Positions 1-64,000 of a stretch of DNA of 64,000 bases are shown in pieces. A program made the position numbers and the translations under genes. The notes beneath the pieces were generated by a model. That model did no database searches, was not told where the DNA came from, and saw only the letters and a list, made by a program, of their open reading frames with translations. The first letter of the stretch is position 1. Every line of letters begins with the position of its first letter. Source of the DNA: Roseibium sp. Lineage in GTDB: Bacteria; Pseudomonadota; Alphaproteobacteria; Rhizobiales; Stappiaceae. Location: NCBI GenBank assembly GCA_017643925.1, contig JAEPML010000014.1, forward strand, positions 62,001-126,000. Reading direction: 5' to 3'.

Positions 1-122
1 CCATTCGTGCTCATGGGAGCCGCGATAATCCGGAAACTGTCGTATTCAACGACCGTGCTCTTCTTGCTGGACTTGCCTTCACCGGAAGACCCGAACAGCG
101 TCTTAAAAATCTTGCCAATCAT
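1..122 (-). CDS. HlyU-like small protein, N-terminal part only (runs off window)
   Basis: The reverse strand starts at 122 and reads 40 codons before leaving the window. It begins MIGKIFKTLFG, continues through a Ser/Lys-rich linker, then VVEYDSFRIIAAP. This resembles what I recall of the N-terminus of HlyU-family proteins (about 95-100 aa, named after a Vibrio transcriptional activator and widespread with unknown role in alphaproteobacteria). The C-terminal half is outside the window, so the family call rests on a short stretch. The 162 bases to the next gene hold nothing I recognise. Confidence 0.55.
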   Translation of the reverse strand, partial: MIGKIFKTLFGSSGEGKSSKKSTVVEYDSFRIIAAPMSTN

Positions 123-284
123 CAGGGTGCCTATCCTGTCCCGTTTGTCCCCTTTTAGAAGGGGAGACATTGGGCTTCAAGGCATGAGTGGTAATCTACC
201 TGGTATTGGTGTGCGAGGAATGCGGCTTTGCAACCTGTCTGAGTTCCCGGGTGATGCCTGGAAATTCAGACGGTACCCGAAGAG

Positions 285-863
285 TTATCCCAATTCCCGT
301 CGGTACCAGTGTTTCCTGCAAAGCGGAACGTAGGTTTCGTTGCCTCCGATCACCACTTGATCACCCTCTTCGACAATCCGGCCTTCTCCATCCAGCCGGG
401 CAACCATGGTTGCCTTGCGTCCACACCAGCAGATCGTCTTGATTTCTTTCAGGCTGTCGGAAATTGCGAGCAGGGCCGCGCTTCCCGGAAACAGTTTGCC
501 CTGAAAGTCGGTCCGCAGACCAAAACAGAGAACCGGGATGCGAAGTTCATCGGCAATCCTTGCCAGCTGCCAGACCTGTTCCTCAGTCAGGAACTGCGCC
601 TCATCCACGAAAAGTGCATCGATTTTTTCAGTTTCGTGCGCATTTCGGACATGTTCGAAGACGTTGTCTTCCGCGTTGAACACGTCCGCATCCGCAGACA
701 GGCCGATCCGGGACGCAATCGTGCCCTTGCCGGCACGATCATCGAAGGCCGCTATCAACAGGAGCACTTTCATGCCCCTTTCCTTGTAGTTATAGGCCGC
801 CTGCAGAAGGACAGTGGATTTGCCGGCGTTCATCGAAGAATAGTTGAAATAGAGTTTGGCCAT
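285..863 (-). CDS. tdk: thymidine kinase
   Basis: Type II thymidine kinase: phosphorylates thymidine to dTMP with ATP in the cytoplasmic salvage pathway. I start at the ATG giving MAKLYFNYSSMNAGKST (192 aa; the family is 180-210 aa) rather than 63 bases upstream, because the family begins just before the beta strand leading into the P-loop. Visible are the P-loop SMNAGKST (about residues 9-16), the DEAQF Walker-B/lasso region (about residue 90), and zinc-site cysteines in ICWCGRKA and near the end in PLCRKHW. It appears to be transcribed alone. Confidence 0.93.
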   Translation of the reverse strand: MAKLYFNYSSMNAGKSTVLLQAAYNYKERGMKVLLLIAAFDDRAGKGTIASRIGLSADADVFNAEDNVFEHVRNAHETEKIDALFVDEAQFLTEEQVWQLARIADELRIPVLCFGLRTDFQGKLFPGSAALLAISDSLKEIKTICWCGRKATMVARLDGEGRIVEEGDQVVIGGNETYVPLCRKHWYRRELG

Positions 864-957
864 GCGTCCGGACGAGAATCGATTTGTAGGTTCCCGCAGT
901 GTTTCCAATTCGGGGCAAGTCCTCAAACACTTTTACGCAGAAGGCACAGCTTATGGC

Positions 958-2076
958 CTAGTTTTCCGGCGATTGCGACCGAGAGATCTCGACAATCAGC
1001 GGCAGATGGTCCGAACCGATATGCGGGCCGAGTGAAACATTCAGCACCGGCAAGTCCTTCGAAACGGCGAACTGATCCACGGGGGCACCCAGGATCCAGT
1101 GCAGTCGGTAATCGAAGAAGAAGCGCGTCGTCTGGGGCCAGCCATCCGGATAGGCCGTGACCAGGTTGTTTTCTGCCAGTGTTTCCTGAAACCGACCCGA
1201 CCAGGGCGAGCTGTTCCAGTCGCCGATTGCCAGGATGTTTTCGCCATGGGTGTCCTGCAAGTCGGCCAGGACACGGTCGACTTCGTCAAAATACCTGCGC
1301 TTGTTTTTCCATCGTGATTTGGTTCTCGGGCTATCGGGATGGATGACAAGCATGTGCAAAGGCGAGGTGCCGGTATCGAGTGTGAGGGACAACAGCTCCC
1401 TGTCGGCGTTGTAGTAGACATTGGCGCCGGGGCGCAGCGCCCCTTCGATAATGCGCGAGTCCGAATTCAGGACCGGAAACCGGGAATAGACAACAAGACC
1501 GCCAAGTTCACCCACGACAAGATGCTCCGGGAAGCCGTTGCTTCCGGCATTGCCGACCGGAAGACCGAGCCTTTCCCAACGTCGTTCCTGCAGCCACCAG
1601 AGAGCTTCCTGGATGACAATGATGTCGGCATTTTCCTTCTCGAGAAACGCCTTGAGGACCCTGTCGCCCAGGAAGAGATGTTCCAGGTTTATCGAAATGA
1701 CCTTGATGGGCCGTGCATCGCTATCCAGCCGTGCCAGGGAAACCGTGTTATCGACAGTGCGCAACGCCGTCAGCGCTGCAAGACTGACGAGTGACAAGAC
1801 CGCCAGAGCCCAGACTGTCTTGTAGAGGAGCGCCAGCCGATGCCGCATGAAAAGACCGGCTGTACCGGCAAGACATCCGGCAAGCCCTGCTGCCAGGAAC
1901 TGCCGGAGAAAAAAGCTCATATTGTCCGCAAGCCAGAACTTGGGCGCAGCAAAATTGGAAAGTCCCATGGCGCCGACCAGCAGAGCCCCGAGGCAACCGC
2001 ACCAACAGATCAGCGAGAAATAGGATCGGAGCGTGGAGCGGCGATTGCTTGGTTTCAAAAGAGACTTCCGGCGCAA
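958..2076 (-). CDS. membrane-anchored endonuclease/exonuclease/phosphatase (EEP) family protein
   Basis: 372 aa. Three hydrophobic segments at about residues 22-40, 55-76 and 86-106 anchor the protein. An EEP (DNase I-like) hydrolase domain follows from about residue 123. Catalytic-type motifs are visible: ISINLEHL (Asn130), IVIQEALW (metal Glu), AIGDWNSSPWS (Asp/Asn pair) and GSDHLPL near the end (Asp-His). The domain is probably periplasmic. Members cleave nucleic acids, phospholipids or phosphoinositides; the substrate here cannot be told. The in-frame start at 2076 is a TTG without a clear ribosome site, so the true start may lie elsewhere. It follows uvrC by 110 bases on the same strand. 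Confidence 0.75.
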   Translation of the reverse strand: MRRKSLLKPSNRRSTLRSYFSLICWCGCLGALLVGAMGLSNFAAPKFWLADNMSFFLRQFLAAGLAGCLAGTAGLFMRHRLALLYKTVWALAVLSLVSLAALTALRTVDNTVSLARLDSDARPIKVISINLEHLFLGDRVLKAFLEKENADIIVIQEALWWLQERRWERLGLPVGNAGSNGFPEHLVVGELGGLVVYSRFPVLNSDSRIIEGALRPGANVYYNADRELLSLTLDTGTSPLHMLVIHPDSPRTKSRWKNKRRYFDEVDRVLADLQDTHGENILAIGDWNSSPWSGRFQETLAENNLVTAYPDGWPQTTRFFFDYRLHWILGAPVDQFAVSKDLPVLNVSLGPHIGSDHLPLIVEISRSQSPEN

Positions 2077-2186
2077 GTGTCGTTCAGGTCAGACTGCGAG
2101 CCATATCACAGTCTCTGCCGGCATCAGGATCATTTTTTCGCCAAAAGTCGCACTCTGCAGGGCAGGGCGCTGTCCAGGTCCATGAG

Positions 2187-4175
2187 TTACTCGTGGAAGT
2201 GGTCGTAGACCAGTTTGGCAATCGCTTCTGAAATTCCCGGCACAGCGGCAAGGTCGTCGACGCCTGCCTTCGAGACCGCCTTGGCGGTGCCGAAATGCCT
2301 GAGCAGCGCCTTCTTCCGGGTTGGCCCGATGCCAGCGATCTCGTCCAGCGGGTTTTTGACAATATCCTTTTTCCGGCGTGCGCGGTGGCTGCCGATGGCA
2401 AACCGGTGGGCTTCGTCGCGAAGACGCTGCACGAAGTAGAGCACCGGATCGCGCTCCGGCAACATGAAGGATTGCCTGCCCGGTATGAAGAACTTCTCAC
2501 GACCGGCGTCCCGGTCCGGTCCCTTTGCAATGCCGACCAGCGGCACGTCCTCAATGCCGAGTTCCTCAAGTGTTTCGCGTGCCGCCGTGAGTTGCCCCTG
2601 GCCACCGTCGATCAACACAAGATCGGGCCAGGCGGGCATTTCGGTGACAGCGGGTGCCTGCTCCTCGACAGCATCATCCTGATCATCCGGATCCAGCTCC
2701 GCATCAGCGCCTGATGCTGCTTCGGGCCTGGCATGTTCCTTCAAAAGACGGGAAAAACGGCGGGTCAGAACCTCGCGCATCATGCCGTAATCGTCGCCCG
2801 GCACCAGATCCTCGGACTTGATGTTGAATTTTCGGTACTGGCCCTTGGCGAAACCTTCCATCCCCGCCACGATCATGCCGCCTACCGCATTTGTGCCCAT
2901 GATGTGAGAGTTGTCGTACACCTCGACGCGGCGCGGCGTGTCCGGCAGGTCGAACGCCTCCGCCACGCCCTTCAGCAGGCGGTTCTGGCTTGACGTCTCC
3001 GCCAGGCGACGGCCCAAAGCCTCGCGGGCGTTGGTCAGCGCATGTTCGACAAGATCTTTCTTTTCCCCGCGCTTCGGTGTGGCAACATCGACCTTGCGTC
3101 CCGTCTTTTCGCTCAAGGCTTCCGCCAGGAGTTCCTGCTCGCTCAAACCGTGCGAGAGCAGGATCTGTTTTGGGGCAGGCTTGTCGTCGTAGAACTGGGC
3201 GAGGAAGCTTTCCAGAATATCGGCTTCCTCCCACGATTTGTCGGCCTTGGGGAAATAGGCGCGGTTGCCCCAGTTCTGCCCGGTCCGGAAGAAGAAGACC
3301 TGCACACAGGTCTGGCCACCCTCCTGGTGGATGGCAAAGACGTCGGCTTCCTCGACGGATTGCGGATTGATGCCCTGATGGGCCTGCACATGCGACAGCG
3401 CCGTCAGGCGATCGCGATAAATGGCGGCACGCTCGAACTCCAGGTCGGCGGAGGCGGTTTCCATCTGTTCGGCCAGCTGTTTCTTGATCAGCTGGCTGCG
3501 GCCGGAGAGAAAGGCCTTCGCCTCGGACACGAGGCCCTGATAGTCCTCCGGAGAAATCTCTCCTGTGCAGGGGCCGGCGCAGCGCTTGATCTGGTACTGC
3601 AGGCAGGGCCGGGTCCGGTTCTCGTAGTAGCTGTCCGAGCAGGTCCGGATCAAGAAGGCTTTCTGCAGGGCATTGATGGTCCGGTCGACAGCACCTGCCG
3701 ATGCGAACGGGCCGAAATAGTCTCCCTTGCGCTTGCGCGCACCCCTGTGTTTGACGATGGCAGCGGACGCGTGGTCACCGGTTACCAGGATATAGGGAAA
3801 AGACTTGTCGTCGCGCAGCAGAACGTTGAAACGGGGCCGCAGTCTCTTGATCAGATTGGCTTCCAGCAACAGCGCTTCGGGTTCGGTCTGGGTGACAACG
3901 AACTCCATGGCGGCCGTCGACATGATCATGCGCATGATGCGGTTGGACTGTCCCTGCAGCCGCGTGTAGCTCGTGACCCGTTTCTTCAGGCTTCGAGCCT
4001 TGCCGACATAAAGAACTTCGCCTTTCTCGTCGAGCATGCGGTAGACGCCCGGCCCGTTGGGCAGGCGCTTGACCTCGTCTGCAATGACGTCCACGCCTTT
4101 CCTGACTTCGATCTCGTCATCGGGCGCGTCATTCGGCGTGTTTTGAGAATCAGACCTGTCCTGCATGCCTGACAT
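2187..4175 (-). CDS. uvrC: UvrABC excinuclease subunit C
   Basis: UvrC makes both incisions flanking bulky lesions once UvrA and UvrB have located them. The 662-aa product has the family architecture. A GIY-YIG nuclease starts with GPGVYRML (41-48) and LYVGKA (55-60), giving the 3' cut. A UVR (UvrB-binding) helix pair lies near 220-250, followed by the RNase H-like C-terminal nuclease with [16 protein letters not shown] and [11 protein letters not shown], giving the 5' cut. Two helix-hairpin-helix motifs end the protein ([13 protein letters not shown] and [13 protein letters not shown]). About 30 acidic residues precede the first domain. The partner uvrB lies about 30 kb away, at 31881-34850. 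Confidence 0.97.
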
Positions 4176-4236
4176 TTAAGCGCGGAATTCAGTTAGGGAA
4201 AGGGGCAAGGAGCGGGCGTTGAGACCCGTCCCCCGG

Positions 4237-5256
4237 TTACCCGGCCAGGCCGATTACATATACGAGCGCGATGTAGCCCACATAGGCACCGGTCATGATC
4301 AGGCCTGAAATCTTGCCCAGGCAGATCCGGCACGCAGCCAGAATGGTCAATAGAACGGCACAGCCCAGCATCACCCAGACGTCCAGCTTGAGGACTTCCG
4401 GCGGGATATCGATCGGGACGATCACGGCAGTGATACCGATGATGGCCAGCAGGTTGAAGATGTTTGACCCGATCACGTTGCCGATAGCAACGGCCCCGTG
4501 CTGACGGATGGCGGCCATGACGGTTGTCGCGAGTTCGGGGAGGGACGTGCCGAGTGCAATGACGGTAAGGCCGATAACGGCTTCGCTGACACCCCAGGCT
4601 GATGCAATCGTTGTCGCCCCCGTGATGGTGAAATGTGCGCCGAGCGGCAGTCCCACAAGACCCAGAACGATGTAGATCATTGCAATCCACATGCTGTCGG
4701 GGATGTCGTCGACGTCTTCCAGCGCATCGTCGTCTTCGTCTGTTTCGCTGACGTCGGCCACTGCGGCACCGGCTGCAGCGGCAGCAATCGACTTCTGTTC
4801 CTTGCGGTGCCGTCTCGCGGTCATGGTCGAAGCCGTCAGGAAGGCGGCCAGCAACAACAGCAGGATGACGCCGTCCAGATGGCCGATCGGAGAGAAGAAG
4901 CAGAATACGATGAACACAACGGTCACACCGACCATGAAAATCGCGTTTCGAGTCGCGCCGCTTTCCCCGCAGGGCGTGGCCGCAATCAGGGCCGGCAAAC
5001 CAAGAACCAGAAGAACGTTTGCAATATTGGACCCGACCACGTTGCCGATCGCGATGCCGCCGGACCCTGTCAAGGCGGCTTTCAGCGAGATGATCAGTTC
5101 CGGAGCCGATGTGCCGAAAGCCACAATCGTCAGACCGATGATCAGATTGGGAATGCCCAGGCGCTGGGCGACCCCAACCGACCCTCTGACCAGAACATCG
5201 CCTGCGATAATCAGAACAACCAATCCGCCAGCGAGGCTTATGTAGTCAAACAGCAT
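4237..5256 (-). CDS. calcium/sodium antiporter (CaCA family, YrbG type)
   Basis: Inner-membrane exchanger of 339 aa, about ten hydrophobic helices. The two inverted alpha-repeats that define the family are clear. The first has GTSAPELIISL then GNVVGSNIANVLLVLG; the second has GTSLPELATTV then GNVIGSNIFNLLAIIG. These line the ion path and supply the Glu, Ser and Asn ligands. An acidic cytoplasmic loop (about 170-195, with SETDEDDDALEDVDD) sits between the repeats, where many family members carry a Ca2+-sensing or regulatory loop. It is likely monocistronic. Confidence 0.9.
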   Translation of the reverse strand: MLFDYISLAGGLVVLIIAGDVLVRGSVGVAQRLGIPNLIIGLTIVAFGTSAPELIISLKAALTGSGGIAIGNVVGSNIANVLLVLGLPALIAATPCGESGATRNAIFMVGVTVVFIVFCFFSPIGHLDGVILLLLLAAFLTASTMTARRHRKEQKSIAAAAAGAAVADVSETDEDDDALEDVDDIPDSMWIAMIYIVLGLVGLPLGAHFTITGATTIASAWGVSEAVIGLTVIALGTSLPELATTVMAAIRQHGAVAIGNVIGSNIFNLLAIIGITAVIVPIDIPPEVLKLDVWVMLGCAVLLTILAACRICLGKISGLIMTGAYVGYIALVYVIGLAG

Positions 5257-5593
5257 TTAACAGATCCGGTCCGGGTCAAGTGCGATCAGTGAGTGTGTCT
5301 CGGGAGGAGACGCCAAACTGCGTTGGGCGCCTTATACGCAATAGATTGGTATGGGGAAAGCCGGAGACAAGCATCTTTGCACCAGCAATGTTGCGAAATG
5401 CGATTCCGTTAACGGAACCCTCAGCATGACAGATTGTTGCCGCCATTCGTCATCAAAACTCCCAAATCTCAATCACGATCCGCCACAAACGATCTCCATA
5501 TCTGCGATTTGGGGAGGGAACGGACGCGGTCAACCCCGTCCATCTCAACTTTGACTAACTCGGTTTGAGTTATGTGGATCTGGAGTATCTTCG
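5257..5593. other. intergenic region between divergent genes, with a 14-bp palindrome
   Basis: 337 bases separate the antiporter (reverse) and the outer-membrane barrel (forward). The region holds a perfect 14-bp palindrome at 5404-5417 (TTCCGTTAACGGAA) and, near the barrel gene, TTGACT at 5551-5556 followed by an inverted repeat AACTC-GGTTT-GAGTT (5557-5571), probably part of the promoter. I cannot name a regulator for either palindrome. No small gene is evident. Confidence 0.5.
5551..5578 (+). promoter_or_regulatory. possible promoter of the outer-membrane barrel gene
   Basis: TTGACT at 5551-5556 is a good -35 for an alphaproteobacterial sigma-70 promoter. The matching -10 (TGTGGA at 5573-5578 with a 16-base spacer) is poor. 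The spacer is largely a short inverted repeat (AACTC/GAGTT), which could be a regulator site. Confidence 0.3.
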
Positions 5594-6265
5594 ATGAAAC
5601 GTCTTGCACTTGCAGGTTTGGCAATGACCACCGCAACGGCTGGAGCAGTGCCCGCCCTGGCCGCTGATCTGCCGCAGGCACCGGCCCCGGTCTATGAGGC
5701 CGTGCCGACCACGCAACAGAGCATAGACTGGACAGGCCTTTATGTCGGCGGCAACCTCGGCTGGGCCTTCGGGAATTTCGACAACAAGACCAATGGCAGC
5801 GCCAGCCTGAGCACCGACGCCAATGGCGTGACCGGTGGTCTGTACACCGGCTACAACTTCCAGGTCACCCCCAATGTTGTCCTGGGTGCCGAGGCTGATT
5901 TCAGCCTCTCTGACCTGACGCAGACACGCACCAACGGCGGTCTGTCACTTGAGTCCAAGTCGGACTGGAACTCCAACATCCGGGCGAGGATCGGTTACAG
6001 CTTCGATCGTTATCTGGTTTATGGCGCCGGTGGTCTGGCTCTGGCCGACCTGGAAGTTTCGGCAAATGGTGATCGTGACAGCAAGACCGCGCTTGGCTGG
6101 ACAGTTGGTGCAGGTGGTGAGGCCGCAATCACCAACAACCTGTCCGCGCGCCTGGAATATGTCTACCAGGATTTCGGCAGCCAGGACTTCAACCTGAACG
6201 GCACTGGCGTGTCGTCCGATTTCAGCAATTCCCAGATCCGGTTTGGCCTCGGCTACAAATTCTGA
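5594..6265 (+). CDS. outer-membrane beta-barrel protein (Omp25/31 family)
   Basis: 223 aa. A signal peptide (MKRLALAGLAMTTATAGAVPALAA) is followed by a short linker rich in Pro and Ala and then an eight-stranded barrel. It opens with DWTGLYVGGNLGWAFG, the hallmark of rhizobial/Brucella Omp25/31 proteins. Barrel-type alternation recurs (GGLYTGYNFQV, SDWNSNIRARIGYSF, YLVYGAGGLALADLEV, SARLEYVYQDFG) and it ends QIRFGLGYKF, with the terminal Phe needed for BAM assembly. These proteins are abundant surface structural or porin-like proteins. A hairpin terminator follows at 6290, so the gene is probably monocistronic. Confidence 0.92.
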   Translation: MKRLALAGLAMTTATAGAVPALAADLPQAPAPVYEAVPTTQQSIDWTGLYVGGNLGWAFGNFDNKTNGSASLSTDANGVTGGLYTGYNFQVTPNVVLGAEADFSLSDLTQTRTNGGLSLESKSDWNSNIRARIGYSFDRYLVYGAGGLALADLEVSANGDRDSKTALGWTVGAGGEAAITNNLSARLEYVYQDFGSQDFNLNGTGVSSDFSNSQIRFGLGYKF

Positions 6266-6289
6266 TCCCAATTTGCTCCAAGACTCTTG

Positions 6290-6318
6290 AACCCGGTGCT
6301 GAAAGGCGCCGGGTTTTT
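6290..6318 (+). terminator. rho-independent terminator of the outer-membrane protein gene
   Basis: AACCCGGTGC, a 6-base loop, GCGCCGGGTT, then TTTG. The stem is ten base pairs with one G-T pair. It lies 25 bases after the stop codon. Confidence 0.85.
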
Positions 6319-6448
6319 GTTACATGTGGTTACAAGCTTTTTCTGAATTTCGCCTCAGACCCATGGTAAAACATGAGCTTAGTGCTAAATGCCTTGGGTA
6401 ATTGCCTGGTCTTGGACCGACTGACGAGGCGTTCAGGTGGAGAATTGA

Positions 6449-7954
6449 ATGCGGTTTTTAATGCGCGGACTGGTTGGTCTGGCATTGATGGCGGTGATGA
6501 TCGGCTTTGCCGGCGTCGGCGCTTATCACCTCTACGGTGCGATGACGGCGGAAGAAACCGCTCGGCAAAGACCCGCACGTGAGCGCAGCTATACGGTGAA
6601 TGTCGCTGAACTGGCTCCGGAAGCGGTGACACCCGTCACGGTTGCCTATGGCCAGATCGAAAGCTGGCGCACGCTGCAGCTGCGGGCAAGTTCCGAAGGC
6701 CGCCTTGTCGATGTTGCCAGCAAGTTCCGGGACGGTGCTGCGGTCAATGAAGGTGAACTTCTGCTGCGCATAGACCCGGCCAATGCCGAATTCCAGTTTT
6801 TGGACGCAGAAGCTGCCGTTGCCGACGCAGAAGCGCAAAAAACCGAAGCCCAGGAAGCTGTTGTTGGTGCCGAGCAGGAACTTGTCGCCGCCCGCCGCCA
6901 GTTGGAGTTGCGCAAGCAGGCGCTTGAGCGGCAGCAACAGCTTCGCGAAAAAGGGTATTCCACGGAAGTCCAGGTGGAGACAGAGGAGCTGGCCGTCGCT
7001 TCGCTTGAGCAGGCCCTGAGCAACCGTCTGCAGTCCGTCATCACGGCACGCAAGCGTATCGAGCGCATGGACCTGACCGTCCAGCGCGCGCAACTGGCTC
7101 TGGAAGATGCACAGCGTGTCCTGGATGAAACAACCCTGACAGCGCCCTTTTATGGATATCTGGCGCAAGTGGATGCAACGCTTGGGCGGCGTGTTAATCC
7201 GTCAGAGACCCTGGCTCTCCTGATTGACCCGTCTGCCCTTGAAGTCAGATTTGCCGTTTCCACTAACGAGTTTTCCCGTCTTCTCGATGACAGCGGCAAT
7301 CTCATCAAGGCTCCGGTGACCGTGACACTGGAGCTTGGTGTCCGGTCTGTCGAAGTTCCGGGCCATATCGACAGGGCGGCGGCGGTTGTCTCTGAAGGTG
7401 AAGCGGGCAGAACCTTGTTTGCGACGCTCGATATCGAAACCGGGACCGTTCTGCGCCCTGGCGATTTCGTGAAAGTCGAGGTTCAGGAACCGGAGCTGCA
7501 AGAGGTGGCCCTGGTGCCGGCAGGCGCAGTCACGGAAGATGGCAGGCTTTTGATCGTGAATCAGGAAGAGCGGATCGACGAGGTTCGCGCCAAGGTTCTG
7601 CGGCGCATGGGCAACGAGGTCGTTCTGACCGATGTGCCGTTTGGAACCGACTATGTTCGCGAAAGGTTGCCACAGCTTGGCAAGGGTCTGAAGGTCTCGC
7701 CGCGCAGAAGCAACGGCGCTGAAGACGAACCCGATGCGCCTGCAACGGCGCGCGCATCTCAGCCCGAGGAGCCGAGGCAGCTCGGTGATCTTGTTGCGCT
7801 TGAACCAGAGCGACGCGCAGCATTGATCGAACAACTCAACAGTTCAAACATGCCGGAGAACCGCAAGGCCCGGCTTCTTGCCCTTTTGAACAAACCGATG
7901 GTCCCGAAGGATCTGGTCGACAGGCTTGAGCAAAGGCGGGGACGCAAGGGGTAA
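6449..7954 (+). CDS. RND efflux periplasmic adaptor (membrane fusion protein)
   Basis: 501 aa. An N-terminal anchor (about residues 9-30) is followed by a split biotinyl/lipoyl-like domain (VAYGQIESWRTLQLRASSEGRL and GEGELLLRIDP-like sequence), then a long alpha-hairpin of Ala/Glu/Gln heptads (about 110-225). The returning lipoyl half (TLTAPFYGYLAQVD) and beta-barrel and membrane-proximal domains come next. The last 80 or so residues are a charged tail rich in Glu/Arg/Pro that typical AcrA proteins lack. It lies 44 bases before the pump gene, with which it must form the inner-membrane part of a tripartite exporter; no outer-membrane TolC gene is adjacent. The substrate is unknown. Confidence 0.9.
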   Translation: MRFLMRGLVGLALMAVMIGFAGVGAYHLYGAMTAEETARQRPARERSYTVNVAELAPEAVTPVTVAYGQIESWRTLQLRASSEGRLVDVASKFRDGAAVNEGELLLRIDPANAEFQFLDAEAAVADAEAQKTEAQEAVVGAEQELVAARRQLELRKQALERQQQLREKGYSTEVQVETEELAVASLEQALSNRLQSVITARKRIERMDLTVQRAQLALEDAQRVLDETTLTAPFYGYLAQVDATLGRRVNPSETLALLIDPSALEVRFAVSTNEFSRLLDDSGNLIKAPVTVTLELGVRSVEVPGHIDRAAAVVSEGEAGRTLFATLDIETGTVLRPGDFVKVEVQEPELQEVALVPAGAVTEDGRLLIVNQEERIDEVRAKVLRRMGNEVVLTDVPFGTDYVRERLPQLGKGLKVSPRRSNGAEDEPDAPATARASQPEEPRQLGDLVALEPERRAALIEQLNSSNMPENRKARLLALLNKPMVPKDLVDRLEQRRGRKG

Positions 7955-7998
7955 TTCCCCTGTCCGCTTCCGACTTCTGCTGAACGGAGTATCTCGAA

Positions 7999-10900
7999 AT
8001 GCGTTCACCCGGTGGACCGCGGTTTGCCTCTTTCCTGGATTACATGGTGCGCCACAGAACGGCGGCCAATCTGCTGCTCGCGTTGATGCTTCTGGCAGGC
8101 ATCGCGGCCAGCACCCAGATCCGGACGCAGTTCTTTCCGGACTTTGTCCGTGAGGAAGTCGAGGTCCGTGTTGCCTGGCCAGGCGCGGGACCTGAGGACC
8201 TGGACAGGTCCGTCGTCGAAATTCTGGGGCCTCAGCTTCTGGCCATCAACGGCGTTGACGAAGCAACGTCGGTTGCCCGCGAGGGCAGCGTCCGCATCGA
8301 ACTGGAATTCGAGGACGACTGGGACATGGGTCAGGCGACCGATGAGGTCAAGGCAGCCGTCGACCAGGCCCGTTCCAGCCTGCCGGAAGGGATTGAAGAA
8401 CCTGTCGTTACGCGCGGGTCCTACCGGGATCGGGTCACGAATGTCGTGATCTATGGACCGGTCGATGTCGATCAACTGGCCCGGTTCGCCGAAGACCTGC
8501 AGACCCAGATGTTCCGGCAAGGCGTCACACGTGTCGAAATCCAGGGGCTGGCTGATCCGATCATTCGCATCAATGTCGGCGAGGATGCACTTATCCGCCA
8601 CGACATGACGCTGGCCGAGATCGCCGACATCGTATCCGCCGAGATGGAAACGACACCAGCCGGGGATGTCAGCGGCGGCAGTGCGCGGTTGAGAACGGGA
8701 CAAACACGGCGCTCGGAACAAGAGCTCGGAGAGATCGTCCTGAAAGCGCCGAGCCAGGGCGAAAAGCTTCAGCTGCGATCGGTTGCCGAAATCATGACGG
8801 AAGGCGTGGAAAGTGGTCGCGCCTATTATCACAAGGGCATGCCCGCCGTCGTGTTGAGGGTCGACAGGAGCGCGCAGGGAGACACGATCTCAATCCAGCG
8901 CGCTGTTGAAAAAATCGCGGAAGAGTTCCAGGAAACACTTCCTGACGGTGTGGTGGTGCAGCTGACCAACACACGGTCCCAGAACATCATCGACCGCATG
9001 AACATCCTGGTCGAAAACGGCCTGTTCGGCCTGGGGCTTGTTCTGGCATTCCTGTTTTTGTTCCTGTCTTCGCGGACCGCTTTCTGGGTTGCGGCCGGGA
9101 TCCCTGTCGCCATGGCAGCAACCATCGGCATGATGTATGCCTTTGGCCTGACGCTGAACATGGTGTCGGTCTTTGCGCTGATAATTTGTCTCGGTATCGT
9201 CGTTGATGACGCAATCGTCGTCGGAGAACACGCGGACTTCCTGCACCGGCGCGGGTACCCGCCGGCTGAAGCTGCCAGTCTTGCCGCCAGGCGGATGACC
9301 GCACCTGTCTTCAGCGCTTCCATCACCACACTGATTGCCTTTGTCGGCCTGATCGCGATCGGTGGCAGGTTCGGCAACCTGATTGCTGACATTCCCTTCA
9401 CAGTCGCGGTCGTGTTGATTGCGAGCCTGGTGGAGTCGTTCCTGATCCTGCCCGCGCACATGAACCATGCCCTGTCGGCCAGCAAGAAGCAGCGCTGGTA
9501 TGACTATCCCAACAGGGTATTCAACCGGGGTTTTGTCTGGTTCCGCGAGACCGTGTTCCGTCGTTTTATCGGCTGGATCGTATCCGTGAGATACCCGGTT
9601 CTGGGATTTGCGGTGATGGTCCTGCTGCTGTCCCTGTCGCTCTTCTTTGACGGCAGTGTCCGCTGGCGGTTTTTCAATGCGCCAGAGCGCGCCATTGTCT
9701 CCGCTAGCGTTGCGATGATGCCGGGAGCAGAGCGCGAAGATACCAAGGCGATGATCACGGAGCTCGAGCGTGCGCTTGACGTCGTCAACACCAGATATTC
9801 CGAGGAATACGGTGCGGAACCGGTGATTTTTGCCCTGTCGACCGTCGGTGGAACGGCGGGTCGTGGTTTGAGTGGTGCCGAAACCAAGGATGTCGATCAG
9901 CTTGGTGGCATCTCCATCGAGCTTCTTGATCCGGACCTGCGGCCCTATTCCGCCTTTCAGTTTATCGGGGACTGGCGCGCCGAGATCAACCGACCGCCTC
10001 TCCTGGAAACGCTGGCATTGCGCGGGGAACGTTCCGGACCGGGCGGGGATGCGATCGACGTTCGTCTTTACGGCAATTCCACCGAAAACCTCAAGGCAGC
10101 GGCTGAAAGTCTGAAACAGGCCCTGGAACCTCTTGAAGGCGTGAGCGCACTGGAAGACACGCTCGCCTACGACAAGCCGGAACTTAGCCTGACGTTGACG
10201 CCGCGTGGCGAGGCTCTTGGTTTTACGACGGACGATGTCGCGCGCATTCTGCGCAATCGGCTGGAAGGGATCGAGGTCGCCGAGTTTCCCGTGGGACGCA
10301 GGACGGCGAAGGTCAAGGTTCTGATGCCGGATGACGAAACCGACGCTTCCTTCCTCTACGCGACCCGGATACGAACCAATACTGGCACCTATGTCTCCCT
10401 GAGCGAGATCGTCAGCGTGGACAGCAGCTATGGTTTTGCCTCGGTCCGGCGCAGCGATGGCTTGCGGACACTGCAGGTGTCAGGAGACGTGTCCGAAGAC
10501 AATCCGGAATCCGCTGCGCGAGTGACCGCGCTTCTGATCGACGAGATCTTGCCGCAACTTGCCGCCGACTATGATGTCGAAAGCGAGTTGAGCGGGCTGG
10601 CGGAGCAGGAACGGTCGTTCCTCTCGGACGCGATGCTCGGCTTTGCCCTCTGCCTCGCCGGGATCTATTTGACCCTGTGCTGGATCTTTGAATCGTGGAC
10701 CCGGCCGCTGATGATCATCATCATCATTCCCTTCGGGGCGATCGGCATGTTGTGGGGGCACTATCTTCACGGAGTGCCGCTCTCGATGTTCTCGGTTGTC
10801 GGATTTATCGGCATGTCCGGCATCATCATCAATGACAGCATCGTTCTCGTCACGACAATCGACGAATACGCCAAGAACCACCCGTTCCGGCAGGCACTTG

Positions 10901-11181
10901 TCAACGGGGTTTGCGACCGCTTGCGTGCCGTGGTCCTGACGACCGCGACGACGGTTTTCGGTCTCGCTCCCCTGCTGTTCGAAACGAGCCGGCAAGCGCA
11001 ATTCCTCAAGCCGACAGTGATTACCTTGTCTTACGGTCTGGGTGTCGGGCTGTTCCTGGTGATCCTGCTCATTCCGGCGCTTCTTGCCGCTCAGACCGAT
11101 TTCGGCCAGTCGGTGCAGAGCGGCCGCCGCCTGCTCAGGGTCAGGGGACGGCGTCCCTTGAGTGGCGGGCAGTCCTCATAA
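7999..11181 (+). CDS. RND efflux pump permease (AcrB/HAE1 superfamily)
   Basis: 1060 aa proton-driven inner-membrane transporter. TM1 is at about 20-38, then a large periplasmic porter loop, a helix block (about 340-550) and a second half repeating this order, the usual duplicated RND design. The TM4 signature LGIVVDDAIVVGEH carries the paired Asp residues of the proton relay. Other signatures are VNFVEVE-like GLGLVLAFLFLFL in TM2 and GMSGIIINDSIVLV in the second half. It is co-directional with its adaptor and ends in a hairpin terminator. It belongs to the group with a short second-half docking loop; drug, metal or lipid cargo cannot be assigned. Confidence 0.93.
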   Translation: MRSPGGPRFASFLDYMVRHRTAANLLLALMLLAGIAASTQIRTQFFPDFVREEVEVRVAWPGAGPEDLDRSVVEILGPQLLAINGVDEATSVAREGSVRIELEFEDDWDMGQATDEVKAAVDQARSSLPEGIEEPVVTRGSYRDRVTNVVIYGPVDVDQLARFAEDLQTQMFRQGVTRVEIQGLADPIIRINVGEDALIRHDMTLAEIADIVSAEMETTPAGDVSGGSARLRTGQTRRSEQELGEIVLKAPSQGEKLQLRSVAEIMTEGVESGRAYYHKGMPAVVLRVDRSAQGDTISIQRAVEKIAEEFQETLPDGVVVQLTNTRSQNIIDRMNILVENGLFGLGLVLAFLFLFLSSRTAFWVAAGIPVAMAATIGMMYAFGLTLNMVSVFALIICLGIVVDDAIVVGEHADFLHRRGYPPAEAASLAARRMTAPVFSASITTLIAFVGLIAIGGRFGNLIADIPFTVAVVLIASLVESFLILPAHMNHALSASKKQRWYDYPNRVFNRGFVWFRETVFRRFIGWIVSVRYPVLGFAVMVLLLSLSLFFDGSVRWRFFNAPERAIVSASVAMMPGAEREDTKAMITELERALDVVNTRYSEEYGAEPVIFALSTVGGTAGRGLSGAETKDVDQLGGISIELLDPDLRPYSAFQFIGDWRAEINRPPLLETLALRGERSGPGGDAIDVRLYGNSTENLKAAAESLKQALEPLEGVSALEDTLAYDKPELSLTLTPRGEALGFTTDDVARILRNRLEGIEVAEFPVGRRTAKVKVLMPDDETDASFLYATRIRTNTGTYVSLSEIVSVDSSYGFASVRRSDGLRTLQVSGDVSEDNPESAARVTALLIDEILPQLAADYDVESELSGLAEQERSFLSDAMLGFALCLAGIYLTLCWIFESWTRPLMIIIIIPFGAIGMLWGHYLHGVPLSMFSVVGFIGMSGIIINDSIVLVTTIDEYAKNHPFRQALVNGVCDRLRAVVLTTATTVFGLAPLLFETSRQAQFLKPTVITLSYGLGVGLFLVILLIPALLAAQTDFGQSVQSGRRLLRVRGRRPLSGGQSS

Positions 11182-11209
11182 AAAAGCCGCGCAGTTTGCG
11201 CGGCTCTTT
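11181..11209. terminator. bidirectional terminator between RND pump and GST genes
   Basis: AGCCGCGC (11185-11192), loop AGTTT, GCGCGGCT (11198-11205), with AAAAA before and CTTTG after. The hairpin starts right behind the pump stop codon and also lies just downstream of the convergent GST gene, so it can serve both. Confidence 0.8.
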
Positions 11210-11231
11210 GACCAGGTTTGGCGCTCGTTTC

Positions 11232-11882
11232 CTATTTCAGCGGCACATTGGCATCATCCGGGACCGGTGCCGGGGGCTGGCGCGTATCGGCATAGGCCGG
11301 GACGACGGTTTCAAAGGCTTCAAGCCAGGAGACCAGTTTTGGATAGTCCTCTCGCCACGCACCGCCAAAGCGCATGTCCATGTATCCGAGTGTGCACGCA
11401 AGCGTGAGTGTGCCTGCATCGACGTCGTCCAAGGATGACGGTGAAGCGGGCGTGTTTTCTTCAAAGTGGTTCAGTCCGCGGGCCATCTTGGCCGCCTGGT
11501 AGGCGTCCCAGTCCGGGTCACGGTATTTCGGGTCCTTGAAGCGCTTTTCATACACCCTGAGAATGGCTGCATCCATGATGCCGTCGGCCAGTGTCTGGTC
11601 CCGCAACACCGCGAAGCGGGCGTCGCCCGTCGGGAACAGTTTGTTGCCACCGGCAAGATGGTCCAGATACTCCAGGATCACGGCGCTGTCGTAGAGCACG
11701 TCCCCATTCTCCAGAATGAGAGCCGGGATCTTCCCCAGGGGGTTCTGGCTGCGCAACTGGTCCGCAGGATCGGCGGTGTTCGTGTCGACGATTTCGACCC
11801 GATCCTTGAGACCAAGGAGCGCCATGGCGAGCTTGACCTTTCGGCCAAAGGGTGAAGGGGGAGCAGAGAGAAGTTTCATCAT
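11232..11882 (-). CDS. glutathione S-transferase family protein
   Basis: 216 aa cytosolic protein. The N-terminal thioredoxin-like domain begins KLLSAPPSPFGRKVKLA, with a Ser in the catalytic position used by theta/beta-like bacterial GSTs. NPLGKIPALIL supplies the cis-Pro loop and DSAVILEYLD the glutathione gamma-Glu site (Asp-Ser). The second half is the all-helical H-site domain, ending in YPKLVSWLEAF. It probably conjugates or reduces small electrophiles; the substrate is not predictable. ATGATG offers two start codons three bases apart. RNase T2 lies just upstream on the same strand. Confidence 0.88.
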   Translation of the reverse strand: MMKLLSAPPSPFGRKVKLAMALLGLKDRVEIVDTNTADPADQLRSQNPLGKIPALILENGDVLYDSAVILEYLDHLAGGNKLFPTGDARFAVLRDQTLADGIMDAAILRVYEKRFKDPKYRDPDWDAYQAAKMARGLNHFEENTPASPSSLDDVDAGTLTLACTLGYMDMRFGGAWREDYPKLVSWLEAFETVVPAYADTRQPPAPVPDDANVPLK

Positions 11883-11929
11883 GGTCCGAGTTCCAGATTT
11901 TGCTGAGGCGTTAACCGGTAATTACCCGA

Positions 11930-12583
11930 TTAGCGAGACACGGGGGGCGGGACAAAGAGGCTGCCGGAACGACAACCCGCGCGATCGACGGCAGTACAGG
12001 ACCTGAATTCGAGATCCTTTGTCAGGCAAATGCGCACTTCCTCAAGCTCACCGCGCTCACAGGTCACCGACATTCCGCTTTCCTCAAGACCGGGATTGGC
12101 AAGCCGGAAGGCTTTTTCGACGGTCGCAGGTGCGGCCTTGCCGCGCTTGTCCAGGGTGGCGAAGGCTCCGGGGATGGTGATCTTTTCGAAAGCCTGCCGT
12201 GTCAGGTCGAAAAACTCTTCCGGTTCGAGGCCGGAGCAGGTGCCGTGTTTGCGCCACTGGTGGAACACAAGCCCGTGGCTGGGCATGATGTCTTCCATGC
12301 CGACGGCAATGTCCCGGTCGATGCGCTGGCGCACTCCCGGACAGGAGGCGGGGTATCCGCGTTCATATTGTGGCCAGAGGCCATGCACGATGAAACGGAA
12401 AGGACGGCTTGCCTCGCATTGATGCGGATTTGCATCCTGGCCCTGCTGTTTGCAATAGGTCGGAGACCAGGACAGTGCCAGAACGTAAAAATCGAACTCT
12501 CCCGCCTGGTCGGCCCTGACCTGACCGGCAAGCAAGATCGGCATGATGGCAAAGAGCGTCCACACGCCTCGCAAAAGCGCCAT
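11930..12583 (-). CDS. ribonuclease T2 family protein, exported
   Basis: 217 aa with a signal peptide (ALLRGVWTLFAIMPILLAGQVRA). It carries both catalytic segments of RNase T2: CAS I as FIVHGLWPQ and CAS II as FHQWRKHGTCSG. Each supplies a catalytic His, and the second also supplies Glu/Lys-type residues. T2 enzymes cut RNA through a 2',3'-cyclic phosphate in the periplasm or outside the cell. Multiple cysteines (Cys-rich CEASRPF, SCPGVRQ, TCEFG-like ends) fit disulfide stabilisation. I start at the ATG at 12583, preceded by AAGGG; an in-frame TTG lies six codons upstream. Confidence 0.9.
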   Translation of the reverse strand: MALLRGVWTLFAIMPILLAGQVRADQAGEFDFYVLALSWSPTYCKQQGQDANPHQCEASRPFRFIVHGLWPQYERGYPASCPGVRQRIDRDIAVGMEDIMPSHGLVFHQWRKHGTCSGLEPEEFFDLTRQAFEKITIPGAFATLDKRGKAAPATVEKAFRLANPGLEESGMSVTCERGELEEVRICLTKDLEFRSCTAVDRAGCRSGSLFVPPPVSR

Positions 12584-12610
12584 GGTCTGCTGCCCTTTCA
12601 ACAGATGGAT

Positions 12611-13054
12611 CTAGCGAGGCCGCGTGGTGCTGCAATAGGCGCCGTAAACGCGCCATTTGTCGAGCGGGGCCAGGCAGGCTTCAACGTTCCAGCTGATACC
12701 GACGAAGCCGGCGTGTTCTTCAACCAGATAATGAACGGACTGATAGGTACCGTCGGACAGGCTTGCCTTTCCGCGGCAATAACGCCGTGCCAGCGGGCTG
12801 ATCCCGTTCACCCGATAGGCGACTTCACTGATCTCGTCGATGCCGAGAATTGTCCGGCCGCCATAATATTCCTTCCTGGCGCTCGCAACCGAGCCTGCCA
12901 CCGCACTTTGCACGGATGAAGCGGCGCATTCAGGCAGGCGTTTGTCCCCTCCAAAGGACCAGTAGGCACGAAAGTCGTCAGCCAGGGCTGGCGCAGTGAC
13001 ACTGGCACTGATTGCAAGGGCAGCGAGGAAACGGGCAGATCGGGCAAAACGCAC
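12611..13054 (-). CDS. secreted protein of unknown function
   Basis: 147 aa from a GTG preceded by GGAG nine bases upstream. The N-terminus is a clear signal peptide (RFARSARFLAALAISASVTAPALA, cleavage near ALA-DD). The mature domain of about 120 aa has four or more cysteines (LPECAAS, RRYCRGK, VEACLAP, YGAYCST) that could form two disulfides, and aromatic-rich strands such as YQSVHYLVEEHAGFVGISWNVEA. I do not recognise a characterised family. It sits 27 bases upstream of the RNase T2 gene on the same strand, so the two may be co-transcribed. Confidence 0.75.
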   Translation of the reverse strand: MRFARSARFLAALAISASVTAPALADDFRAYWSFGGDKRLPECAASSVQSAVAGSVASARKEYYGGRTILGIDEISEVAYRVNGISPLARRYCRGKASLSDGTYQSVHYLVEEHAGFVGISWNVEACLAPLDKWRVYGAYCSTTRPR

Positions 13055-13149
13055 GGCAGAAACTCCGGAAGGCAAACTTTAATCGAGACGATGGGGGAGG
13101 GAGGTCCCGAGGTCAAGCATTGAACCTTGTAAAAATGGCCGAAGCGCCA

Positions 13150-13998
13150 TTAATCACCGATCAGCTGGTCCACGCGCCACCCGGCGCCGGGTCCCTGGTG
13201 TAGGGTGTCGCAAAGCCACGGCAGGACCTTCCGCATTTCGTCGGCCAGCGTGAAGGGCGGGTTGATCAACGTCATCGCCGAGCCAAGCATCCGGGTGTCC
13301 GGACCGCTCTTGCCGACATTCAGCTCCAGTTTCAGGACGTCCCTCACTCCGGCGTCGGCGAAGGCATCATGCATGCGGCCAATCGCCCTGATGTCCTTTA
13401 CCGGGTACCAGAGTGCAAAGGTGCCTCCGGACCACTTCTTCCATCCCTTGATGACCGCGTTTGTCATGCGTTCGAATTCGTCGGTGGCTTCGAAAGCGGG
13501 ATCGATCAAAACAATCCCGCGCTTTTCTTTTGGCGGCAGAAAACTGCCCAGGGCCATCCACCCATCCAGATGAATGGTCTTGACCTGAAAATCTCCCGCA
13601 AAGAGTGCCGAGAGGGTCTCGAAATCAGCCGGATGCAATTCCGTCAATGTCATGCGGTCGGTTTTGCGCAGCAGGTTGCGTGCGACCATGGGTGATCCCG
13701 GATACCGCGTCAGCCCGCCATCGGGATTCAGGGTTTCGACGACCGAGAGCCAGGGCCTCAGGAGTTCCGCAACTTCAGCGGGACATTCGGTTCGCAGGAC
13801 CTTGCCGACGCCCTGTTGCCATTCGCCGGTTTTCCGCGTCTCTTCCGACGCCAGGTCGTATTCGCCGATGCCGGCATGCGTGTCCAGGATGCGGAAAGCC
13901 TTGTCCTTGCGCTGAAAATAAACAATCAGCCTTGCAAGGACGACATGCTTGAGAACGTCTCCAATGTTTCCGGCGTGATAGGCGTGACGATAATTCAT
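13150..13998 (-). CDS. rlmJ: 23S rRNA (adenine-2030 N6)-methyltransferase
   Basis: 282 aa, the normal length for RlmJ (YhiR). It begins MNYRHAYHAGNIGDVLKHVVL, essentially the family signature, in which a small helical insert follows the first strand. Other motifs are LDTHAGIGEYDL (AdoMet loop), TRYPGSPMVARNLLR, LTELHPADFETL and the catalytic-type GIVLIDPAFE. The enzyme methylates A2030 of free 23S rRNA in the cytoplasm. It is followed, after 19 bases, by the GNAT gene on the opposite orientation side of the same strand cluster (reverse). Confidence 0.93.
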   Translation of the reverse strand: MNYRHAYHAGNIGDVLKHVVLARLIVYFQRKDKAFRILDTHAGIGEYDLASEETRKTGEWQQGVGKVLRTECPAEVAELLRPWLSVVETLNPDGGLTRYPGSPMVARNLLRKTDRMTLTELHPADFETLSALFAGDFQVKTIHLDGWMALGSFLPPKEKRGIVLIDPAFEATDEFERMTNAVIKGWKKWSGGTFALWYPVKDIRAIGRMHDAFADAGVRDVLKLELNVGKSGPDTRMLGSAMTLINPPFTLADEMRKVLPWLCDTLHQGPGAGWRVDQLIGD

Positions 13999-14017
13999 TC
14001 GCGGAGTCCGGTTCGCT

Positions 14018-14536
14018 TCAGGCCGACGTGGCCGGTTCTGGGTCGCGCTTCAGATAAACCACGGCCTTGTCGCCATTGTCTGCCCGTCCGATCTCTTCAA
14101 AACCAAGTCTTTTATGAAACTTCAGAGAACCTGGATTTGGCGGGCGTTCGTTGACTTCACAGACAAAGCAGCGACCCGTTCCTTCCAGATGGGCGAACAA
14201 TCTGGCGTAAAGAGCGTCGCCGATTTTCTGGCCGCGCAAAGACTGGTCGACGCAGATGCGGTCCGTATAGGCGAAGTTCGAAAACCTTTCGCTCAGCCAA
14301 AGGTAATTTCTGCTTTCGTAGCCGGTTCCGTCGCTCACACACAGGAGGAAACCTGCAGGCACGTCGTCAACAGCAGCAACAACAACAACGATGGCCGAGT
14401 TGACGAGATCCAACAGCTCCTCTGCAGTCAACTCATTTACCGCTGGCACAGCAGCATTGTTCAGCTGCAGGAGATGCGGAAGATCTCCCGGCTGAAAGGT
14501 TCGAATTTGCGCTGGAGAGATATTGTCAGAGGTCAT
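14018..14536 (-). CDS. GNAT family N-acetyltransferase
   Basis: 172 aa. I start at MTSDNISP (ATG at 14536) because the acetyltransferase fold begins directly there with IRTFQPGDLPHLLQLNN. Motif A is recognisable as DRICVDQSLRGQKIGDALYARLF (Q/R-x-x-G-x-G/A acetyl-CoA loop); motif B covers PNPGSLKFHKRLGFEEIG, typical of GNAT enzymes acting on small amines or protein N-termini. The substrate is unknown. It is upstream of nothing obvious and precedes rlmJ on the reverse strand by 19 bases. Confidence 0.88.
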   Translation of the reverse strand: MTSDNISPAQIRTFQPGDLPHLLQLNNAAVPAVNELTAEELLDLVNSAIVVVVAAVDDVPAGFLLCVSDGTGYESRNYLWLSERFSNFAYTDRICVDQSLRGQKIGDALYARLFAHLEGTGRCFVCEVNERPPNPGSLKFHKRLGFEEIGRADNGDKAVVYLKRDPEPATSA

Positions 14537-14611
14537 CGAGGCACCGAATTGGACTTGGGGCCCGGTATATAATCTGCGCCGTGCCGGATGAAAAGCCGCG
14601 AATGGCCTCAA

Positions 14612-14642
14612 CAAAAACAGGGCGCAAGAACCTTGCGCCCTG
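14612..14642 (-). terminator. terminator of the cold-shock protein gene
   Basis: CAGGGCGCAAG, 3-base loop, CTTGCGCCCTG: a perfect 11-bp stem at 14618-14642. Read on the reverse strand it is followed by TTTTTGTTG. It lies 28 bases after the stop codon of the Gly-rich cold-shock gene. Confidence 0.9.
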
Positions 14643-14670
14643 AAACAGGTTCAGCCGAGGCTCGCAGGGA

Positions 14671-15489
14671 TTATTCTTCCGCTGCGCCACCTTCATCGGC
14701 TTCGTCGGCAGACTCGCCTTCTTCAAGGACGCGAAGGTCCACGGCCTTCGGACCCTTGCCGCGGCGATCCGGCTCGGTTTCAAAGGAAATCCGCTGACCG
14801 CTGTCCAACGTGGCCAGTCCGGACCGTTCAACGGCCGAAATATGAACGAAGACATCGGCTTCGCCCTCATCAGGCGTGATGAAGCCAAATCCCTTGTCTG
14901 TCTTGAAGAACTTTACCGTGCCGGATTGGCGCGGACCGCGTTCAACGGGCGGCATGTCTCTGCGCGGGCGATCACCGCCTTCGCGGCTTCCATAGCCTCC
15001 GCGACCGCCGCCGCCATAGCCACCATCACGACCGCCACCGTAGCCACCACGGCCTCCGCCGCCGTCACGGTCGCCACCATACCCGCCACGACCGCCGCCA
15101 TAGCCGCCGCCACCGCTGTCGCGACCACCGTAACCACCACGGCCTCCGCCGCCATCACGGCCACCGCCGTAACCGCCGTCACGTCCGCCGCCATAGCCAC
15201 CGTCGCGGCCACCGCCGTAGCCGCCATCACGACCACCGCCATAGCCACCTTCGCGTCCGCCGCCGTAGCCGCCGTCTCGTCCGCCGTAGCCACCACGGCC
15301 ACCGCCATCCCTGTCGCCGCGGCCGTAGCCGCCACCAAAATCATTGTCGCGTCCACCGCGATAGCCACCGTCATGACCACCACCGAAATCGCTTCCGCCA
15401 AAATCACTGCCGAAGTCTTGCGGACCGCCAAACTCGCGTTTGCCGCCGCGCCGACCACGCGACCTCCGGTCCGAATCGCCATCGTGCAT
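14671..15489 (-). CDS. cold-shock domain protein with long N-terminal Gly/Arg/Tyr-rich (RGG-like) region
   Basis: 272 aa. Residues 1 to about 186 are almost wholly Gly, Arg, Asp and Tyr in repeats of the type GGYGGGRDGGYGG and GGRGGYGG, predicted to be disordered. Residues 187-256 form a cold-shock domain: SGTVKFFKTDKGFGFITPDEG contains RNP1 (KGFGFI), and DVFVHISAVERSGL contains RNP2 (VFVHI). An acidic tail (ESADEADEGGAAEE) closes the protein. CSDs bind single-stranded RNA/DNA; the arm resembles RNA-binding, condensate-forming RGG segments of eukaryotic proteins. Ordinary CspA is about 70 aa, so this is four times the usual length. Its own terminator follows. Confidence 0.88.
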   Translation of the reverse strand: MHDGDSDRRSRGRRGGKREFGGPQDFGSDFGGSDFGGGHDGGYRGGRDNDFGGGYGRGDRDGGGRGGYGGRDGGYGGGREGGYGGGRDGGYGGGRDGGYGGGRDGGYGGGRDGGGGRGGYGGRDSGGGGYGGGRGGYGGDRDGGGGRGGYGGGRDGGYGGGGRGGYGSREGGDRPRRDMPPVERGPRQSGTVKFFKTDKGFGFITPDEGEADVFVHISAVERSGLATLDSGQRISFETEPDRRGKGPKAVDLRVLEEGESADEADEGGAAEE

Positions 15490-15704
15490 TATGCAATCAC
15501 CTTAATCTCGTGCCCCTGCGAGCACATTCCGACCAATCTCACCCGCCTTCACAAGTCGAGTTGCTTCACCGAGGCGCACGTGGTGCGCCTTCCCAACATC
15601 TCAGGATAGGGTTGAAACAGTCCTGCCGCACCCCTTTCCAGCCGCTGCGGCAACATCATAAGGGCGTGATGGGCGAAATCGCAAGAATTTCCTTGGCTCT
15701 GGCG

Positions 15705-16802
15705 CTAATTTGGGCCGCCGGAGACAGGCCACGTGCTTGACCAGTTGGACAAGTCTGGAGCTGTTCCGTCGCAAGTTTTCCTTGTCGCTTCTTCCAATAG
15801 TACAAGTCCTGTACCGTTCCAGCTCCAGCGATTCCAGACGCCACATTCGCCGACGCCGGAGCCCTTGAAATAGCTAACCAGTTGCTGATCCGCGGGAATC
15901 CACCTTGCATTGTAGATCAGGTCTGATGCAACCGGCCCCTTCTCAGACATGCGTGAGACGTGGATCTGGCGGGCCCCGCCATCCTTGCCGGAAAGTACCG
16001 CTACGTAAGGGCTGTTGTACGCGGTCGGTGCCCCGCAGGGAATGATGTAGAGCGAGGCATCATCGGGAAGTGGGACGCGTACGGCGTTCAAACTGGCAAA
16101 TATAGTCGGCTCGATTTCCGAGCAAAGGCGATTTGCAGCCCAGACGGCGGCAACTTCGGGCGGCAGCTGGTCGGGACTCATCAGCGGCAGCGCGTGCGGC
16201 GCGTCCTTGGCAGGTTCATCCCCGGGGGCAACGATCGCCGCGACGGTTCCGGTGCGGTCCTGGCGGTTGTCGAGCCACAGGAGGCTTGCCTTCAGACCCT
16301 GGAGAGAAACGGGGACTGCCACCGGGCCTGTTCCATTTGCACCCGGCAGATGGACCGTCAGTTCCTGGCCGCTTTGCATGGCACTCAGGAGCGTGGACGT
16401 TGCCGGCCCTGTTGGATACCAGAAACCTTCGCCGCCAAGGGGGCGGAACCCTTCCGGTGCATTGACGGAGGGCTGCATTTCGCGAAGCTGCTCGATCGGA
16501 AGCGCCTCAATCGTGTTGCCGTCGACCTCGAAACGCAGCGTTCCGTCCTGAAGGAGCTCCGTATTGGTGGTGACGCGGATCAGGGGCTGGGCTTCGGCTT
16601 GCCAGTCGCGAATGATACGCACGTCCACCCAGACGGACTGGGCACGTGTGAAGGACGATGCGAAGCAGATCCCGGTGTTGCCACAGTCTACCGTCCAGCC
16701 TTCGAAACTGGGGACAGCACGTCCCGGCTGGGCAAGCGCGCCAAAGGTCGCTGTCAGCGATGCAATCGCAAAAATCAGGAGTGTCAACAGTCTAGGCGTC
16801 AT
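15705..16802 (-). CDS. DUF1176 domain-containing exported protein
   Basis: 365 aa with signal peptide (MTPRLLTLLIFAIASLTATFGALA). Family features of DUF1176 are visible: an opening FEGWTVDCGNTGICFA-type strand with a Cys pair, the central LLWLDNRQDRTGTVAAIVAPG motif, and cysteines in the C-terminal half (NRLCSEIE, IPCGAPTA, GECGVWNRWSW, RKTCDGT). Function is unknown; members are periplasmic and common in proteobacteria. A second family member sits at 27532-28734. It is divergent from the MBL hydrolase gene. Confidence 0.85.
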   Translation of the reverse strand: MTPRLLTLLIFAIASLTATFGALAQPGRAVPSFEGWTVDCGNTGICFASSFTRAQSVWVDVRIIRDWQAEAQPLIRVTTNTELLQDGTLRFEVDGNTIEALPIEQLREMQPSVNAPEGFRPLGGEGFWYPTGPATSTLLSAMQSGQELTVHLPGANGTGPVAVPVSLQGLKASLLWLDNRQDRTGTVAAIVAPGDEPAKDAPHALPLMSPDQLPPEVAAVWAANRLCSEIEPTIFASLNAVRVPLPDDASLYIIPCGAPTAYNSPYVAVLSGKDGGARQIHVSRMSEKGPVASDLIYNARWIPADQQLVSYFKGSGVGECGVWNRWSWNGTGLVLLEEATRKTCDGTAPDLSNWSSTWPVSGGPN

Positions 16803-16968
16803 GTGATCCGGTTACCCGATTTGATTGCCTTCTTTCCAGAAGGCTTTACTTCTTGTACGAAATGCGCGCGGCAAGGTGAAGCCGCCAGACAATAGAAACA
16901 TGACACCGGCCGCCTTTGTCCCGTAATTGTTACAATGAAGTGCCGCGTTTTCGCAAAAGGAGGCATCC

Positions 16969-17667
16969 GTGACACAGGAAAGTTCAAACGACGGTTCGCG
17001 GGATAACCAGACTGCCGACGGCGCTGAAGTGCCTCCAATCCAGGTCATGGTGATTGTCGTAACGCCATTCCAGCAGAATTGTTCTCTCATCTGGGACCCT
17101 CAAACGCTTCGGGCTGCGGTCATCGACCCGGGGGGGGATATCGATCGTATTCAGGCCGCCATTCAGAAGCAGGGTGTTACGGTTGAGAAGATCGTGTTGA
17201 CCCACGGGCACATCGACCATGTCGGTGGGGCGGCTGATCTTGCGGCAGCGCTTGGTGTTCCGGTGGAAGGCCCGCATGAGGATGACAAGCCCCTGATCGA
17301 ACGCGTCGCCGACCAGGCCGTCCAGTTCGGTGTGGAAGGTGTCAAACCCGTCACGCCTGACCGCTGGATGGTCGAAGGGGACACGGTTGAGATTGCCGGT
17401 CGTCAATTCGACGTCCTGCATTGCCCGGGCCACTCACCCGGACATCTCGTGTTCTTCGACAAGGAACTTCGCTTTGCGATCTCAGGAGACGTGCTGTTTG
17501 CCGGTTCCATCGGCCGCACCGACCTGCCTGGTGGCGATCACGCCACCCTGATCAAGTCGATAAAGGAAAAGATGCTGCCGCTTGGAGACGATGTGTCTTT
17601 CCTGCCTGGGCACGGTCAGGCGTCGACCATCGGGCACGAACGGCAGACCAACCCGTTCCTGACCTGA
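16969..17667 (+). CDS. MBL-fold metallo-hydrolase, glyoxalase II-like (YcbL type)
   Basis: 232 aa from a GTG preceded by AAAGGAGG. The dinuclear metal site is complete: THGHIDH (His79, His81, Asp83, His84), CPGHSPGH, FAISGDVLF (bridging Asp) and LPGHGQ. Such short glyoxalase-II-like enzymes hydrolyse thioesters such as lactoylglutathione in the cytoplasm; the C-terminal substrate domain of true GloB is missing. About 25 hydrophilic residues precede the fold. It is transcribed away from the DUF1176 gene and converges on the DUF1402 gene with a 22-base gap. Confidence 0.9.
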   Translation: MTQESSNDGSRDNQTADGAEVPPIQVMVIVVTPFQQNCSLIWDPQTLRAAVIDPGGDIDRIQAAIQKQGVTVEKIVLTHGHIDHVGGAADLAAALGVPVEGPHEDDKPLIERVADQAVQFGVEGVKPVTPDRWMVEGDTVEIAGRQFDVLHCPGHSPGHLVFFDKELRFAISGDVLFAGSIGRTDLPGGDHATLIKSIKEKMLPLGDDVSFLPGHGQASTIGHERQTNPFLT

Positions 17668-17689
17668 GGCGCGCGCCAGCCGGTCCTGT

Positions 17690-18694
17690 CTAGAGAAGGG
17701 CCTTGAGATCGTCGATGCGGTCGTTGACGAGCCAGCCGTAATAGTTCTCGCGGGGCCAGGACCTCCCGGTCCTGCGGAATTTTGCAGCCCGTTTCCAGGG
17801 ATCACCCAGATTGTAGAGCGTCGCCGTCAGGCCGGGATTGTTGGAAATGTCTACCTTGCCGACCGATTTGTAGGCGGCGATGGAATCCTGGATGATGGCT
17901 GCCATGTAGTGAAGCGAGATGTTGGGATCCATCGTCGCCTTGTAGACTGCCTCGGGATTGGAGGCTTTCAGCTTGCGGAAGTTGCTCTGGCGATTGACCC
18001 GGTCCGTCATCTTCAAGACGGTCAGCGGACTTAGCTGACCAAGTCCGAAGCTCTGTCCCGCAAAGAGTGGCTGGAAAAAGGCTTCGTTGAAATTCTTCTT
18101 CGGATAGCGAACGTTATCAACCTTGCGTCCCCGGAACTTGCTGTTCCAGACGTTTTCGTAGCAGGACCAGCGCCGGTCGCTGCTCTTCTGAATGTGTTCC
18201 TTGCGGCAGCGATCAAACTGGGGCCGCTCTACAAACGTGTCGACATGCTCCCCGTTCAACTCGAAATCGAAGCGGATGCCGGCATAGGAAAGCGCCTTCA
18301 CGTAATAGGATTGGGCGCTGTCGAGCGTGTCGTAATTGTAGGTATGTTCGCCGACGATCGAGCCGATGATGTGGATCGGGTCGATCTTGTATCGTTTGGC
18401 CACACGCTTGATCGAAGACATCAACCGGCGGTCACGTTTCAATACCGCAAGAACCTTGTCGAATTTCGCGTCATAGGTGGACTTGGAAGCCGAGGTGCGG
18501 CGGCTTGAGGCGTATGGGATCTTGGGCTGCGACCGGAAACGGTTTCCTTCAGGAACAACACGAACCGATTGCGCCTGAGCCTGAGACACAAAGGAAAGGG
18601 GGGCAGCTGTCGGGCTGAGCAGCATCGCAAAAAACAGGCACCCTGTTATTAAGTGGGATCGAAGTCCGGTCGACCGCTGTTTCCTGCACATCAT
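17690..18694 (-). CDS. DUF1402 family protein, exported, lysozyme-like
   Basis: About 334 aa from the first ATG of an ATGATG pair at 18694. This choice puts a signal peptide first (SHLITGCLFFAMLLSPTAAPLSFVSQAQA); longer upstream starts would not. The mature part contains IDPIHIIGSIVGEHTYNYD, with a Glu in the position of a lytic-transglycosylase catalytic acid, and GQSFGLGQLSPLTVLKMTD, like the G-x-x-Q motif of lysozyme folds. Late sequence LTATLYNLGDPWKRA recalls the N-Y-N region. DUF1402 proteins are rhizobial and uncharacterised; peptidoglycan cleavage is an inference from these motifs. Confidence 0.78.
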   Translation of the reverse strand: MMCRKQRSTGLRSHLITGCLFFAMLLSPTAAPLSFVSQAQAQSVRVVPEGNRFRSQPKIPYASSRRTSASKSTYDAKFDKVLAVLKRDRRLMSSIKRVAKRYKIDPIHIIGSIVGEHTYNYDTLDSAQSYYVKALSYAGIRFDFELNGEHVDTFVERPQFDRCRKEHIQKSSDRRWSCYENVWNSKFRGRKVDNVRYPKKNFNEAFFQPLFAGQSFGLGQLSPLTVLKMTDRVNRQSNFRKLKASNPEAVYKATMDPNISLHYMAAIIQDSIAAYKSVGKVDISNNPGLTATLYNLGDPWKRAAKFRRTGRSWPRENYYGWLVNDRIDDLKALL

Positions 18695-18920
18695 TGCTGC
18701 TCTGCGTCTGGCACTGTTGTCGTTTACACGCTCGAAACGGGTCCTTGCGCTGGCGAACCTAAGCAATGGCAAATAGTCCGCGTTCTGCGACTGTAAATAT
18801 CTCATTTCGTAAATAGCCCCCCGAAAAAACCATCGCTGCAAGCAAGATGCAACAGCTACCTTTCTCTAGTGCGGGGACATCAACAAAGAAGTGATGACGG
18901 TCACAGGTCGATCAGTCACC

Positions 18921-19304
18921 TTAATTTTTTGACATCTGGTCAATGCGGGAGCGTTCAAGGAGACTGTTTTTCGGGCCCATGCCCAGGCGAACTTCCTTCG
19001 GGACATCGAGGAAATCGTAAAAGGCCTTGTGCTGACGCAGTCCGCACAGTTCCCTTTGAATCGTGACATGCCACAATGCCTCGGCTGCTTCCGCAAGGTT
19101 TTGCAGTCGAATGTCTTCGGTGTGAGCCGGATTGTTCAAACTTGCCTTCAAGCGCTCAAGGGCCTTCTCCAGCTTGCCATTCAAGCGGGACAGCGTCGAT
19201 GCCTTTTCGTTCAAGATCTCCTGTTCCAGCGCGGCTGCCAGGGGGTCCTTTTCTTCGCTTTTGAAAAATTGGGGCGGTTTGACCGACATGTGCAGTTCCG
19301 GCAA
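18921..19304 (-). CDS. small cytosolic protein of unknown function (possibly DUF6665)
   Basis: 127 aa, no signal or membrane segment. The sequence DPLAAALEQEILNEKASTLSRLNGKLEKALERLKAS predicts a long helix pair, followed by NLAEAAEALWHVTIQRELCGLRQHKAFYDFLDVPKEV. From memory this matches a short alphaproteobacterial family annotated DUF6665, but I could not verify it. The gene ends only 21 bases before the MFS gene's end region and lies downstream of it on the same strand, so it could be the last gene of that operon. Confidence 0.6.
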   Translation of the reverse strand: MPELHMSVKPPQFFKSEEKDPLAAALEQEILNEKASTLSRLNGKLEKALERLKASLNNPAHTEDIRLQNLAEAAEALWHVTIQRELCGLRQHKAFYDFLDVPKEVRLGMGPKNSLLERSRIDQMSKN

Positions 19305-19325
19305 TTGATCATTCAGCGGTCAACA

Positions 19326-20672
19326 TCATACCGAAGACTTCAGTCTGGCAAGATCTTTTTCAAAGACCAGCAAACCACCGAGTGCCAGCAGCTTGAACAT
19401 GCAGGGCAGCACCGCATAGGTCAGGCTCAGGGCGAATCCGAGATCCGGGGTGATGGGCTGGCCGGGCTGATATCCGAACCAGCCAAGCAGAGGCAGGGCG
19501 AGACCGGTTGCGATTGCCAGACCCGATTTCGACAGGAAGGCCATCAGGGAGAAAAGCCGTGAGGCATCCTGTTCGCGGTGGTCCGCATCGATGTGATCCG
19601 CCAGGACGGCCGGAGGCAAGGCGAGTTCGGCTCCCAGAGCGAGCCCGGACAACAGGCAGACAAATGCATAGGCGACGATGTCGCCCTGCTGCAGCAGCGC
19701 CGCCCAGCAGAAGGTCAGGATTGCGGTCGCCATCGAGAATTGCCACGTCCGGAACTTGCCGAAGCTCTTGGCCAATCGGGTCCAGAGCGCCATAGAGGCC
19801 GCGCCGGCCAGGAAATAGATCAACAGAAACAGTCCGGTGTAGCTTTCGGCTCCAAGTCGGTCTCTGATGAAAAAGAGGACGAGAACGGCGGGAATGGCAC
19901 TGGCAAATGTATTGAGAAACACAAGACTGAAAAAGAGGACCCGCCAACGGTCCTTCAAAAGGTCGCGCCATCCTCGGTTTGACGCTACGCCGTGTGGTTC
20001 TCGCACGCGGGCTGTCTTGAGCCAGCGGATCAGGATCCAGAAGCACAAGGCCAGAAGGGGAATGTAGGCGATGGTAAGCCAGCGAAATGCGGCGAGCGGG
20101 GACAGGTAGGCAACCAGAACCGTTGGGACGATCGAGGCCACCAAAAGCCCGACCAGTCCTATCGCTTCGCGACTTGCTGTTACCCTGGTTCGATCCTGCC
20201 GGTCAGTGTCCCAAAGCCCGCCAAGTGTCTGAAAGTTGATGGAAACGACCGAAAAGCCCGTCGTGCAGATCAGCACGGAAACCGCGAACCAGGTGAGCGG
20301 TGATTGCATGTGCGGATTGAAAAGCATCCAGAAGCCCGCACCCAGTAACAAGGCCCCCAGCGCAAGTACCACCTTGCGCCGGGTGTGAAACCGGTCACTC
20401 AAACTGCCAATAATCGGGTCCTGCACGGCGTCGAAGAGGCGCAAGGCCAGCAAGACGGCGCCGAGCGTGGTCAGGGACTGGCCGAAATTGACGGCATAGA
20501 AATCGGGAGCGTGGAGATAGATCGGTAATCCGACAAAGGCCAACGGAAAGGCCATGAGGCCATAGGCTGCAAGGCTTCTGATCCCGGGTTTTTCGTGAAC
20601 CCCGGACCCTGTCCGTTGACTGTCATCGAGTGCGAGTGCGGCTTCCGGCCGGTTTACCTGTTCGCTCGTCAC
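19326..20672 (-). CDS. MFS transporter, GPH/MelB-like (MFS_2)
   Basis: 448 aa, about twelve helices. FDAVQDPIIGSLSDRFHTRRKVVLALG is the D-P-x-x-G-x-x-x-D-R motif of glycoside-pentoside-hexuronide type symporters, and a repeat-like version is seen around helix 8 (MALWTRLAKSFGKFRTW). The start is a GTG that overlaps the stop of the upstream chalcone-isomerase-like gene in GTGA, showing translational coupling. In other marine proteobacteria such MFS proteins cluster with chalcone-isomerase-like and lipid-modifying proteins, so the cargo may be a lipid rather than a sugar. That is inference. Confidence 0.82.
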   Translation of the reverse strand: MTSEQVNRPEAALALDDSQRTGSGVHEKPGIRSLAAYGLMAFPLAFVGLPIYLHAPDFYAVNFGQSLTTLGAVLLALRLFDAVQDPIIGSLSDRFHTRRKVVLALGALLLGAGFWMLFNPHMQSPLTWFAVSVLICTTGFSVVSINFQTLGGLWDTDRQDRTRVTASREAIGLVGLLVASIVPTVLVAYLSPLAAFRWLTIAYIPLLALCFWILIRWLKTARVREPHGVASNRGWRDLLKDRWRVLFFSLVFLNTFASAIPAVLVLFFIRDRLGAESYTGLFLLIYFLAGAASMALWTRLAKSFGKFRTWQFSMATAILTFCWAALLQQGDIVAYAFVCLLSGLALGAELALPPAVLADHIDADHREQDASRLFSLMAFLSKSGLAIATGLALPLLGWFGYQPGQPITPDLGFALSLTYAVLPCMFKLLALGGLLVFEKDLARLKSSV

Positions 20673-21229
20673 GCTCCGGCGCCGACCAGTTTTGCACGCA
20701 GGCGCGGACTACGGGTGTTGTTTCCCAGCCAGATCGAGAAAAAGCGCTGTGTGAAGGCGCGATCCTTGATCGTGCCAATCTTGCGGCTGCCGAGATAGAA
20801 CACCGTGTGGCCGGCCGCGTTCCGGACACCGGTAATCGACTGACCAGGGGAAACGTTCGGGAAGATAGCCGTCATCTGCTTTTCCCAGGACGAAAGCTGC
20901 TTCGCGGAGGCGCCACCTTGTCTCTTGATCTCCTTGATCGAGCTTTCGGTAATGGCCTGGCCTTTGAAGTTGCGAAGATAGGTAAGCTTCAGGGCAAACG
21001 GCTTGGACGCCGAGAAGCTGCCTCCGGGGGCATAAAGCTCTGCGTCAAATACCTTGAAACCGAGATAGGTCATGCGCCCCTTGCCGACGAGTTCGGCTGA
21101 CGGAACAGCGTTTGCAGCAGGTCCAAGAGCCGCTGCGTCTGCTTCGGCGGACTGCAGGTGGACCATGAAAATCATCATTGCCGAAACAAGAATGAGCCTG
21201 ATCCGCGATATGTGGATTGTGTCATGCAT
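20669..21229 (-). CDS. chalcone isomerase-like exported protein
   Basis: 186 aa, starting at the ATG preceded by GGAGG (six bases away). The N-terminus is a signal peptide (HISRIRLILVSAMMIFMVHLQSAEADA). The domain matches the bacterial chalcone-isomerase-like family (Chalcone_3): VGKGRMTYLGFKVFDAELYAP, FALKLTYLRNFKGQAI, FPNVSPGQSITGV and FFSIWLGNNTRSPRLRAKLVG, the last being the conserved F-x-x-I-W-L. These are periplasmic and not flavonoid enzymes; their ligand is unknown but fatty-acid-like binding has been proposed. Four-base overlap with the MFS gene. Confidence 0.85.
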   Translation of the reverse strand: MHDTIHISRIRLILVSAMMIFMVHLQSAEADAAALGPAANAVPSAELVGKGRMTYLGFKVFDAELYAPGGSFSASKPFALKLTYLRNFKGQAITESSIKEIKRQGGASAKQLSSWEKQMTAIFPNVSPGQSITGVRNAAGHTVFYLGSRKIGTIKDRAFTQRFFSIWLGNNTRSPRLRAKLVGAGA

Positions 21230-21605
21230 GGGAAACCTCCCTCGGTGTCGGTTCAACTTGTCTACGCGGCGAGAGACGTTTCGGATTTTCCAAGGGGCAA
21301 ATCGGGGGAGGTTTGGACCAGCCCCTTTAGGCAGGACGCGGGCCAGGGAGCGGCCTGTCCCTCTGAACAGTGCTGAAACAGCAGCACGAAACGCGTCGCC
21401 GGATTCGTGTCATGTTTTCTTCGATTTTCCGATGCACTATGATATGGACTTTGAAAAACAAGCGGCGCGCTTGTTGACGCTTCCGGATTTGGGCGGCGTC
21501 GGGCGCGGAGCGAGAAAGAGAAGCCGGACAAAAGATCCGGCGACGTTTTCAGATTATCAGGTGACAGACAGACCGGTCACGGAACGTGACAGTTTGGGCA
21601 GTGCT
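21230..21605. other. intergenic region upstream of clpS, with inverted repeats
   Basis: 376 bases between divergent genes. Near clpS there is GCCGGA-N7-TCCGGC (21523-21541) followed by GACGTTTT, and GTCACG-GAA-CGTGAC (21576-21590), a perfect inverted repeat 15 bases before the clpS start. Either could be a leader hairpin or a protein site. A longer frame continuous with clpS runs upstream but shows no conserved protein sequence. Confidence 0.45.
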
Positions 21606-21908
21606 ATGAGCAATACCGATCTAAAACCCAGATTGCAGCAGAAGACCAAGGTTCAAAAACCTCAGCTCTACAAGGTCGTTCTGTTGAATGACGACTACAC
21701 GCCGCGCGAATTTGTGGTCCTGATCCTCAAGGGCGAGTTTCGCCTGGACAACGCGCAGGCCGAGGTTGTCATGATTACCGCTCACCAGAAAGGGGCCTGC
21801 GTGGTCTCGGTCTATCCAAAAGATGTTGCCGAGACGAAAGCGACACGTGCAATTGATGCTGCCGGTCGGCTGGGTTATCCGCTGCAATTCACCGTGGAGC
21901 CTGAATAG
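21606..21908 (+). CDS. clpS: ATP-dependent Clp protease adaptor (ClpS2-type)
   Basis: 100 aa. KPQLYKVVLLNDDYTPREFVVLIL contains the N-D-D and Met/Ile-pocket region that grips N-degron residues. VVMITAHQKGACVVSVYPKDVAETKATRAID is the ClpA-binding helix and strand, with the typical VAETK. The long charged N-terminal extension positions the adaptor on ClpA. Most alphaproteobacteria carry two copies: one next to clpA, and a second, solitary, more selective one. This copy has no clpA neighbour, so I favour the second type. The longer upstream reading frame is unlikely to be translated. Confidence 0.88.
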   Translation: MSNTDLKPRLQQKTKVQKPQLYKVVLLNDDYTPREFVVLILKGEFRLDNAQAEVVMITAHQKGACVVSVYPKDVAETKATRAIDAAGRLGYPLQFTVEPE

Positions 21909-22014
21909 CGGCGCATCCAACGGCCGGAACACTGCTTCCGGCAAACCAAAGCTGTTGGCACAAATTCTGCTGATTATGCAGTAACTTGCATAGTGATCGC
22001 GGAATTGTATCAAA

Positions 22015-23013
22015 ATGGCGCAGCCGGATGGCACATCTGAACCGAAACAGAACAGCCCTTATCGAAAAATTCTCGTAACGGGAGGGCTTGGGTTTGTCGG
22101 CGCCAATGTGTGCCGACAGCTCCTGAACAGGAATCCCGAGCTGGATCTGGTTGTTCTCGACCGGTTCTCCTACGCTGCGGATCACCGACGTCTGGACGGC
22201 CTGGACAAGGAGAAACGATTTGTCCTTGTTCGTGGGGATGTTCGCAACGACCAGGACGTTGAACAGGCGCTTGAGGGATGCGATGCTGTCGTTCACTTGG
22301 CAGCCGAAACCCATGTCGCCCGTTCCTTTTCCGATCCCGGATTTTTCTTCGATGCCAATGCAAACGGTACCGAAAACCTCTTGCGTCTGGTCCGCCAGCG
22401 AGACATCAAGCATTTCGTTCATGTGAGTTCGGCAGCCGTCTACGGTTCCGTGGTCGAGGAGGTCGACGAAGATGCTCCGCTGCGCGCCACCAGTCCCTAC
22501 GGAATGTCCAAAGCGCTCGCTGAGGAAGCCGTGATGCTTGCGGCGAGGAAGGGATTGCGGTGTTCGATCCTGCGGCCCGCAAATGTGGTGGGTGTCGGAC
22601 AGAACCCGGAAAAGCTGTTTCCGCGCTTTTTCATGCAGGCGATGAAACAACAGCCATTGACCATCGAGGGAACCGGGTTTCAGGAACGTTCTTTCCTTCC
22701 GGTTTCCGATCTTGCCAACGCGATCGACCTCGTGCTGATGCGGCAGACAACCGAGAAACTGTCCGTGTTCAATGTTCCCGGGCAGGATCGTCTCACGGTG
22801 CTGGAGGCCGCCAGCAAGGTGTTCGAACTGACGCAACCGATGGGGCGGGTTGCCTACGTGGAGGATCGTGCGCGCAACGATCTGTTCCAGCGTATCGACG
22901 GCAGCCGCATCCGGGCGCTCGGATTCACGCAGCGCAGGACGCTGAGACAGGAACTGGAAGCCATCCATGCCGATTTGCTCTCACGCGTCTGGCTGCAGTC
23001 GGGCCGTTCCTGA
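22015..23013 (+). CDS. NAD-dependent epimerase/dehydratase (extended SDR)
   Basis: 332 aa. The nucleotide-sugar enzyme fold is clear: ILVTGGLGFVGANVCRQLL (G-x-x-G-x-x-G for NAD), GDVRND, VVHLAAETHVARS, VSSAAVYGSVV and catalytic YGMSKALAE (Tyr-x-x-x-Lys). THVARS followed by a DANANGTENLL region is closest to dTDP-glucose 4,6-dehydratase (RmlB-like) sequences, but no other rhamnose or polysaccharide genes are adjacent, so substrate is open. It follows clpS after 106 bases. Confidence 0.85.
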   Translation: MAQPDGTSEPKQNSPYRKILVTGGLGFVGANVCRQLLNRNPELDLVVLDRFSYAADHRRLDGLDKEKRFVLVRGDVRNDQDVEQALEGCDAVVHLAAETHVARSFSDPGFFFDANANGTENLLRLVRQRDIKHFVHVSSAAVYGSVVEEVDEDAPLRATSPYGMSKALAEEAVMLAARKGLRCSILRPANVVGVGQNPEKLFPRFFMQAMKQQPLTIEGTGFQERSFLPVSDLANAIDLVLMRQTTEKLSVFNVPGQDRLTVLEAASKVFELTQPMGRVAYVEDRARNDLFQRIDGSRIRALGFTQRRTLRQELEAIHADLLSRVWLQSGRS

Positions 23014-23069
23014 GGTCGATCCGGCAAGGGGCCTGTATCAGGTGCGCTGACACCGACATCACCTCACCT

Positions 23070-23108
23070 TTGAAAAAGAAAACCGCCGGAACAACAAAGT
23101 TCCGGCGG
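23070..23108 (-). terminator. terminator of the coiled-coil protein gene
   Basis: CCGCCGGAAC (23083-23092), loop AACAAA, GTTCCGGCGG (23099-23108): perfect 10-bp stem. On the reverse strand it is followed by TTTTCTTTTTC. It lies 32 bases beyond the stop of the convergent coiled-coil gene and may also help end the epimerase transcript. Confidence 0.85.
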
Positions 23109-23139
23109 CCATACCTGGTGCGTGATCCGTGAAAAGGGA

Positions 23140-24630
23140 TCAGTCGCGCAATTTCACGATCTTGTCGTTACCGCCGTCATCCGGCGAGTTGTCGTCGTCA
23201 CCACCGTCGGTGTCAGTCGTTTCGGACGTGATATCCATCGGCTCGAGATCAGCCTCGGCCGGCTCTGTGATGCCGAGATCGGAGGCAAGGTCGTAGCTTT
23301 CGGTCAGGCCGAGCTCCTCTGCGGGACCCTTGCCTTCCATCGCCATCTGGTAGTTGGCGATGACGGACTTCAGTTGAACGATCTGCTCGTTGGCCGTATC
23401 GACCTGGATCTTGTAGCGCTGCAGGCGCTTGTTCTCTTCAACCAGGTCTTCCAGATTGTCTGCAAATTTCTGGTTCTGATTGCGCTGGTGATTGAGATCG
23501 GTGAGGGCCGAATTGTAGCGCAAGTTGACCTCGCGAAGCTTGGCGTTGGTCGCCATCAACTCCGTACGGTCTTTCTCGTGGTTTTTCTGGGCGCTGTCGA
23601 GCAGGTGCTCGATTTCCTGCATGCGTTTGAGGAGATCGCGGCTGCGCTCCTTCATCGCCGTGTTTTCACGCGCCATTTCCTGGAGGGATTGTGCGCCGAT
23701 CCGACGCTGTGAGGACAGGTTCTCGATCTCTGCGTTCAGCGCATAGACTTCATTGTCGTGCTTGCGCTGCTCTTCCTCAAGGCGGGACTTGGCATAGACC
23801 AGTTCCTGGTTGGCCACGTCCAGGTGAGACTTCAGGTCGATATTGTCATTGCGGAACTCGCCGAGTTCACGCTTGACCGCTTCCAGGTCGCTGGTCGCCT
23901 GATTGTTCTTGCGAACTTCGTCTTCGAGCAGTTTGGCGCTTTCGGACAGGTTCTGCTGGAGTTCCTTTTCGCGGTGCTTCACCGCTTCCAGATCCGCGCC
24001 GAGACTTTCAGCGTGTTTTTCCAGCGTCTCGTATTTCGCATTCAGGTCGTTGAGCTGCCCGGTCAGGTCGGCCACCTGTGCATTGGTCTCGACCAATCTG
24101 GCGCTCTGCTGCCGGTACTCTTCGTTGACCTTCTTGTTGTTGTCGCGGATCGACACGATGTCGTTGCGCGCCGTTTCGAGGGCCGTACGGGTTTCGGTGG
24201 AACGCTTGCGCAGGGAGTGGACTTCCGCCTGGGCGTCTTCAAGCTGCGTGGTGAGGCTCTTCACCTTGTGTTCGGCATCCAGAAGGTCCGTCGAGATCTT
24301 GGCGTTTTCGGACTTCAGACGGACTTCGGTCTCGACGCTGGTACGTGAAGCCTCGAGGAACTCCGACATCATGCGAATGCTGGTCTGGCTCTCGGCAGCA
24401 AATGCAGCCATCTGGTCGAAGGTCTGGTTGAGCCCGCCGACGCGGGCCTTCAACCCGTCCAGCTGGTTCATCTTTTCCTGCATCTTCAAGGCAAACGGCG
24501 AGAGGTGTTCCACATTGGCGTTCTGCTCGGACGACACGTCTGCTTCTGGCGTTGACGCCGTGTCCGTTGCGCTCTCGACCCGCTGCCCCTGGTCATCGCC
24601 CGGGCGCGAGGATTTCGAGAAAATGCCCAT
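23140..24630 (-). CDS. long coiled-coil protein, crescentin/intermediate-filament-like architecture
   Basis: 496 aa. After a short head (about 1-45) nearly the whole protein to about residue 430 is heptad-rich coiled coil without Pro (for example KMQEKMNQLDGLKARVGGL, NDIVSIRDNNKKVNEEYRQ, RDLLKRMQEIEHLLDSAQK). A short acidic tail follows (DITSETTDTDGGDDDNSPDD) ending KIVKLRD. No membrane segment, ATPase or enzyme motif is present. Length, head-rod-tail layout and origin fit alphaproteobacterial crescentin-like filament proteins, but coiled coils match many things; SMC or partition roles are excluded by lack of ATPase. Monocistronic with its own terminator. Confidence 0.7.
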   Translation of the reverse strand: MGIFSKSSRPGDDQGQRVESATDTASTPEADVSSEQNANVEHLSPFALKMQEKMNQLDGLKARVGGLNQTFDQMAAFAAESQTSIRMMSEFLEASRTSVETEVRLKSENAKISTDLLDAEHKVKSLTTQLEDAQAEVHSLRKRSTETRTALETARNDIVSIRDNNKKVNEEYRQQSARLVETNAQVADLTGQLNDLNAKYETLEKHAESLGADLEAVKHREKELQQNLSESAKLLEDEVRKNNQATSDLEAVKRELGEFRNDNIDLKSHLDVANQELVYAKSRLEEEQRKHDNEVYALNAEIENLSSQRRIGAQSLQEMARENTAMKERSRDLLKRMQEIEHLLDSAQKNHEKDRTELMATNAKLREVNLRYNSALTDLNHQRNQNQKFADNLEDLVEENKRLQRYKIQVDTANEQIVQLKSVIANYQMAMEGKGPAEELGLTESYDLASDLGITEPAEADLEPMDITSETTDTDGGDDDNSPDDGGNDKIVKLRD

Positions 24631-24932
24631 TCCTGTCTCCTGACTATCACGCCGGTTCGGTCCGGCGAGAGATATCTAGCTATTAACTCTTTCTTAACCC
24701 ATTTGCCTCGGGCGTTTCAACGATTCACGGAAATCTGCACCCATAATACTACGTTTGATGTTAGCCCTAAAAGGCGGATATCCCCGCCTTTTGCGGGAAT
24801 TATAGCTATGGTTAACGCCGGTCGGAATAAAAATTCAGCAATTACAAATAGTTAGTATGAGGTCAGGTGCTGGAGCAGTCCTGGGTACTGCAAGCTGGTG
24901 CCGAAGAAACACCGTGTATGATTGTGGACATT
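24631..24932. other. intergenic region between two reverse-strand genes
   Basis: 302 bases. Contains the terminator at 24769-24792 serving the agmatine-deiminase-like gene, and an AT-rich stretch (CTATTAACTCTTTCTTAACCC around 24680) that is probably the promoter region of the coiled-coil gene. No small gene seen. Confidence 0.5.
24769..24792. terminator. bidirectional terminator-like hairpin
   Basis: AAAAGGCGG, loop ATATCC, CCGCCTTTT: perfect 9-bp stem with A and T runs within it, so it works in both directions. It most likely ends the reverse-strand agmatine-deiminase-like gene, 141 bases beyond its stop. Confidence 0.7.
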
Positions 24933-25937
24933 TCAAAGTGACGAAAGGGCAGGCTGGTCATTGGTCACGCAATGGATGCCGCCACCGCTGTCAACGATGG
25001 ACCAGGCGTCGATCAGGTAGACCTTCCGGCCCGGAAAATACCGCGTGAGATGGGCTTCCAGTTCTGCGTCGGTCATGGCGCTGAGTTCGCTCAATGCGAC
25101 AACATAGTCCTCACCGACGAGCCAGTTCACGTCACCGGGATACCATTCGACCTTGTAGCCGGCGGCCTGAAGTTCACGCGCAAGACGCCGTTCGGTTTCT
25201 TCTTCCGTGTCGGCAATGGCCACAGTGGTTGCGTTGATGAACCTGGCCGAACCGTCAATATGACCGGTGGTCAGGTCTTCCGGGTGATGCCCGTAGGCCC
25301 ATATGATCTGCTTGAGGCCAAGCGCTTCTTTCAGGATCTTTTCGTGTTCGGCTTTGGAGAGCCCGGGATTGCGTTCGTCCTGGCAGTCCCAGTTCAGCAT
25401 GGCGATACCCTCGCCGTTCACTTCCAGATTGCCCTTCTCCAGGACATAGTCGGACCGGTCCTCAACCTCGAGGCCGAGGAGGGCACCGACATGGTCCGGC
25501 ACCCTGGTGTCGCGCTCGTGATAAGCGCCTGTTGTGCCGTCCCACCCGGTGAAAGCCCAGTTCTGGATCCAGATTTCCTTGCCATCGGTCAGGTAGACGG
25601 GGCCGTTGTCGCGCATCCAGGCATTGTCGGTCGGGATCAGGTGCCAGGTGATGTTGCGGGGTGAGACGGCGTGCTTCGCCAGAAATGTTTCCGCTGCCTC
25701 TTGCTGCTTCCTGGAGTTGGCAAGCAGGTGGACCGGTTCGTGGTTCTGAACGGACCGGATGATTTCGGCAAAGGCCGGTCGCAGCTGGGCCTCATAGCGG
25801 CCCGGCCACTGCATCCAGACGGCTGCTTGCGGTTCCCATTCAGCCGGAACCCTGAAGTCAGCCGCCTCAGCCATTGTCACTGCCACCAGGCTGGTCAGGC
25901 CGAAGGCGCCCAGAAGCGCGGATTTGATGAGTTTCAT
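24933..25937 (-). CDS. exported agmatine deiminase family protein
   Basis: 334 aa. A signal peptide (MKLIKSALLGAFGLTSLVAVTMAEA) precedes a guanidino-modifying fold. It has EWEPQAAVWMQWPG, DNAWMRDNGPVYL (107-113 core), TGHIDGSARF (His and Asp) and GGGIHCVT (Cys323), so the Cys-His-Asp/Glu catalytic set is complete. Cytosolic agmatine deiminase turns agmatine into N-carbamoylputrescine plus ammonia. The leader peptide places this one in the periplasm, where agmatine, peptidyl-arginine or another guanidine could be the substrate. No N-carbamoylputrescine amidase gene is adjacent. Confidence 0.85.
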   Translation of the reverse strand: MKLIKSALLGAFGLTSLVAVTMAEAADFRVPAEWEPQAAVWMQWPGRYEAQLRPAFAEIIRSVQNHEPVHLLANSRKQQEAAETFLAKHAVSPRNITWHLIPTDNAWMRDNGPVYLTDGKEIWIQNWAFTGWDGTTGAYHERDTRVPDHVGALLGLEVEDRSDYVLEKGNLEVNGEGIAMLNWDCQDERNPGLSKAEHEKILKEALGLKQIIWAYGHHPEDLTTGHIDGSARFINATTVAIADTEEETERRLARELQAAGYKVEWYPGDVNWLVGEDYVVALSELSAMTDAELEAHLTRYFPGRKVYLIDAWSIVDSGGGIHCVTNDQPALSSL

Positions 25938-25995
25938 GCGTCCTGCTCCTGCGTCCCGAATGTAAATGGCCTAGCATGGTGATCAGCCTATAACG

Positions 25996-26910
25996 TTATT
26001 TCAAATAGGTCTCCAGAAAGTCTTTGACCTCACCAATGGCTATTTCGGCAGCCAGTTTATTGTATCCGAGAAGTCCTGCCGGTGCCGCGAACCTGTCCGG
26101 ATTGATGAGTGCCGGAGAAACCATCGCAGGCGCACCGTATTGGGGAATATCGAAACCGTGTACCGCGTTTTCCAGCAGGACGGTGCGGACCGGAAATTCA
26201 TCGTCCCGGGTGGCCTGTTCGACGCGTTCGCAGACCGTGTTGTCGATCCAGCTGTCATCAGCACCGCCAACAATGAGTATGGGACCCATATGGGGGCCGC
26301 GCGCGAAGGAACAGAAGGGATAGAGCGCGACACCGGCGGCGAATTTCGTATCGAAGAACTGCGCAAAGCCCTCATATTGCAGGGTGCTCAACGGGATCAT
26401 GCCGAGACGCGACCAGGACATGACGCCGATCCTGTCCCGGTCGATTTCAGGACGATCGGCGAGATAGGCGAGGGCGCCGATGGCCGCGAGGGAACCACGC
26501 TTCCAGTCCAGTGCCGGTATTTCGGCATCGTCCGGGACAAAATCCGGGGGCTGGCACCGCGAAAATGTCAGCGTGGCATAGCCCCAGCCTTCAAGCCTTG
26601 CCAGCCAGGGCTGGTAATAGCTGGCGTCGTGGCAGGTCCGGACCACGACCAGCGCCGGATGCGGACCGTCCCCGGGTGGAAGACGTAACTCGCCTGAAAA
26701 TGCACCCTGAGGAATGTTCCTTGCACTTTCTGGCAGGCGTTTTTTCTGAAGTGGTGTCAGTGGTGCCCTGGGCAGCTCGAATGTCACGGCATGGCTTGCT
26801 GCCGTGCCCTGGCTCCAGGCGCTGCCAGGCAAACCCGCCAGGGCAACAAACAGGGTTGAAAATGCAATGCAAAGGCCGGCGCGCGACCAGCGAATTCTTG
26901 GCTCTTTCAT
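25996..26910 (-). CDS. dienelactone hydrolase-like alpha/beta hydrolase, exported
   Basis: 304 aa with signal peptide ending near AWS-QG. PHPALVVVRTCHDASYY gives the oxyanion region, DRIGVMSWSRLGMIPL the nucleophile Ser elbow, LIVGGADDSW the acid Asp and NAVHGFDIPQYG the His, in the order typical of dienelactone-hydrolase relatives that use Ser rather than Cys. The elbow is atypical: S-W-S-R-L-G in place of G-x-S-x-G. Probably an ester or thioester hydrolase in the periplasm. It starts 58 bases before the agmatine-deiminase-like gene and may share its transcript. Confidence 0.8.
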   Translation of the reverse strand: MKEPRIRWSRAGLCIAFSTLFVALAGLPGSAWSQGTAASHAVTFELPRAPLTPLQKKRLPESARNIPQGAFSGELRLPPGDGPHPALVVVRTCHDASYYQPWLARLEGWGYATLTFSRCQPPDFVPDDAEIPALDWKRGSLAAIGALAYLADRPEIDRDRIGVMSWSRLGMIPLSTLQYEGFAQFFDTKFAAGVALYPFCSFARGPHMGPILIVGGADDSWIDNTVCERVEQATRDDEFPVRTVLLENAVHGFDIPQYGAPAMVSPALINPDRFAAPAGLLGYNKLAAEIAIGEVKDFLETYLK

Positions 26911-27103
26911 GTCGTCCTCCCATCAGGTGCTCTACCTATATTGGTAAATTTCACCATGGTCGTATGGTGCCGGGCTTTTGAACTGCGATCAAGTACGGAG
27001 GCCAAGACGCCGAACACGCACCTGAAGCTGATTCCAATTGACGCCCCGCTGGCCGAGGTTGCACTCTTTGTCCCGCTTGTGCCGCCTGTTCCGGGAGATC
27101 CTA

Positions 27104-27475
27104 ATGCGAATGATTTCAACCCTTGTGCTTTCAGGTTTCCTGCTTGCCGTAACTCTCCTGCAGGCCTCCGCCTATCAGCAGTTCGTGACCTATCGCATTG
27201 CCGGCAAGGACATTCTGTCGATCACCGAGGGGGCGCATGTCGATGAAGATCCCTGGACCCTCAAGCTGAAAGTCAGGCCGATCGGCGGCATGTCGGATGA
27301 GATCATCCTTGAATCGGATGGCGGCTTCGATGAGTGCAAGCAGACGCTTGAGTACATTGTCGGGTCCAAGACCGAATATGCCGAGATCGTCATCGACATG
27401 AACGCCCAGACCATGAACGGCGTCCTGATGATCCAGTGCGCGACGTTTCATGGGCTGTTCGGTGATGGCGGGTAG
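27104..27475 (+). CDS. small secreted protein of unknown function
   Basis: 123 aa from the ATG at 27104 (GGGAG upstream). The signal peptide is MRMISTLVLSGFLLAVTLLQASA, after which about 100 residues of mixed strand character follow, with two cysteines (FDECKQT and MIQCATF) that may pair. I do not recognise the family. It is divergent from the hydrolase gene and converges on the second DUF1176 gene. Confidence 0.65.
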   Translation: MRMISTLVLSGFLLAVTLLQASAYQQFVTYRIAGKDILSITEGAHVDEDPWTLKLKVRPIGGMSDEIILESDGGFDECKQTLEYIVGSKTEYAEIVIDMNAQTMNGVLMIQCATFHGLFGDGG

Positions 27476-27531
27476 GATACGACCTCAAGAACGCGCTTCG
27501 TTTCGCTCGCGCCATCGCGCGCCAGGTGCTG

Positions 27532-28734
27532 TTACCCGCCCATCTCGTCGATGGTCCAGCTGAGCGGCCAGCCCTCCGGTGGACCGGGAATGCCGTCACA
27601 GTCGGACTTCTCGTAGTACTCCATGAGCGTATAGCTGCCGTCCTCACCGTTCTGCTCGTGTTTTTCGAACGTGCCGCAGTCGTAGTTCGGAGAAAAATAG
27701 GTCGTGCCGGTGACATTTCCGGAGACCGGATCGTAATGAAGATTGTTGACCAGCGCGTGGTTGGGCTGGTTGTGGTCCGGTGGGGTTTCAAACTCGGCCA
27801 GCTCGTCCAGGGACGGGTTGAACGGGATGTGGGTGACCATGAAATAGGGGATGTTGGCATCGGCCATCTGGCACGGCACCACCCAGACTTCGACATCTCC
27901 GGCCGCATAGTAGAACGCACCCATTGCCGGCACGACTTCGTCCAGCTGACAGTCCAGCACCCGGTAGCCCTGCATCAGCACCGTGTCCGGGATCTTCGAC
28001 GTATCGAACACCTGTCCGGGGATGTCGTCACTGCCACTGTCGCGCGATGCGGTTGCCGGCGGAGGCGGGGGAGAGGCATTGGCCGCATCTGCCGCTTCTT
28101 CTTCGCGGGCCGCCGCTGCAGTGGTGTCATTGCCCTTGTTCGTTTCGGTTGGCGGCGGGGGCGGGGCCTTCGCCGTGATGCGCGTGTCCTCATTCGCGGG
28201 CAAGCCGCCGCGGGCCACAATGGCATCGGTTTTGCCGATACGATCCTGTTCCCGGTCCATGCGCAGCAGGGCATGGGTGATTCCGGTCAGCGAGACACGG
28301 TAGGTGATCGTCCTGGACGGGGTGCCATATTCGATCTGGATACGGGCGTTTTTGCCGAGGCGCAGTCTTTCGACAAGCTCGCGATCGGCCGGACCGCCAA
28401 ATGTCATCTCGTTGCCGGTGTAGATCTTGTCGGCCTTGCCGAAAAATCCGTAGTTCTGCGGGCCGCTTTCGATCTCGATACGCGCCAGCATGCCGACCTC
28501 GAGAGGTGTTTTCGGGCGCAGCGTGACATAGACCGCGCTGTCTGCCTTGGCACCACGTTCCACCTTGAGCCGGAAGGCCTCGTCATTGGACCCGGTGCCC
28601 TGCGTATCGGCGATACAATAATTCTTGTCGTCGCAGCGGACGCTCCAGTCACCATAGTCGGTCTCGGCGAGTTCGGCAGCCGCGCCAAATGTCAGGCCCA
28701 GCGAGATGCTCAAAAATCCAGTCAGTCGTGTCAC
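27532..28734 (-). CDS. DUF1176 domain-containing exported protein (second copy)
   Basis: 400 aa from a GTG with GGAGGGG seven bases upstream; the alternative start 24 codons earlier would bury the signal peptide (TGFLSISLGLTFGAAA). DUF1176 features: YGDWSVRCDDKNYCIA, ALLRMDREQDRIGKTDAIVARGG, then a Pro/Ala-rich linker (about 215-250) that the copy at 15705 lacks, then LDCQLDEVVPAM, VVPCQMADAN and YDCGTFEKH with conserved Cys. The two copies share the family signature but little sequence elsewhere. Function unknown, periplasmic. Confidence 0.82.
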   Translation of the reverse strand: MTRLTGFLSISLGLTFGAAAELAETDYGDWSVRCDDKNYCIADTQGTGSNDEAFRLKVERGAKADSAVYVTLRPKTPLEVGMLARIEIESGPQNYGFFGKADKIYTGNEMTFGGPADRELVERLRLGKNARIQIEYGTPSRTITYRVSLTGITHALLRMDREQDRIGKTDAIVARGGLPANEDTRITAKAPPPPPTETNKGNDTTAAAAREEEAADAANASPPPPPATASRDSGSDDIPGQVFDTSKIPDTVLMQGYRVLDCQLDEVVPAMGAFYYAAGDVEVWVVPCQMADANIPYFMVTHIPFNPSLDELAEFETPPDHNQPNHALVNNLHYDPVSGNVTGTTYFSPNYDCGTFEKHEQNGEDGSYTLMEYYEKSDCDGIPGPPEGWPLSWTIDEMGG

Positions 28735-28890
28735 GATGTCCGTCCCCTCCGATGGCGCCGGTCTCCGGCCCTTGCTCCAGCATGACCACGCTGCCCCGCA
28801 AGTCAATTGACACTTTCCCGAGAAATTTCAGCGGGGTGGCATACACTTTGGTAAAGGGTGTTCTATGTCCCGTCCGATGGGGTCAGACAG

Positions 28891-30198
28891 ATGACACAGG
28901 CAGATCTTCCGGCAAGGTCCGCGACACCGGATACAAGCCGCTTGCTGCGCGCCGAACAGCGCGGGCTGCGCCTGGCCATCCTGTGCCGCACTTTTGCCGT
29001 TGGCGCCGCCTTCCTCTGGGTGGGTGGTTCCTGGGTCGCTTTCGGGTTTTATCCGAACCCGCTGATCTTCGTCGTGCTGGGCGTGTTCACGGCGGTCGGT
29101 GTCGCCCATGCCTGTGTCATCGGCACCCGCTTCGATCGCTGGTGGATGAAATACGCCATCTACACGATCGACATACTCGGCATCTGCGCCACCTTCGCGT
29201 TTTTGCCGGTGATCCGTGAGGAGGCCGTGCCGCAGATCCTCGCCTTCAGGGCTTACGGCATCTATTACCTGTTTCCGATGGTTGCGATGGCGACGCTTTC
29301 CCTGTCCCCGCGTCTGGTGCTCTGGTCGGGCTGCGTTGCGGTCATTGGCTGGTTTGCCGCGTTCTTCATCGCTATTGCCGGCATGGAAACAACACTTTCC
29401 TGGTCGGATCTGCCACCGGGAGCAACGCGTGCCCAATATGAGGCGCTGTTCCTGTCTGCCGATTTCATCGGCCGGGGCAACCGGATCGAGGAAACGGGTT
29501 TCCTGATGATAGCGACCCTGATCCTGTCGCTCGGCGTGCTCAGGGCACGGCGCGTTTTCATGGCGCAGGTGCAGGCCCAGGCGGAACGCGAACAGATCGC
29601 CTCGACGCTTGGCCGCTATGTTCCCGAAGCGGTTGCCAAGCGGCTGATCGATGATCCCGAGGCCCTGACGCCGCAACAGCGCTATGCGGTGATCCTGGTG
29701 ATGGATATTTCCGGTTTCACTGCCTATTCGGCCGGGCGGGCACCAACGGAAGTGATCGAACATCTCAACGACTTCCTGTCCGGTTGCGCCGAAAAGGTCA
29801 GCCGACACAACGGGGTTGTGATCCAGTTCACCGGGGACGGGCTGATGGCGTCCTTCGGCACGCCGATCGAGAGCGCTGAGCCGGAGCAGGAGGCCATCGC
29901 GGCCTCACGGGCCCTGATGGCCCAGGCGGGCAAGGCCGGCTTTTCCATCCGCATCGGCCTCGCCGCCGGTCCGGTCGCCGCCGGCAGCATCGGCTCCTCG
30001 GACCGTCAGGCCTTCACCGTCTATGGCGACACGGTCAACCGCGCCGCGCGCCTGGAGGCCCATGCAAAGACCCTTGGCCGCACCTTGCTTCTGGACGGCT
30101 CCTTCGAAGACAAGCTCCAGGGACAACCGGTCGAGCGGCATGAACAGCAGACCCTCAGGGGGCTGAGCGAGCCGGTGACGGTTCTTGTTCTGGCGTAG
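28891..30198 (+). CDS. membrane-bound class III adenylate/guanylate cyclase
   Basis: 435 aa from the ATG at 28891 (GGGG eight bases upstream); a GTG 33 bases upstream is also possible. Five to six hydrophobic segments occupy roughly residues 30-200. A short coiled linker (AQAQAEREQIASTLGRYVPEAVAKRLI) follows, then a catalytic domain with VILVMDISGFTAYS and IQFTGDGLMASFG (two metal-binding Asp), and FTVYGDTVNRAARLE (transition-state Asn/Arg). It likely makes cAMP at the inner membrane. The linker sequence just before the domain resembles that of many alphaproteobacterial cyclases. No effector gene is adjacent. Confidence 0.88.
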   Translation: MTQADLPARSATPDTSRLLRAEQRGLRLAILCRTFAVGAAFLWVGGSWVAFGFYPNPLIFVVLGVFTAVGVAHACVIGTRFDRWWMKYAIYTIDILGICATFAFLPVIREEAVPQILAFRAYGIYYLFPMVAMATLSLSPRLVLWSGCVAVIGWFAAFFIAIAGMETTLSWSDLPPGATRAQYEALFLSADFIGRGNRIEETGFLMIATLILSLGVLRARRVFMAQVQAQAEREQIASTLGRYVPEAVAKRLIDDPEALTPQQRYAVILVMDISGFTAYSAGRAPTEVIEHLNDFLSGCAEKVSRHNGVVIQFTGDGLMASFGTPIESAEPEQEAIAASRALMAQAGKAGFSIRIGLAAGPVAAGSIGSSDRQAFTVYGDTVNRAARLEAHAKTLGRTLLLDGSFEDKLQGQPVERHEQQTLRGLSEPVTVLVLA

Positions 30199-30353
30199 AG
30201 CTGTGCTTTGGGACGGTCTGCGGCGAAGCCATCTGTTCTGATCCGGGGGGCTGGAATTTCTCGTTGCGGCTGGGGCAAGATCAAAAGCAGAAAGGATAGA
30301 GGACTGGCGCTCTCGCATTTGTATGGATGCGCAAGCTTGCGTCATCCCTCCCG

Positions 30354-30393
30354 CTCTGGAAACGAATGGATCCCCGATCAAGTCGGGGATGAC
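30354..30393 (-). repeat. palindromic repeat, copy 1 (left end of element 1)
   Basis: Core CCCCGATCAAGTCGGGG inside a 26-base unit (30368-30393), with the extra tail CTCTGGAAACGAAT on its left. Orientation is opposite to copy 2, with which it forms 26-bp terminal inverted repeats 110 bases apart. Confidence 0.9.
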
Positions 30394-30503
30394 TTCGGAG
30401 GGGGGTGGGAGACCTGTGTTCCCTTGACACATCTTCGTTGAACGGTGCCTCCCGAGACCTGAGGCGTCAGACGTGACATGGAAGCTATGCAAAACCCTAG
30501 GCA

Positions 30504-30529
30504 GTCATCCCCGACTTGATCGGGGATCC
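30504..30529 (+). repeat. palindromic repeat, copy 2 (right end of element 1)
   Basis: Exact reverse complement of copy 1 over 26 bases, core CCCCGACTTGATCGGGG. The tail seen on other copies is not conserved here beyond CCAT. Confidence 0.9.
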
Positions 30530-30554
30530 ATACGAGATCTCAACGCGTTCCGGG

Positions 30555-30842
30555 TCAGCGATTGAGATCCTCATACAGATCCCGCCACTCCGGATTGAAC
30601 CTTTCAATTGCCTCGATCTTCCAGGCCCTGTTCCAGCGCTTCAACCGCTTTTCCCGGGCAATCGCCAGGTCGGGTTCATCAAAGACCTCGTAGTAAACCA
30701 GTCGGGAAACGTCATATCGCCGGGTAAAGCCAGCTGCGGTTTTTTCCCGATGCTCATGGACCCGACGCGCCAGTTCATTGGTGACGCCTGTATAAAGCGT
30801 GCCCCGCTGGCGGCTGGCCAGAATATAGACGTAAAACGCCAT
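30555..30842 (-). CDS. GIY-YIG nuclease family protein
   Basis: 95 aa, a stand-alone GIY-YIG domain of the YhbQ/URI type: FYVYILASRQRGTLYTGVTNELARRVHEHRE carries the paired Tyr residues and the catalytic Arg. RYDVSRLVYYEVFDEPDLAIAREKRLKRWNR has the usual Glu (metal) and basic helix. Such small proteins may act on single-stranded or damaged DNA; their role is poorly known. The gene lies exactly between the two inverted-repeat elements, close to copies 2 and 3. Confidence 0.9.
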   Translation of the reverse strand: MAFYVYILASRQRGTLYTGVTNELARRVHEHREKTAAGFTRRYDVSRLVYYEVFDEPDLAIAREKRLKRWNRAWKIEAIERFNPEWRDLYEDLNR

Positions 30843-30862
30843 GCCCCGTTGTTGCGTGGATT

Positions 30863-30888
30863 GGATCCCCGATCAAGTCGGGGATGAC
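30863..30888 (-). repeat. palindromic repeat, copy 3 (left end of element 2)
   Basis: Same 26-base sequence and orientation as copy 1. It starts 20 bases upstream of the GIY-YIG start codon, so it may lie in that gene's promoter. Confidence 0.9.
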
Positions 30889-30997
30889 CTCGGGAGCGAG
30901 GGGAGACCGGTTTTCATCCAAACAAATTGCGTTGAGCAGCAGTTCCAGAGGCGTGAAGCCTCAATTGAATTGACACAACTTACCAAATCACAAGGTG

Positions 30998-31040
30998 GTC
31001 ATCCCCGACTTGATCGGGGATCCATTCACTTCCAGAGCCG
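30998..31040 (+). repeat. palindromic repeat, copy 4 (right end of element 2)
   Basis: Exact reverse complement of copy 3 over 26 bases (30998-31023) plus the tail CATTCACTTCCAGAGCCG. Copies 3 and 4 bracket a 109-base core whose first half resembles that of element 1 (both begin with a G/A-rich stretch then GGGAGACCNG). Confidence 0.9.
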
Positions 31041-31080
31041 TGTAAAAATTGGTTCAAGTGAGCGTTGCGAGCCTGTGCTC

Positions 31081-31455
31081 TCACCCGTTCAACCAGACCA
31101 CCCCGGCAATGATCAGCGCTGTCACCACGCCGATCGCGACCAACGTCTGCGTGTCCGGACCAGTGCCTTTGCCCGGTGGCGGACGGAAATAGGCCTCGTC
31201 CGGATCTTCGTTCGGATCAGGCTCCGCTACAGGCTGCACCTTCGGCTTCACCAGCTTGAGCACCAGGAACAGGAAGGCGATCGCGGTAAGAATGGCGCAG
31301 AGCGGGCCGATGGTCACCGCAACGCCCATTGCAATGCCGCCGTTCATGTCACGGCCTTCAATGGCCACCAGGATCGGGTAGATCACCACAAAGGCCCCGA
31401 GATAGCCGACCACAGCCCCGACAATGGCTCCCAGAATGGCAAGAATGGCGCGCAT
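31081..31455 (-). CDS. small membrane protein of unknown function
   Basis: 124 aa from the ATG at 31455, with GGGGGA upstream. Two N-terminal hydrophobic segments (RAILAILGAIVGAVVGYLGA; MGVAVTIGPLCAILTAIAF continuing into LFLVLKLV) are followed by a Pro/Asp-rich loop (EPDPNEDPDEAYFRPPPG) and a last helix (LVAIGVVTALIIAGVVWL). I do not recognise it. It lies between repeat copies 4 and 5. Confidence 0.65.
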   Translation of the reverse strand: MRAILAILGAIVGAVVGYLGAFVVIYPILVAIEGRDMNGGIAMGVAVTIGPLCAILTAIAFLFLVLKLVKPKVQPVAEPDPNEDPDEAYFRPPPGKGTGPDTQTLVAIGVVTALIIAGVVWLNG

Positions 31456-31655
31456 GTTTGATCCCCCGTTCTGGGGAAAGACTAGCGACTGAGGGAGCGG
31501 AGCGGAAGAAGGTGCTTCGTCTGCGACTGCTGGCAAGGCTATCTCCTGGGCAGCCTCGCACCATTTGACACCTCTTCGTTCCAGATGGTTTGCAGGGCGG
31601 TTGCCGGGTGAGAACCCATTTTGACGTGCAGGAAGATGCGGCCCTTGCTGTTGAA

Positions 31656-31695
31656 GTCATCCCCGACTTGATCGGGGATCCATTGGTTTCCAGAG
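31656..31695 (+). repeat. palindromic repeat, copy 5
   Basis: Full 26-base unit (31656-31681) with tail CATTGGTTTCCAGAG, same orientation as copies 2 and 4. Confidence 0.88.
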
Positions 31696-31771
31696 AATTT
31701 TCTCATTCGCGCCAGTTTGCAGAACTCCACCCAATCCATTTCCGCATAACGAGTGTCGAAGCGGATTGTAA

Positions 31772-31793
31772 CCCCGATCAAGTCGGGGATGAC
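31772..31793 (-). repeat. palindromic repeat, copy 6 (partial)
   Basis: 22 bases of the unit, core CCCCGATCAAGTCGGGG then ATGAC; the GGAT end is replaced. Inverted relative to copy 5 about 90 bases away. Confidence 0.85.
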
Positions 31794-31833
31794 CTTAAGA
31801 TGGAAATCGGACCTTCATCGCTCGCAATGCCCC

Positions 31834-31873
31834 CACCCGGACTTGAACCGGGGTCCATTCCTTTCCAGAGCCG
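31834..31873 (+). repeat. palindromic repeat, copy 7 (diverged)
   Basis: CACCCGGACTTGAACCGGGG then TCCATTCCTTTCCAGAGCCG. The tail matches copy 4 closely while the palindrome has drifted but stays self-complementary (CCCGG/CCGGG). It lies 8 bases from the uvrB stop and may act as its transcript end. Confidence 0.65.
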
Positions 31874-31880
31874 AGCTGTT

Positions 31881-34850
31881 CTATCTCCCCGGCCGCCCAC
31901 TCTTCTTCGGGCGTCCCCGACGGCGTTTTTCCTCCGCCGGATCCTCGTAGGACCCCGCGCCGATCTTGCCGCGCACGACGGGTTTGACCGGGTCGTCTGA
32001 TCCCAGCGGCACTTCGGTGCGGCCGATGGTCATTTCGTCGAGGGTGTTCTTGCGCACCTTGGCGCTCGGGGCCGGCAGGGCGTTCTTTTCCCTGGCGGCG
32101 CGGGCCTTGTCGCGCGCGGTTTCCCGCTTCTTGCCGCTTGCGCCTTCCTTGGTGCCGCCGGCGCCGAATTTCTTGGCGCCCTTGTAGCCGCCGGTTTTGC
32201 TGTCGACGTCGGACTGGCGCGCCATGGCGTCGTCGGCGACCGCCAGTTCGGTTTCCTGCAGGCGCTTGATCTCGTCGCGCAGGCGCGCGGCGGTCTCGAA
32301 GTCGAGATCGGCGGCGGCGTCGCGCATCTGTTTTTCCAGGTCCTCGATATGGGCCGCCAGATTGTGGCCGACCAGCGAGCCTTCCTCGGCGAAACCGGCA
32401 TCCACGGTGACGTGGTCCTGCTCGTAGACACTGTCGAGAATGTCGGCGATGTTGCGCTTGACGCTTTCCGGCGTGATGCCGTGTTCCTCGTTATAGGCGA
32501 GCTGCTTTTCGCGACGCCGGTTGGTTTCCGCGATCGCCCGTTCCATGGAACCGGTCATGTTGTCGGCATAGAGGATGACCTTGCCGTCCACGTTACGTGC
32601 CGCGCGGCCGATCGTCTGGATCAGCGAGGTTTCCGAGCGCAGGAACCCTTCCTTGTCCGCATCCAGAATGGCGACCAGCGCACATTCGGGAATGTCGAGC
32701 CCCTCGCGCAACAGGTTGATGCCGACCAGAACGTCGAAGGCACCGAGGCGCAGGTCGCGGATGATCTCGATCCGCTCCAGCGTGTCGATGTCGGAATGCA
32801 TGTAGCGCACGCGCACGCCGTTTTCATGGAGGTATTCGGTCAGATCCTCCGCCATGCGCTTGGTCAGCGTGGTTACCAGCGTGCGGTAGCCCTTGCTGGC
32901 AACTTCGCGGACTTCGCCGAGAAGATCGTCGACTTGGGACGAGGCCGGGCGGATGTCGATCACGGGATCGACGAGGCCGGTGGGGCGGATCACCTGCTCG
33001 GCGAAGACACCGCCGGACTGGTCCATCTCCCAGGAGCCTGGCGTTGCTGAAACCGCGACCGATTGCGGCCGCATGGCGTTCCATTCCTCGAAGCGCAGCG
33101 GTCGGTTGTCCATGCAGGAGGGCAGGCGGAAGCCGTATTCGGCCAGTGTCGCCTTGCGGCGGAAGTCGCCCCGGTACATGGCGCCGATCTGCGGGATCGT
33201 GACGTGGCTTTCGTCGGCGAAGACCAGCGTGTTGTCCGGCAGGTATTCGAACAGGGTGGGGGGCGGTTCACCGGGCTTGCGACCGGTGAGGTAGCGCGAA
33301 TAGTTCTCGATGCCCTGACAGGAGCCGGTGGCTTCCAGCATTTCCAGGTCGAACATGGTGCGCTGTTCCAGCCGCTGGGCCTCCAGCAGGCGGCCGTGAT
33401 TGTTCAGCTCTTCCAGCCGGTGCTTGAGCTCGGACTTGATCGACTTGATCGCCTGGTTCAGTGTCGGTTTCGGCGTCACATAGTGCGAGTTCGCGTAGAT
33501 CTTGACGCTTTTCAGCTCGCCCGACTTCTGTCCCGTCAGCGGGTCGAACTCGGTGATGTTCTCGATCTCGTCACCGAAGAGGGAAATGCGCCAGGCACGG
33601 TCCTCGTAGTGGGCCGGGAACAGTTCGATCGTGTCACCGCGCACCCGGAAGGTGCCGCGCTGGAAGGCCGCATCGTTGCGCTTGTATTGCAGGGCCACCA
33701 GGTCGGCGATCAGCTGGCGCTGGTCGATGCGCTCGCCGACCTCGATGGCGAAGGTCATCGCCGTATAGGTCTCGACCGAACCGATACCGTAGATGCAGGA
33801 GACCGAGGCAACGATGATGACATCGTCACGTTCCAGCAGCGCGCGCGTTGCCGAGTGGCGCATGCGGTCGATCTGCTCGTTGATCGAGCTTTCCTTCTCA
33901 ATATAGGTGTCGGTCCGCGGCACATAGGCTTCCGGCTGGTAGTAGTCGTAATAGGAAACGAAATACTCGACCGCATTGTCCGGAAAGAAGGACTTGAATT
34001 CGCCGTAGAGCTGGGCGGCCAGGGTCTTGTTCGGTGCCAGCACGAGTGCGGGGCGCTGGGTGCGCTGGATTACCTGTGCCATCGTGTAGGTCTTGCCCGA
34101 GCCGGTCACACCCAGCAGAACCTGGGTCTGTTCGCCGGTGTCGATGCCTTCCACCAGTTCGGCAATGGCGGTCGGCTGGTCGCCCTGCGGCTCGTAGTCG
34201 GACTTCAGGACAATCTCGACACCGCCCTCGGATTTCGGCGGGCGTTCGGGACGGTGCGGGATCCAGGCCTCGCCATTCTTGTGCAGCGGGTTGCCGGACT
34301 CGATCAGGGCCGACAGTGCCTCGACGGTTGCCGTCGCTCCCTGGTTGCCGGTCAGCTCACCGAACTTGCTTTCCTTCTTTTTCTTCTTGTTGTCCTTCTT
34401 GTGCTCTTTCAGCTTCTGCTCGAGCGCTTCGGCCTCTTCCAGCGTCATGTCGAGCCCGGCCACAGGGTTCAGGCCCCCGGCAGCCCGTTCGCGCACGCTG
34501 TCGGCCTTGCCGATCGAGGTGCCGCGCGCCGACTTGGTGATCTTTTCCTTCTTGGGAGCTGCTTTTCGTTTTGCGCTCGCGGACGTACGCTCACTGCGTT
34601 CACTGTCCTCCGCGGGGGCGGCCTGACCGGCCGGCGCGCGGTCACGCTTGCCTTCGCTTTGCTCCGGGACCTTTTTATCCTTGCCGGTGGTCTTTGAGAC
34701 AGGCTGTTCAGCTTCCTCGGCGATCTCGGCGGCCCAGTCGCTGATCGACCCGGACAGGGGCGTGCCGGAGAGGGACTTCTGCGGTGCTTCGCCGAAGCCG
34801 TCAGGAGATGTCGTGGTGTCGGAACCGGTTTTGGTGGGGCGCTTGCTCAT
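31881..34850 (-). CDS. uvrB: UvrABC excinuclease subunit B with long N-terminal extension
   Basis: UvrB verifies lesions and hands DNA to UvrC. Core features: [11 protein letters not shown]-loop (about 247-254), [17 protein letters not shown] (beta-hairpin clamp), [12 protein letters not shown], helicase motif V/VI ([24 protein letters not shown]) and a UVR helix pair ([30 protein letters not shown]) binding UvrC. The canonical protein is about 670 aa; this one is 989 aa. About 208 residues of Lys/Glu/Ser/Pro-rich low-complexity sequence precede the core and about 100 basic residues follow the UVR domain. Such extensions occur in rhizobial UvrB, but their function is unknown. Confidence 0.96.
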
Positions 34851-34932
34851 GAGCGCAATATGGTCCGGTTACGCGCGCGAGGAAAGAGGCAGGTTGCGGC
34901 TTTGTTCCACTTTCTGCCACTTCCTGCCAGTC

Positions 34933-34954
34933 TCCTGACAGGAGGGTGTCAGGA
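34933..34954. promoter_or_regulatory. inverted repeat upstream of uvrB
   Basis: TCCTGACA-GGAGGG-TGTCAGGA: 8-bp perfect arms, centred about 95 bases upstream of the uvrB start and within a 270-base divergent promoter region. It could be an operator or a leader hairpin of uvrB. It is not an alphaproteobacterial SOS box (GTTC-N7-GTTC), which I did not find here. Confidence 0.4.
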
Positions 34955-35120
34955 AGTCCCTGATCAGGCACGGCGACACTGACACAGTCGTTGGTGGAAC
35001 TTGAATGTAAAGCGCTTCATTTTCTGACCACGGGCGCGTTGGGCCGTTTGCCAAATTGCAAGTTGAACTTGTACGCGTATATGGTCTGATGGTGCCTTCA
35101 GGATCTGGAGAAAACGCGAC

Positions 35121-35975
35121 ATGACCCTCAACCGGCGACACGTGATGGGCCTCTCGGCAGCTGCATTTGGCGGATTGGTGATGCCAAGGATTCCGGCGCT
35201 GGCCCAGGAGCCTTCCTTGTCCGAAACGTTCCTCGATCATTTTTCTGCGCAGGGTTTCAAGGCCCTGGAACCGCTCAGCCTGCTGACGGATTTCGGTTTC
35301 AACGGTGGCTTGCGCTACGACGATACGCGTGCCGACTATCCCGACGGCCCGTCGGTTTGCGTGCAACCGTCCTGTCGGGTCGATGACATCGACAAGGCGG
35401 GCACACCGGGCGTGTTGGCGCTGTTCAACATCATGATGCTGAATTTCCCGGACGCGTCGTTGTCCGCGTCATCGGCGGAGCTGATGCTGGAATTCGCCAT
35501 CGAGCAAGTCGGGCTTGATCCAGCGAAAATTGTCTATGTCTCCACCGACCTGTTTGAACCCTATTTCAGCGAAAGTGCGCTGATGCAAAAGGGGCGTTTC
35601 ATACAACGGGAGCGCGGTGAAGCGATGACGAGCGGTGAGGGATCGGGTTATTTCGCACCGGCCGGTCATCCGCATACGCCGAGTTTTCCCACTGCAAGCG
35701 TTCACTATCCACTTGGTAATACAGGCTTGAACGACGCGAGTTTCCCCTTGCCGGATCATCTCGAAATCGGCGAGATCATTCTGGAAGACCGTCAGGCCGG
35801 TCGCCCCGGCCCCGTCGGCGGCGGATTTGGTCTGGAAAGACTGGCGCTCGCCACTGGGAGACCTGTGCCCGACTTCACCGAGAGCCGGGTCGCATTCCTG
35901 AATCTGGCGCGGCAGGAAGCGGAACAGGCAGGCCGAAAACTTCCGGCAGGCTACGAAGCCTATGCGACGTTCTAG
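35121..35975 (+). CDS. exported protein resembling the alanyl-tRNA synthetase catalytic core
   Basis: 284 aa. The N-terminus is a twin-arginine-like signal peptide (NRRHVMGLSAAAFGGLV, cleavage near ALA-QE, residue 28). The mature part aligns by eye with the class II AlaRS core: SETFLDHFSAQGFKALEPLSL with the AlaRS start (AFLDFFHSKGH...), PSCRVDDIDKAGTPGVLALF plus NIMMLNF (84-109) with motif 2, an AELMLEFAIEQVGLDPAKIVYV helix-strand, and GGGFGLERLALATG (233-246) with motif 3. Motif 2 and 3 arginines appear kept. All tRNA-binding, editing and dimer domains are absent (AlaRS is about 875 aa). I do not know its function; adenylation of a small substrate in the periplasm is unlikely without ATP, so ligand binding is possible. 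Confidence 0.6.
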   Translation: MTLNRRHVMGLSAAAFGGLVMPRIPALAQEPSLSETFLDHFSAQGFKALEPLSLLTDFGFNGGLRYDDTRADYPDGPSVCVQPSCRVDDIDKAGTPGVLALFNIMMLNFPDASLSASSAELMLEFAIEQVGLDPAKIVYVSTDLFEPYFSESALMQKGRFIQRERGEAMTSGEGSGYFAPAGHPHTPSFPTASVHYPLGNTGLNDASFPLPDHLEIGEIILEDRQAGRPGPVGGGFGLERLALATGRPVPDFTESRVAFLNLARQEAEQAGRKLPAGYEAYATF

Positions 35976-35990
35976 CCACCGGGCGTCTGA

Positions 35991-37505
35991 TCACTCCCCC
36001 CTCGGAAACCGCTGACCTTCCTCGACCTCGTTCAGGTCCATGTGATTGCGCATGTAGCGTTCCGAGGCCTTTTGCAGGGGTTGGTAGTCCCAGGGGAAAT
36101 AGGCACCGTTTCTGAGGGCCTCGTAGACGATCCAGCGACGCGCCTGGGACTGGCGGACTTCCGCATCGAAAGCAGACATGTCCCAGCGCACGCGGACCGC
36201 GTCTGCAAAGCGGGAGCAGGTGTCCGCATGCGTGGGGTCGGTTGCCAGGTTCGTAAGCTCGTAAGGGTCGTCAGCCAGGTTGAAAAGCTGGGGCGGGTCA
36301 AGCTCGCAATGGATGTATTTCAGGTCGCCTTCCCGGATCCCGACCAATGGTGCGTAGGAGGCTTCGGCTGCATATTCCATCAGCACGGGGGAGGTTCGCT
36401 CACTGCCGTTCGCCAGCGGGACAAGGCTTTCCCCATCCGTCCAGGGCATGATTTCGCTCATGTCGATGCCGGCCAGATCACACACGGTGGGCAGCACGTC
36501 CAGCGTGCTGACGGGCGCCTTTATCCGGGTCGCCGCCAGGTCCTTGTCGGCGATCATCAGGGGCACACGGGAAGAGCCCTCGAAGAAAGTCATCTTGAAC
36601 CAGAGACCGCGCTCGCCGAGCATGTCGCCATGGTCGGATACGAACAGGATGGTTGTGTCTTCAGCAAGGTCCATTGCCTCAAGCGCATGCAGGATCTCGC
36701 CGATCTTGTCGTCCAGGTAGCTGATGTTTGCAAAATAGGCGCGGCGGGAGCGGCGGATGTCTTCGTCGGTGATGTTGAAACTGCGCCAGTCATTGGCGTC
36801 GAAGATACGTTTTGAGTGCGGGTCATGGTCTGCGTAGGCCATGGCCGTGACGTCGGGCAACAGGTGGTCGCAGTCCTCATATAGATCCCAATATTGTTTG
36901 CGCGCCACATAGGGATCATGCGGGTGGGTGAAGCTTACGGTCAGGCAGAATGGCCGGTCATATTTGCCACGGCCATAGTCGTAGATCTTGCGCACGGCCT
37001 GGAAAGCGACGTCGTCGTCATATTCCATCTGGTTGGAAATCTCGGCGACGCCTGCGCCGGTGACCGAACCCATGTTGTGATACCACCAGTCAATGCGTTC
37101 ACCGGGCTTGCGATAGTCCGGCGTCCAGCCGAAATCTGCCGGGTAAATGTCGGTGGTCAGGCGCTCTTCAAAACCGTGCATCTGGTCAGGGCCGACAAAA
37201 TGCATCTTGCCGGACAGGCAGGTCGTGTAGCCGGCTCGGCGCAAATGATGGGCATAGGTCGGGATATCGGAGGCGAATTCGGCCGCGTTGTCATAGACGC
37301 CGGTGCGACGGGGCAGTTGGCCAGACATGAAGCTTGCCCGCCCCGGCGCGCATAATGGCGATGCGGTATAGGTATTCTCGAAACGAACAGACCGGGACGC
37401 CAGCTTCTTGAGGTGCGGTGCGTGCAGGAAGTCGGCCGGACCATCGGGGAAAAGCGTCCCGTTCAACTGGTCAACCATCAGGATCAGGATGTTTTTTCGG
37501 TCCAT
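35991..37505 (-). CDS. betC: choline-sulfatase
   Basis: 504 aa, family length. Hydrolyses choline-O-sulfate to choline and sulfate, feeding glycine betaine synthesis. NILILMVDQLNG starts the alkaline-phosphatase-like fold with the Asp metal ligand. SPLCAPGRASFMSG holds the C-x-P-x-R site (Cys52) converted to formylglycine. THPHDPYVARKQYWDLY and FVSDHGDMLGERGLWFKMTFFEGSSRVPL are the metal and substrate segments typical of choline sulfatase, and the C-terminal tail (DYQPLQKASERYMRNHMDL) is BetC-specific. No betA/B/I genes are adjacent. A BetI-like operator lies 64 bases upstream. Confidence 0.93.
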   Translation of the reverse strand: MDRKNILILMVDQLNGTLFPDGPADFLHAPHLKKLASRSVRFENTYTASPLCAPGRASFMSGQLPRRTGVYDNAAEFASDIPTYAHHLRRAGYTTCLSGKMHFVGPDQMHGFEERLTTDIYPADFGWTPDYRKPGERIDWWYHNMGSVTGAGVAEISNQMEYDDDVAFQAVRKIYDYGRGKYDRPFCLTVSFTHPHDPYVARKQYWDLYEDCDHLLPDVTAMAYADHDPHSKRIFDANDWRSFNITDEDIRRSRRAYFANISYLDDKIGEILHALEAMDLAEDTTILFVSDHGDMLGERGLWFKMTFFEGSSRVPLMIADKDLAATRIKAPVSTLDVLPTVCDLAGIDMSEIMPWTDGESLVPLANGSERTSPVLMEYAAEASYAPLVGIREGDLKYIHCELDPPQLFNLADDPYELTNLATDPTHADTCSRFADAVRVRWDMSAFDAEVRQSQARRWIVYEALRNGAYFPWDYQPLQKASERYMRNHMDLNEVEEGQRFPRGE

Positions 37506-37568
37506 GATGTCTGGTCTCCCCCTGGACAGGTCCGACTAAGATGCTTGATGTCTCATGATGCTGGTTTT

Positions 37569-37588
37569 TTGATTGGCTGATCAATCAG
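37569..37588. promoter_or_regulatory. candidate BetI operator upstream of betC
   Basis: TTGATTGGCTGATCAATCAG: dyad arms TGATTG/CAATCA around a 6-base centre. From memory this resembles the E. coli BetI site (ATTGATTGG...TTCAAT...). It lies in the shared region between betC and the merR-type gene. Confidence 0.45.
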
Positions 37589-37661
37589 AATCGTCGCGCC
37601 GTTGTTCCCTGCCGCCAGGTTTTCGATCCGGGATGCGGAATGCGACCCTTGCAGAAAGTGC

Positions 37662-37692
37662 TTGACCTGGAGTGCACTCCAGCCTTTAGGGA
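37662..37692 (+). promoter_or_regulatory. MerR-type promoter with operator in a 19-bp spacer
   Basis: TTGACC (-35, 37662-37667), then a spacer of 19 bases, then TAGGGA (-10, 37687-37692). Inside is a perfect 16-bp palindrome CTGGAGTGCACTCCAG (37667-37682). An overlong spacer filled by a dyad is the hallmark of promoters untwisted by MerR-family activators. The controlled start codon is 28 bases downstream. Confidence 0.75.
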
Positions 37693-37720
37693 AGACAAAT
37701 CGTTCCGTTCGGAGACTGAC

Positions 37721-38203
37721 ATGCGGATTGGAGATCTTGCCCGAATATCGGGGCTTTCGACCGACACCTTGCGCTACTATGAGAAGATCGGGCTGTTGCC
37801 GCGCGCCTTGCGCGATGCGGGTGGGCGGCGCATCTACGATGAGACCATTCTCAGGTGGATTGATTTTCTCGGACGGCTCAAATCGACGGGCATGGGCATC
37901 AATGATCGCTTGCGCTACGCGCAATTGCGCTCCCGTGGCAGTGCGTCGCTGACGTCTCGCCGCCAGATGCTCGAGGCCCATCGCCAAAAGGTTGCCGATG
38001 ACGTCGACAAGCTGACCGAGATGCTTGGCGTTCTGGACGAAAAAATCGATCTCTACAGAAGGATGGAAGCGGGAGACCCCGTTGATCCGTCTTTCGAAAA
38101 CTGCGCCCGGACCGAACACGGAGCGCACCAAGACCCGAGGGAACCTCCCCATGAGCGAAGCGCTCGAACGCGGACGCAAGCTGACGCAAACACTCAATCC
38201 TGA
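37721..38203 (+). CDS. MerR family transcriptional regulator
   Basis: 160 aa. MRIGDLARISGLSTDTLRYYEKIGLL is the MerR winged helix-turn-helix, followed by the R-x-Y wing (GGRRIYDET) and a long dimerisation helix (MLEAHRQKVADDVDKLTEMLGVLDEKIDLYRR). No metal Cys set is visible, so the effector is not an obvious metal. The promoter at 37662 suggests autoregulation. The final 30 or so residues (REPPHERSARTRTQADANTQS) read through the start of the next gene in another frame and look like low-value sequence; the functional protein probably ends near FENC. Confidence 0.87.
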   Translation: MRIGDLARISGLSTDTLRYYEKIGLLPRALRDAGGRRIYDETILRWIDFLGRLKSTGMGINDRLRYAQLRSRGSASLTSRRQMLEAHRQKVADDVDKLTEMLGVLDEKIDLYRRMEAGDPVDPSFENCARTEHGAHQDPREPPHERSARTRTQADANTQS

Positions 38204-38534
38204 CCTGGAGGCCATTCTCAGCGAGCGTTACGACACGCTGTTACCGGAGTTTTCCGAAAGTCTGATCGAATGGGCCTATGGTCGGCATTACGCCCGCCCC
38301 GGCCTGGACATGAAGACCCGGCAGTTATGTACGATCGCGGCACTTGCCGTGCTCGGCGGCCAAACCGCTCCGCAGCTCAAGATCAATATCGAACACAGCC
38401 TCGCGGCCGGAGCCACTCGGCAGGAAGTCGTCGAAGCGATCTGGCAGATGGCCGTCTATGGCGGGCTGCCAGCAGCGATCAACGGGCTGAATGCCGCGCG
38501 AGAGGTTTTCGAAATCCTGGATCGGCAAGCCTAG
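38151..38534 (+). CDS. carboxymuconolactone decarboxylase family protein
   Basis: 127 aa all-helical protein. LIEWAYGRHYARPGLDMKTRQLCTIAALAVLGGQTAPQLKINIEHSLAAGATRQEVVEAIWQMAVYGGLPAAINGLNAARE is the CMD domain: E-x-W-x-x-x-Y, then R-x-L-x-T-I-A and H-S-A-x-x-x-G-A-T-x-x-E. It lacks the Cys-x-x-Cys of AhpD peroxidases, so it fits gamma-carboxymuconolactone-type enzymes or proteins of unknown substrate. It overlaps the MerR gene by 53 bases, in a different frame, and is therefore controlled with it. Confidence 0.87.
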   Translation: MSEALERGRKLTQTLNPDLEAILSERYDTLLPEFSESLIEWAYGRHYARPGLDMKTRQLCTIAALAVLGGQTAPQLKINIEHSLAAGATRQEVVEAIWQMAVYGGLPAAINGLNAAREVFEILDRQA

Positions 38535-39382
38535 GCGATTTCAGTTCCGCTGATGATCGGCGCAAATTCCGGAACGGCATTGTAGATGTGGTCCAAGAGG
38601 GCCCTGACCCGGGCATTGGTCTTCAGGTCCGTGTGAGTGAGTATCCAGATATCCATGTCCGGAAGGGGTGAATGACCGGGCAGACGGATCAGGCCGGGAT
38701 CGGTGTCGCCCTGAAAGCAGGGCAGAATACCAATCCCCTGGCCGGCACGGATCAAGTGGGCTGCCGACTGCAGGCTGCTTGCGGTCGCGACAACGTGGGC
38801 CGGAAGAACGGGTGCCCGGGCAGGTTCGTAATCAAGGGCGATCCACCGATCGAGCCTGGGGCGCTCGACCAGGTACTTCGGTGCGACATAGGGGCATATC
38901 GGGCTGGCGGCAAGTTTCCGCCCGATGGCACTGTCGGGTGGGGTGTTCGTGATGCGGATCACCACATCGGCCTCTCGGCGCGACAGGCTCGACAGAGCGT
39001 CCGACATCACGAGTTCCAACGTGATCATCGGAAAGTGGCGCAGGAAGTCATCAATCACCGGGGCGAATACATTCAGGTAGAGCCCCTCGGTCACGGACAG
39101 GCAGACGGGACCGGCAAGGCTGGTGTCTTCGGCAAAGGCTGCACGGCTGATGGCTGCGGCATCCGCTTCCATCCGTTCGGCCATCGGCACGATCCGATGC
39201 CCCAGCGCAGTTAGTGTTCTCCCCTCCGGTCCGGGTTCAAAGAGCGGCCCGCCTAGATCCGCCTCGAGTGCCTTCAACTGCCGGGCGACTGTGGAATGGG
39301 TGGTGTTCAGTGTACGGGCGGCCCGCCGAACCGAACCCTCGCGGATGAAAGTCAGAAAAGCGCGCAGGTGGTCCCAATGCAT
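38531..39382 (-). CDS. LysR family transcriptional regulator
   Basis: 283 aa. DHLRAFLTFIREGSVRRAARTLNTTHSTVARQLKALEADLGGPLFE is the LysR helix-turn-helix, and the C-terminal substrate-binding fold carries LELVMSDALSSLSRREADVVIRI and GIGILPCFQGDTDPGLIRLP. It most resembles LysR proteins of the group with short, ungapped effector domains; the ligand is unknown. Its stop overlaps that of the convergent CMD gene by four bases. It does not share a divergent promoter with any enzyme gene. Confidence 0.9.
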   Translation of the reverse strand: MHWDHLRAFLTFIREGSVRRAARTLNTTHSTVARQLKALEADLGGPLFEPGPEGRTLTALGHRIVPMAERMEADAAAISRAAFAEDTSLAGPVCLSVTEGLYLNVFAPVIDDFLRHFPMITLELVMSDALSSLSRREADVVIRITNTPPDSAIGRKLAASPICPYVAPKYLVERPRLDRWIALDYEPARAPVLPAHVVATASSLQSAAHLIRAGQGIGILPCFQGDTDPGLIRLPGHSPLPDMDIWILTHTDLKTNARVRALLDHIYNAVPEFAPIISGTEIA

Positions 39383-39518
39383 GCGGGAATTCCAATTGGA
39401 TGAAAAACGAAACAGTGCATGGGATTAATGGACGAAATCCGCTCCATGGCAAGTGGTCCTTCCTCGCCATGGAGCGTTTGTGACTTTCCGGGCCGATCCG
39501 TTCGACCCGAACCAATTG

Positions 39519-42044
39519 TCAGGCCGCGGCGACTTCCTGAAGGAAACGGTCGATGCGGGTGGTGACATCCGACAGCTGTTGGGTCGCATTGCCGGTAATC
39601 TCTTCCATTTCGCGTGCCGACTGACTGGTCTCACTGGACCCCTTGGAGAGATCGCCGATCGTTTCGGAGACGCTGCTGGTCTGGGAGGCTGCCTGCGAGA
39701 CACCCGTGGTGATCTCGCTCGTCGCAGCTGCCTGCTGCTCCACGGAGGCAGCCATGGCGGCGGCCGTTTCATTGACCTCTTCCATCATGTTCATGATGCC
39801 GCTGATCGCCTGGACAGCCGCGTCCGTCGAGCTTTGAATCTCGGCGACCTGGCTGGAAATCTCGTCTGTCGCCTTGGCCGTCTGTCCCGCCAGAGACTTG
39901 ACCTCCGATGCGACCACGGCAAATCCCTTGCCGGCTTCTCCCGCGCGCGCAGCCTCGATTGTGGCGTTCAGGGCAAGCAGGTTGGTCTGTTCGGCAATGT
40001 CCTGGATCAGCTGGACCACGGCACCAATGCGTTCGGCGGCTGCCGAAAGACCTTTCACCTGGTCATTGGACGTTCGTGTCGCGGTTGTTGCGGTGTCGAC
40101 CTGTGTCAGCGTGTCATTGACCTGGCGACCGACTTCCTGCACCGAAGCGCTCAACTCCTCGGTCGCTGCAGCGATTGTCTGCACGTTGCCGCTCGCCTGG
40201 CTGGACGCGTTGGCCACATCCTCGCTCTTGCCGCTGGTTGTCAGGGCGATGCCGGACAGGAGTTCCGCGGTCTGGTCGAGTTGCTGCATGTTGCCGGTCA
40301 CGGTCGCGAGCGCCGTTTCAATGTCCTGCCGGAATTCGGAAACGAGCACGTCGACGGTTTCCTGGCGCCTGCGAACCTGTTCCTGATCGGCGCGGGTCTG
40401 TTCCTCGAGGCGCAGCCGTTCGTCTTCGCGCTCGGCAAAGGTTGCGACAGCCTTGGCCATATGGCCAATCTCGTCACGGCGCCGCGCGGCGGGCAGATCC
40501 AGATCCGTGTCGCCGTCCTTCAGTCTCTGCATGGCAGCTGTCAGGCTGCCGATCGGCCGGATGATGGCACCGGACAAGAGGACAACAAAGGAAATGCCAA
40601 GCACAAGCGCGAGCGCCAGCGTGACAAAGATCTGCGTCTGAGCTGCCCCGGCACCTGAAACAGCGGTTTCACCGGCTTCGGTGCTGACAGAGGCGGCCTG
40701 CTCGGTCATGTCCGCAGCCGCAACATTGAAGGCCTCTTCGCTGGCACGAAGCGCTCCCATGGACGTTTTCACTTCGGCAAAGGCCTGATCAAGCTTGGGC
40801 AGGGCATCAGTCCCCACGCTGACCAGCGTTTTCAACGGGCCGCCGAGCAAGTCGTTCAGGACTTTGTCCTTGCTGTTCTTGGCCGCGGATTTGCGAACTG
40901 AATCCAGGTTTTCAAGTTCTGACTTCGCCCCGGCGAGATAGAGATCGAACGATTCTGCTGCGGTTTCCGACGGGGTGTTCAGGTAGTCGGAATAGGCGGC
41001 GCGCACACCAAGGACATTGCGAGCGATGCTCTGCGTATAGTTCGAGAGAAGCGCAATATCGGCGGAGGCCTTTTCAAAGCTTCGCAATTCGTTCGTCAGT
41101 TCGTCGATCGGTTTCTTGGCATCGTTTGCGATCGCGCTGGCAAGGTTCGTCAGATCCTCAACGACCGGCTTCAGCTCCGTCGCCCAGAAACCGTCTGCCG
41201 GTCCGGATTTCACGTGGGCCTTGAGCAGTTTCTCGAATTTCTTCGCAGTCTTGGTCAGCTTCTTGACGTTGGACTTGATGGTCTTGGTCTTGACGGTTCG
41301 GCGAACACCCTTGGCATCCTTGTCGAGCGCCTTGACCCGATTGCTCAGGTTCTTCGCCAGCGTGGCATCCGGGTTGGCCGCGAAAGTTGCCGCTTCCTGA
41401 GCAAGTACACTCACCGTAATGCGAATGTTGCTGAGGCGCGGGGCAACAGAGGCCAGATTGTTCATCTTGCCGCTGTTGTTCAGGGCGATACTGGAACGAT
41501 AAGTCTCAAGCGCCTTGTAGTCGTGAAAGGCCTTGTCGGTCGTCGCAACGAGACTTGCTGTCAGTGTGTTCAAGCTGGCCACGGACTGATCGCGCGACTG
41601 CCGGTTTTCGATCAACGTACCAAAACTGGTTTCCAGATCCGTGACGATTGCAGAAAGGGTTGCGGCCGCTTCGGGCCGGTCGCTTCGTAGCTGACCGCTC
41701 TCGGCTCCCAGGAGATCGATCTCCGTCTTCACGGCCTGGGCGGCCTCCTCGGTGCCGTTCCGACTAAACGCCTGGGCATTGCCAAGAAGTCTCGGGACCG
41801 TTCCGAGAAGTTCGTTCGAGGTCTTGGCAACGGTTACCGTATTCTGGACTTCCGTTGCTGCAATCAGGCCACTTGCACCAACACCGGTGGCAGCGAGCAA
41901 CATGGCACCAAAACCAATCTGAAGCTGGGTCTTGATCGGCCAGTCGAAGAAAAAACGATTGCCGGTGGGGGCGGCTGATCCGATTTCACCTGAAGCGGTT
42001 TTCGACCGGTCCAACCTTTGAAACGGGAGCTTTGGGAACTTCAT
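39519..42044 (-). CDS. methyl-accepting chemotaxis protein
   Basis: 841 aa. TM1 is at about 38-60 ([19 protein letters not shown]). An unusually long, helix-rich periplasmic domain (about 60-470) follows, then TM2 ([21 protein letters not shown]), a HAMP domain ([23 protein letters not shown]...[15 protein letters not shown]) and the signalling hairpin ending [20 protein letters not shown]. The hairpin tip [35 protein letters not shown] is the CheA/CheW contact. The C-terminal tail has no visible CheR pentapeptide. The sensory region shows no Cache, 4HB or PilJ motif that I can name. No che genes are adjacent. Confidence 0.93.
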
Positions 42045-42322
42045 TTTGCAGATCCGAGTTTGCAGGGTTCGGAAAACGGTGCCGAAAATTGATTAATAAA
42101 GAGGCAAAGCAATTTGACCATTTCCGACATGCCATGGCAAAAATGCGAATTCAATTTTTTTAGGCAGGTGAAAGAAATTGCTAAGTAAGACCTAGCGTTC
42201 GTCCGAGGTTGCTCTCGTATTTCATGTGGATAATATTTGTGACATCAGTTCTCAAAAATGGATAATTTTCAGTCCGTTTGGCCGAAGGTATCACAGTTGC
42301 ATTCCAATCAAGGAGTGTACTG

Positions 42323-42622
42323 ATGACGTATGAAATCAACCTGCTTCACGCAGATATTCCGGAGACCATGAAGGGCGATATGCGCCTCGGGCTCATGCAT
42401 GAAGGCCGACAGGTCGCGGCGCTTGAATACAGCTGGGACGACACCAGGTTCACCGCTGTTTTTGTCGGAAACGCGCCCAGCCTTCCGCATCCTGCGCATC
42501 CAGTCTTCCTCTTGCAGAAGCCGATTGCCGCGATCCAGGCCCTGAAGACCCGGGACCACACATTGCCAACGGACGTCTTCAAGGACCATCAGGTTTCAAT
42601 TGAGGTGGAGGCAGGCCAATGA
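42323..42622 (+). CDS. small cytosolic protein of unknown function
   Basis: 99 aa, start chosen at the ATG at 42323 with AAGGAG twelve bases upstream. MTYEINLLHADIPETMKGDMRLGLMHEGRQVAALEY-like sequence is mixed alpha/beta with no signal or membrane segment. I do not recognise the family. Its stop overlaps the start of the next gene (ATGA), so both are translationally coupled and probably act together. Confidence 0.6.
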   Translation: MTYEINLLHADIPETMKGDMRLGLMHEGRQVAALEYSWDDTRFTAVFVGNAPSLPHPAHPVFLLQKPIAAIQALKTRDHTLPTDVFKDHQVSIEVEAGQ

Positions 42623-43281
42623 GCGTTTTGAGGAAACAGTTTTTGGCGCCGCTGGTGTTTGCCCTGGGCATCGGGTCTTCAGCCGCAAATGCCGAACCCG
42701 TAGGTATCTTCGCGCTACTGGAGGACAATCCCCCGAACCTCTCGCTGTCTGCGGCCGCCCAAGGATGTTCGGTGGCGCGTCAAGGCGGTGTCCTCGCACG
42801 CCAGGGCAATCTGGACCTGCCCGAAGTGGCCGGCTTCGCCCTGTTGAGTTGCGATGACAGGCTTCTCGATGACCCGAAAAGGGTGGAAGCTGCCTTTGGT
42901 GGTCAGTCCCCCCTGGTTACCCTGGAAGGGGGATTGACCAGTTTCGACATTCCGAGCGGCGTGCCAGATCCTCAAAATCGCGAGTACATCATCAAGCTCA
43001 GCTATTACAACAACGCCGACCTTGTCGGCAGAACGGCTGACCTTGAAGAACTTCAGCAGCTTGTCCGGCCGCTGTCGGATCCCTATCGCAACGAAAAGTT
43101 TCTGGAGGTCCACCGTGCATCCGGCATGCGCACACCTGACGAGGTGGTGGTGATCTACTATGAGAGCCCGGCAGCAGGTGACCGGTTCCGGGAGAGCAAC
43201 CAGGCGGTTCTCGAAAAGGTCGGCGCTTTCAACAAGAAGCACCTGGTGTCCTTCGTCTATCTGATCGCGAATGCCGACTGA
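42619..43281 (+). CDS. secreted protein of unknown function
   Basis: 220 aa. Signal peptide LRKQFLAPLVFALGIGSSAANA. The mature part has two cysteines (QGCSVAR and LLSCDDR) that may pair, then IIKLSYYNNADLVGRTADL, and a C-terminal stretch VVIYYESPAAGDRFRESNQAVLEKVGAFNKKHLVSFVYLIANAD. No family that I recognise. It is coupled to the preceding 99-aa gene; one is cytosolic and one exported, an unusual pairing. A weak hairpin follows at 43293. Confidence 0.65.
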   Translation: MSVLRKQFLAPLVFALGIGSSAANAEPVGIFALLEDNPPNLSLSAAAQGCSVARQGGVLARQGNLDLPEVAGFALLSCDDRLLDDPKRVEAAFGGQSPLVTLEGGLTSFDIPSGVPDPQNREYIIKLSYYNNADLVGRTADLEELQQLVRPLSDPYRNEKFLEVHRASGMRTPDEVVVIYYESPAAGDRFRESNQAVLEKVGAFNKKHLVSFVYLIANAD

Positions 43282-43292
43282 ACTCCGGTGTA

Positions 43293-43316
43293 AGGGGCGG
43301 TCCTTAGGGCCGCCCT
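43293..43316. terminator. weak terminator-like hairpin between convergent genes
   Basis: GGGCGG (43295-43300) and CCGCCC (43310-43315) around TCCTTAGGG, followed by TATGTTTCC. The stem is short and its right edge touches the stop codon of the convergent MarR-type gene. Confidence 0.4.
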
Positions 43317-43794
43317 ATGTTTCCTTGTTCTTGTTGTCATCCTTTTTCTCGCGCGCGGCTTCCAGAAGCCTGATGAGCATAGAACGAAAAAGTTCCAGGT
43401 CTTCCTTGCCGAGCGTGCCCTCCAGTTCGCTTTCGAGTTGGCGCAGCAATTCCCCCGCCTTCATCCGCGCCTGCTGTCCCAGTTCGGTCGGTACGGGCAG
43501 CTTGTCGCGTTTGCTTCCCGGCACCGGTTCCAGACGGAGTGCGCCCAGTTCCACAAGGCGTGACACCCCGGCATGAACCGCCTGTCGGCTGACACCCTTG
43601 TCGCGGGCCAGTTCGGAAATTGTGCGGGGGTTCCGGTTGATCATCATGAACAGATTGGCATCGGCCGGCCGCGCGGCATCAAGACCCGTTCCTTTCCGCA
43701 GCTCAACCATGCGCTGGTCCAGGAGTTCGTTCAGGTCCGCGATCAGGCCGTGAATGTTCGTGAAGCGCGGTTGAGTCGGTTTTTTGTCATCCAT
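43315..43794 (-). CDS. MarR-like winged-helix transcriptional regulator
   Basis: 159 aa starting MDDKKPTQPRF (ATG at 43794). Helix-turn-helix with NRNPRTISELARDKGVSRQAVHAGVSRLVELGALRLEPVPGSKRDKLPVPTELGQQ, the MarR recognition helix and wing, flanked by dimer helices (LIADLNELLDQRMVELRKG and LLRQLESELEGTLGKEDLELFRSMLIRLLEAAREK). No Cys sensor is visible. It is divergent from an FrsA-like hydrolase gene, with an inverted-repeat operator between them that it may bind. Confidence 0.82.
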   Translation of the reverse strand: MDDKKPTQPRFTNIHGLIADLNELLDQRMVELRKGTGLDAARPADANLFMMINRNPRTISELARDKGVSRQAVHAGVSRLVELGALRLEPVPGSKRDKLPVPTELGQQARMKAGELLRQLESELEGTLGKEDLELFRSMLIRLLEAAREKKDDNKNKET

Positions 43795-43823
43795 GCTTGA
43801 CAGTCTCGAAGCGCGTCTCCACA

Positions 43824-43850
43824 TTGTCAATTGTCAACCATGATTGACAA
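43824..43850. promoter_or_regulatory. candidate MarR operator between the divergent genes
   Basis: TTGTCAAT ... ATTGACAA: 8-bp perfect arms with an 11-base centre (43824-43831 and 43843-43850), plus a second half site TTGTCAA at 43831-43837. It overlaps the ribosome-site side of the hydrolase gene (start 43863) and lies 30 bases from the MarR gene start. Spacing and symmetry fit a MarR-type repressor site. Confidence 0.55.
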
Positions 43851-43862
43851 AAGGAGGATGTA

Positions 43863-45095
43863 ATGCGTTTTGGAAACGGGGTCTGTGGTGCTGCACTTAT
43901 TGCGGCGATGTATCTGGGCATTCTGCCGCTTGGGGCGCAGGAGATTGACGGCACACGCTTTCGGGCACCGGAAGAAGGGACTTGGTACCATTCCATCGAA
44001 CCGGAAAGCTGGGTTCACATTGGCGGAGACAGAACGGAAATAGAGGATGTTCTGACCCGCATCTCCACTTCCGGAACTGAACGGAAAGTGCCTGACGACC
44101 CGGCTTTTCAGGGAGAGGGCAGTTGGGTTGCCGAATGGTCCAGGGCCGGGGACCTGGCCCTCAGGGAAGGCCGCGCTCTTGCCGTCGCTGGAGAACAGGA
44201 CGCCGCCGTGAACCGGCTTCGCGCAGCGGTGACCTATTTCCTGCGGGCATCTTCACCTCACACCGACGATCCGCTTCAGCGGGCCGCCTTGAAAAAGGCG
44301 CAGGAAAGCTATGGGCTCCTTGCCGAGAACCATGAGCTGACCATCAAGGAGATCGAGGTTCCTTTCGAGGATCGCTCATTCAAGGCCTGGCTTCATCTGC
44401 CCGCGACGCAAGGACCTGTTCCGGTGGTTGTTGCCTCAATGGGATCCGATGTCGCCAAGGAGGAGTTGCTTCCTTATTTCGAGAAGCAACTGGCGATCCG
44501 GGGCATTGGCCTTTTGTCACTGGACATGCCCGGCATGGGAGCCTCGGCCGATTGGAGGTTCTCCCAGGACACAGACAAGATCCACGTCGCAGCGGTAAAT
44601 CATCTGAAGACACTTCCCGAGATTGACGGACACAATCTGTTCATCCAGGGCGCCAGTTTCGGTGGGCACGCTGCCGCCAGGGCCTGGCTTGCGCGTCCGG
44701 ACCTCGATATTGCCGGTGTCCTGTTCATGTGCGGACCGGTGCACAGCGCATTGGTCGCGCCACCACAGGCCTATGCACATTTTCCCCAGTTCACCATGGA
44801 TGGTGTGCGAACCCGGTTCGGACTGGCCCCGGACGCTGGTTTTGACGAGATCTCCACCTTCGCGCGTACGCTCTCGCTCAAGAAGCAGGGATTGTTCGAC
44901 GGACCCGCCATTGGAACGCCAATCTTTGCCATTTTGACCAACAACGATCCGGTAATTCCTCTCGAAGATGTCGATGCGTTTCTGTCTCGAGGCACCAACG
45001 TCAAGAAAGTCGTCTACGACACGCCGGGCCATTGTCCGGAACGCGACTCGCGCGAAGCCATGGCAGCCAGCTGGGTGCAGGACCAGCTGCGATAG
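43863..45095 (+). CDS. FrsA-like alpha/beta hydrolase, exported
   Basis: 410 aa, preceded by AGGAGG. Signal peptide VCGAALIAAMYLGILPLGA. A helical N-terminal region (to about 150) precedes a hydrolase fold with VVVASMGSDVAKEE, LLSLDMPGMGAS, FIQGASFGGHAAARA (nucleophile Ser), AILTNNDPVIPL (Asp) and TPGHCPERDS (His). Order and length resemble E. coli FrsA (414 aa), though FrsA itself is cytosolic. Probably an ester hydrolase in the periplasm. Controlled by the adjacent MarR-type gene by inference. Confidence 0.83.
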   Translation: MRFGNGVCGAALIAAMYLGILPLGAQEIDGTRFRAPEEGTWYHSIEPESWVHIGGDRTEIEDVLTRISTSGTERKVPDDPAFQGEGSWVAEWSRAGDLALREGRALAVAGEQDAAVNRLRAAVTYFLRASSPHTDDPLQRAALKKAQESYGLLAENHELTIKEIEVPFEDRSFKAWLHLPATQGPVPVVVASMGSDVAKEELLPYFEKQLAIRGIGLLSLDMPGMGASADWRFSQDTDKIHVAAVNHLKTLPEIDGHNLFIQGASFGGHAAARAWLARPDLDIAGVLFMCGPVHSALVAPPQAYAHFPQFTMDGVRTRFGLAPDAGFDEISTFARTLSLKKQGLFDGPAIGTPIFAILTNNDPVIPLEDVDAFLSRGTNVKKVVYDTPGHCPERDSREAMAASWVQDQLR

Positions 45096-45141
45096 GCCGG
45101 CTGGTCTGGGAAATCTGCTTGCCGGGCCAAAAGAGGTGAAA

Positions 45142-45870
45142 CTAGTTGCTTGGGGCGGGCTTGATAGTCTGCCCCACATGTTTGTCGAGCGCTGCCTGGA
45201 GACGACTGGTCAGCTTGGGATCAGTTTTCGGATGGCAGGCCAGTGCAAGGTCGACTTCCTGGATCGTGTAGACATTCTTGATGCGAACGCGCTGTTGTTC
45301 GGCGAGATAGGGGGCCGACAGGAGACCTCCCAGCCACAATTGTGTATTGCCGGTCTTCAGCATGTTCAGGTTCAGCGCATCGTCATCGACCAGGACAAGG
45401 TTCGGGTGCCCCGCCTCCTGGACTTCAACAGTGCTGGTCCAACCTCCAACGGCCCCTGTGAGATACTGGAAACTGTCGCTCATACGACTGACCGAAACAT
45501 CAGCGTCTTCCAGCGCAAAGAAAGCAAAACCGTCAATTTGCAACGGGCCCACCCAGGAGAAGTTCGGTTCGCGTGTCGCGGTGCGCCACAGAGCCATGAA
45601 ACAGTGGTCGGGCATGTTTTGTACCGCCAGAAGTCCGCGCTTGAACGGGCGCAGACGTATGTCAATTGCGATGCCTGCTTCTGACGCCAGTTCCCGGACA
45701 AGGTTGGTAATCGTGCCGTCGATGCGGTTTTCGGAATTCAGAAAATAAAACGGCTTGTAGTCTTCTGTGTAAATGACAATTTCTGGTTGTTCTTCATCGC
45801 TGGAGAAGGCCGCAGTGCTCCAGCACAAGCCTAGTATTGCTGTCAATATTGCACAGAATTTCGTGCGCAT
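45142..45870 (-). CDS. periplasmic solute-binding protein, family 3 (amino acid-binding-like)
   Basis: 242 aa with a signal peptide (MRTKFCAILTAILGLCWSTAAFS). The SBP_bac_3 fold starts IVIYTEDYKPFYFLNSENRIDGTITNLVRELASEAGI, and continues to LWRTATREPNFSWVGPL and DVSVSRMSDSFQYL. No permease or ATPase genes are adjacent, so it may be an orphan binding protein or a sensor component rather than a transporter part. In several alphaproteobacteria such proteins are linked to two-component systems. Confidence 0.8.
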   Translation of the reverse strand: MRTKFCAILTAILGLCWSTAAFSSDEEQPEIVIYTEDYKPFYFLNSENRIDGTITNLVRELASEAGIAIDIRLRPFKRGLLAVQNMPDHCFMALWRTATREPNFSWVGPLQIDGFAFFALEDADVSVSRMSDSFQYLTGAVGGWTSTVEVQEAGHPNLVLVDDDALNLNMLKTGNTQLWLGGLLSAPYLAEQQRVRIKNVYTIQEVDLALACHPKTDPKLTSRLQAALDKHVGQTIKPAPSN

Positions 45871-45969
45871 CCGGTCTCCAGGTCACCGCGGTGTGGCGCT
45901 TTTTATTTTTGAATTCAGGAACCATATAGCTTTCCGCTGGCGCAAGGAAAGGAAATCCGATTTGCCTGC

Positions 45970-46272
45970 CTATTGATCCGTGTCGCGATTGCGATCCGAA
46001 TGACCCAGTGACCTCTCCGGCCAGAGCCGGTCTCTCAAGCGTTGCTTGAGGATCTTGGCCTCAGGGAAACCGCCATCCTCTTTCCTGTCCCAGACAGTTT
46101 CACCTGCGCAGGTTATGGTGAACGTCCCGCCGGTTCCGGGGACGAGGGTTACGGCACCCACTTCCTGAGAGAATGTTGACAGGATCTCCTGTGCTATCCA
46201 GGCCGACCGCAGCATCCAGTTGCATTGGCTGCAATAGGTGATGATGATATGGGGGGAGGGAATTTCGCTCAC
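45970..46272 (-). CDS. SelT/SelW/SelH family selenoprotein-like (Rdx) protein
   Basis: 100 aa. Start at GTG 46272 (AGGA ten bases upstream) gives VSEIPSPHIIITYCSQCNWMLRSAWIAQEIL, the Rdx signature with C-S-Q-C in place of C-x-x-U. VPGTGGTFTITCAGETVWDRKEDGGFPEAKILKQRLRDRL completes the thioredoxin-like fold. These proteins are redox-active and cytosolic, with unknown partners. The 5' end overlaps the antisense start of the phosphotransferase gene by about 24 bases; the Rdx start matches the family closely, so the other start is the less certain one. Confidence 0.9.
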   Translation of the reverse strand: MSEIPSPHIIITYCSQCNWMLRSAWIAQEILSTFSQEVGAVTLVPGTGGTFTITCAGETVWDRKEDGGFPEAKILKQRLRDRLWPERSLGHSDRNRDTDQ

Positions 46273-47208
46273 GGTGTTCAATTTCCTGACGATTTGCAGT
46301 GCCTGCTTGTGCCACACCCGACCAACACTTCTCCAGCAGATATTGATGAAGCCGTCATTGCCGCTTTGGCGGCGCATCCTGACATTGCGCTTCTATGCGG
46401 CGAGGTTCGTCAAGCAGAACCACAGGCTGGCCTGACAAACCGGGTGTTTCGGCTGCGGGCTGACAAAGGGGACTTCTTTCTCCGTCTGCCACGGGTCGAG
46501 ACAGCCGGGTCGATCAACCGGAAAGGCGAGGCTGAGAACCTTGTGATTGCAGCCGGCCTCGGGTTGGCCTTGCCTGCCCTGTTCATTGATTGTGATGCAG
46601 GTGTCCTGCTGACCGCAGCCGTTAGCGATCTGGAAAAACCGGAAGACCTGCCCGCGCGACTGGGTCTTGCTCTAGGTGCATTGCATGGATCGGGCGAAGT
46701 CTTCCATGGCAGGCTCGATCCCCACGAAACCTATCTTGCGCAACGCAGACAATTGCGAAATTTCCAGGATTTGCCCGATGAGCTTCGGACACTTGAAGCT
46801 CTCATGGAGCGATTTGCCAAAGAAGAAGCGGTTGGGGGCGAGGGCCCTGTGCTCGTCCCGAGCCACGGTGACATGTCACCGGGAAACTGTCTCGTAACGC
46901 CGGACCGCCTTTGGCTAATCGATTGGGAATATTCCGGCATGTCAGATCCGGCCTGGGATCTTGCCTATACGATTCTGGAACATGGTTTTGACCAAGCACA
47001 GGAAGTGCAGTTCCTTGCGGCCTATCGCAGCGTTGCCGAAGATCCTGTGCCTGCCAATGCCCGGCTTGCCAGGATGAAGTCGAGATGTGATGCGATTTCG
47101 GCGCTGTGGGCTCTGGAACAGGTCGCATCCGGTCGCGATCGAATACGGTTCCTTGGTTTTGCGAAAGTGAGGCTGAAGCGTGTTTTCGATCGCAAAACGT
47201 CTAGTTGA
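46249..47208 (+). CDS. choline/ethanolamine kinase-like phosphotransferase (APH fold)
   Basis: About 319 aa. PSHGDMSPGNCLVTPDRLWLIDWEYSGMSDPAWDLAYTI is the Brenner catalytic loop (H-x-D-x-x-x-x-N) plus the D-W/F-E metal motif of aminoglycoside/choline kinase folds. AGLTNRVFRLRADKGDFFLRLPRVE is the ATP-binding start. Probably phosphorylates choline or a related alcohol. Start at ATG 46249 has AGGTG nine bases upstream; a GTG at 46309 would give a protein starting nearer the fold and avoid overlap with the Rdx gene. Confidence 0.82.
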   Translation: MGGGNFAHGVQFPDDLQCLLVPHPTNTSPADIDEAVIAALAAHPDIALLCGEVRQAEPQAGLTNRVFRLRADKGDFFLRLPRVETAGSINRKGEAENLVIAAGLGLALPALFIDCDAGVLLTAAVSDLEKPEDLPARLGLALGALHGSGEVFHGRLDPHETYLAQRRQLRNFQDLPDELRTLEALMERFAKEEAVGGEGPVLVPSHGDMSPGNCLVTPDRLWLIDWEYSGMSDPAWDLAYTILEHGFDQAQEVQFLAAYRSVAEDPVPANARLARMKSRCDAISALWALEQVASGRDRIRFLGFAKVRLKRVFDRKTSS

Positions 47209-48163
47209 GCGATTCCGGAATGCTGTGCGGTTCGGCCAGACACAGGGCGTATCGATTGTTCATGTGATTGCGCAGCGTCTGATTGGCAGGATCAGCCACA
47301 AGATCGGTCCAGACCTCATCGCTTTTCAAGTGAGACAGTGTGCAGCCGCAGGCCGCTTCGCAGGTCTGCGAGGTGTACCCTGACATCTGACAGGCCTCGG
47401 TACAGTTTCGGATAAAGGCGATACTTGCGCGGTCGATCTCCGGTCCGACCTGCGTTGCCAGCCAGACAAGTCCGAAGAGAAGCGGTTGATGGAGCAGGTA
47501 AATGGAGAGCGAGTGGCGCCCGAGAAACCGCGTGGCTCGTCCGGTCAGGTCTTCAAACCGGAATTTCGAAAGCCAGATCCAGAGGTGCCTTTGGCGAAAG
47601 AGCCTGGAAACGGCCACGCCGGCCAGCGTGACGCCGACCCAGGGGACAAGCGGAACATAGTCGACACTGCCGAATTCCGGTCTGCCAAGTCCCGTCCAGA
47701 GCCAGAGTTGACCGTCGAACAGGCTGGACGTTCCCCAGAAGGGAAGCGAGAGGCAAAAGACGGAGGCAGCGCCAGTCACCGCCAGCGGTAATCTTGTGAA
47801 GGGCAGGGCGACCAGGCTGGACAGGGCAATGCAGTGCAGGATGCCAAACCGCACATATTGGGTCTTGAATATGAAGTAGGTCACCAGGGACACAGCGGCA
47901 GCGGCCAGCGAGATCACCAGAAAGCGCCGACAGAATGGTCGCCAGCGAATCTGGTTGTGGTGAGCCAGGTCAAGCCCCACCCCCGACAAGAAGAGAAAGC
48001 TTCCCGCGATCGACGCGGCGAACAGACGCCAGCCCTGGCCCTGCGCCACCGGCCACTCCACGAATGCAAACCAGGAGAGGTCCCAGGAAAAGTGATAGAT
48101 CGCCATGGCCACCACGGCGAGGCCGCGGGCAAGATCGAGCGCGGCCAGACGTGTAGGGGGCAT
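47201..48163 (-). CDS. DUF1624 / heparan-alpha-glucosaminide N-acetyltransferase-like membrane protein
   Basis: 320 aa with eight or more helices. The start RLAALDLARGLAVVAMAIYHFSWDLSWF has the R-x-x-x-L-D-x-x-R-G-x-A motif of the HGSNAT family; FLSGVGLDLAHH and LGRHSLSIYLLHQPLLFG are the usual later motifs, with a conserved His pair. Family members transfer acetyl groups across membranes or have unknown roles. A Cys-rich C-terminal tail (IRNCTEACQMSGYTSQTCEAACGCTL) extends beyond the helical core and could bind a metal. It converges on the phosphotransferase, overlapping by 8 bases. Confidence 0.85.
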   Translation of the reverse strand: MPPTRLAALDLARGLAVVAMAIYHFSWDLSWFAFVEWPVAQGQGWRLFAASIAGSFLFLSGVGLDLAHHNQIRWRPFCRRFLVISLAAAAVSLVTYFIFKTQYVRFGILHCIALSSLVALPFTRLPLAVTGAASVFCLSLPFWGTSSLFDGQLWLWTGLGRPEFGSVDYVPLVPWVGVTLAGVAVSRLFRQRHLWIWLSKFRFEDLTGRATRFLGRHSLSIYLLHQPLLFGLVWLATQVGPEIDRASIAFIRNCTEACQMSGYTSQTCEAACGCTLSHLKSDEVWTDLVADPANQTLRNHMNNRYALCLAEPHSIPESLN

Positions 48164-48248
48164 GATCAGCCTTTTGAAACAAACGGATTGCTATCGCCAG
48201 ACGATTGGCAATGGCGCAGGAAAATTCAACCGAAAAATTGGTATCGGG

Positions 48249-48374
48249 TCAGCTGCTGAAGGCAACCAGCAAAATCGTGATCAGGGCTGTGGCAGCCAGC
48301 ATGGCGCCGACAACAGGCCAGGGAGACGGTCGGTGTACCGTAAACACGTCGCGGTTCGCCGGGTCTTGCAGCAT
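48249..48374 (-). CDS. very small single-pass membrane protein
   Basis: 41 aa from the ATG at 48374, with GGAGAG eight bases upstream. Sequence is MLQDPANRDVFTVHRPSP then one hydrophobic helix (WPVVGAMLAATALITILLVAF). Too short to place; the ribosome site and single helix make it plausible. It lies between the DUF1624 and DegT genes. Confidence 0.45.
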   Translation of the reverse strand: MLQDPANRDVFTVHRPSPWPVVGAMLAATALITILLVAFSS

Positions 48375-48649
48375 AGCCCATCTCTCCCTTGGTCCCACCC
48401 TGGATGAACGAGACTGGGGCAGAATCATGATGGCGAAAAGATCGGAAATCGAAACATGCCAGGTTTTCCCAAGGAAAGCGCAAGGCTGTGGAATGTGGGA
48501 GCGAGGCTGTGTTCTGCCTTGACACGTCGAAGTTGTTGGGATCGAAGCCAAAATACCCGGAGATTGCCGATTTCATGCGCTCGGAGCACCTGCTGGGCCC
48601 CAACCGATCGTTGGCGCGTCCCACTCAAGAAGGGGGCTTATGCAATAGG

Positions 48650-49849
48650 TCAGACCGAAGAAACAAGGGTTTCATTTGCCGTGTGAGCGATGATTTCGGC
48701 AATGTGGCGGCAATCCTCCAGTGAAAAACTGAGTGGGATTCGCATGTCGAACAGTCCGCTCAGGATGCTGTCGGTCACCGGCAAATGCTGCGGTTCCGCA
48801 TATTGCCAACTGTGGTGGTTGGACGTGAAGGCAACCGGGTTCCTGTCGCCGAACCATTTGAGTTCCACACCCAGCTTCTTGTTGGCGGATACAAACCGGA
48901 GGGCCTCTTCCGCATCAATGCCCGGTCGCGCGAACTGGATGGAGCTGCCGACATAAGTTTCTTCCTTCGGCCGGTGGGGGACCGTTATGCCCGGGACCCC
49001 GGAAAGCACCTTTGTAATGAGATCATAGCGTTGGTTCCAGCGCCGGATGTTCGCTGGCAGGGCAGCCAGTTGAGGCAGTAGGATGGATGCACGAAGATTG
49101 TCCATGCGGCCGGACATGTTCGGGGTTTCGAGGCGAACGGTTTCGAAATACTCCGCGGGTGGTGCTGCGCCGTGTCGTTCGTAAAGCATGTAGGAACCGG
49201 ACAACAGTATGGCACGAGCCATGAACGCCGGATCATCGGAGGTCAGCAGTCCGCCTTCGCCCGAGTTGAGATGCTTGTAGGTCTGGGTCGAAAAACATCC
49301 TGCGAGCCCGAAGTTTCCGCTGAGACGCCCCTTCCATTCCGCTCCCATCGTATGGGCGCAATCCTCGATCAGTGAAACACCCTTCGCCTGGAGCAGGTCG
49401 GCAAGGGCATCCATGTCACACAGGTGCCCGCGCATGCTGGAAAGCAAGAGGATCTTGGCCCCGCTGTCTTCAATCTTTCTGTCGAGGTCCTCAAGGTCGA
49501 GAACGAGGTCCTTCGTAATCTCGACAAAGATGGATCGCGCTCCAACGGCAGCAATGGCCCCTGGCACCGGCGCAAGGGTAAAGGCGTTAGTCAGAACAGG
49601 ATCACCGTTTGCGACACCTGCTGCCCGCAGGGCAATCGAGAGTGCATAGCCGCCGGAAGAACATGCCAGGCAATACCTCGTGCGCTGAAACTCCGCGTAA
49701 GCGCGCTCCAGTTCGGCTGCCGCGCCGATCTCGCCCGCAATCGTGTTGTACCTGTGGAGACGGCCTCCCCTTAGAACCTCCACAGCCGCGGAAATCGCTT
49801 CTTCAGGAATGGGTTCCTGTTGCGTGAAGACACCTCGAAACGGTTCCAT
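48650..49849 (-). CDS. DegT/DnrJ/EryC1/StrS family PLP-dependent aminotransferase
   Basis: 399 aa starting MEPFRGVFTQQEPIPEEAISAAVEVL (GGAG seven bases upstream). ACSSGGYALSIALRAAGV, NAFTLAPVPGAIAAVGA, LIEDCAHTMGAEWKG (Asp stacking PLP) and STQTYKHLNSGEGG (Schiff-base Lys) identify the family, which transaminates keto-sugars in nucleotide-sugar pathways. It stands alone rather than in a polysaccharide locus, and its N-terminal LHRYNTIAG is less typical. Sugar specificity unknown. Confidence 0.88.
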   Translation of the reverse strand: MEPFRGVFTQQEPIPEEAISAAVEVLRGGRLHRYNTIAGEIGAAAELERAYAEFQRTRYCLACSSGGYALSIALRAAGVANGDPVLTNAFTLAPVPGAIAAVGARSIFVEITKDLVLDLEDLDRKIEDSGAKILLLSSMRGHLCDMDALADLLQAKGVSLIEDCAHTMGAEWKGRLSGNFGLAGCFSTQTYKHLNSGEGGLLTSDDPAFMARAILLSGSYMLYERHGAAPPAEYFETVRLETPNMSGRMDNLRASILLPQLAALPANIRRWNQRYDLITKVLSGVPGITVPHRPKEETYVGSSIQFARPGIDAEEALRFVSANKKLGVELKWFGDRNPVAFTSNHHSWQYAEPQHLPVTDSILSGLFDMRIPLSFSLEDCRHIAEIIAHTANETLVSSV

Positions 49850-50030
49850 GATGCACTCCGTTTGTCCGATGCTGTCGGACACCCAATGTTGCCGTTACAA
49901 GAGCTGTACCTGAAGATCCGGATTTCGCCACATGGAAAATCGCATCCGGTGCTGAGCGTATTGGCAATGGTCTGCGGGAAGCATCAATCTGTGCCGGTCG
50001 CAGCCGGTCTCGGATGGTGCAGGAGACGGA

Positions 50031-50073
50031 AACAAAAAAAATCAAGGCAGCGTGACGGAAATCGCGCTGCCTT
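50031..50073 (-). terminator. terminator of the DUF3775 gene
   Basis: AAGGCAGCG (50044-50052), 12-base loop, CGCTGCCTT (50065-50073), perfect stem; on the reverse strand followed by GATTTTTTTTG. It lies 48 bases after the DUF3775 stop codon. Confidence 0.9.
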
Positions 50074-50120
50074 CAGGGCTCACATGGTGTGAGCATTACA
50101 AACGTGTCGAGACCGGAGGA

Positions 50121-50531
50121 TCAAAGATCCAGCGCGTCGAGGCCTGCTTCGAGATAGTCTGCAAAGAGCGGAATACCGAGCAGGTATTTTGCAGTGGACC
50201 CCGCGGCGCGGTCCTTTGCTTCTTCAACCGCCTGCTTGAAATCTTCAGCGTCGAAATCGCCCCGACCGATCCATGTGATCGCGACCAGTTCCGCGGATTC
50301 ATCCACATTCAGGTCTTCGATCAGTTCACGAAGCTCTTCGTCCGAAAGGTCTTCGCTTTCCTCTTCAGCCAGACCATCATGGCCGTGGCTCTGTTCCAGC
50401 GTGTCCTCGTCGAACTCTACGTTGCCTTCGCGGCCGTCTTCGAAAGCGTCCTGCATGGACGTGGAAGCGGCGCGCGCCTTTTGCGCATACATGCGCATGG
50501 TGTCTGCAGAGAGTGAAAGATCAATGTCCAT
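50121..50531 (-). CDS. DUF3775 domain-containing protein
   Basis: 136 aa from the ATG at 50531 (GGAGG six bases upstream); a start 21 codons upstream is also possible. Very acidic middle region (EEESEDLSDEELRELIEDLNVDESAELVAITWIGRGDFDAEDFKQAVEEAKDRA) with the L-V-A-x-x-W-I-G-R-G-D-F signature of DUF3775. Cytosolic, helical, unknown function. It has its own terminator. Confidence 0.82.
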   Translation of the reverse strand: MDIDLSLSADTMRMYAQKARAASTSMQDAFEDGREGNVEFDEDTLEQSHGHDGLAEEESEDLSDEELRELIEDLNVDESAELVAITWIGRGDFDAEDFKQAVEEAKDRAAGSTAKYLLGIPLFADYLEAGLDALDL

Positions 50532-50803
50532 GGCTGCCTCCGACAAACCTGTCTTTTCTTTATCGATCCACTTTTCGTCAATGGCAATGTTCATCGTGCG
50601 AATTCCCTGCTGGAAGTCTCCCGGACCTTCCTCGGGGTTATCCCCGCTATTCAGGTCTTATCAACGAGCTTCAAGTTAATCGTTTTTCCTTTTTTACACC
50701 GCGTCCCGATCCATCTTGCGAGCGGAGATGTGTGTTGGTTTACTTTGGCTACAAATAAGTTTCTGTCTTTGACCCGGATCAACTCTGTCAGAATTCCAGC
50801 CGG

Positions 50804-50926
50804 CGCTATGCGATCCAAGCGCGGAATACTGAAATCAGGGCTCTCTGGCAGGCGCAGGTTTCCGGGGGCGGACCGGGCACCAGGGCTCGGCACTCATGCG
50901 TTCAGCATGAGGCCGGGCCTTTTTTT
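50804..50926 (+). ncRNA. candidate small RNA (about 120 nt)
   Basis: From a possible transcription start near 50804 to the end of the orphan terminator. Contains paired G/C-rich segments (GCAGGTTTCCGGGGGCGGACCG region) and ends in the hairpin-T7 signal. Sequence matches no ncRNA family that I can name (not 6S, 4.5S, tmRNA or RNase P by eye). Exact 5' end is uncertain. Confidence 0.35.
50884..50926 (+). terminator. strong orphan rho-independent terminator
   Basis: GGCTCGG-CA-CTCATGC, loop GTTCA, GCATGAG-G-CCGGGCC then TTTTTTT. Two stem blocks of seven pairs each (one G-T). It has no T run in the reverse direction, so it cannot serve the reverse-strand LacI operon whose end is near 50969. Confidence 0.8.
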
Positions 50927-50968
50927 GTTTGTTCGGAAAGTCGGGGGCCAGGACCAGCGGAACGCGCG

Positions 50969-51973
50969 TCAACCTTCGCGAAGCCTAGTCCGTTCAATCA
51001 CCTGGCATTCGCCAAGCGGTGCACCCGCCATGCGTTTCATCAGGATTTCCGTCAGCATACGGCCTGCTTCCAGCCGTGAGAAGTAGACATTTGCCACTTC
51101 CGAACCGAGATAGGCCCCCAGATTTGTTCCGGACCGCACCGAATACCCGAACCCTTCCGCTTCGGATCCAAGGGCGCGCCGAACGCCCGCCCGTGCTCCC
51201 AGCAGCGTGAGTTCATTCACGCAGACAATCGCATCAGCCCCCTTTTGAACAAGGTCGAAACTGGCCTTGCTTGCGAGGATGGGATCCATCTCGATATGGG
51301 CAATCATCTCTTCGTCAACCGCCAGACCGGCCTCATCCAGGGCGGTCCGGTAGCCCTGGACCCGTTGGCCGGTGAAGGAATAGCGGAGATCGGCATCCAG
51401 CAATGCGATCCGGTGGAAACCGCGATCAAGCAGGACACGCGTTCCCTGGTAGGCCACAAAGGCGTTGTCCAGATCAAAATAGGCGTGGCTGGCGCTCATG
51501 TCCGTACGCCCGAAAGTGACAAAGGGAATTCCTTCTTCGATCAGAAACCTGACCCGTTCATCGTCCGGTGTGGTGTGGTCGAGAATGAGGCCGTCGGCAT
51601 TGCGTCCATTCACGACCTTACGCAGCTCTTCGAGGCCGTTTTCCTCCATGGTCACCGGTGTGGCCCTCACGGAATACTCGGTTCCGGCAAGGCGTTGGTG
51701 GATGCCGTTCAAGAGCCCGACGGATCCGCTGTCGCCAACTTCCTCGTCAGAGGTGAAGCTCAGGAACGCCATGATCACAAAGGTCTGTCCCGTTCGCAGC
51801 TTGACCGCGTCCAGATTGCGCACGTATCCGAGCCTGTCGGCGGTGTCATTGACCTTGCGGACCATGTCGGCGCTGATCCGTTCACCGCCCTTGAGCGCGC
51901 GCGCGACCGTCGTCACCGAAACTCCCAGTTCGTCGGCGATGGATTTCATCGTTATATGCGAGCCGGTTCCCAT
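50969..51973 (-). CDS. LacI family transcriptional regulator
   Basis: 334 aa starting MGTGSHITMKSIADELGVSVTTVARALKGGERIS (AAGGGG upstream): LacI helix-turn-helix then hinge (ADMVRKVNDTADRLGYVRN) and periplasmic-binding-like sugar domain (GLILDHTTPDDERVRFLIEEGIPFVTFGRTD; ALLDADLRYSFTGQRVQGYRTALDEAGL). It follows the GH2 mannosidase gene by five bases on the same strand, so the two are one operon and the LacI protein probably controls the mannosidase promoter. Confidence 0.92.
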   Translation of the reverse strand: MGTGSHITMKSIADELGVSVTTVARALKGGERISADMVRKVNDTADRLGYVRNLDAVKLRTGQTFVIMAFLSFTSDEEVGDSGSVGLLNGIHQRLAGTEYSVRATPVTMEENGLEELRKVVNGRNADGLILDHTTPDDERVRFLIEEGIPFVTFGRTDMSASHAYFDLDNAFVAYQGTRVLLDRGFHRIALLDADLRYSFTGQRVQGYRTALDEAGLAVDEEMIAHIEMDPILASKASFDLVQKGADAIVCVNELTLLGARAGVRRALGSEAEGFGYSVRSGTNLGAYLGSEVANVYFSRLEAGRMLTEILMKRMAGAPLGECQVIERTRLREG

Positions 51974-51978
51974 GGTCG

Positions 51979-54426
51979 CTACCCCTTCAGGAAATCGAGC
52001 GAAGCTTCGGTGCCGGGCTCGGATTGGCCACGCTTCCTGACAGGTTTCAAACGCCGGGGTCGGTCCGGTAATAGCGTGAAGCAATTGTCTTCGTAGATAG
52101 TTGAGCCACCATGGTCATAAGTCACGAACAAGACTGGCCTGTCTGTCGAGACAAAAAGGTCGCCGTCCCGTGTGTCCAGCGAGAGCCGCGGTTGTGAAAA
52201 CTGGTAGTCCTTCGGCCGATTTGGCAGATATTCGTTTTCGCCCTGATGTTGTTCGGACGGATCGCACCAGGTGAAATGCAGGAATTCTCCCGCAGCCAGC
52301 TCGCCTGGAGCGAGGCGCATGATCTCGGTGGATCCGGTCGCCGGACACGCAATCTGCTCTTCACCCAGGGACCGCAATTTGCCGTCAAAGCGGAGCGCGC
52401 GAATGTCGAGCTTCAGCGAAACGGTGTCCGGTGTGTCGTTGACCGCAAACAGAACCACCTCGCCAGTTGAGGCGTCAGGCTGCGCCGTCACGAGCACCGG
52501 CGCGAAAAAGCGTTTCGCCAGGTAGTGCGTTACCTTCCAGTTGCCGCCATATTCCAGGCTCGACCAGCTGGCTACAGGCCAGGTGTCATTCAGCTGCCAG
52601 TAGAGCGTTCCCATGCATCGTGGATTGTTGGACCGCCAGAATTCGATTGCGGTCTTCATGGCAAGACCTTGCGAGACCTGGCTGAGATAGACCATGTCTT
52701 CGAAAGTGTCCGGAAAGCGGAAATAGCGCTGGAGGGTCTCGACAATACGCGCATTGCCGCCGGCGTTGCGCTGGTGAATGTCCATCACCGTTGAAGAGAC
52801 GTTGCGGTCTTCAGGTACCGTGAAGGTCTTAATCACTTTCATGGAGGGAAAGGACTGGAAGCCAAATTCGGAACAGAAACGGGGGCGCACGCTGCGATAA
52901 TGCTCGAAATCCTTGGCGGAGTGCCAGACATCCCAGAAATGCATGTCGCCCGATGTATCGACATGCCAGCCGTCGCCAAAATTCAGCCGGCCGACTGACG
53001 GGGAAGACGGCCAGAACGGAACACCGGGTGCCTCGTCTTCAATGGCCTCTTCCAGTGCGTGGTTCAGGCGATCGTATATGGCAAGATACCGGTCCCGGTC
53101 TTCCTCGGATTCCTTGAACCATTTAAGCGCACCAACAAGCTCGTTGTCGCCGCACCAAAGTGCCAAGCAGGCATGGTGCGACAGCCTGCGGATCTGTTGG
53201 CGGGCTTCCTTGCGAACAGATTCAAGCCAGGATCGCTGGTGTGCCGGGTAGAGGTTGCAGGCAAACATGAAGTCCTGCCAGACCATGAGGCCGAGCTCGT
53301 CACAAAGATCGTAGAACCAGTCGGCCTCGTATTGGCCGCCCCCCCAGACCCTGATCATGTTCATGTTGGCGTCGACAGCCGATTGCAGAAAATCACGAAC
53401 GGTGTCAGCCGTCCCCCGGGCGGGCAGGGCGTCAGCCGGGATCCAGTTGGCACCGCGCATGAAGATGTCCCGGCCATTGACCCGGAAAGCGAAGCGGTTC
53501 CCGACCCCATCTTCTGATGTATCGAGTTCGACGCTGCGAAGACCGATCTTGCCTGCGCGGCATTCGGATCCGAGGCGCAGCTCGAGATCATAAAGGTGTT
53601 GATCGCCATGACCGACCGGCCACCAGAGCCGCGGGTTCTCCACCAGAACGGTCAACTTGAAGCGGTTTTCGCCCGGATAGACCGTTCGCTCCAAATGCGC
53701 TGATTGACCGGCAATGGACAGGGACGCGTCAAGGTCGATGACGCTGAAAGCCTCGAAATGGAGTTCGGTCTCAAGTTCCACCGAACCGTCGACGTGGTGA
53801 TGTTGTCGAATGATGACGTCATCGAACCGGAAAGCATCGGATTTCCGGAGGAGTACGTCGCCATAAATCCCCAGAGGAGACAATGCGATGTTCCAGTCCC
53901 AGCCGGCATGGCACTGGGTTTTTCTCAAATGGTTGAAATGCGCCAGCCGATTGTTCTGGGCAATGTAGGGTATTGCAATCGTCGATGCGTCCGCGCATTC
54001 CTGGGCATGCTGGCTGTTGGAGAGAAAATGCAGCTCCAACCTGTTTTCGCCCGGTCTGAGCGCGTCCGTTACATCAAAGTCCCAGCGCAGAAACTGGTTG
54101 TCGCAGCGCCCGACTTTTGTGCCGTTCAGCATGACGACAGCATGGCAATCGACGGACTGGAAGGTTAACGTATACCGTGTGCCGGTTTCTGGGGTGAATG
54201 TGAATATTTTTGCTGCAAGCCACTCACTTTCGTGCACCCAGTCCAGCGCAGGTTCCGTGTCCCGCCAGTAGGGATCGGGAATGAGGTTCTGCGCGAGCAG
54301 AGCCGAGTGCACGTCGCCAGGGACCGGGAAAGGCACCTCCGATATTTCACCGTCTGCCTGTTTCAGCGTCCAGTCCGCGTTCAAAACGAGCGGCGCGTCG
54401 GTTCCGGTTGTGGTCACGTGCATCAT
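51979..54426 (-). CDS. GH2 glycoside hydrolase, probable beta-mannosidase
   Basis: 815 aa from ATG at 54426 (AGGA upstream). Sugar-binding domain (SEWLAAKIFTFTPETGTRYTLTFQSVD), an Ig-like sandwich and TIM barrel: RGANWIPADALPARG, MIRVWGGGQYEADWFYDLCDELGLMVWQDFMFACNLYP, acid/base Glu in LWCGDNELVGAL (about E429) and nucleophile Glu in RFCSEFGFQSFPSM (about E520). The acid-base neighbourhood W-C-G-D-N-E follows the GH2 mannosidase pattern (W-N-G-N-N-E). No signal peptide, so it acts on imported oligosaccharides. First gene of the LacI operon. Confidence 0.9.
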   Translation of the reverse strand: MMHVTTTGTDAPLVLNADWTLKQADGEISEVPFPVPGDVHSALLAQNLIPDPYWRDTEPALDWVHESEWLAAKIFTFTPETGTRYTLTFQSVDCHAVVMLNGTKVGRCDNQFLRWDFDVTDALRPGENRLELHFLSNSQHAQECADASTIAIPYIAQNNRLAHFNHLRKTQCHAGWDWNIALSPLGIYGDVLLRKSDAFRFDDVIIRQHHHVDGSVELETELHFEAFSVIDLDASLSIAGQSAHLERTVYPGENRFKLTVLVENPRLWWPVGHGDQHLYDLELRLGSECRAGKIGLRSVELDTSEDGVGNRFAFRVNGRDIFMRGANWIPADALPARGTADTVRDFLQSAVDANMNMIRVWGGGQYEADWFYDLCDELGLMVWQDFMFACNLYPAHQRSWLESVRKEARQQIRRLSHHACLALWCGDNELVGALKWFKESEEDRDRYLAIYDRLNHALEEAIEDEAPGVPFWPSSPSVGRLNFGDGWHVDTSGDMHFWDVWHSAKDFEHYRSVRPRFCSEFGFQSFPSMKVIKTFTVPEDRNVSSTVMDIHQRNAGGNARIVETLQRYFRFPDTFEDMVYLSQVSQGLAMKTAIEFWRSNNPRCMGTLYWQLNDTWPVASWSSLEYGGNWKVTHYLAKRFFAPVLVTAQPDASTGEVVLFAVNDTPDTVSLKLDIRALRFDGKLRSLGEEQIACPATGSTEIMRLAPGELAAGEFLHFTWCDPSEQHQGENEYLPNRPKDYQFSQPRLSLDTRDGDLFVSTDRPVLFVTYDHGGSTIYEDNCFTLLPDRPRRLKPVRKRGQSEPGTEASLDFLKG

Positions 54427-54453
54427 GTCTGTCCTGGCGTCCAATTCCGCGAT

Positions 54454-54492
54454 TTTCTACTGCGCAATCGATAAACCAGTCAAGGTTTATCG
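54454..54492 (-). promoter_or_regulatory. promoter with overlapping LacI-type operator for the mannosidase operon
   Basis: On the reverse strand TTGACT (-35, 54483-54478), an 18-base spacer and TAGAAA (-10, 54459-54454), 28 bases upstream of the mannosidase start. Perfect inverted repeat CGATAAACC-AGTCAA-GGTTTATCG (54469-54492) covers the -35 and its flanks. Bound protein would block RNA polymerase. Confidence 0.65.
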
Positions 54493-54633
54493 TTAAACCA
54501 AAGCGATTTTTACCATTTACGTTGATTGATGATCCCGGTGACGGTTCAGGCATGTGCTTGTGGCGTGGGCGCTCACGGGACTGTGAAGCTGGTTGTATAG
54601 GTTTTGTTAGGGCGCTTCGATATTTTGTGGGCC

Positions 54634-54960
54634 ATGTTTCGGATGCTGCTCATTGTTGGATTGTTGCTTGCTGGCGCGCACCAGAGCCTTGCGCGTGGCA
54701 ACGTCGAGCTGTCTCGCGATGACGTCGTCGTTTATCTGTCGATGGACGTGGCGCTTCAGGGTTTCCTGGAGACTGAAACAGGCGAAGAGCAATCCGCTTC
54801 CGACACCAATCCGTCTTACTGCAAGTCCTCCGATTGCAAGGCCGTGATTGCAAGCGCCATGGCGGCGCCTTTCCAGTTGCTGCAAGAGCCAGACTGGAGC
54901 CGCGAACTGGGCAGGTTGTCCATTCCGCAAAGGCTGGAGCCCCGCCCGCCCAATTCCTGA
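54634..54960 (+). CDS. small secreted protein of unknown function
   Basis: 108 aa starting MFRMLLIVGLLLAGAHQSLARG, a signal peptide. The mature part is acidic at first (SRDDVVVYLSMDVALQGFLETETGEEQS) with two cysteines (PSYCKSSDCKA) then an amphipathic end. I do not recognise the family. It is 67 bases ahead of the first L,D-transpeptidase and is probably part of that operon. Confidence 0.55.
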   Translation: MFRMLLIVGLLLAGAHQSLARGNVELSRDDVVVYLSMDVALQGFLETETGEEQSASDTNPSYCKSSDCKAVIASAMAAPFQLLQEPDWSRELGRLSIPQRLEPRPPNS

Positions 54961-55027
54961 TTGTCCGATCTTGTCCGGTGGATCGCTTGATCCGCTTGAG
55001 TTCAATTCGACTTTCAGGAGAAGTCCC

Positions 55028-55603
55028 GTGTTTACCAGACGAAATCTGTTGCTTGGCAGTGCCGCAATCGCGCTCGTGCAGCCGTTCCAGGCCCATGCCC
55101 ATCATACGGCCAAGTTCAAAAAGACCTTCAAGCTCGATCCGGCCTATGTGCCTCAACGTGTTTTCTATTCGATGAAATATGCGCCGGGTACGATCGTCGT
55201 CGACCCGCGCAACCACTTCCTTTATCTGATGGAGCGCTGGGGCAGGGCGCGCCGATATGGTGTTGGCGTCGGCAAGGCCGGACTGGCCTTCAGGGGCTCG
55301 GCAACGGTTGAACGCAAGGCCGAATGGCCGCGCTGGACACCGACCAAGAACATGATCCGCCGCGAGCCGCAGAAATACGCAAAATATGCAAATGGCGTTC
55401 CCGGAGGGATCAACAATCCGCTCGGAGCGCGGGCCCTCTATCTCTACAAGGGCGGACGGGACACCTACTATCGGATCCACGGTACAACCCAGCCTTCTTC
55501 GATCGGACGGTCCGTGTCGAATGGGTGTATCCGCATGATCAATGATCACGTGATCGATCTCTACGAACGCGTCCCATTGGGCACGCAGGTCGTGGTTCTT
55601 TAG
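55028..55603 (+). CDS. L,D-transpeptidase (YkuD), Tat-type signal
   Basis: 191 aa from a GTG (AGGAG upstream). Leader FTRRNLLLGSAAIALVQPFQA is a twin-arginine-type signal. The YkuD domain starts APGTIVVDPRNHFLYLM and ends in the catalytic motif HGTTQPSSIGRSVSNGCIRM (His, Ser, Cys). It crosslinks peptidoglycan 3-3 or attaches outer-membrane proteins. WPRWTPTKNMIRREP and GINNPLGARALYL are shared with the next gene, so both are paralogues from a tandem duplication. Confidence 0.92.
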   Translation: MFTRRNLLLGSAAIALVQPFQAHAHHTAKFKKTFKLDPAYVPQRVFYSMKYAPGTIVVDPRNHFLYLMERWGRARRYGVGVGKAGLAFRGSATVERKAEWPRWTPTKNMIRREPQKYAKYANGVPGGINNPLGARALYLYKGGRDTYYRIHGTTQPSSIGRSVSNGCIRMINDHVIDLYERVPLGTQVVVL

Positions 55604-55628
55604 ACCCGGCGATCTGGATACAACATCG

Positions 55629-56303
55629 ATGCAAAATGACGTGACGCGCCGGCAGGTTCTGCACGGCGGGCTGGGCCTGTCCGGCTTGCTGCTTGCAGGC
55701 TGTGCCAGCACGGCCAAGCCACCCGTACCTGAAGCACCCAAGCCTCTGGTCGACAGCGCCTTTCTTCTGAATTATGGGCCGAGGCCGGAAGAAGACTTTC
55801 CCGTACCCGCGGTTGACCCTCGCGTGCTGGCGCCTGAATTCCGTCGCCAACGAATCGCCTATCGCTCGTCGGAGCAGCCGGGCACGCTCGTGGTTGATAC
55901 ACGAGAGTTCTACCTTTACCTGGTCGAGCCGAGCGGAACGGCCATGCGGTACGGTGTCGGACTTGGCCGTCAGGGCTTTGAGTGGTCTGGCCGCGCAAGC
56001 GTGGCCTGGAAACGGCCCTGGCCAACCTGGACCCCGCCGGACGAGATGATCGCCCGGGAACCGGAGCTTGAGAAATACAGCGCCCGCAATGGAGGGATGC
56101 AGCCGGGCCTTGGCAATCCGCTGGGCGCCCGCGCCCTTTACATCTTTCAGGGCAAGGTCGACACGCTCTATCGCCTTCATGGGACAAACGAGCCGCACTC
56201 CATTGGAAAGGCGGTCTCTTCGGGCTGTGTTCGCCTCATCAATCAGGACGTCATCGATCTCTACGACCGCGTCAGGCCTGGCGCATCGATTGTCGTGACC
56301 TAG
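55629..56303 (+). CDS. L,D-transpeptidase (YkuD) lipoprotein
   Basis: 224 aa. Leader VTRRQVLHGGLGLSGLLLAGC combines a twin-arginine motif with a lipobox (LLAGC), so it is probably a Tat-exported lipoprotein. A Pro-rich spacer (KPPVPEAPKPLVDS) leads to the same YkuD domain as the preceding gene: GTLVVDTREFYLYLV, WPTWTPPDEMIAREPE, GLGNPLGARALYIF and RLHGTNEPHSIGKAVSSGCVRL with Cys at the active site. Membrane attachment would place it close to the outer membrane or inner leaflet; which leaflet cannot be told. Confidence 0.92.
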   Translation: MQNDVTRRQVLHGGLGLSGLLLAGCASTAKPPVPEAPKPLVDSAFLLNYGPRPEEDFPVPAVDPRVLAPEFRRQRIAYRSSEQPGTLVVDTREFYLYLVEPSGTAMRYGVGLGRQGFEWSGRASVAWKRPWPTWTPPDEMIAREPELEKYSARNGGMQPGLGNPLGARALYIFQGKVDTLYRLHGTNEPHSIGKAVSSGCVRLINQDVIDLYDRVRPGASIVVT

Positions 56304-56333
56304 CCGTCACTTAATGAAGTGAAGGGGAGACCC

Positions 56334-56840
56334 ATGAAGAAACATCGCAAAACCAACAAGGCACAAGGCAGGAAATCCCGCTCAGCAAAAGACAGGGCTG
56401 GGACTGCGCCTCAAAACGAGGGGCGCCGCAGTTTTCTCAAGCTGGCGCGCAACCTGGCAATCGGCATTGGTGTTGTTGGCGGTACCGGCTACGTCTTTGC
56501 CAGCAACGTCAGGAACACCATGCACGAACACGACCTGACCCGTGTCGGCAACGGCCGTGCGACGGTGGTGCAGATCCACGACCCGAACTGTTCGATGTGC
56601 CTCGCGCTGCAACGCGAGACCCGGAAGGCGCTGGGCATGATGGAAGACGCAGAGCTGGATTACGTTGTTGCGAATATCAGGACTGACAAAGGGCAAACAT
56701 TTGCGAACCGCTACGGCGTGCAGCATGTGACGTTGCTGTTGTTCGATAAAAACGGCGAGCTTCAGCATATTCTGGAGGGTCAACGCGGCGCATATCAGCT
56801 CCGGAACGCGTTCAGCGAACTGGTGTCCGGGCGGGTGTAA
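56334..56840 (+). CDS. Tat-exported thioredoxin-like protein
   Basis: 168 aa from the ATG at 56334 (GGGGAG upstream). A basic N-terminus of about 30 residues precedes GRRSFLKLARNLAIGIGVVGG, an excellent twin-arginine motif (R-R-x-F-L-K), then a hydrophobic segment. The rest is thioredoxin-like: VVQIHDPNCSMCLALQRETRKAL with C-S-M-C in the redox position, and RYGVQHVTLLLFDKNGELQ with a cis-Pro-type loop lacking Pro (VQHVTLLL). Probably a disulfide-handling protein in the periplasm. Its position behind two transpeptidases suggests it protects or activates their Cys. Confidence 0.7.
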   Translation: MKKHRKTNKAQGRKSRSAKDRAGTAPQNEGRRSFLKLARNLAIGIGVVGGTGYVFASNVRNTMHEHDLTRVGNGRATVVQIHDPNCSMCLALQRETRKALGMMEDAELDYVVANIRTDKGQTFANRYGVQHVTLLLFDKNGELQHILEGQRGAYQLRNAFSELVSGRV

Positions 56841-56842
56841 CA

Positions 56843-56876
56843 AAAAGGGCCTGCCGGTTCGTCGGCAGGCCCTTTT
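56843..56876. terminator. bidirectional terminator between Tat-protein and metA genes
   Basis: AAAAGGGCCTGCCG, loop GTTCGT, CGGCAGGCCCTTTT: perfect 14-bp stem, effective in both directions. It lies just after the forward gene's stop and just downstream of the convergent metA gene. Confidence 0.92.
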
Positions 56877-56893
56877 GAATTCACTATTGTTTT

Positions 56894-57838
56894 TCAGCCC
56901 TTTGCCGCAACCTGTTGCGGCTGGTTTTCCGGTTGTCTGCCGATCTCGTCAAGATCGAAGGGCGTGGTCTGATAAGCGTCGTTGATCCAGTTGCCGAAAA
57001 GCAGATGCGCATGGCTGCGCCAACGGTTTTCAGGTGGCTGGCTCGGGTCGTCATCCGGAAAATAGTTTACCGGGATCTGGGTGCCACCGTCCCGGGTGTA
57101 CTCCTCGCCTAGCGTTTCGGTGTCATATTCCAGGTGATTGAACATGTGCAACATGCGGCGATCGGCGTCGTGCAGCAGGCAAAGCCCGCTTGCTTCGCTC
57201 TCTGCCAGAACGGACAGGCCCGTATTGTCGAGAATGTCGTCGCGCCTGACCTCGGTCCAGCGGGAGACCGGGACACAGAAGTCATCTGAGAACCCGCGCA
57301 GGTAAGGGGAAGCCGGAGCTAGATTCTTTTGCCGGTAGACCCCGAAAATCTTGCTGTCGAGCAGGTGTTTCTTCATGCCGTGAAAGTGGTGAACGGCCGC
57401 CTGAGCTGCCCAACAGATCATGAAGGAGCTGTGCACGTGGGTCTGTGTCCAGTCAAAGACCTCGGACAGTTCCCGCCAGTACCTCACCTCCATGAACGGC
57501 TGCTTTTCCACCGGCGCACCGGTGATGATGAAGCCGTCGAACTTCTCGTCGCGGATTGCGGACCAGGGCCGGTAAAAGGCTTCCATGTGATCGGAAGGGG
57601 TGTTCCTCGGCACGTGGTCGGTCATGCGCACAAGTGTCAGTTCCACCTGGAGCGGTGTTGCTCCGAGCAGGCGCGCGATCTGGGTCTCTGTCTTGATCTT
57701 GTTCGGCATCAGATTGAGCAGGCCGATGCGCATCGGCCTGATATCCTGACGGATTGCATCCGCCTCGCGCATGACGATGACGCCTTCGTCCTTGAGAAAA
57801 CGGCGGGCGGGCAGGGAATCTGGAATCTTGATCGGCAA
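56894..57838 (-). CDS. metA: homoserine O-acyltransferase MetA; Glu111 predicts acetyl-CoA specificity
   Basis: 314 aa from a TTG giving (M)[19 protein letters not shown], the exact MetA start, with AGGA seven bases upstream. The catalytic set is canonical: Cys142 in [10 protein letters not shown], His235 and Glu237 in FNHLEYD. From memory, residue 111 decides the acyl donor in this family (Gly in E. coli succinyltransferase, Glu in acetyltransferases); here [11 protein letters not shown] gives Glu111, so homoserine acetylation is likely (metAA). First step of methionine synthesis. It is preceded by a promoter and a structured leader (57900-57981). Confidence 0.92.
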
Positions 57839-57899
57839 TTCGCGTCCTAAACCTCTGTTTCGGGATGACGCGTATGGCTGGTCCGCTTGTTGCCGGTCC

Positions 57900-57981
57900 G
57901 GCCACATCCTCCTTTCCGGAGTGCCACCTTGCTCGGATGCGCAGGTTGGCGTTGGGCGTCGTCCCAACTCTTGATGCTGAC
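57900..57981 (-). promoter_or_regulatory. candidate SAM-sensing riboswitch (SAM-I-like) in the metA leader
   Basis: Read on the reverse strand the leader has GCATCAAGAG, a hairpin GTTGGG-ACGACG-CCCAAC, then GCCAACC, AAGGTG, CACTCC-GGAAA-GGAGGATG, closing onto GCATC to form a basal stem. These fragments and their order resemble the SAM-I (S-box) core: ATC-AAGAG, a P2 helix, GCAACC, AAGGTGC...TCC and GATG. The P2 kink-turn/pseudoknot part is shorter than in SAM-I, so it would be a variant. Downstream GCGTC...GACGC can pair around the AGGA site, offering translational control. Not confirmed by any search. Confidence 0.45.
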
Positions 57982-57984
57982 TCA

Positions 57985-58013
57985 GTTTTAGTGAAAAGGG
58001 CCTGTCTTGACAA
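57985..58013 (-). promoter_or_regulatory. metA promoter
   Basis: TTGTCA (-35, 58013-58008), 17-base spacer, TAAAAC (-10, 57990-57985) on the reverse strand. Transcription would start near 57978, right at the beginning of the structured leader. Confidence 0.6.
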
Positions 58014-58081
58014 TGGTCTTGTCGCATCACCTGTATCACTTCAAGGTGTTGAGCACGTGTCCCGTTTTTTGAGCAGTCAAG

Positions 58082-59518
58082 CTAGAACGGCTTGACGGTG
58101 TAAGGCACGATCCCGCGCTGACCCGGCTTGATGAAGGGTTCCTTGTCAATGGCGGGAAAGGCACGTTGATCGCAGTTGTCACGCGGGCAGATACGGCAAT
58201 TCACGCCGATGGGTTCCGGGGAAGATATCTCGTCGACCGCGAGGCCGTCGGCATAGACGATCGCGTCGGCATACTTGACCTCACATCCGATGCCGAGCGC
58301 GTAGCGGCGTTCTCCGGTCCGATAATCCGGCGTGTGCTTGGTCACGCTGGTGGCAATGCAGAGATACTGCACCCCGTCCGGCATTTGAGCCACCTGCGAG
58401 GTGAACTTGTTGGAATTCTGTTCAAAGGCCTGGTGAACGTTCCAACGCGGACAGGAACCGCCGAAACGGGCAAACTGGAACCGGGTTGCGGAGTGACGTT
58501 TGACGACATTGCCGGCCCGGTCGATCTTGACGAAATAGAACGGCAGTCCGTTGGCGCCAGGTCGCTGCAGGGTGGACAGGCGATGGCAGACCGTTTCGAT
58601 GCTCGCGTCCATCTGGTTCGACAGAAGCTGGATGTCATGACGGCATTTGGCAGCGGCTCTCAGGAAATCGTCATAGGGCAGCAACAAGGCCCCGGCGAAG
58701 TAGTTGCGCAGTGCCAACCGGGCAATGCTTTCCGCAGATTTTGACTTGAAATTCGCGCGATAGATTTCCTCGGAAATGAGATCCTTCATGCACAATTCCG
58801 CAATCACGGAGCCGAGCAGGAAGTTCTTGGTGGATTCCGGAACGCCGCTGTAGATGGTGATTTTTCCCGAAAAGCTGTCCTGCTGGATAAGTTTGCCCTC
58901 ATATTCGCGGCGTTGTTCGACCGTGATGCCGAAGCGGTTCTTGAGCCACTCGGTGAGACAATCGAATTTTGAGATGCCGGCCGGCAGTCCGATCTCGATC
59001 GAGAGGTGTTCCGCGGCTCGGTCCAGACTGTCGATATAGTTGTCGCGGTAATGGAAGAAATCGCGGACCTCGTCATAGGCGGATTTCTTGAGGCTCGGGC
59101 CTTCTTCGGACGGACCGTTCAACTGGACGAGTTCGTCCTCGACAACGTCCCTGTCCTGAAAGGTGCGCAAGGAGCCGTAAAGATCCATGATCGCCTTCGT
59201 GATTCCAGGTGCCCTTGTGACGAGTTCATGCAGTTCCAGTTTGCTGATGGAGGCACTGTGAAACTGGGTGTCCGCGAAGATTTCCTGCAAATCCTGGACA
59301 ACACGGTCGAGATCGTTTTTCTCGAAGGCAGCCAGATCGACGCCAAACATGCGGTTGATGGAGAGCAGAACCGACGCGGTCACAGGTCGGTTGTTGTTCT
59401 CCATCTGGTTCACGTAAGCGGTTGAAAGACCGATCTTTTTGGCGAAATCGACCTGGGACAGACCATTGTCGGACCTGATTTGACGGAGCGTGTGTCCGGA
59501 ATAGAGTTTCTTGCTCAT
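58082..59518 (-). CDS. short-chain acyl-CoA regulator ScfR family, XRE helix-turn-helix
   Basis: 478 aa, start at ATG 59518 behind GAGGAGG. N-terminal XRE DNA-binding domain (YSGHTLRQIRSDNGLSQVDFAKKIGLSTAYVNQMENNNRPVTASVLLSINRMF). A middle region with IrrE/ImmA-like architecture follows but without the HExxH protease motif. The C-terminal domain carries cysteines (GGSCPRWNVHQAF, GVNCRICPRDNCDQ), like RamB/MccR/ScfR proteins that sense short-chain acyl-CoA and control propionate or acetate metabolism. Target genes are not adjacent. It is divergent from the small LuxR-type gene. Confidence 0.85.
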   Translation of the reverse strand: MSKKLYSGHTLRQIRSDNGLSQVDFAKKIGLSTAYVNQMENNNRPVTASVLLSINRMFGVDLAAFEKNDLDRVVQDLQEIFADTQFHSASISKLELHELVTRAPGITKAIMDLYGSLRTFQDRDVVEDELVQLNGPSEEGPSLKKSAYDEVRDFFHYRDNYIDSLDRAAEHLSIEIGLPAGISKFDCLTEWLKNRFGITVEQRREYEGKLIQQDSFSGKITIYSGVPESTKNFLLGSVIAELCMKDLISEEIYRANFKSKSAESIARLALRNYFAGALLLPYDDFLRAAAKCRHDIQLLSNQMDASIETVCHRLSTLQRPGANGLPFYFVKIDRAGNVVKRHSATRFQFARFGGSCPRWNVHQAFEQNSNKFTSQVAQMPDGVQYLCIATSVTKHTPDYRTGERRYALGIGCEVKYADAIVYADGLAVDEISSPEPIGVNCRICPRDNCDQRAFPAIDKEPFIKPGQRGIVPYTVKPF

Positions 59519-59648
59519 CGACTGCCTCCTCAATCAAATTGCAAATATTTAGCAATTTGTTGTATGCTTTTTAACATTTTACAAAGCTGTCGTCATGAGC
59601 AAATGTCATGTGATCGTAGTCGGATCATGAAGGACGTGGTACAGGGTC

Positions 59649-59951
59649 ATGACAGCTCATTTTGCAATGGACACAGCCTCCTCCAACAATGGACGGAGCA
59701 ATCAGGTTGCCAGCAACATCCGGTGGCCGCTCAATCTGACGGAGCTCATCACTCCGCGCCAGCTCGAGATCATGCTGCTGCTGTGTGAGGGCCGCGTGAA
59801 CAAGCAGATCGCCTACGAACTGAATGTGACGACGGCGACTGTCAAGGCGCATATCCGGAACGCGATTTCCCGCCTCGGCGCCAAGAACCGCGTCAACGCA
59901 GTTGCCATCGTGGCAGCAAACAGCGCGATCTTCCGGAACATGGCGCACTGA
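59649..59951 (+). CDS. minimal LuxR-type helix-turn-helix regulator
   Basis: 100 aa: a short linker then ELITPRQLEIMLLLCEGRVNKQIAYELNVTTATVKAHIRNAISRLGAKNRVNAVAIV, a complete GerE/LuxR DNA-binding domain. There is no receiver, PAS or autoinducer domain, so the signal input must come from a partner or from expression level. It may be the output half of a split system with the neighbouring ScfR gene, from which it is divergent, but this is inference. Confidence 0.85.
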   Translation: MTAHFAMDTASSNNGRSNQVASNIRWPLNLTELITPRQLEIMLLLCEGRVNKQIAYELNVTTATVKAHIRNAISRLGAKNRVNAVAIVAANSAIFRNMAH

Positions 59952-60196
59952 ATACCGGATCTTCCACACTATCGCATCTTGCGAAAACGTGGCATTCCGG
60001 CGCTTGCTGTGGCCCCATCCTCAAGCCGTCAAAGAACGGTACGACCAGGCAAAGCCGGAAATCGTGTGCCGGTCAGGGCGCGTTCGCGAAAGAGAGTGTA
60101 CGTTCAAGGGTTTTCTGATAGGCCTCTGCGGGACCAACTAGATCAGAAAACCGGCCCGGCACTAATGTATTTCACCAACATTCCGGTGACCCAGAT

Positions 60197-60634
60197 ATGA
60201 GCACCAGTCTTCTGGGGCTCTTTGGCGTCTCTTTTCTGGCCGCCACACTGCTTCCGGCGCAGTCGGAGCTTGGCCTTTCCGGTCTCATTTATCTGGACAA
60301 GGACCCGGCGCTGCTGCTGATCGCTGCAGCCAGTGTGGGCAACACGCTTGGATCGGTGGTCAATTGGGGTCTGGGGCGGGGTGCCGTCGCCTATGCCGAC
60401 AAGGGCTGGTTTCCGGTTTCACAGGAGAGGTTGTCAAAGGCAACCGCATGGTACCATCGTTACGGACGCTGGAGCCTTCTTTTGAGCTGGGCACCCATCA
60501 TCGGCGATCCGTTGACCTTGGCAGCTGGTGTGTTGAGGGAGCCCTTCTGGAGTTTTCTCTGTCTCGTGGCGATCGCGAAGACGACACGCTATGTGGTGGT
60601 CGCCTTGATCACCCTGGGCGTGCTGCAGTTCTAG
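60197..60634 (+). CDS. YqaA/DedA-family small inner-membrane protein
   Basis: 145 aa, three to four hydrophobic segments. ATLLPAQSELGLSGLIYL, IAAASVGNTLGSVVNWGLGRG and RYGRWSLLLSWAPIIGDPLTLAAGVLREPFWSFLCLVAIAKTTRYVVVA are the YqaA/DedA signature, including the G-D-P-L-T-L-A-A-G helix-turn. DedA proteins aid envelope maintenance and lipid flipping. Confidence 0.88.
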   Translation: MSTSLLGLFGVSFLAATLLPAQSELGLSGLIYLDKDPALLLIAAASVGNTLGSVVNWGLGRGAVAYADKGWFPVSQERLSKATAWYHRYGRWSLLLSWAPIIGDPLTLAAGVLREPFWSFLCLVAIAKTTRYVVVALITLGVLQF

Positions 60635-60665
60635 CACCTGATTGGCCGTTGCCGGACCCCTGCGG

Positions 60666-60929
60666 TCAGTAGGTCAACCGGCCACGATTTTCCGTCTCAT
60701 TTGGATATAGCGCACTATGCTGGGGCTGAGAGAGCGTTTCGACCGACGCGCCGTCCTGGTCCGGAGAGGCAAGTGATGCCGCGGCGACCAGTGCAACAGC
60801 CAGAACGATGCCAAGCACGATAGCCTGCAGCAAAGGCCTTGCTTCTCTCAGGTCGCTTCTTTCGTTTTTGGACTTTCGCGTTGATCGCCTGTTCGCCTGT
60901 TGCATCATTTTTCTTTGTTCGAATTTCAT
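60666..60929 (-). CDS. small single-pass membrane protein of unknown function
   Basis: 87 aa: basic N-terminus (RRSTRKSKNERSDLREARP), one hydrophobic helix (LLQAIVLGIVLAVALVAAASLA) and a hydrophilic tail. No clear ribosome site, family unknown. It converges on the YqaA gene. Confidence 0.5.
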   Translation of the reverse strand: MKFEQRKMMQQANRRSTRKSKNERSDLREARPLLQAIVLGIVLAVALVAAASLASPDQDGASVETLSQPQHSALYPNETENRGRLTY

Positions 60930-60958
60930 AAAACCAACTGGACACGTTCGCGTTTCGA

Positions 60959-61186
60959 CTATCTTGTCCAGTCTGTTGGAGACTGCATGTCGTGATACAG
61001 CCTGAGGCCGAGTTGGCGCGTCAGGGCGACCATGGCGACAAAGGCCAGCAATGGCAGCAAAAGGCCCGGTTCAAGAACCATCGACATCATCGTGAGAAGG
61101 CCCGCCGCTGCGAGAAACAACAGGACAGGTCTCAGGCCTGACAGCGACCCTGTTTCTGAAATTCGGTTTGAACTGATCAAGTGCAT
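60959..61186 (-). CDS. small membrane protein of unknown function
   Basis: 75 aa from ATG 61186 with GGAGG six bases upstream. Two hydrophobic helices (GLRPVLLFLAAAGLLTMMSM and GLLLPLLAFVAMVALT) and a short charged tail. Unknown family; lies 29 bases upstream of the 87-aa gene on the same strand. Confidence 0.55.
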   Translation of the reverse strand: MHLISSNRISETGSLSGLRPVLLFLAAAGLLTMMSMVLEPGLLLPLLAFVAMVALTRQLGLRLYHDMQSPTDWTR

Positions 61187-61506
61187 TGGTGCCTCCACGT
61201 TCTGCGGAAGCTCATTTCTGGTGGGAAAATGCGCCGCGACGCCGACGCGATTGGGGCTGCGGACGTATGATTTCGTGACAATTTCGGGGCAAGCACACGC
61301 GAGGGTGCGGATCGCGTAACGCAGTATCTTTATAGTTAACATAAAATAAATCAAAAATCTGAGATTTGATGTATGTAGTTCGAAGCTATTGGAATTGCAG
61401 CTTCAATTATTAAGTGAATATTTTTATTCTTCAACTTTAGTGTTTGTTTGTATTTTTCGGCGATACTCGTCACAAGAGAGAACTTGTATGAACAGGTCTG
61501 GCGCAA
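61187..61506. other. AT-rich intergenic region upstream of the PAS protein gene
   Basis: 320 bases, strikingly AT-rich between about 61320 and 61470 compared with neighbours. It contains AAATCT-G-AGATTT (61355-61367), a 13-bp palindrome. Probably the regulatory region of one or both flanking genes, or a silencer-protein target. No gene seen. Confidence 0.5.
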
Positions 61507-62637
61507 ATGACATTACATGCAGCAGCGGGTGCCTTGGTCCAGAAAGCAGAGGATCAGGAAACAGCGCAGGAACAGATGCAGGCTGATGTTGGTGAGGCAC
61601 CGGCGCTCTCGCTTTCGGGGCTGCAGTTTCTGATCGCGGACATCAGTGGCAAGTCGATTATCTGGCACGAGGTCGGGTCACAGAGCCTGAACAGCGAAGT
61701 CAAGGACCTGCAGGAAGCACCCTCCAGCCAGGCGCTGCGCCATCTTTCTCCGGAAGATCGCAAAACCATTCTTCATCTTGTGCAGGGTGCCATCAAGGAA
61801 GGCAAGGCCGGACCGTTTGACGTCGGCGGTGGCCCGGATCATCGCATTCCGGGGATACCTTTGGTCGCGCACCGGTACCAGCTGCCGGACGGAAAGATGA
61901 TTGCGATCTGTTTCCCGTCGATCGGGGAAGAAGATGTCAATCCGGGCAGGGTAGCCCTTGGGCTCGCGCCGATCCTCCGTCACTTCGTGGCATCTTCAAA
62001 CAGGATCGTGTTGCTGGTCGACACCTTTGGTTATGTGCGGTTTGCCAGCGAGGGCTTCCTCAAGAATTTCAAGATTGATGACGAACGGCTGATCCTGGGG
62101 CGCAATGTTGCCCATATCCAGAACCGGGTCGGCCGGACGATTATTTCCCTGGCGCTTGGGTCCCTGACCCGCAGGGCCAGTGCGACCGGTCGTGGCAAGT
62201 TCCTGCTGTCAACGAATGACAGTCTCGAACTGGCCTATGATGCAATGTACTTCCGTATCGGTGGCAGTGTCGGTGGCGTTTTGTTTTCAGCCAGCCCCGC
62301 AGGTGGCGATGTCGATTTCACCACCGTATTTGACCTGTGCAGTGCACCGATGCTGGTGATCAACGCCAAATCGAGAATGATCATTGCCGCCAACAAGGCA
62401 GCCATGAAAATTTACCAGCTGACGCATGACATTATCGCGAACAAGCCCGTGACCGAAACGCTGCTGCATCCGGACAATTTCAATACGCTTCTCGGGTCGG
62501 CCAAACAGGGATCGGACGTTCCGATTTCCGTCCCCGTTTCCGTGTTCAACGGTCAGACCAAGAAAAAGCGGTTCAGGTGCAGCCTGATGGACGAGGACAA
62601 GAAAGAACCCAAGCTGATCCTCGAAACCCGCAGCTGA
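61507..62637 (+). CDS. PAS-domain protein without a recognisable output domain
   Basis: 376 aa. Three regions look PAS-like: LSLSGLQFLIADISGKSIIWHEVG (30-150), RIVLLVDTFGYVRFASEGFLKNFKIDDERLILGRNVAHI (170-260) and SAPMLVINAKSRMIIAANKAAMKIYQLTHDIIANKPVTETLLH (280-360). No kinase, cyclase, GGDEF, HTH or transmembrane segment is visible, so it must signal by binding a partner. The start is uncertain: ATG 61507 lacks a ribosome site, while ATG 61576 has AGGA four bases upstream. An ATG at 61488 lies in another frame. Confidence 0.72.
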   Translation: MTLHAAAGALVQKAEDQETAQEQMQADVGEAPALSLSGLQFLIADISGKSIIWHEVGSQSLNSEVKDLQEAPSSQALRHLSPEDRKTILHLVQGAIKEGKAGPFDVGGGPDHRIPGIPLVAHRYQLPDGKMIAICFPSIGEEDVNPGRVALGLAPILRHFVASSNRIVLLVDTFGYVRFASEGFLKNFKIDDERLILGRNVAHIQNRVGRTIISLALGSLTRRASATGRGKFLLSTNDSLELAYDAMYFRIGGSVGGVLFSASPAGGDVDFTTVFDLCSAPMLVINAKSRMIIAANKAAMKIYQLTHDIIANKPVTETLLHPDNFNTLLGSAKQGSDVPISVPVSVFNGQTKKKRFRCSLMDEDKKEPKLILETRS

Positions 62638-62698
62638 TTGGCGGGTGAGCAAACACCGAACCGGCATCCAGGTAGATTTGAGCAAAAAACTGCTTTGA

Positions 62699-63991
<1,293 letters not shown>

Positions 63992-64000
63992 GTCCGGTCG

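Follow-up and report, generated by a model that had tools for sequence, protein, structure and literature searches.

The window analysed here is a 64,000-nucleotide stretch of a Roseibium sp. contig. It carries an open reading frame of 284 amino acids situated between uvrB and the choline sulfatase gene betC. The frame is convergent with betC, and the stop codons of the two genes are 15 bases apart. Its N-terminal sequence resembles a twin-arginine (Tat) signal peptide and the remainder resembles the catalytic core of alanyl-tRNA synthetase (AlaRS). The features of the locus, in window coordinates, are as follows.

31881–34850, minus strand: uvrB, flanking gene on the side opposite to betC (PF17757, PF12344 and others)
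35107–35110, plus strand: GGAG, a Shine-Dalgarno-like site 10 bases 5′ of the ATG, read from the sequence
35121–35975, plus strand: coding region of the AlaRS-core-like protein with putative Tat leader; ATG start, 284 aa, substitution ratios pointing to purifying selection
35121–35204, plus strand: putative twin-arginine leader, residues 1–28 (Arg-Arg; PF10518 matched in some homologues; TatC encoded in the genome)
35205–35972, plus strand: mature domain, residues 29–284, AlaRS catalytic-core-like by profile rank tests
35217–35255, plus strand: residues 33–45, a helix like the AlaRS motif-1 helix (FLDHFSAQG against FLDYF...GH; profile alignments and MAFFT)
35301–35312, plus strand: residues 61–64, NGGL, like the AlaRS NAGM (alignments to AlaRS loci L048, L050 and L051)
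35355–35450, plus strand: predicted motif 2, residues 79–110, with R86, D89 and F102 (alignments; residue roles from the accessible parts of PMC12143591 and PMC4938167)
35811–35861, plus strand: predicted motif 3, residues 231–247, with R240, and G233 at the position of an AlaRS Asp (MAFFT alignment)
35991–37505, minus strand: choline sulfatase gene betC, convergent neighbour (TIGR03417, E-value = 5.5e-268)

The AlaRS-like gene is single-copy in its own genome (protein search, E ≤ 1), and an ordinary alaS is found there at a separate site (G000:C130). The mature part of the protein is about 255 residues long. The preliminary description of this DNA had reported that all other AlaRS domains are missing, and this is borne out by the reading frame, which ends 44 residues past the motif-3 Arg.

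A protein search shows the gene in 12 of the 87 genomes of the family, all 12 belonging to the genus of the window. Profile searches add, besides the own genome, five carriers among 397 genomes of the order and one among 385 genomes of the class; in 398 genomes of the phylum no match other than the own gene was judged a true homologue. In these order, class and phylum searches at most six first-look candidates were scored per genome, thus distant members may have been missed. The closest named relatives, which are the genes listed here as L002 and L003, come from Labrenzia alba and from a Roseibium MAG, and the lowest identity of a homologue to the window protein is 24%. Searches of plasmid sequences and of viral sequences gave no relative of the protein. 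There are 18 homologues in total; the family alignment consists of 17, L011 being left out as a near-copy of L010, and counts out of 17 refer to this alignment. For the mature part, five pairs give dN/dS values of 0.09, 0.11, 0.07, 0.24 and 0.13, with dS reaching 1.9 in the first of these and 1.7 in the fifth; a sixth pair (L016/L017) gives 0.49 and a seventh is saturated. By these ratios the mature part is under purifying selection. The gene, judged from its homologues, is a real one, patchy in distribution and under selection.

The leader of the window protein, MTLNRRHVMGLSAAAFGGLVMPRIPALA followed by Q, combines a twin Arg with a stretch of weak hydrophobicity and an A-x-A site, with likely cleavage after ALA as read by eye. 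The Arg pair is present in 17/17 aligned members and in L011, that is in 18/18 homologues, and is retained even in the homologue at 24% identity. The Pfam TAT_signal model (PF10518) matches seven of the 17 members at E ≤ 1 (best E-value = 3.7e-5); the window protein itself gives no match to it at this threshold. The NCBIfam TAT models give weaker matches than the Pfam model (best E-value = 0.0066), with TAT_signal_seq matching six of 17 members at E ≤ 10 (best 0.012). Mean hydropathies over 17 residues of the leaders are 0.8–1.7, and the leaders end mostly in A-x-A by eye. In 12/17 members another 17-residue stretch equals or exceeds the leader in hydrophobicity, therefore hydropathy does not single out the leader. 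A lipobox Cys was looked for by eye in the leaders and none was seen. The host genome encodes TatC. The features of a Tat substrate are all found, namely the twin Arg, a stretch of moderate hydrophobicity, the A-x-A site and Tat machinery in the host. The Tat-type signal peptide claimed in the preliminary description is upheld by the conserved Arg pair, the TAT_signal matches and the presence of TatC, and the homologues without a signal peptide that the same description had named as counter-evidence did not appear. The AlaRS-like protein is probably exported via Tat, as far as the sequences indicate.

Single matches of the window protein to AlaRS are sub-threshold. The only NCBIfam match is to the archaeal AlaRS model TIGR03683 (E-value = 0.098, 10.8 bits against a cut-off of 744.7), and the only PDB sequence match at E ≤ 1 is to AlaRS 2zze (E-value = 0.7); the two cover nearly one stretch. 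At E ≤ 10 the window protein matches no Pfam family, and no synthetase family, PF01411 included, is matched by any of the 17 members. Weak Pfam matches to BLH_phosphatase (0.13), CbtA_toxin (0.3) and FAD-SLDH (0.48), in one member each, were taken as noise. A PDB search with the family-alignment profile (E ≤ 10) shows no AlaRS among the eight sequences listed. These are two glycosyl hydrolases aligned in the leader region (best E-value = 0.23), a competence protein (0.58), a polyketide synthase, and four phosphoseryl-tRNA synthetase chains matched over the motif-3 region (approximately 1.2).

The 17-member profile, run in six frames over 398 genomes, yields four foreign matches at E ≤ 0.01. 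Three of them are AlaRS N-termini, with E-values of 4.4e-4, 0.0067 and 0.0092; these values are per genome, and about four chance matches are expected across the 398 genomes. Kinship to AlaRS gains weight because three of the four belong to one enzyme and are aligned in register, the aligned region starting at the motif-1 helix, passing NAGM and motif 2 and reaching LDPxRL. Motif 3 forms a separate second stretch in the three, which by itself earns no score (−2.8 to 0 bits). The fourth match (L049) was set aside; it covers 41 profile positions, has an internal stop and displays no AlaRS frame.

A profile of the mature part only was ranked against 334 proteins. AlaRS sequences occupy 22 of the 23 top ranks and E. 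coli HisRS the remaining one; the best-placed of the 260 decoys stands at rank 24. The AlaRS sequences are mutually related, hence ranks and no Mann-Whitney values are taken from this test. Its top three AlaRS are those fetched by the profile itself, and both rank tests were repeated without them; AlaRS then holds 19 of the 20 top ranks and the first decoy is 21st. In the hhalign comparison with 96 profiles, AlaRS is first with a score of 30.4 (P = 0.0014) over 208 columns running through motifs 1–3, and GlyRS-alpha is second with 27.6; the best of the remaining 94 scores 23.0. Of the reversed controls, AlaRS scores 18.9 (5th) and GlyRS-alpha is 32nd. Without the three profile-fetched sequences AlaRS scores 28.4 (P = 0.003). 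Sixty column-shuffled AlaRS profiles give a mean of 15.1 (sd 2.9) and a maximum of 27.4, which is close to the real 28.4, and the maximum among 60 column shuffles of GlyRS-alpha is 25.6 against its real 27.6. The HH-suite probability for AlaRS is 17.3%, or 10.5% without the three sequences. A shallow AlaRS set gives 2.9%, a score of 23.9 and P = 0.016, and the test of the two subclass-IId enzymes, AlaRS and GlyRS-alpha, gives 7.5–17%. In reading these scores, the decoy profiles are shallower than the AlaRS profile and some decoys are mechanical ORFs. The AlaRS sequences number 44 in the first hhalign test and 41 in the repeat, nine in the MAFFT alignment, and 10 of the 12 fetched in a further alignment (A4). 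For GlyRS-alpha 30 loci were fetched, of which 21 were parsed for the 334-protein ranking (one or more of them from a wrong start), 19 for hhalign and 21 for its repeat.

Thus the AlaRS-like motifs which the preliminary description had aligned by eye recur at the same places in the profile alignments; by the rank tests they stand above chance, each single match being weak. From these comparisons the AlaRS-type relation of the mature domain is above chance, and motifs 1–3 follow one another in the right order. The parent may be AlaRS, GlyRS-alpha or a common ancestor of the two, and we lean to AlaRS because its match extends through motif 3. We infer a class II fold for the mature domain. AlphaFold models from three sequences (the window protein, L013 and L014) have pLDDT values of 37.2 and 40.2, and Foldseek with the two low-pLDDT models gives no match at E ≤ 0.001 (best E-values 0.38 and 0.29). 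The AlaRS fragment 1riq is second with one of these models (E-value = 0.74) and 41st with the other, for which chorismate mutase is the top match; neither Foldseek result is counted as support.

The acidic residue of motif 2, Asp or Glu, touches adenine. In AlaRS, according to the accessible text of PMC12143591, the adenine is sandwiched by the Phe of motif 2 and the Arg of motif 3, the Arg of motif 2 contacts the alpha-phosphate, and Asp235 of the E. coli enzyme binds alanine by its amino group. Common to AlaRS and bacterial GlyRS are an insertion that follows the motif-2 Arg, Asp in place of Glu, and an absolutely conserved Trp (accessible part of PMC4938167). A MAFFT alignment to nine AlaRS, of which L050 is mis-trimmed at the start and L072 and L052 at the end, places F102 at the stacking Phe, R240 at the motif-3 Arg, R86 at the motif-2 Arg, D89 at the subclass-IId Asp and G233 at the position of the amino-group Asp. 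F102, D89 and R240 are each found in 17/17 members of the family alignment and R86 in 16, with Lys once. R86-x-x-D89 corresponds to the Arg-x-x-Asp of subclass IId; its spacing after QP is like that of archaeal AlaRS (QPxxRxxD) and of GlyRS-alpha (QPSRRPTD). At the G233 column no member (0/17) carries Asp, and Gly, Ala, Val or others are found instead. The Asn of the AlaRS EIWN is replaced by Glu (E218, 16/17; Asp once). The IId Trp is present in 0/17 at the aligned column, which falls in a GSGY/F loop where the alignment is uncertain, and 13 of the 17 members show no Trp after residue 30. Further invariant residues are N61, G63, Q82, T142, R163, G174, G176 and Y196. By this alignment the nucleotide half of the pocket appears kept and the amino-acid half rebuilt, and the kept Arg and Phe may be structural.

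Two Cys residues flank VQPS (residues 80–85, window 35358–35375) immediately ahead of the motif-2 Arg in seven of the 17 members. The pair, which is not kept in the other members, might form a disulfide beside the pocket if the protein is exported.

Compared with AlaRS (PF01411, TIGR03683), the family shows the same order of elements, i.e. motif-1 helix, NxG, motif-2 Arg then Asp, LDPxRL, EI strand and GLER. It keeps the ATP residues in a protein of predicted exported type, with the motif-2 spacing of the archaeal enzyme. However it has a Tat leader, lacks the tRNA-recognition, editing and C-Ala domains as well as the amino-group Asp and the Trp, and stays below the family cut-off for a functional AlaRS. 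GlyRS-alpha (PF02091), the second-best profile and close to AlaRS in score, is similarly a lone catalytic domain of about 300 aa with a QPSRRPTD motif 2, but its match covers only 92 columns of the N-terminal part, and the family differs from it in lacking the Trp and the amino-group Glu and in its predicted export. HisZ, AsnA and EpmA are likewise class II cores that serve new purposes; with the mature-only profile E. coli EpmA comes 32nd among the 334 proteins, below most AlaRS. These three are cytosolic and, to our knowledge, so are all known synthetase paralogues. A search of the open PMC literature gave no exported class II synthetase-fold or AlaRS-like protein among the matches listed, in agreement with the earlier statement that no AlaRS relative with a signal peptide is known.

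Two further AlaRS relatives are compared by description only. AcmF is a truncated AlaRS-like enzyme of ascamycin biosynthesis which uses Ala-tRNA (accessible part of PMC12945691). It is similar to the present family in being truncated, outside translation and changed in its active-site residues. However it keeps the tRNA-recognition domain and is said to have lost most ATP-binding residues, which is nearly the reverse pattern, and the accessible text mentions no signal peptide (PMC12945691). AlaRS paralogues also include amino acid:carrier protein ligases, which use a new acceptor (Table 1 of PMC9437257); no export is mentioned for these in the accessible part of that source.

The preliminary description had stressed that the gene faces the choline sulfatase gene. 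This arrangement is constant within the genus, where all 12 carriers have a convergent choline sulfatase gene at most 3,739 bases away and the gap between the matches is at most 50 bases in eight. Choline sulfatase is found in 36 of the 45 genus genomes searched, and 24 of these 36 lack the AlaRS-like gene; 12/12 against 36/45 gives P = 0.044, the genomes being related. The linkage does not extend beyond the genus. In all six loci outside it (4.2–18 kb, two being contigs of 4.2 and 10.7 kb) tblastn at E ≤ 1e-3 shows no choline sulfatase relative, and the same search recovers choline sulfatase in both genus loci included as a control. The absence rests on tblastn because in L036 an open reading frame on the opposite strand hid the choline sulfatase from the neighbour annotation. 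This annotation consists of 29 chosen proteins, and among them there is no partner common to loci within and outside the genus. Neighbours outside the genus are DUF922 and LysR genes in L042 and L043, oxidase subunits, DsbB and MFS genes in L044 and L045, and an ABC transporter ATPase and a DHDPS-family gene in L047 and L021. Within the genus the interval near the AlaRS-like gene varies, with M15 peptidase-like, GGDEF, HNH and CHAP genes. The adjacency to choline sulfatase thus appears to be an inherited position, a functional tie being possible.

Other open reading frames are found in these surroundings. About 5 kb off (window 28858–30198, plus strand) lies the gene of a 446-aa protein that carries a class III adenylate/guanylate cyclase domain. 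A MerR-type regulator frame (37640–38203) overlaps a carboxymuconolactone-decarboxylase-family frame (38025–38534) on the plus strand at window 37640–38534, the bounds being those of the longest open reading frames; a MerR gene is also found past the choline sulfatase in L035. A 342-aa protein with no Pfam match adjoins a Peptidase M15-domain protein in L038 (4058–6829) and likewise in L037, L040 and L041, and in these four loci the pair lies between uvrB and the AlaRS-like gene. Four genus carriers (G063, G064, G065 and G067) show three choline-sulfatase-family matches each.

The explanation we prefer, at a probability of roughly 0.47, is that the protein is a Tat-exported single domain derived from AlaRS (class II, subclass IId) which binds an adenine nucleotide or adenylate. 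It would not be a tRNA synthetase, because it lacks the Asp that binds alanine as well as the domains for tRNA binding and editing. Export, fold, nucleotide binding and a role as receptor or carrier are all what we infer from sequence. The catalytic core of an AlaRS-type synthetase would have lost those domains and that Asp and would have retained the residues gripping the adenine ring and the alpha-phosphate. Tat would export the folded domain with or without bound nucleotide. Tat transports folded proteins, therefore the ligand could be loaded ahead of export; it may otherwise be acquired in the periplasm. Outside the cytoplasm the domain would act as receptor or carrier of an adenine nucleotide or adenylate-like ligand. 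A more specific form, in which the protein binds ATP or an acyl-adenylate in the cytoplasm, passes folded through Tat together with it and uses it outside, as a one-shot acyl donor to an envelope target or as a nucleotide-loaded sensor, seems rather unlikely.

A doubtful but possible alternative is that the pocket of the exported AlaRS-derived fold holds a non-nucleotide ligand, e.g. a small cationic metabolite, with Arg, Phe and Asp kept for other contacts. The periplasm is expected to be poor in ATP, and the amino-acid side is rebuilt, with the Asp lost, the EIWN Asn changed to E218 and no Trp at its column. However, 16–17 of the 17 members retain the IId Asp and the three residues that contact the nucleotide in AlaRS. 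With the ATP residues kept and the alanine Asp gone, a nucleotide-like ligand is therefore the better guess. The repurposed exported synthetase core proposed in the preliminary description thus stands as to the AlaRS-like core and the leader, but its phrase "without ATP access" overlooks the ATP-anchoring residues, which rank among the best conserved of the family. These residues would also suit a cytoplasmic or inner-face ATP-dependent ligase, its leader serving as a membrane anchor or being little used. Such a location would be that of the cytosolic paralogues named above, and no export is mentioned for synthetase paralogues in the accessible parts of PMC12945691, PMC9437257 and PMC7373986. 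This is improbable, however, for a protein whose Arg pair is invariant and kept at 24% identity, with mostly A-x-A ends, Tat signal matches in seven members and TatC in the host.

That the family is not class II at all, i.e. an exported family of other origin whose motif matches arose by chance, would account for the lack of a Pfam synthetase match, the weak single E-values, the HH probability of 10–17% and the poor AlphaFold models. The decoy, reversed and column-shuffled tests nevertheless place both IId enzymes first and second, AlaRS is at the top among the 334 proteins, and motifs 1, 2 and 3 occur in order, which leaves chance resemblance a decidedly unlikely explanation. Least credible is a part in the use of choline sulfate or glycine betaine, linked to the adjoining choline sulfatase. 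The convergent gene lies within 3.8 kb in every genus carrier, but two-thirds of the choline-sulfatase genomes of the genus do without the AlaRS-like gene, the outside loci show no such neighbour, convergent genes cannot share a promoter, and the P value above comes from related genomes.

It is well known that new functions arise from synthetase paralogues. Truncated AlaRS-like enzymes such as AcmF and carrier-protein AlaRS paralogues are already known; new here are the predicted Tat leader and the combination of kept nucleotide residues with a lost alanine Asp. With this combination one can readily test whether use or reuse of an ATP site is possible outside the cytoplasm. If the adenylate-export reading is true, the active site of a translation enzyme would be in extracytoplasmic use. 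If this conserved family does consist of exported AlaRS-type cores, the class II synthetase fold would have a new location.
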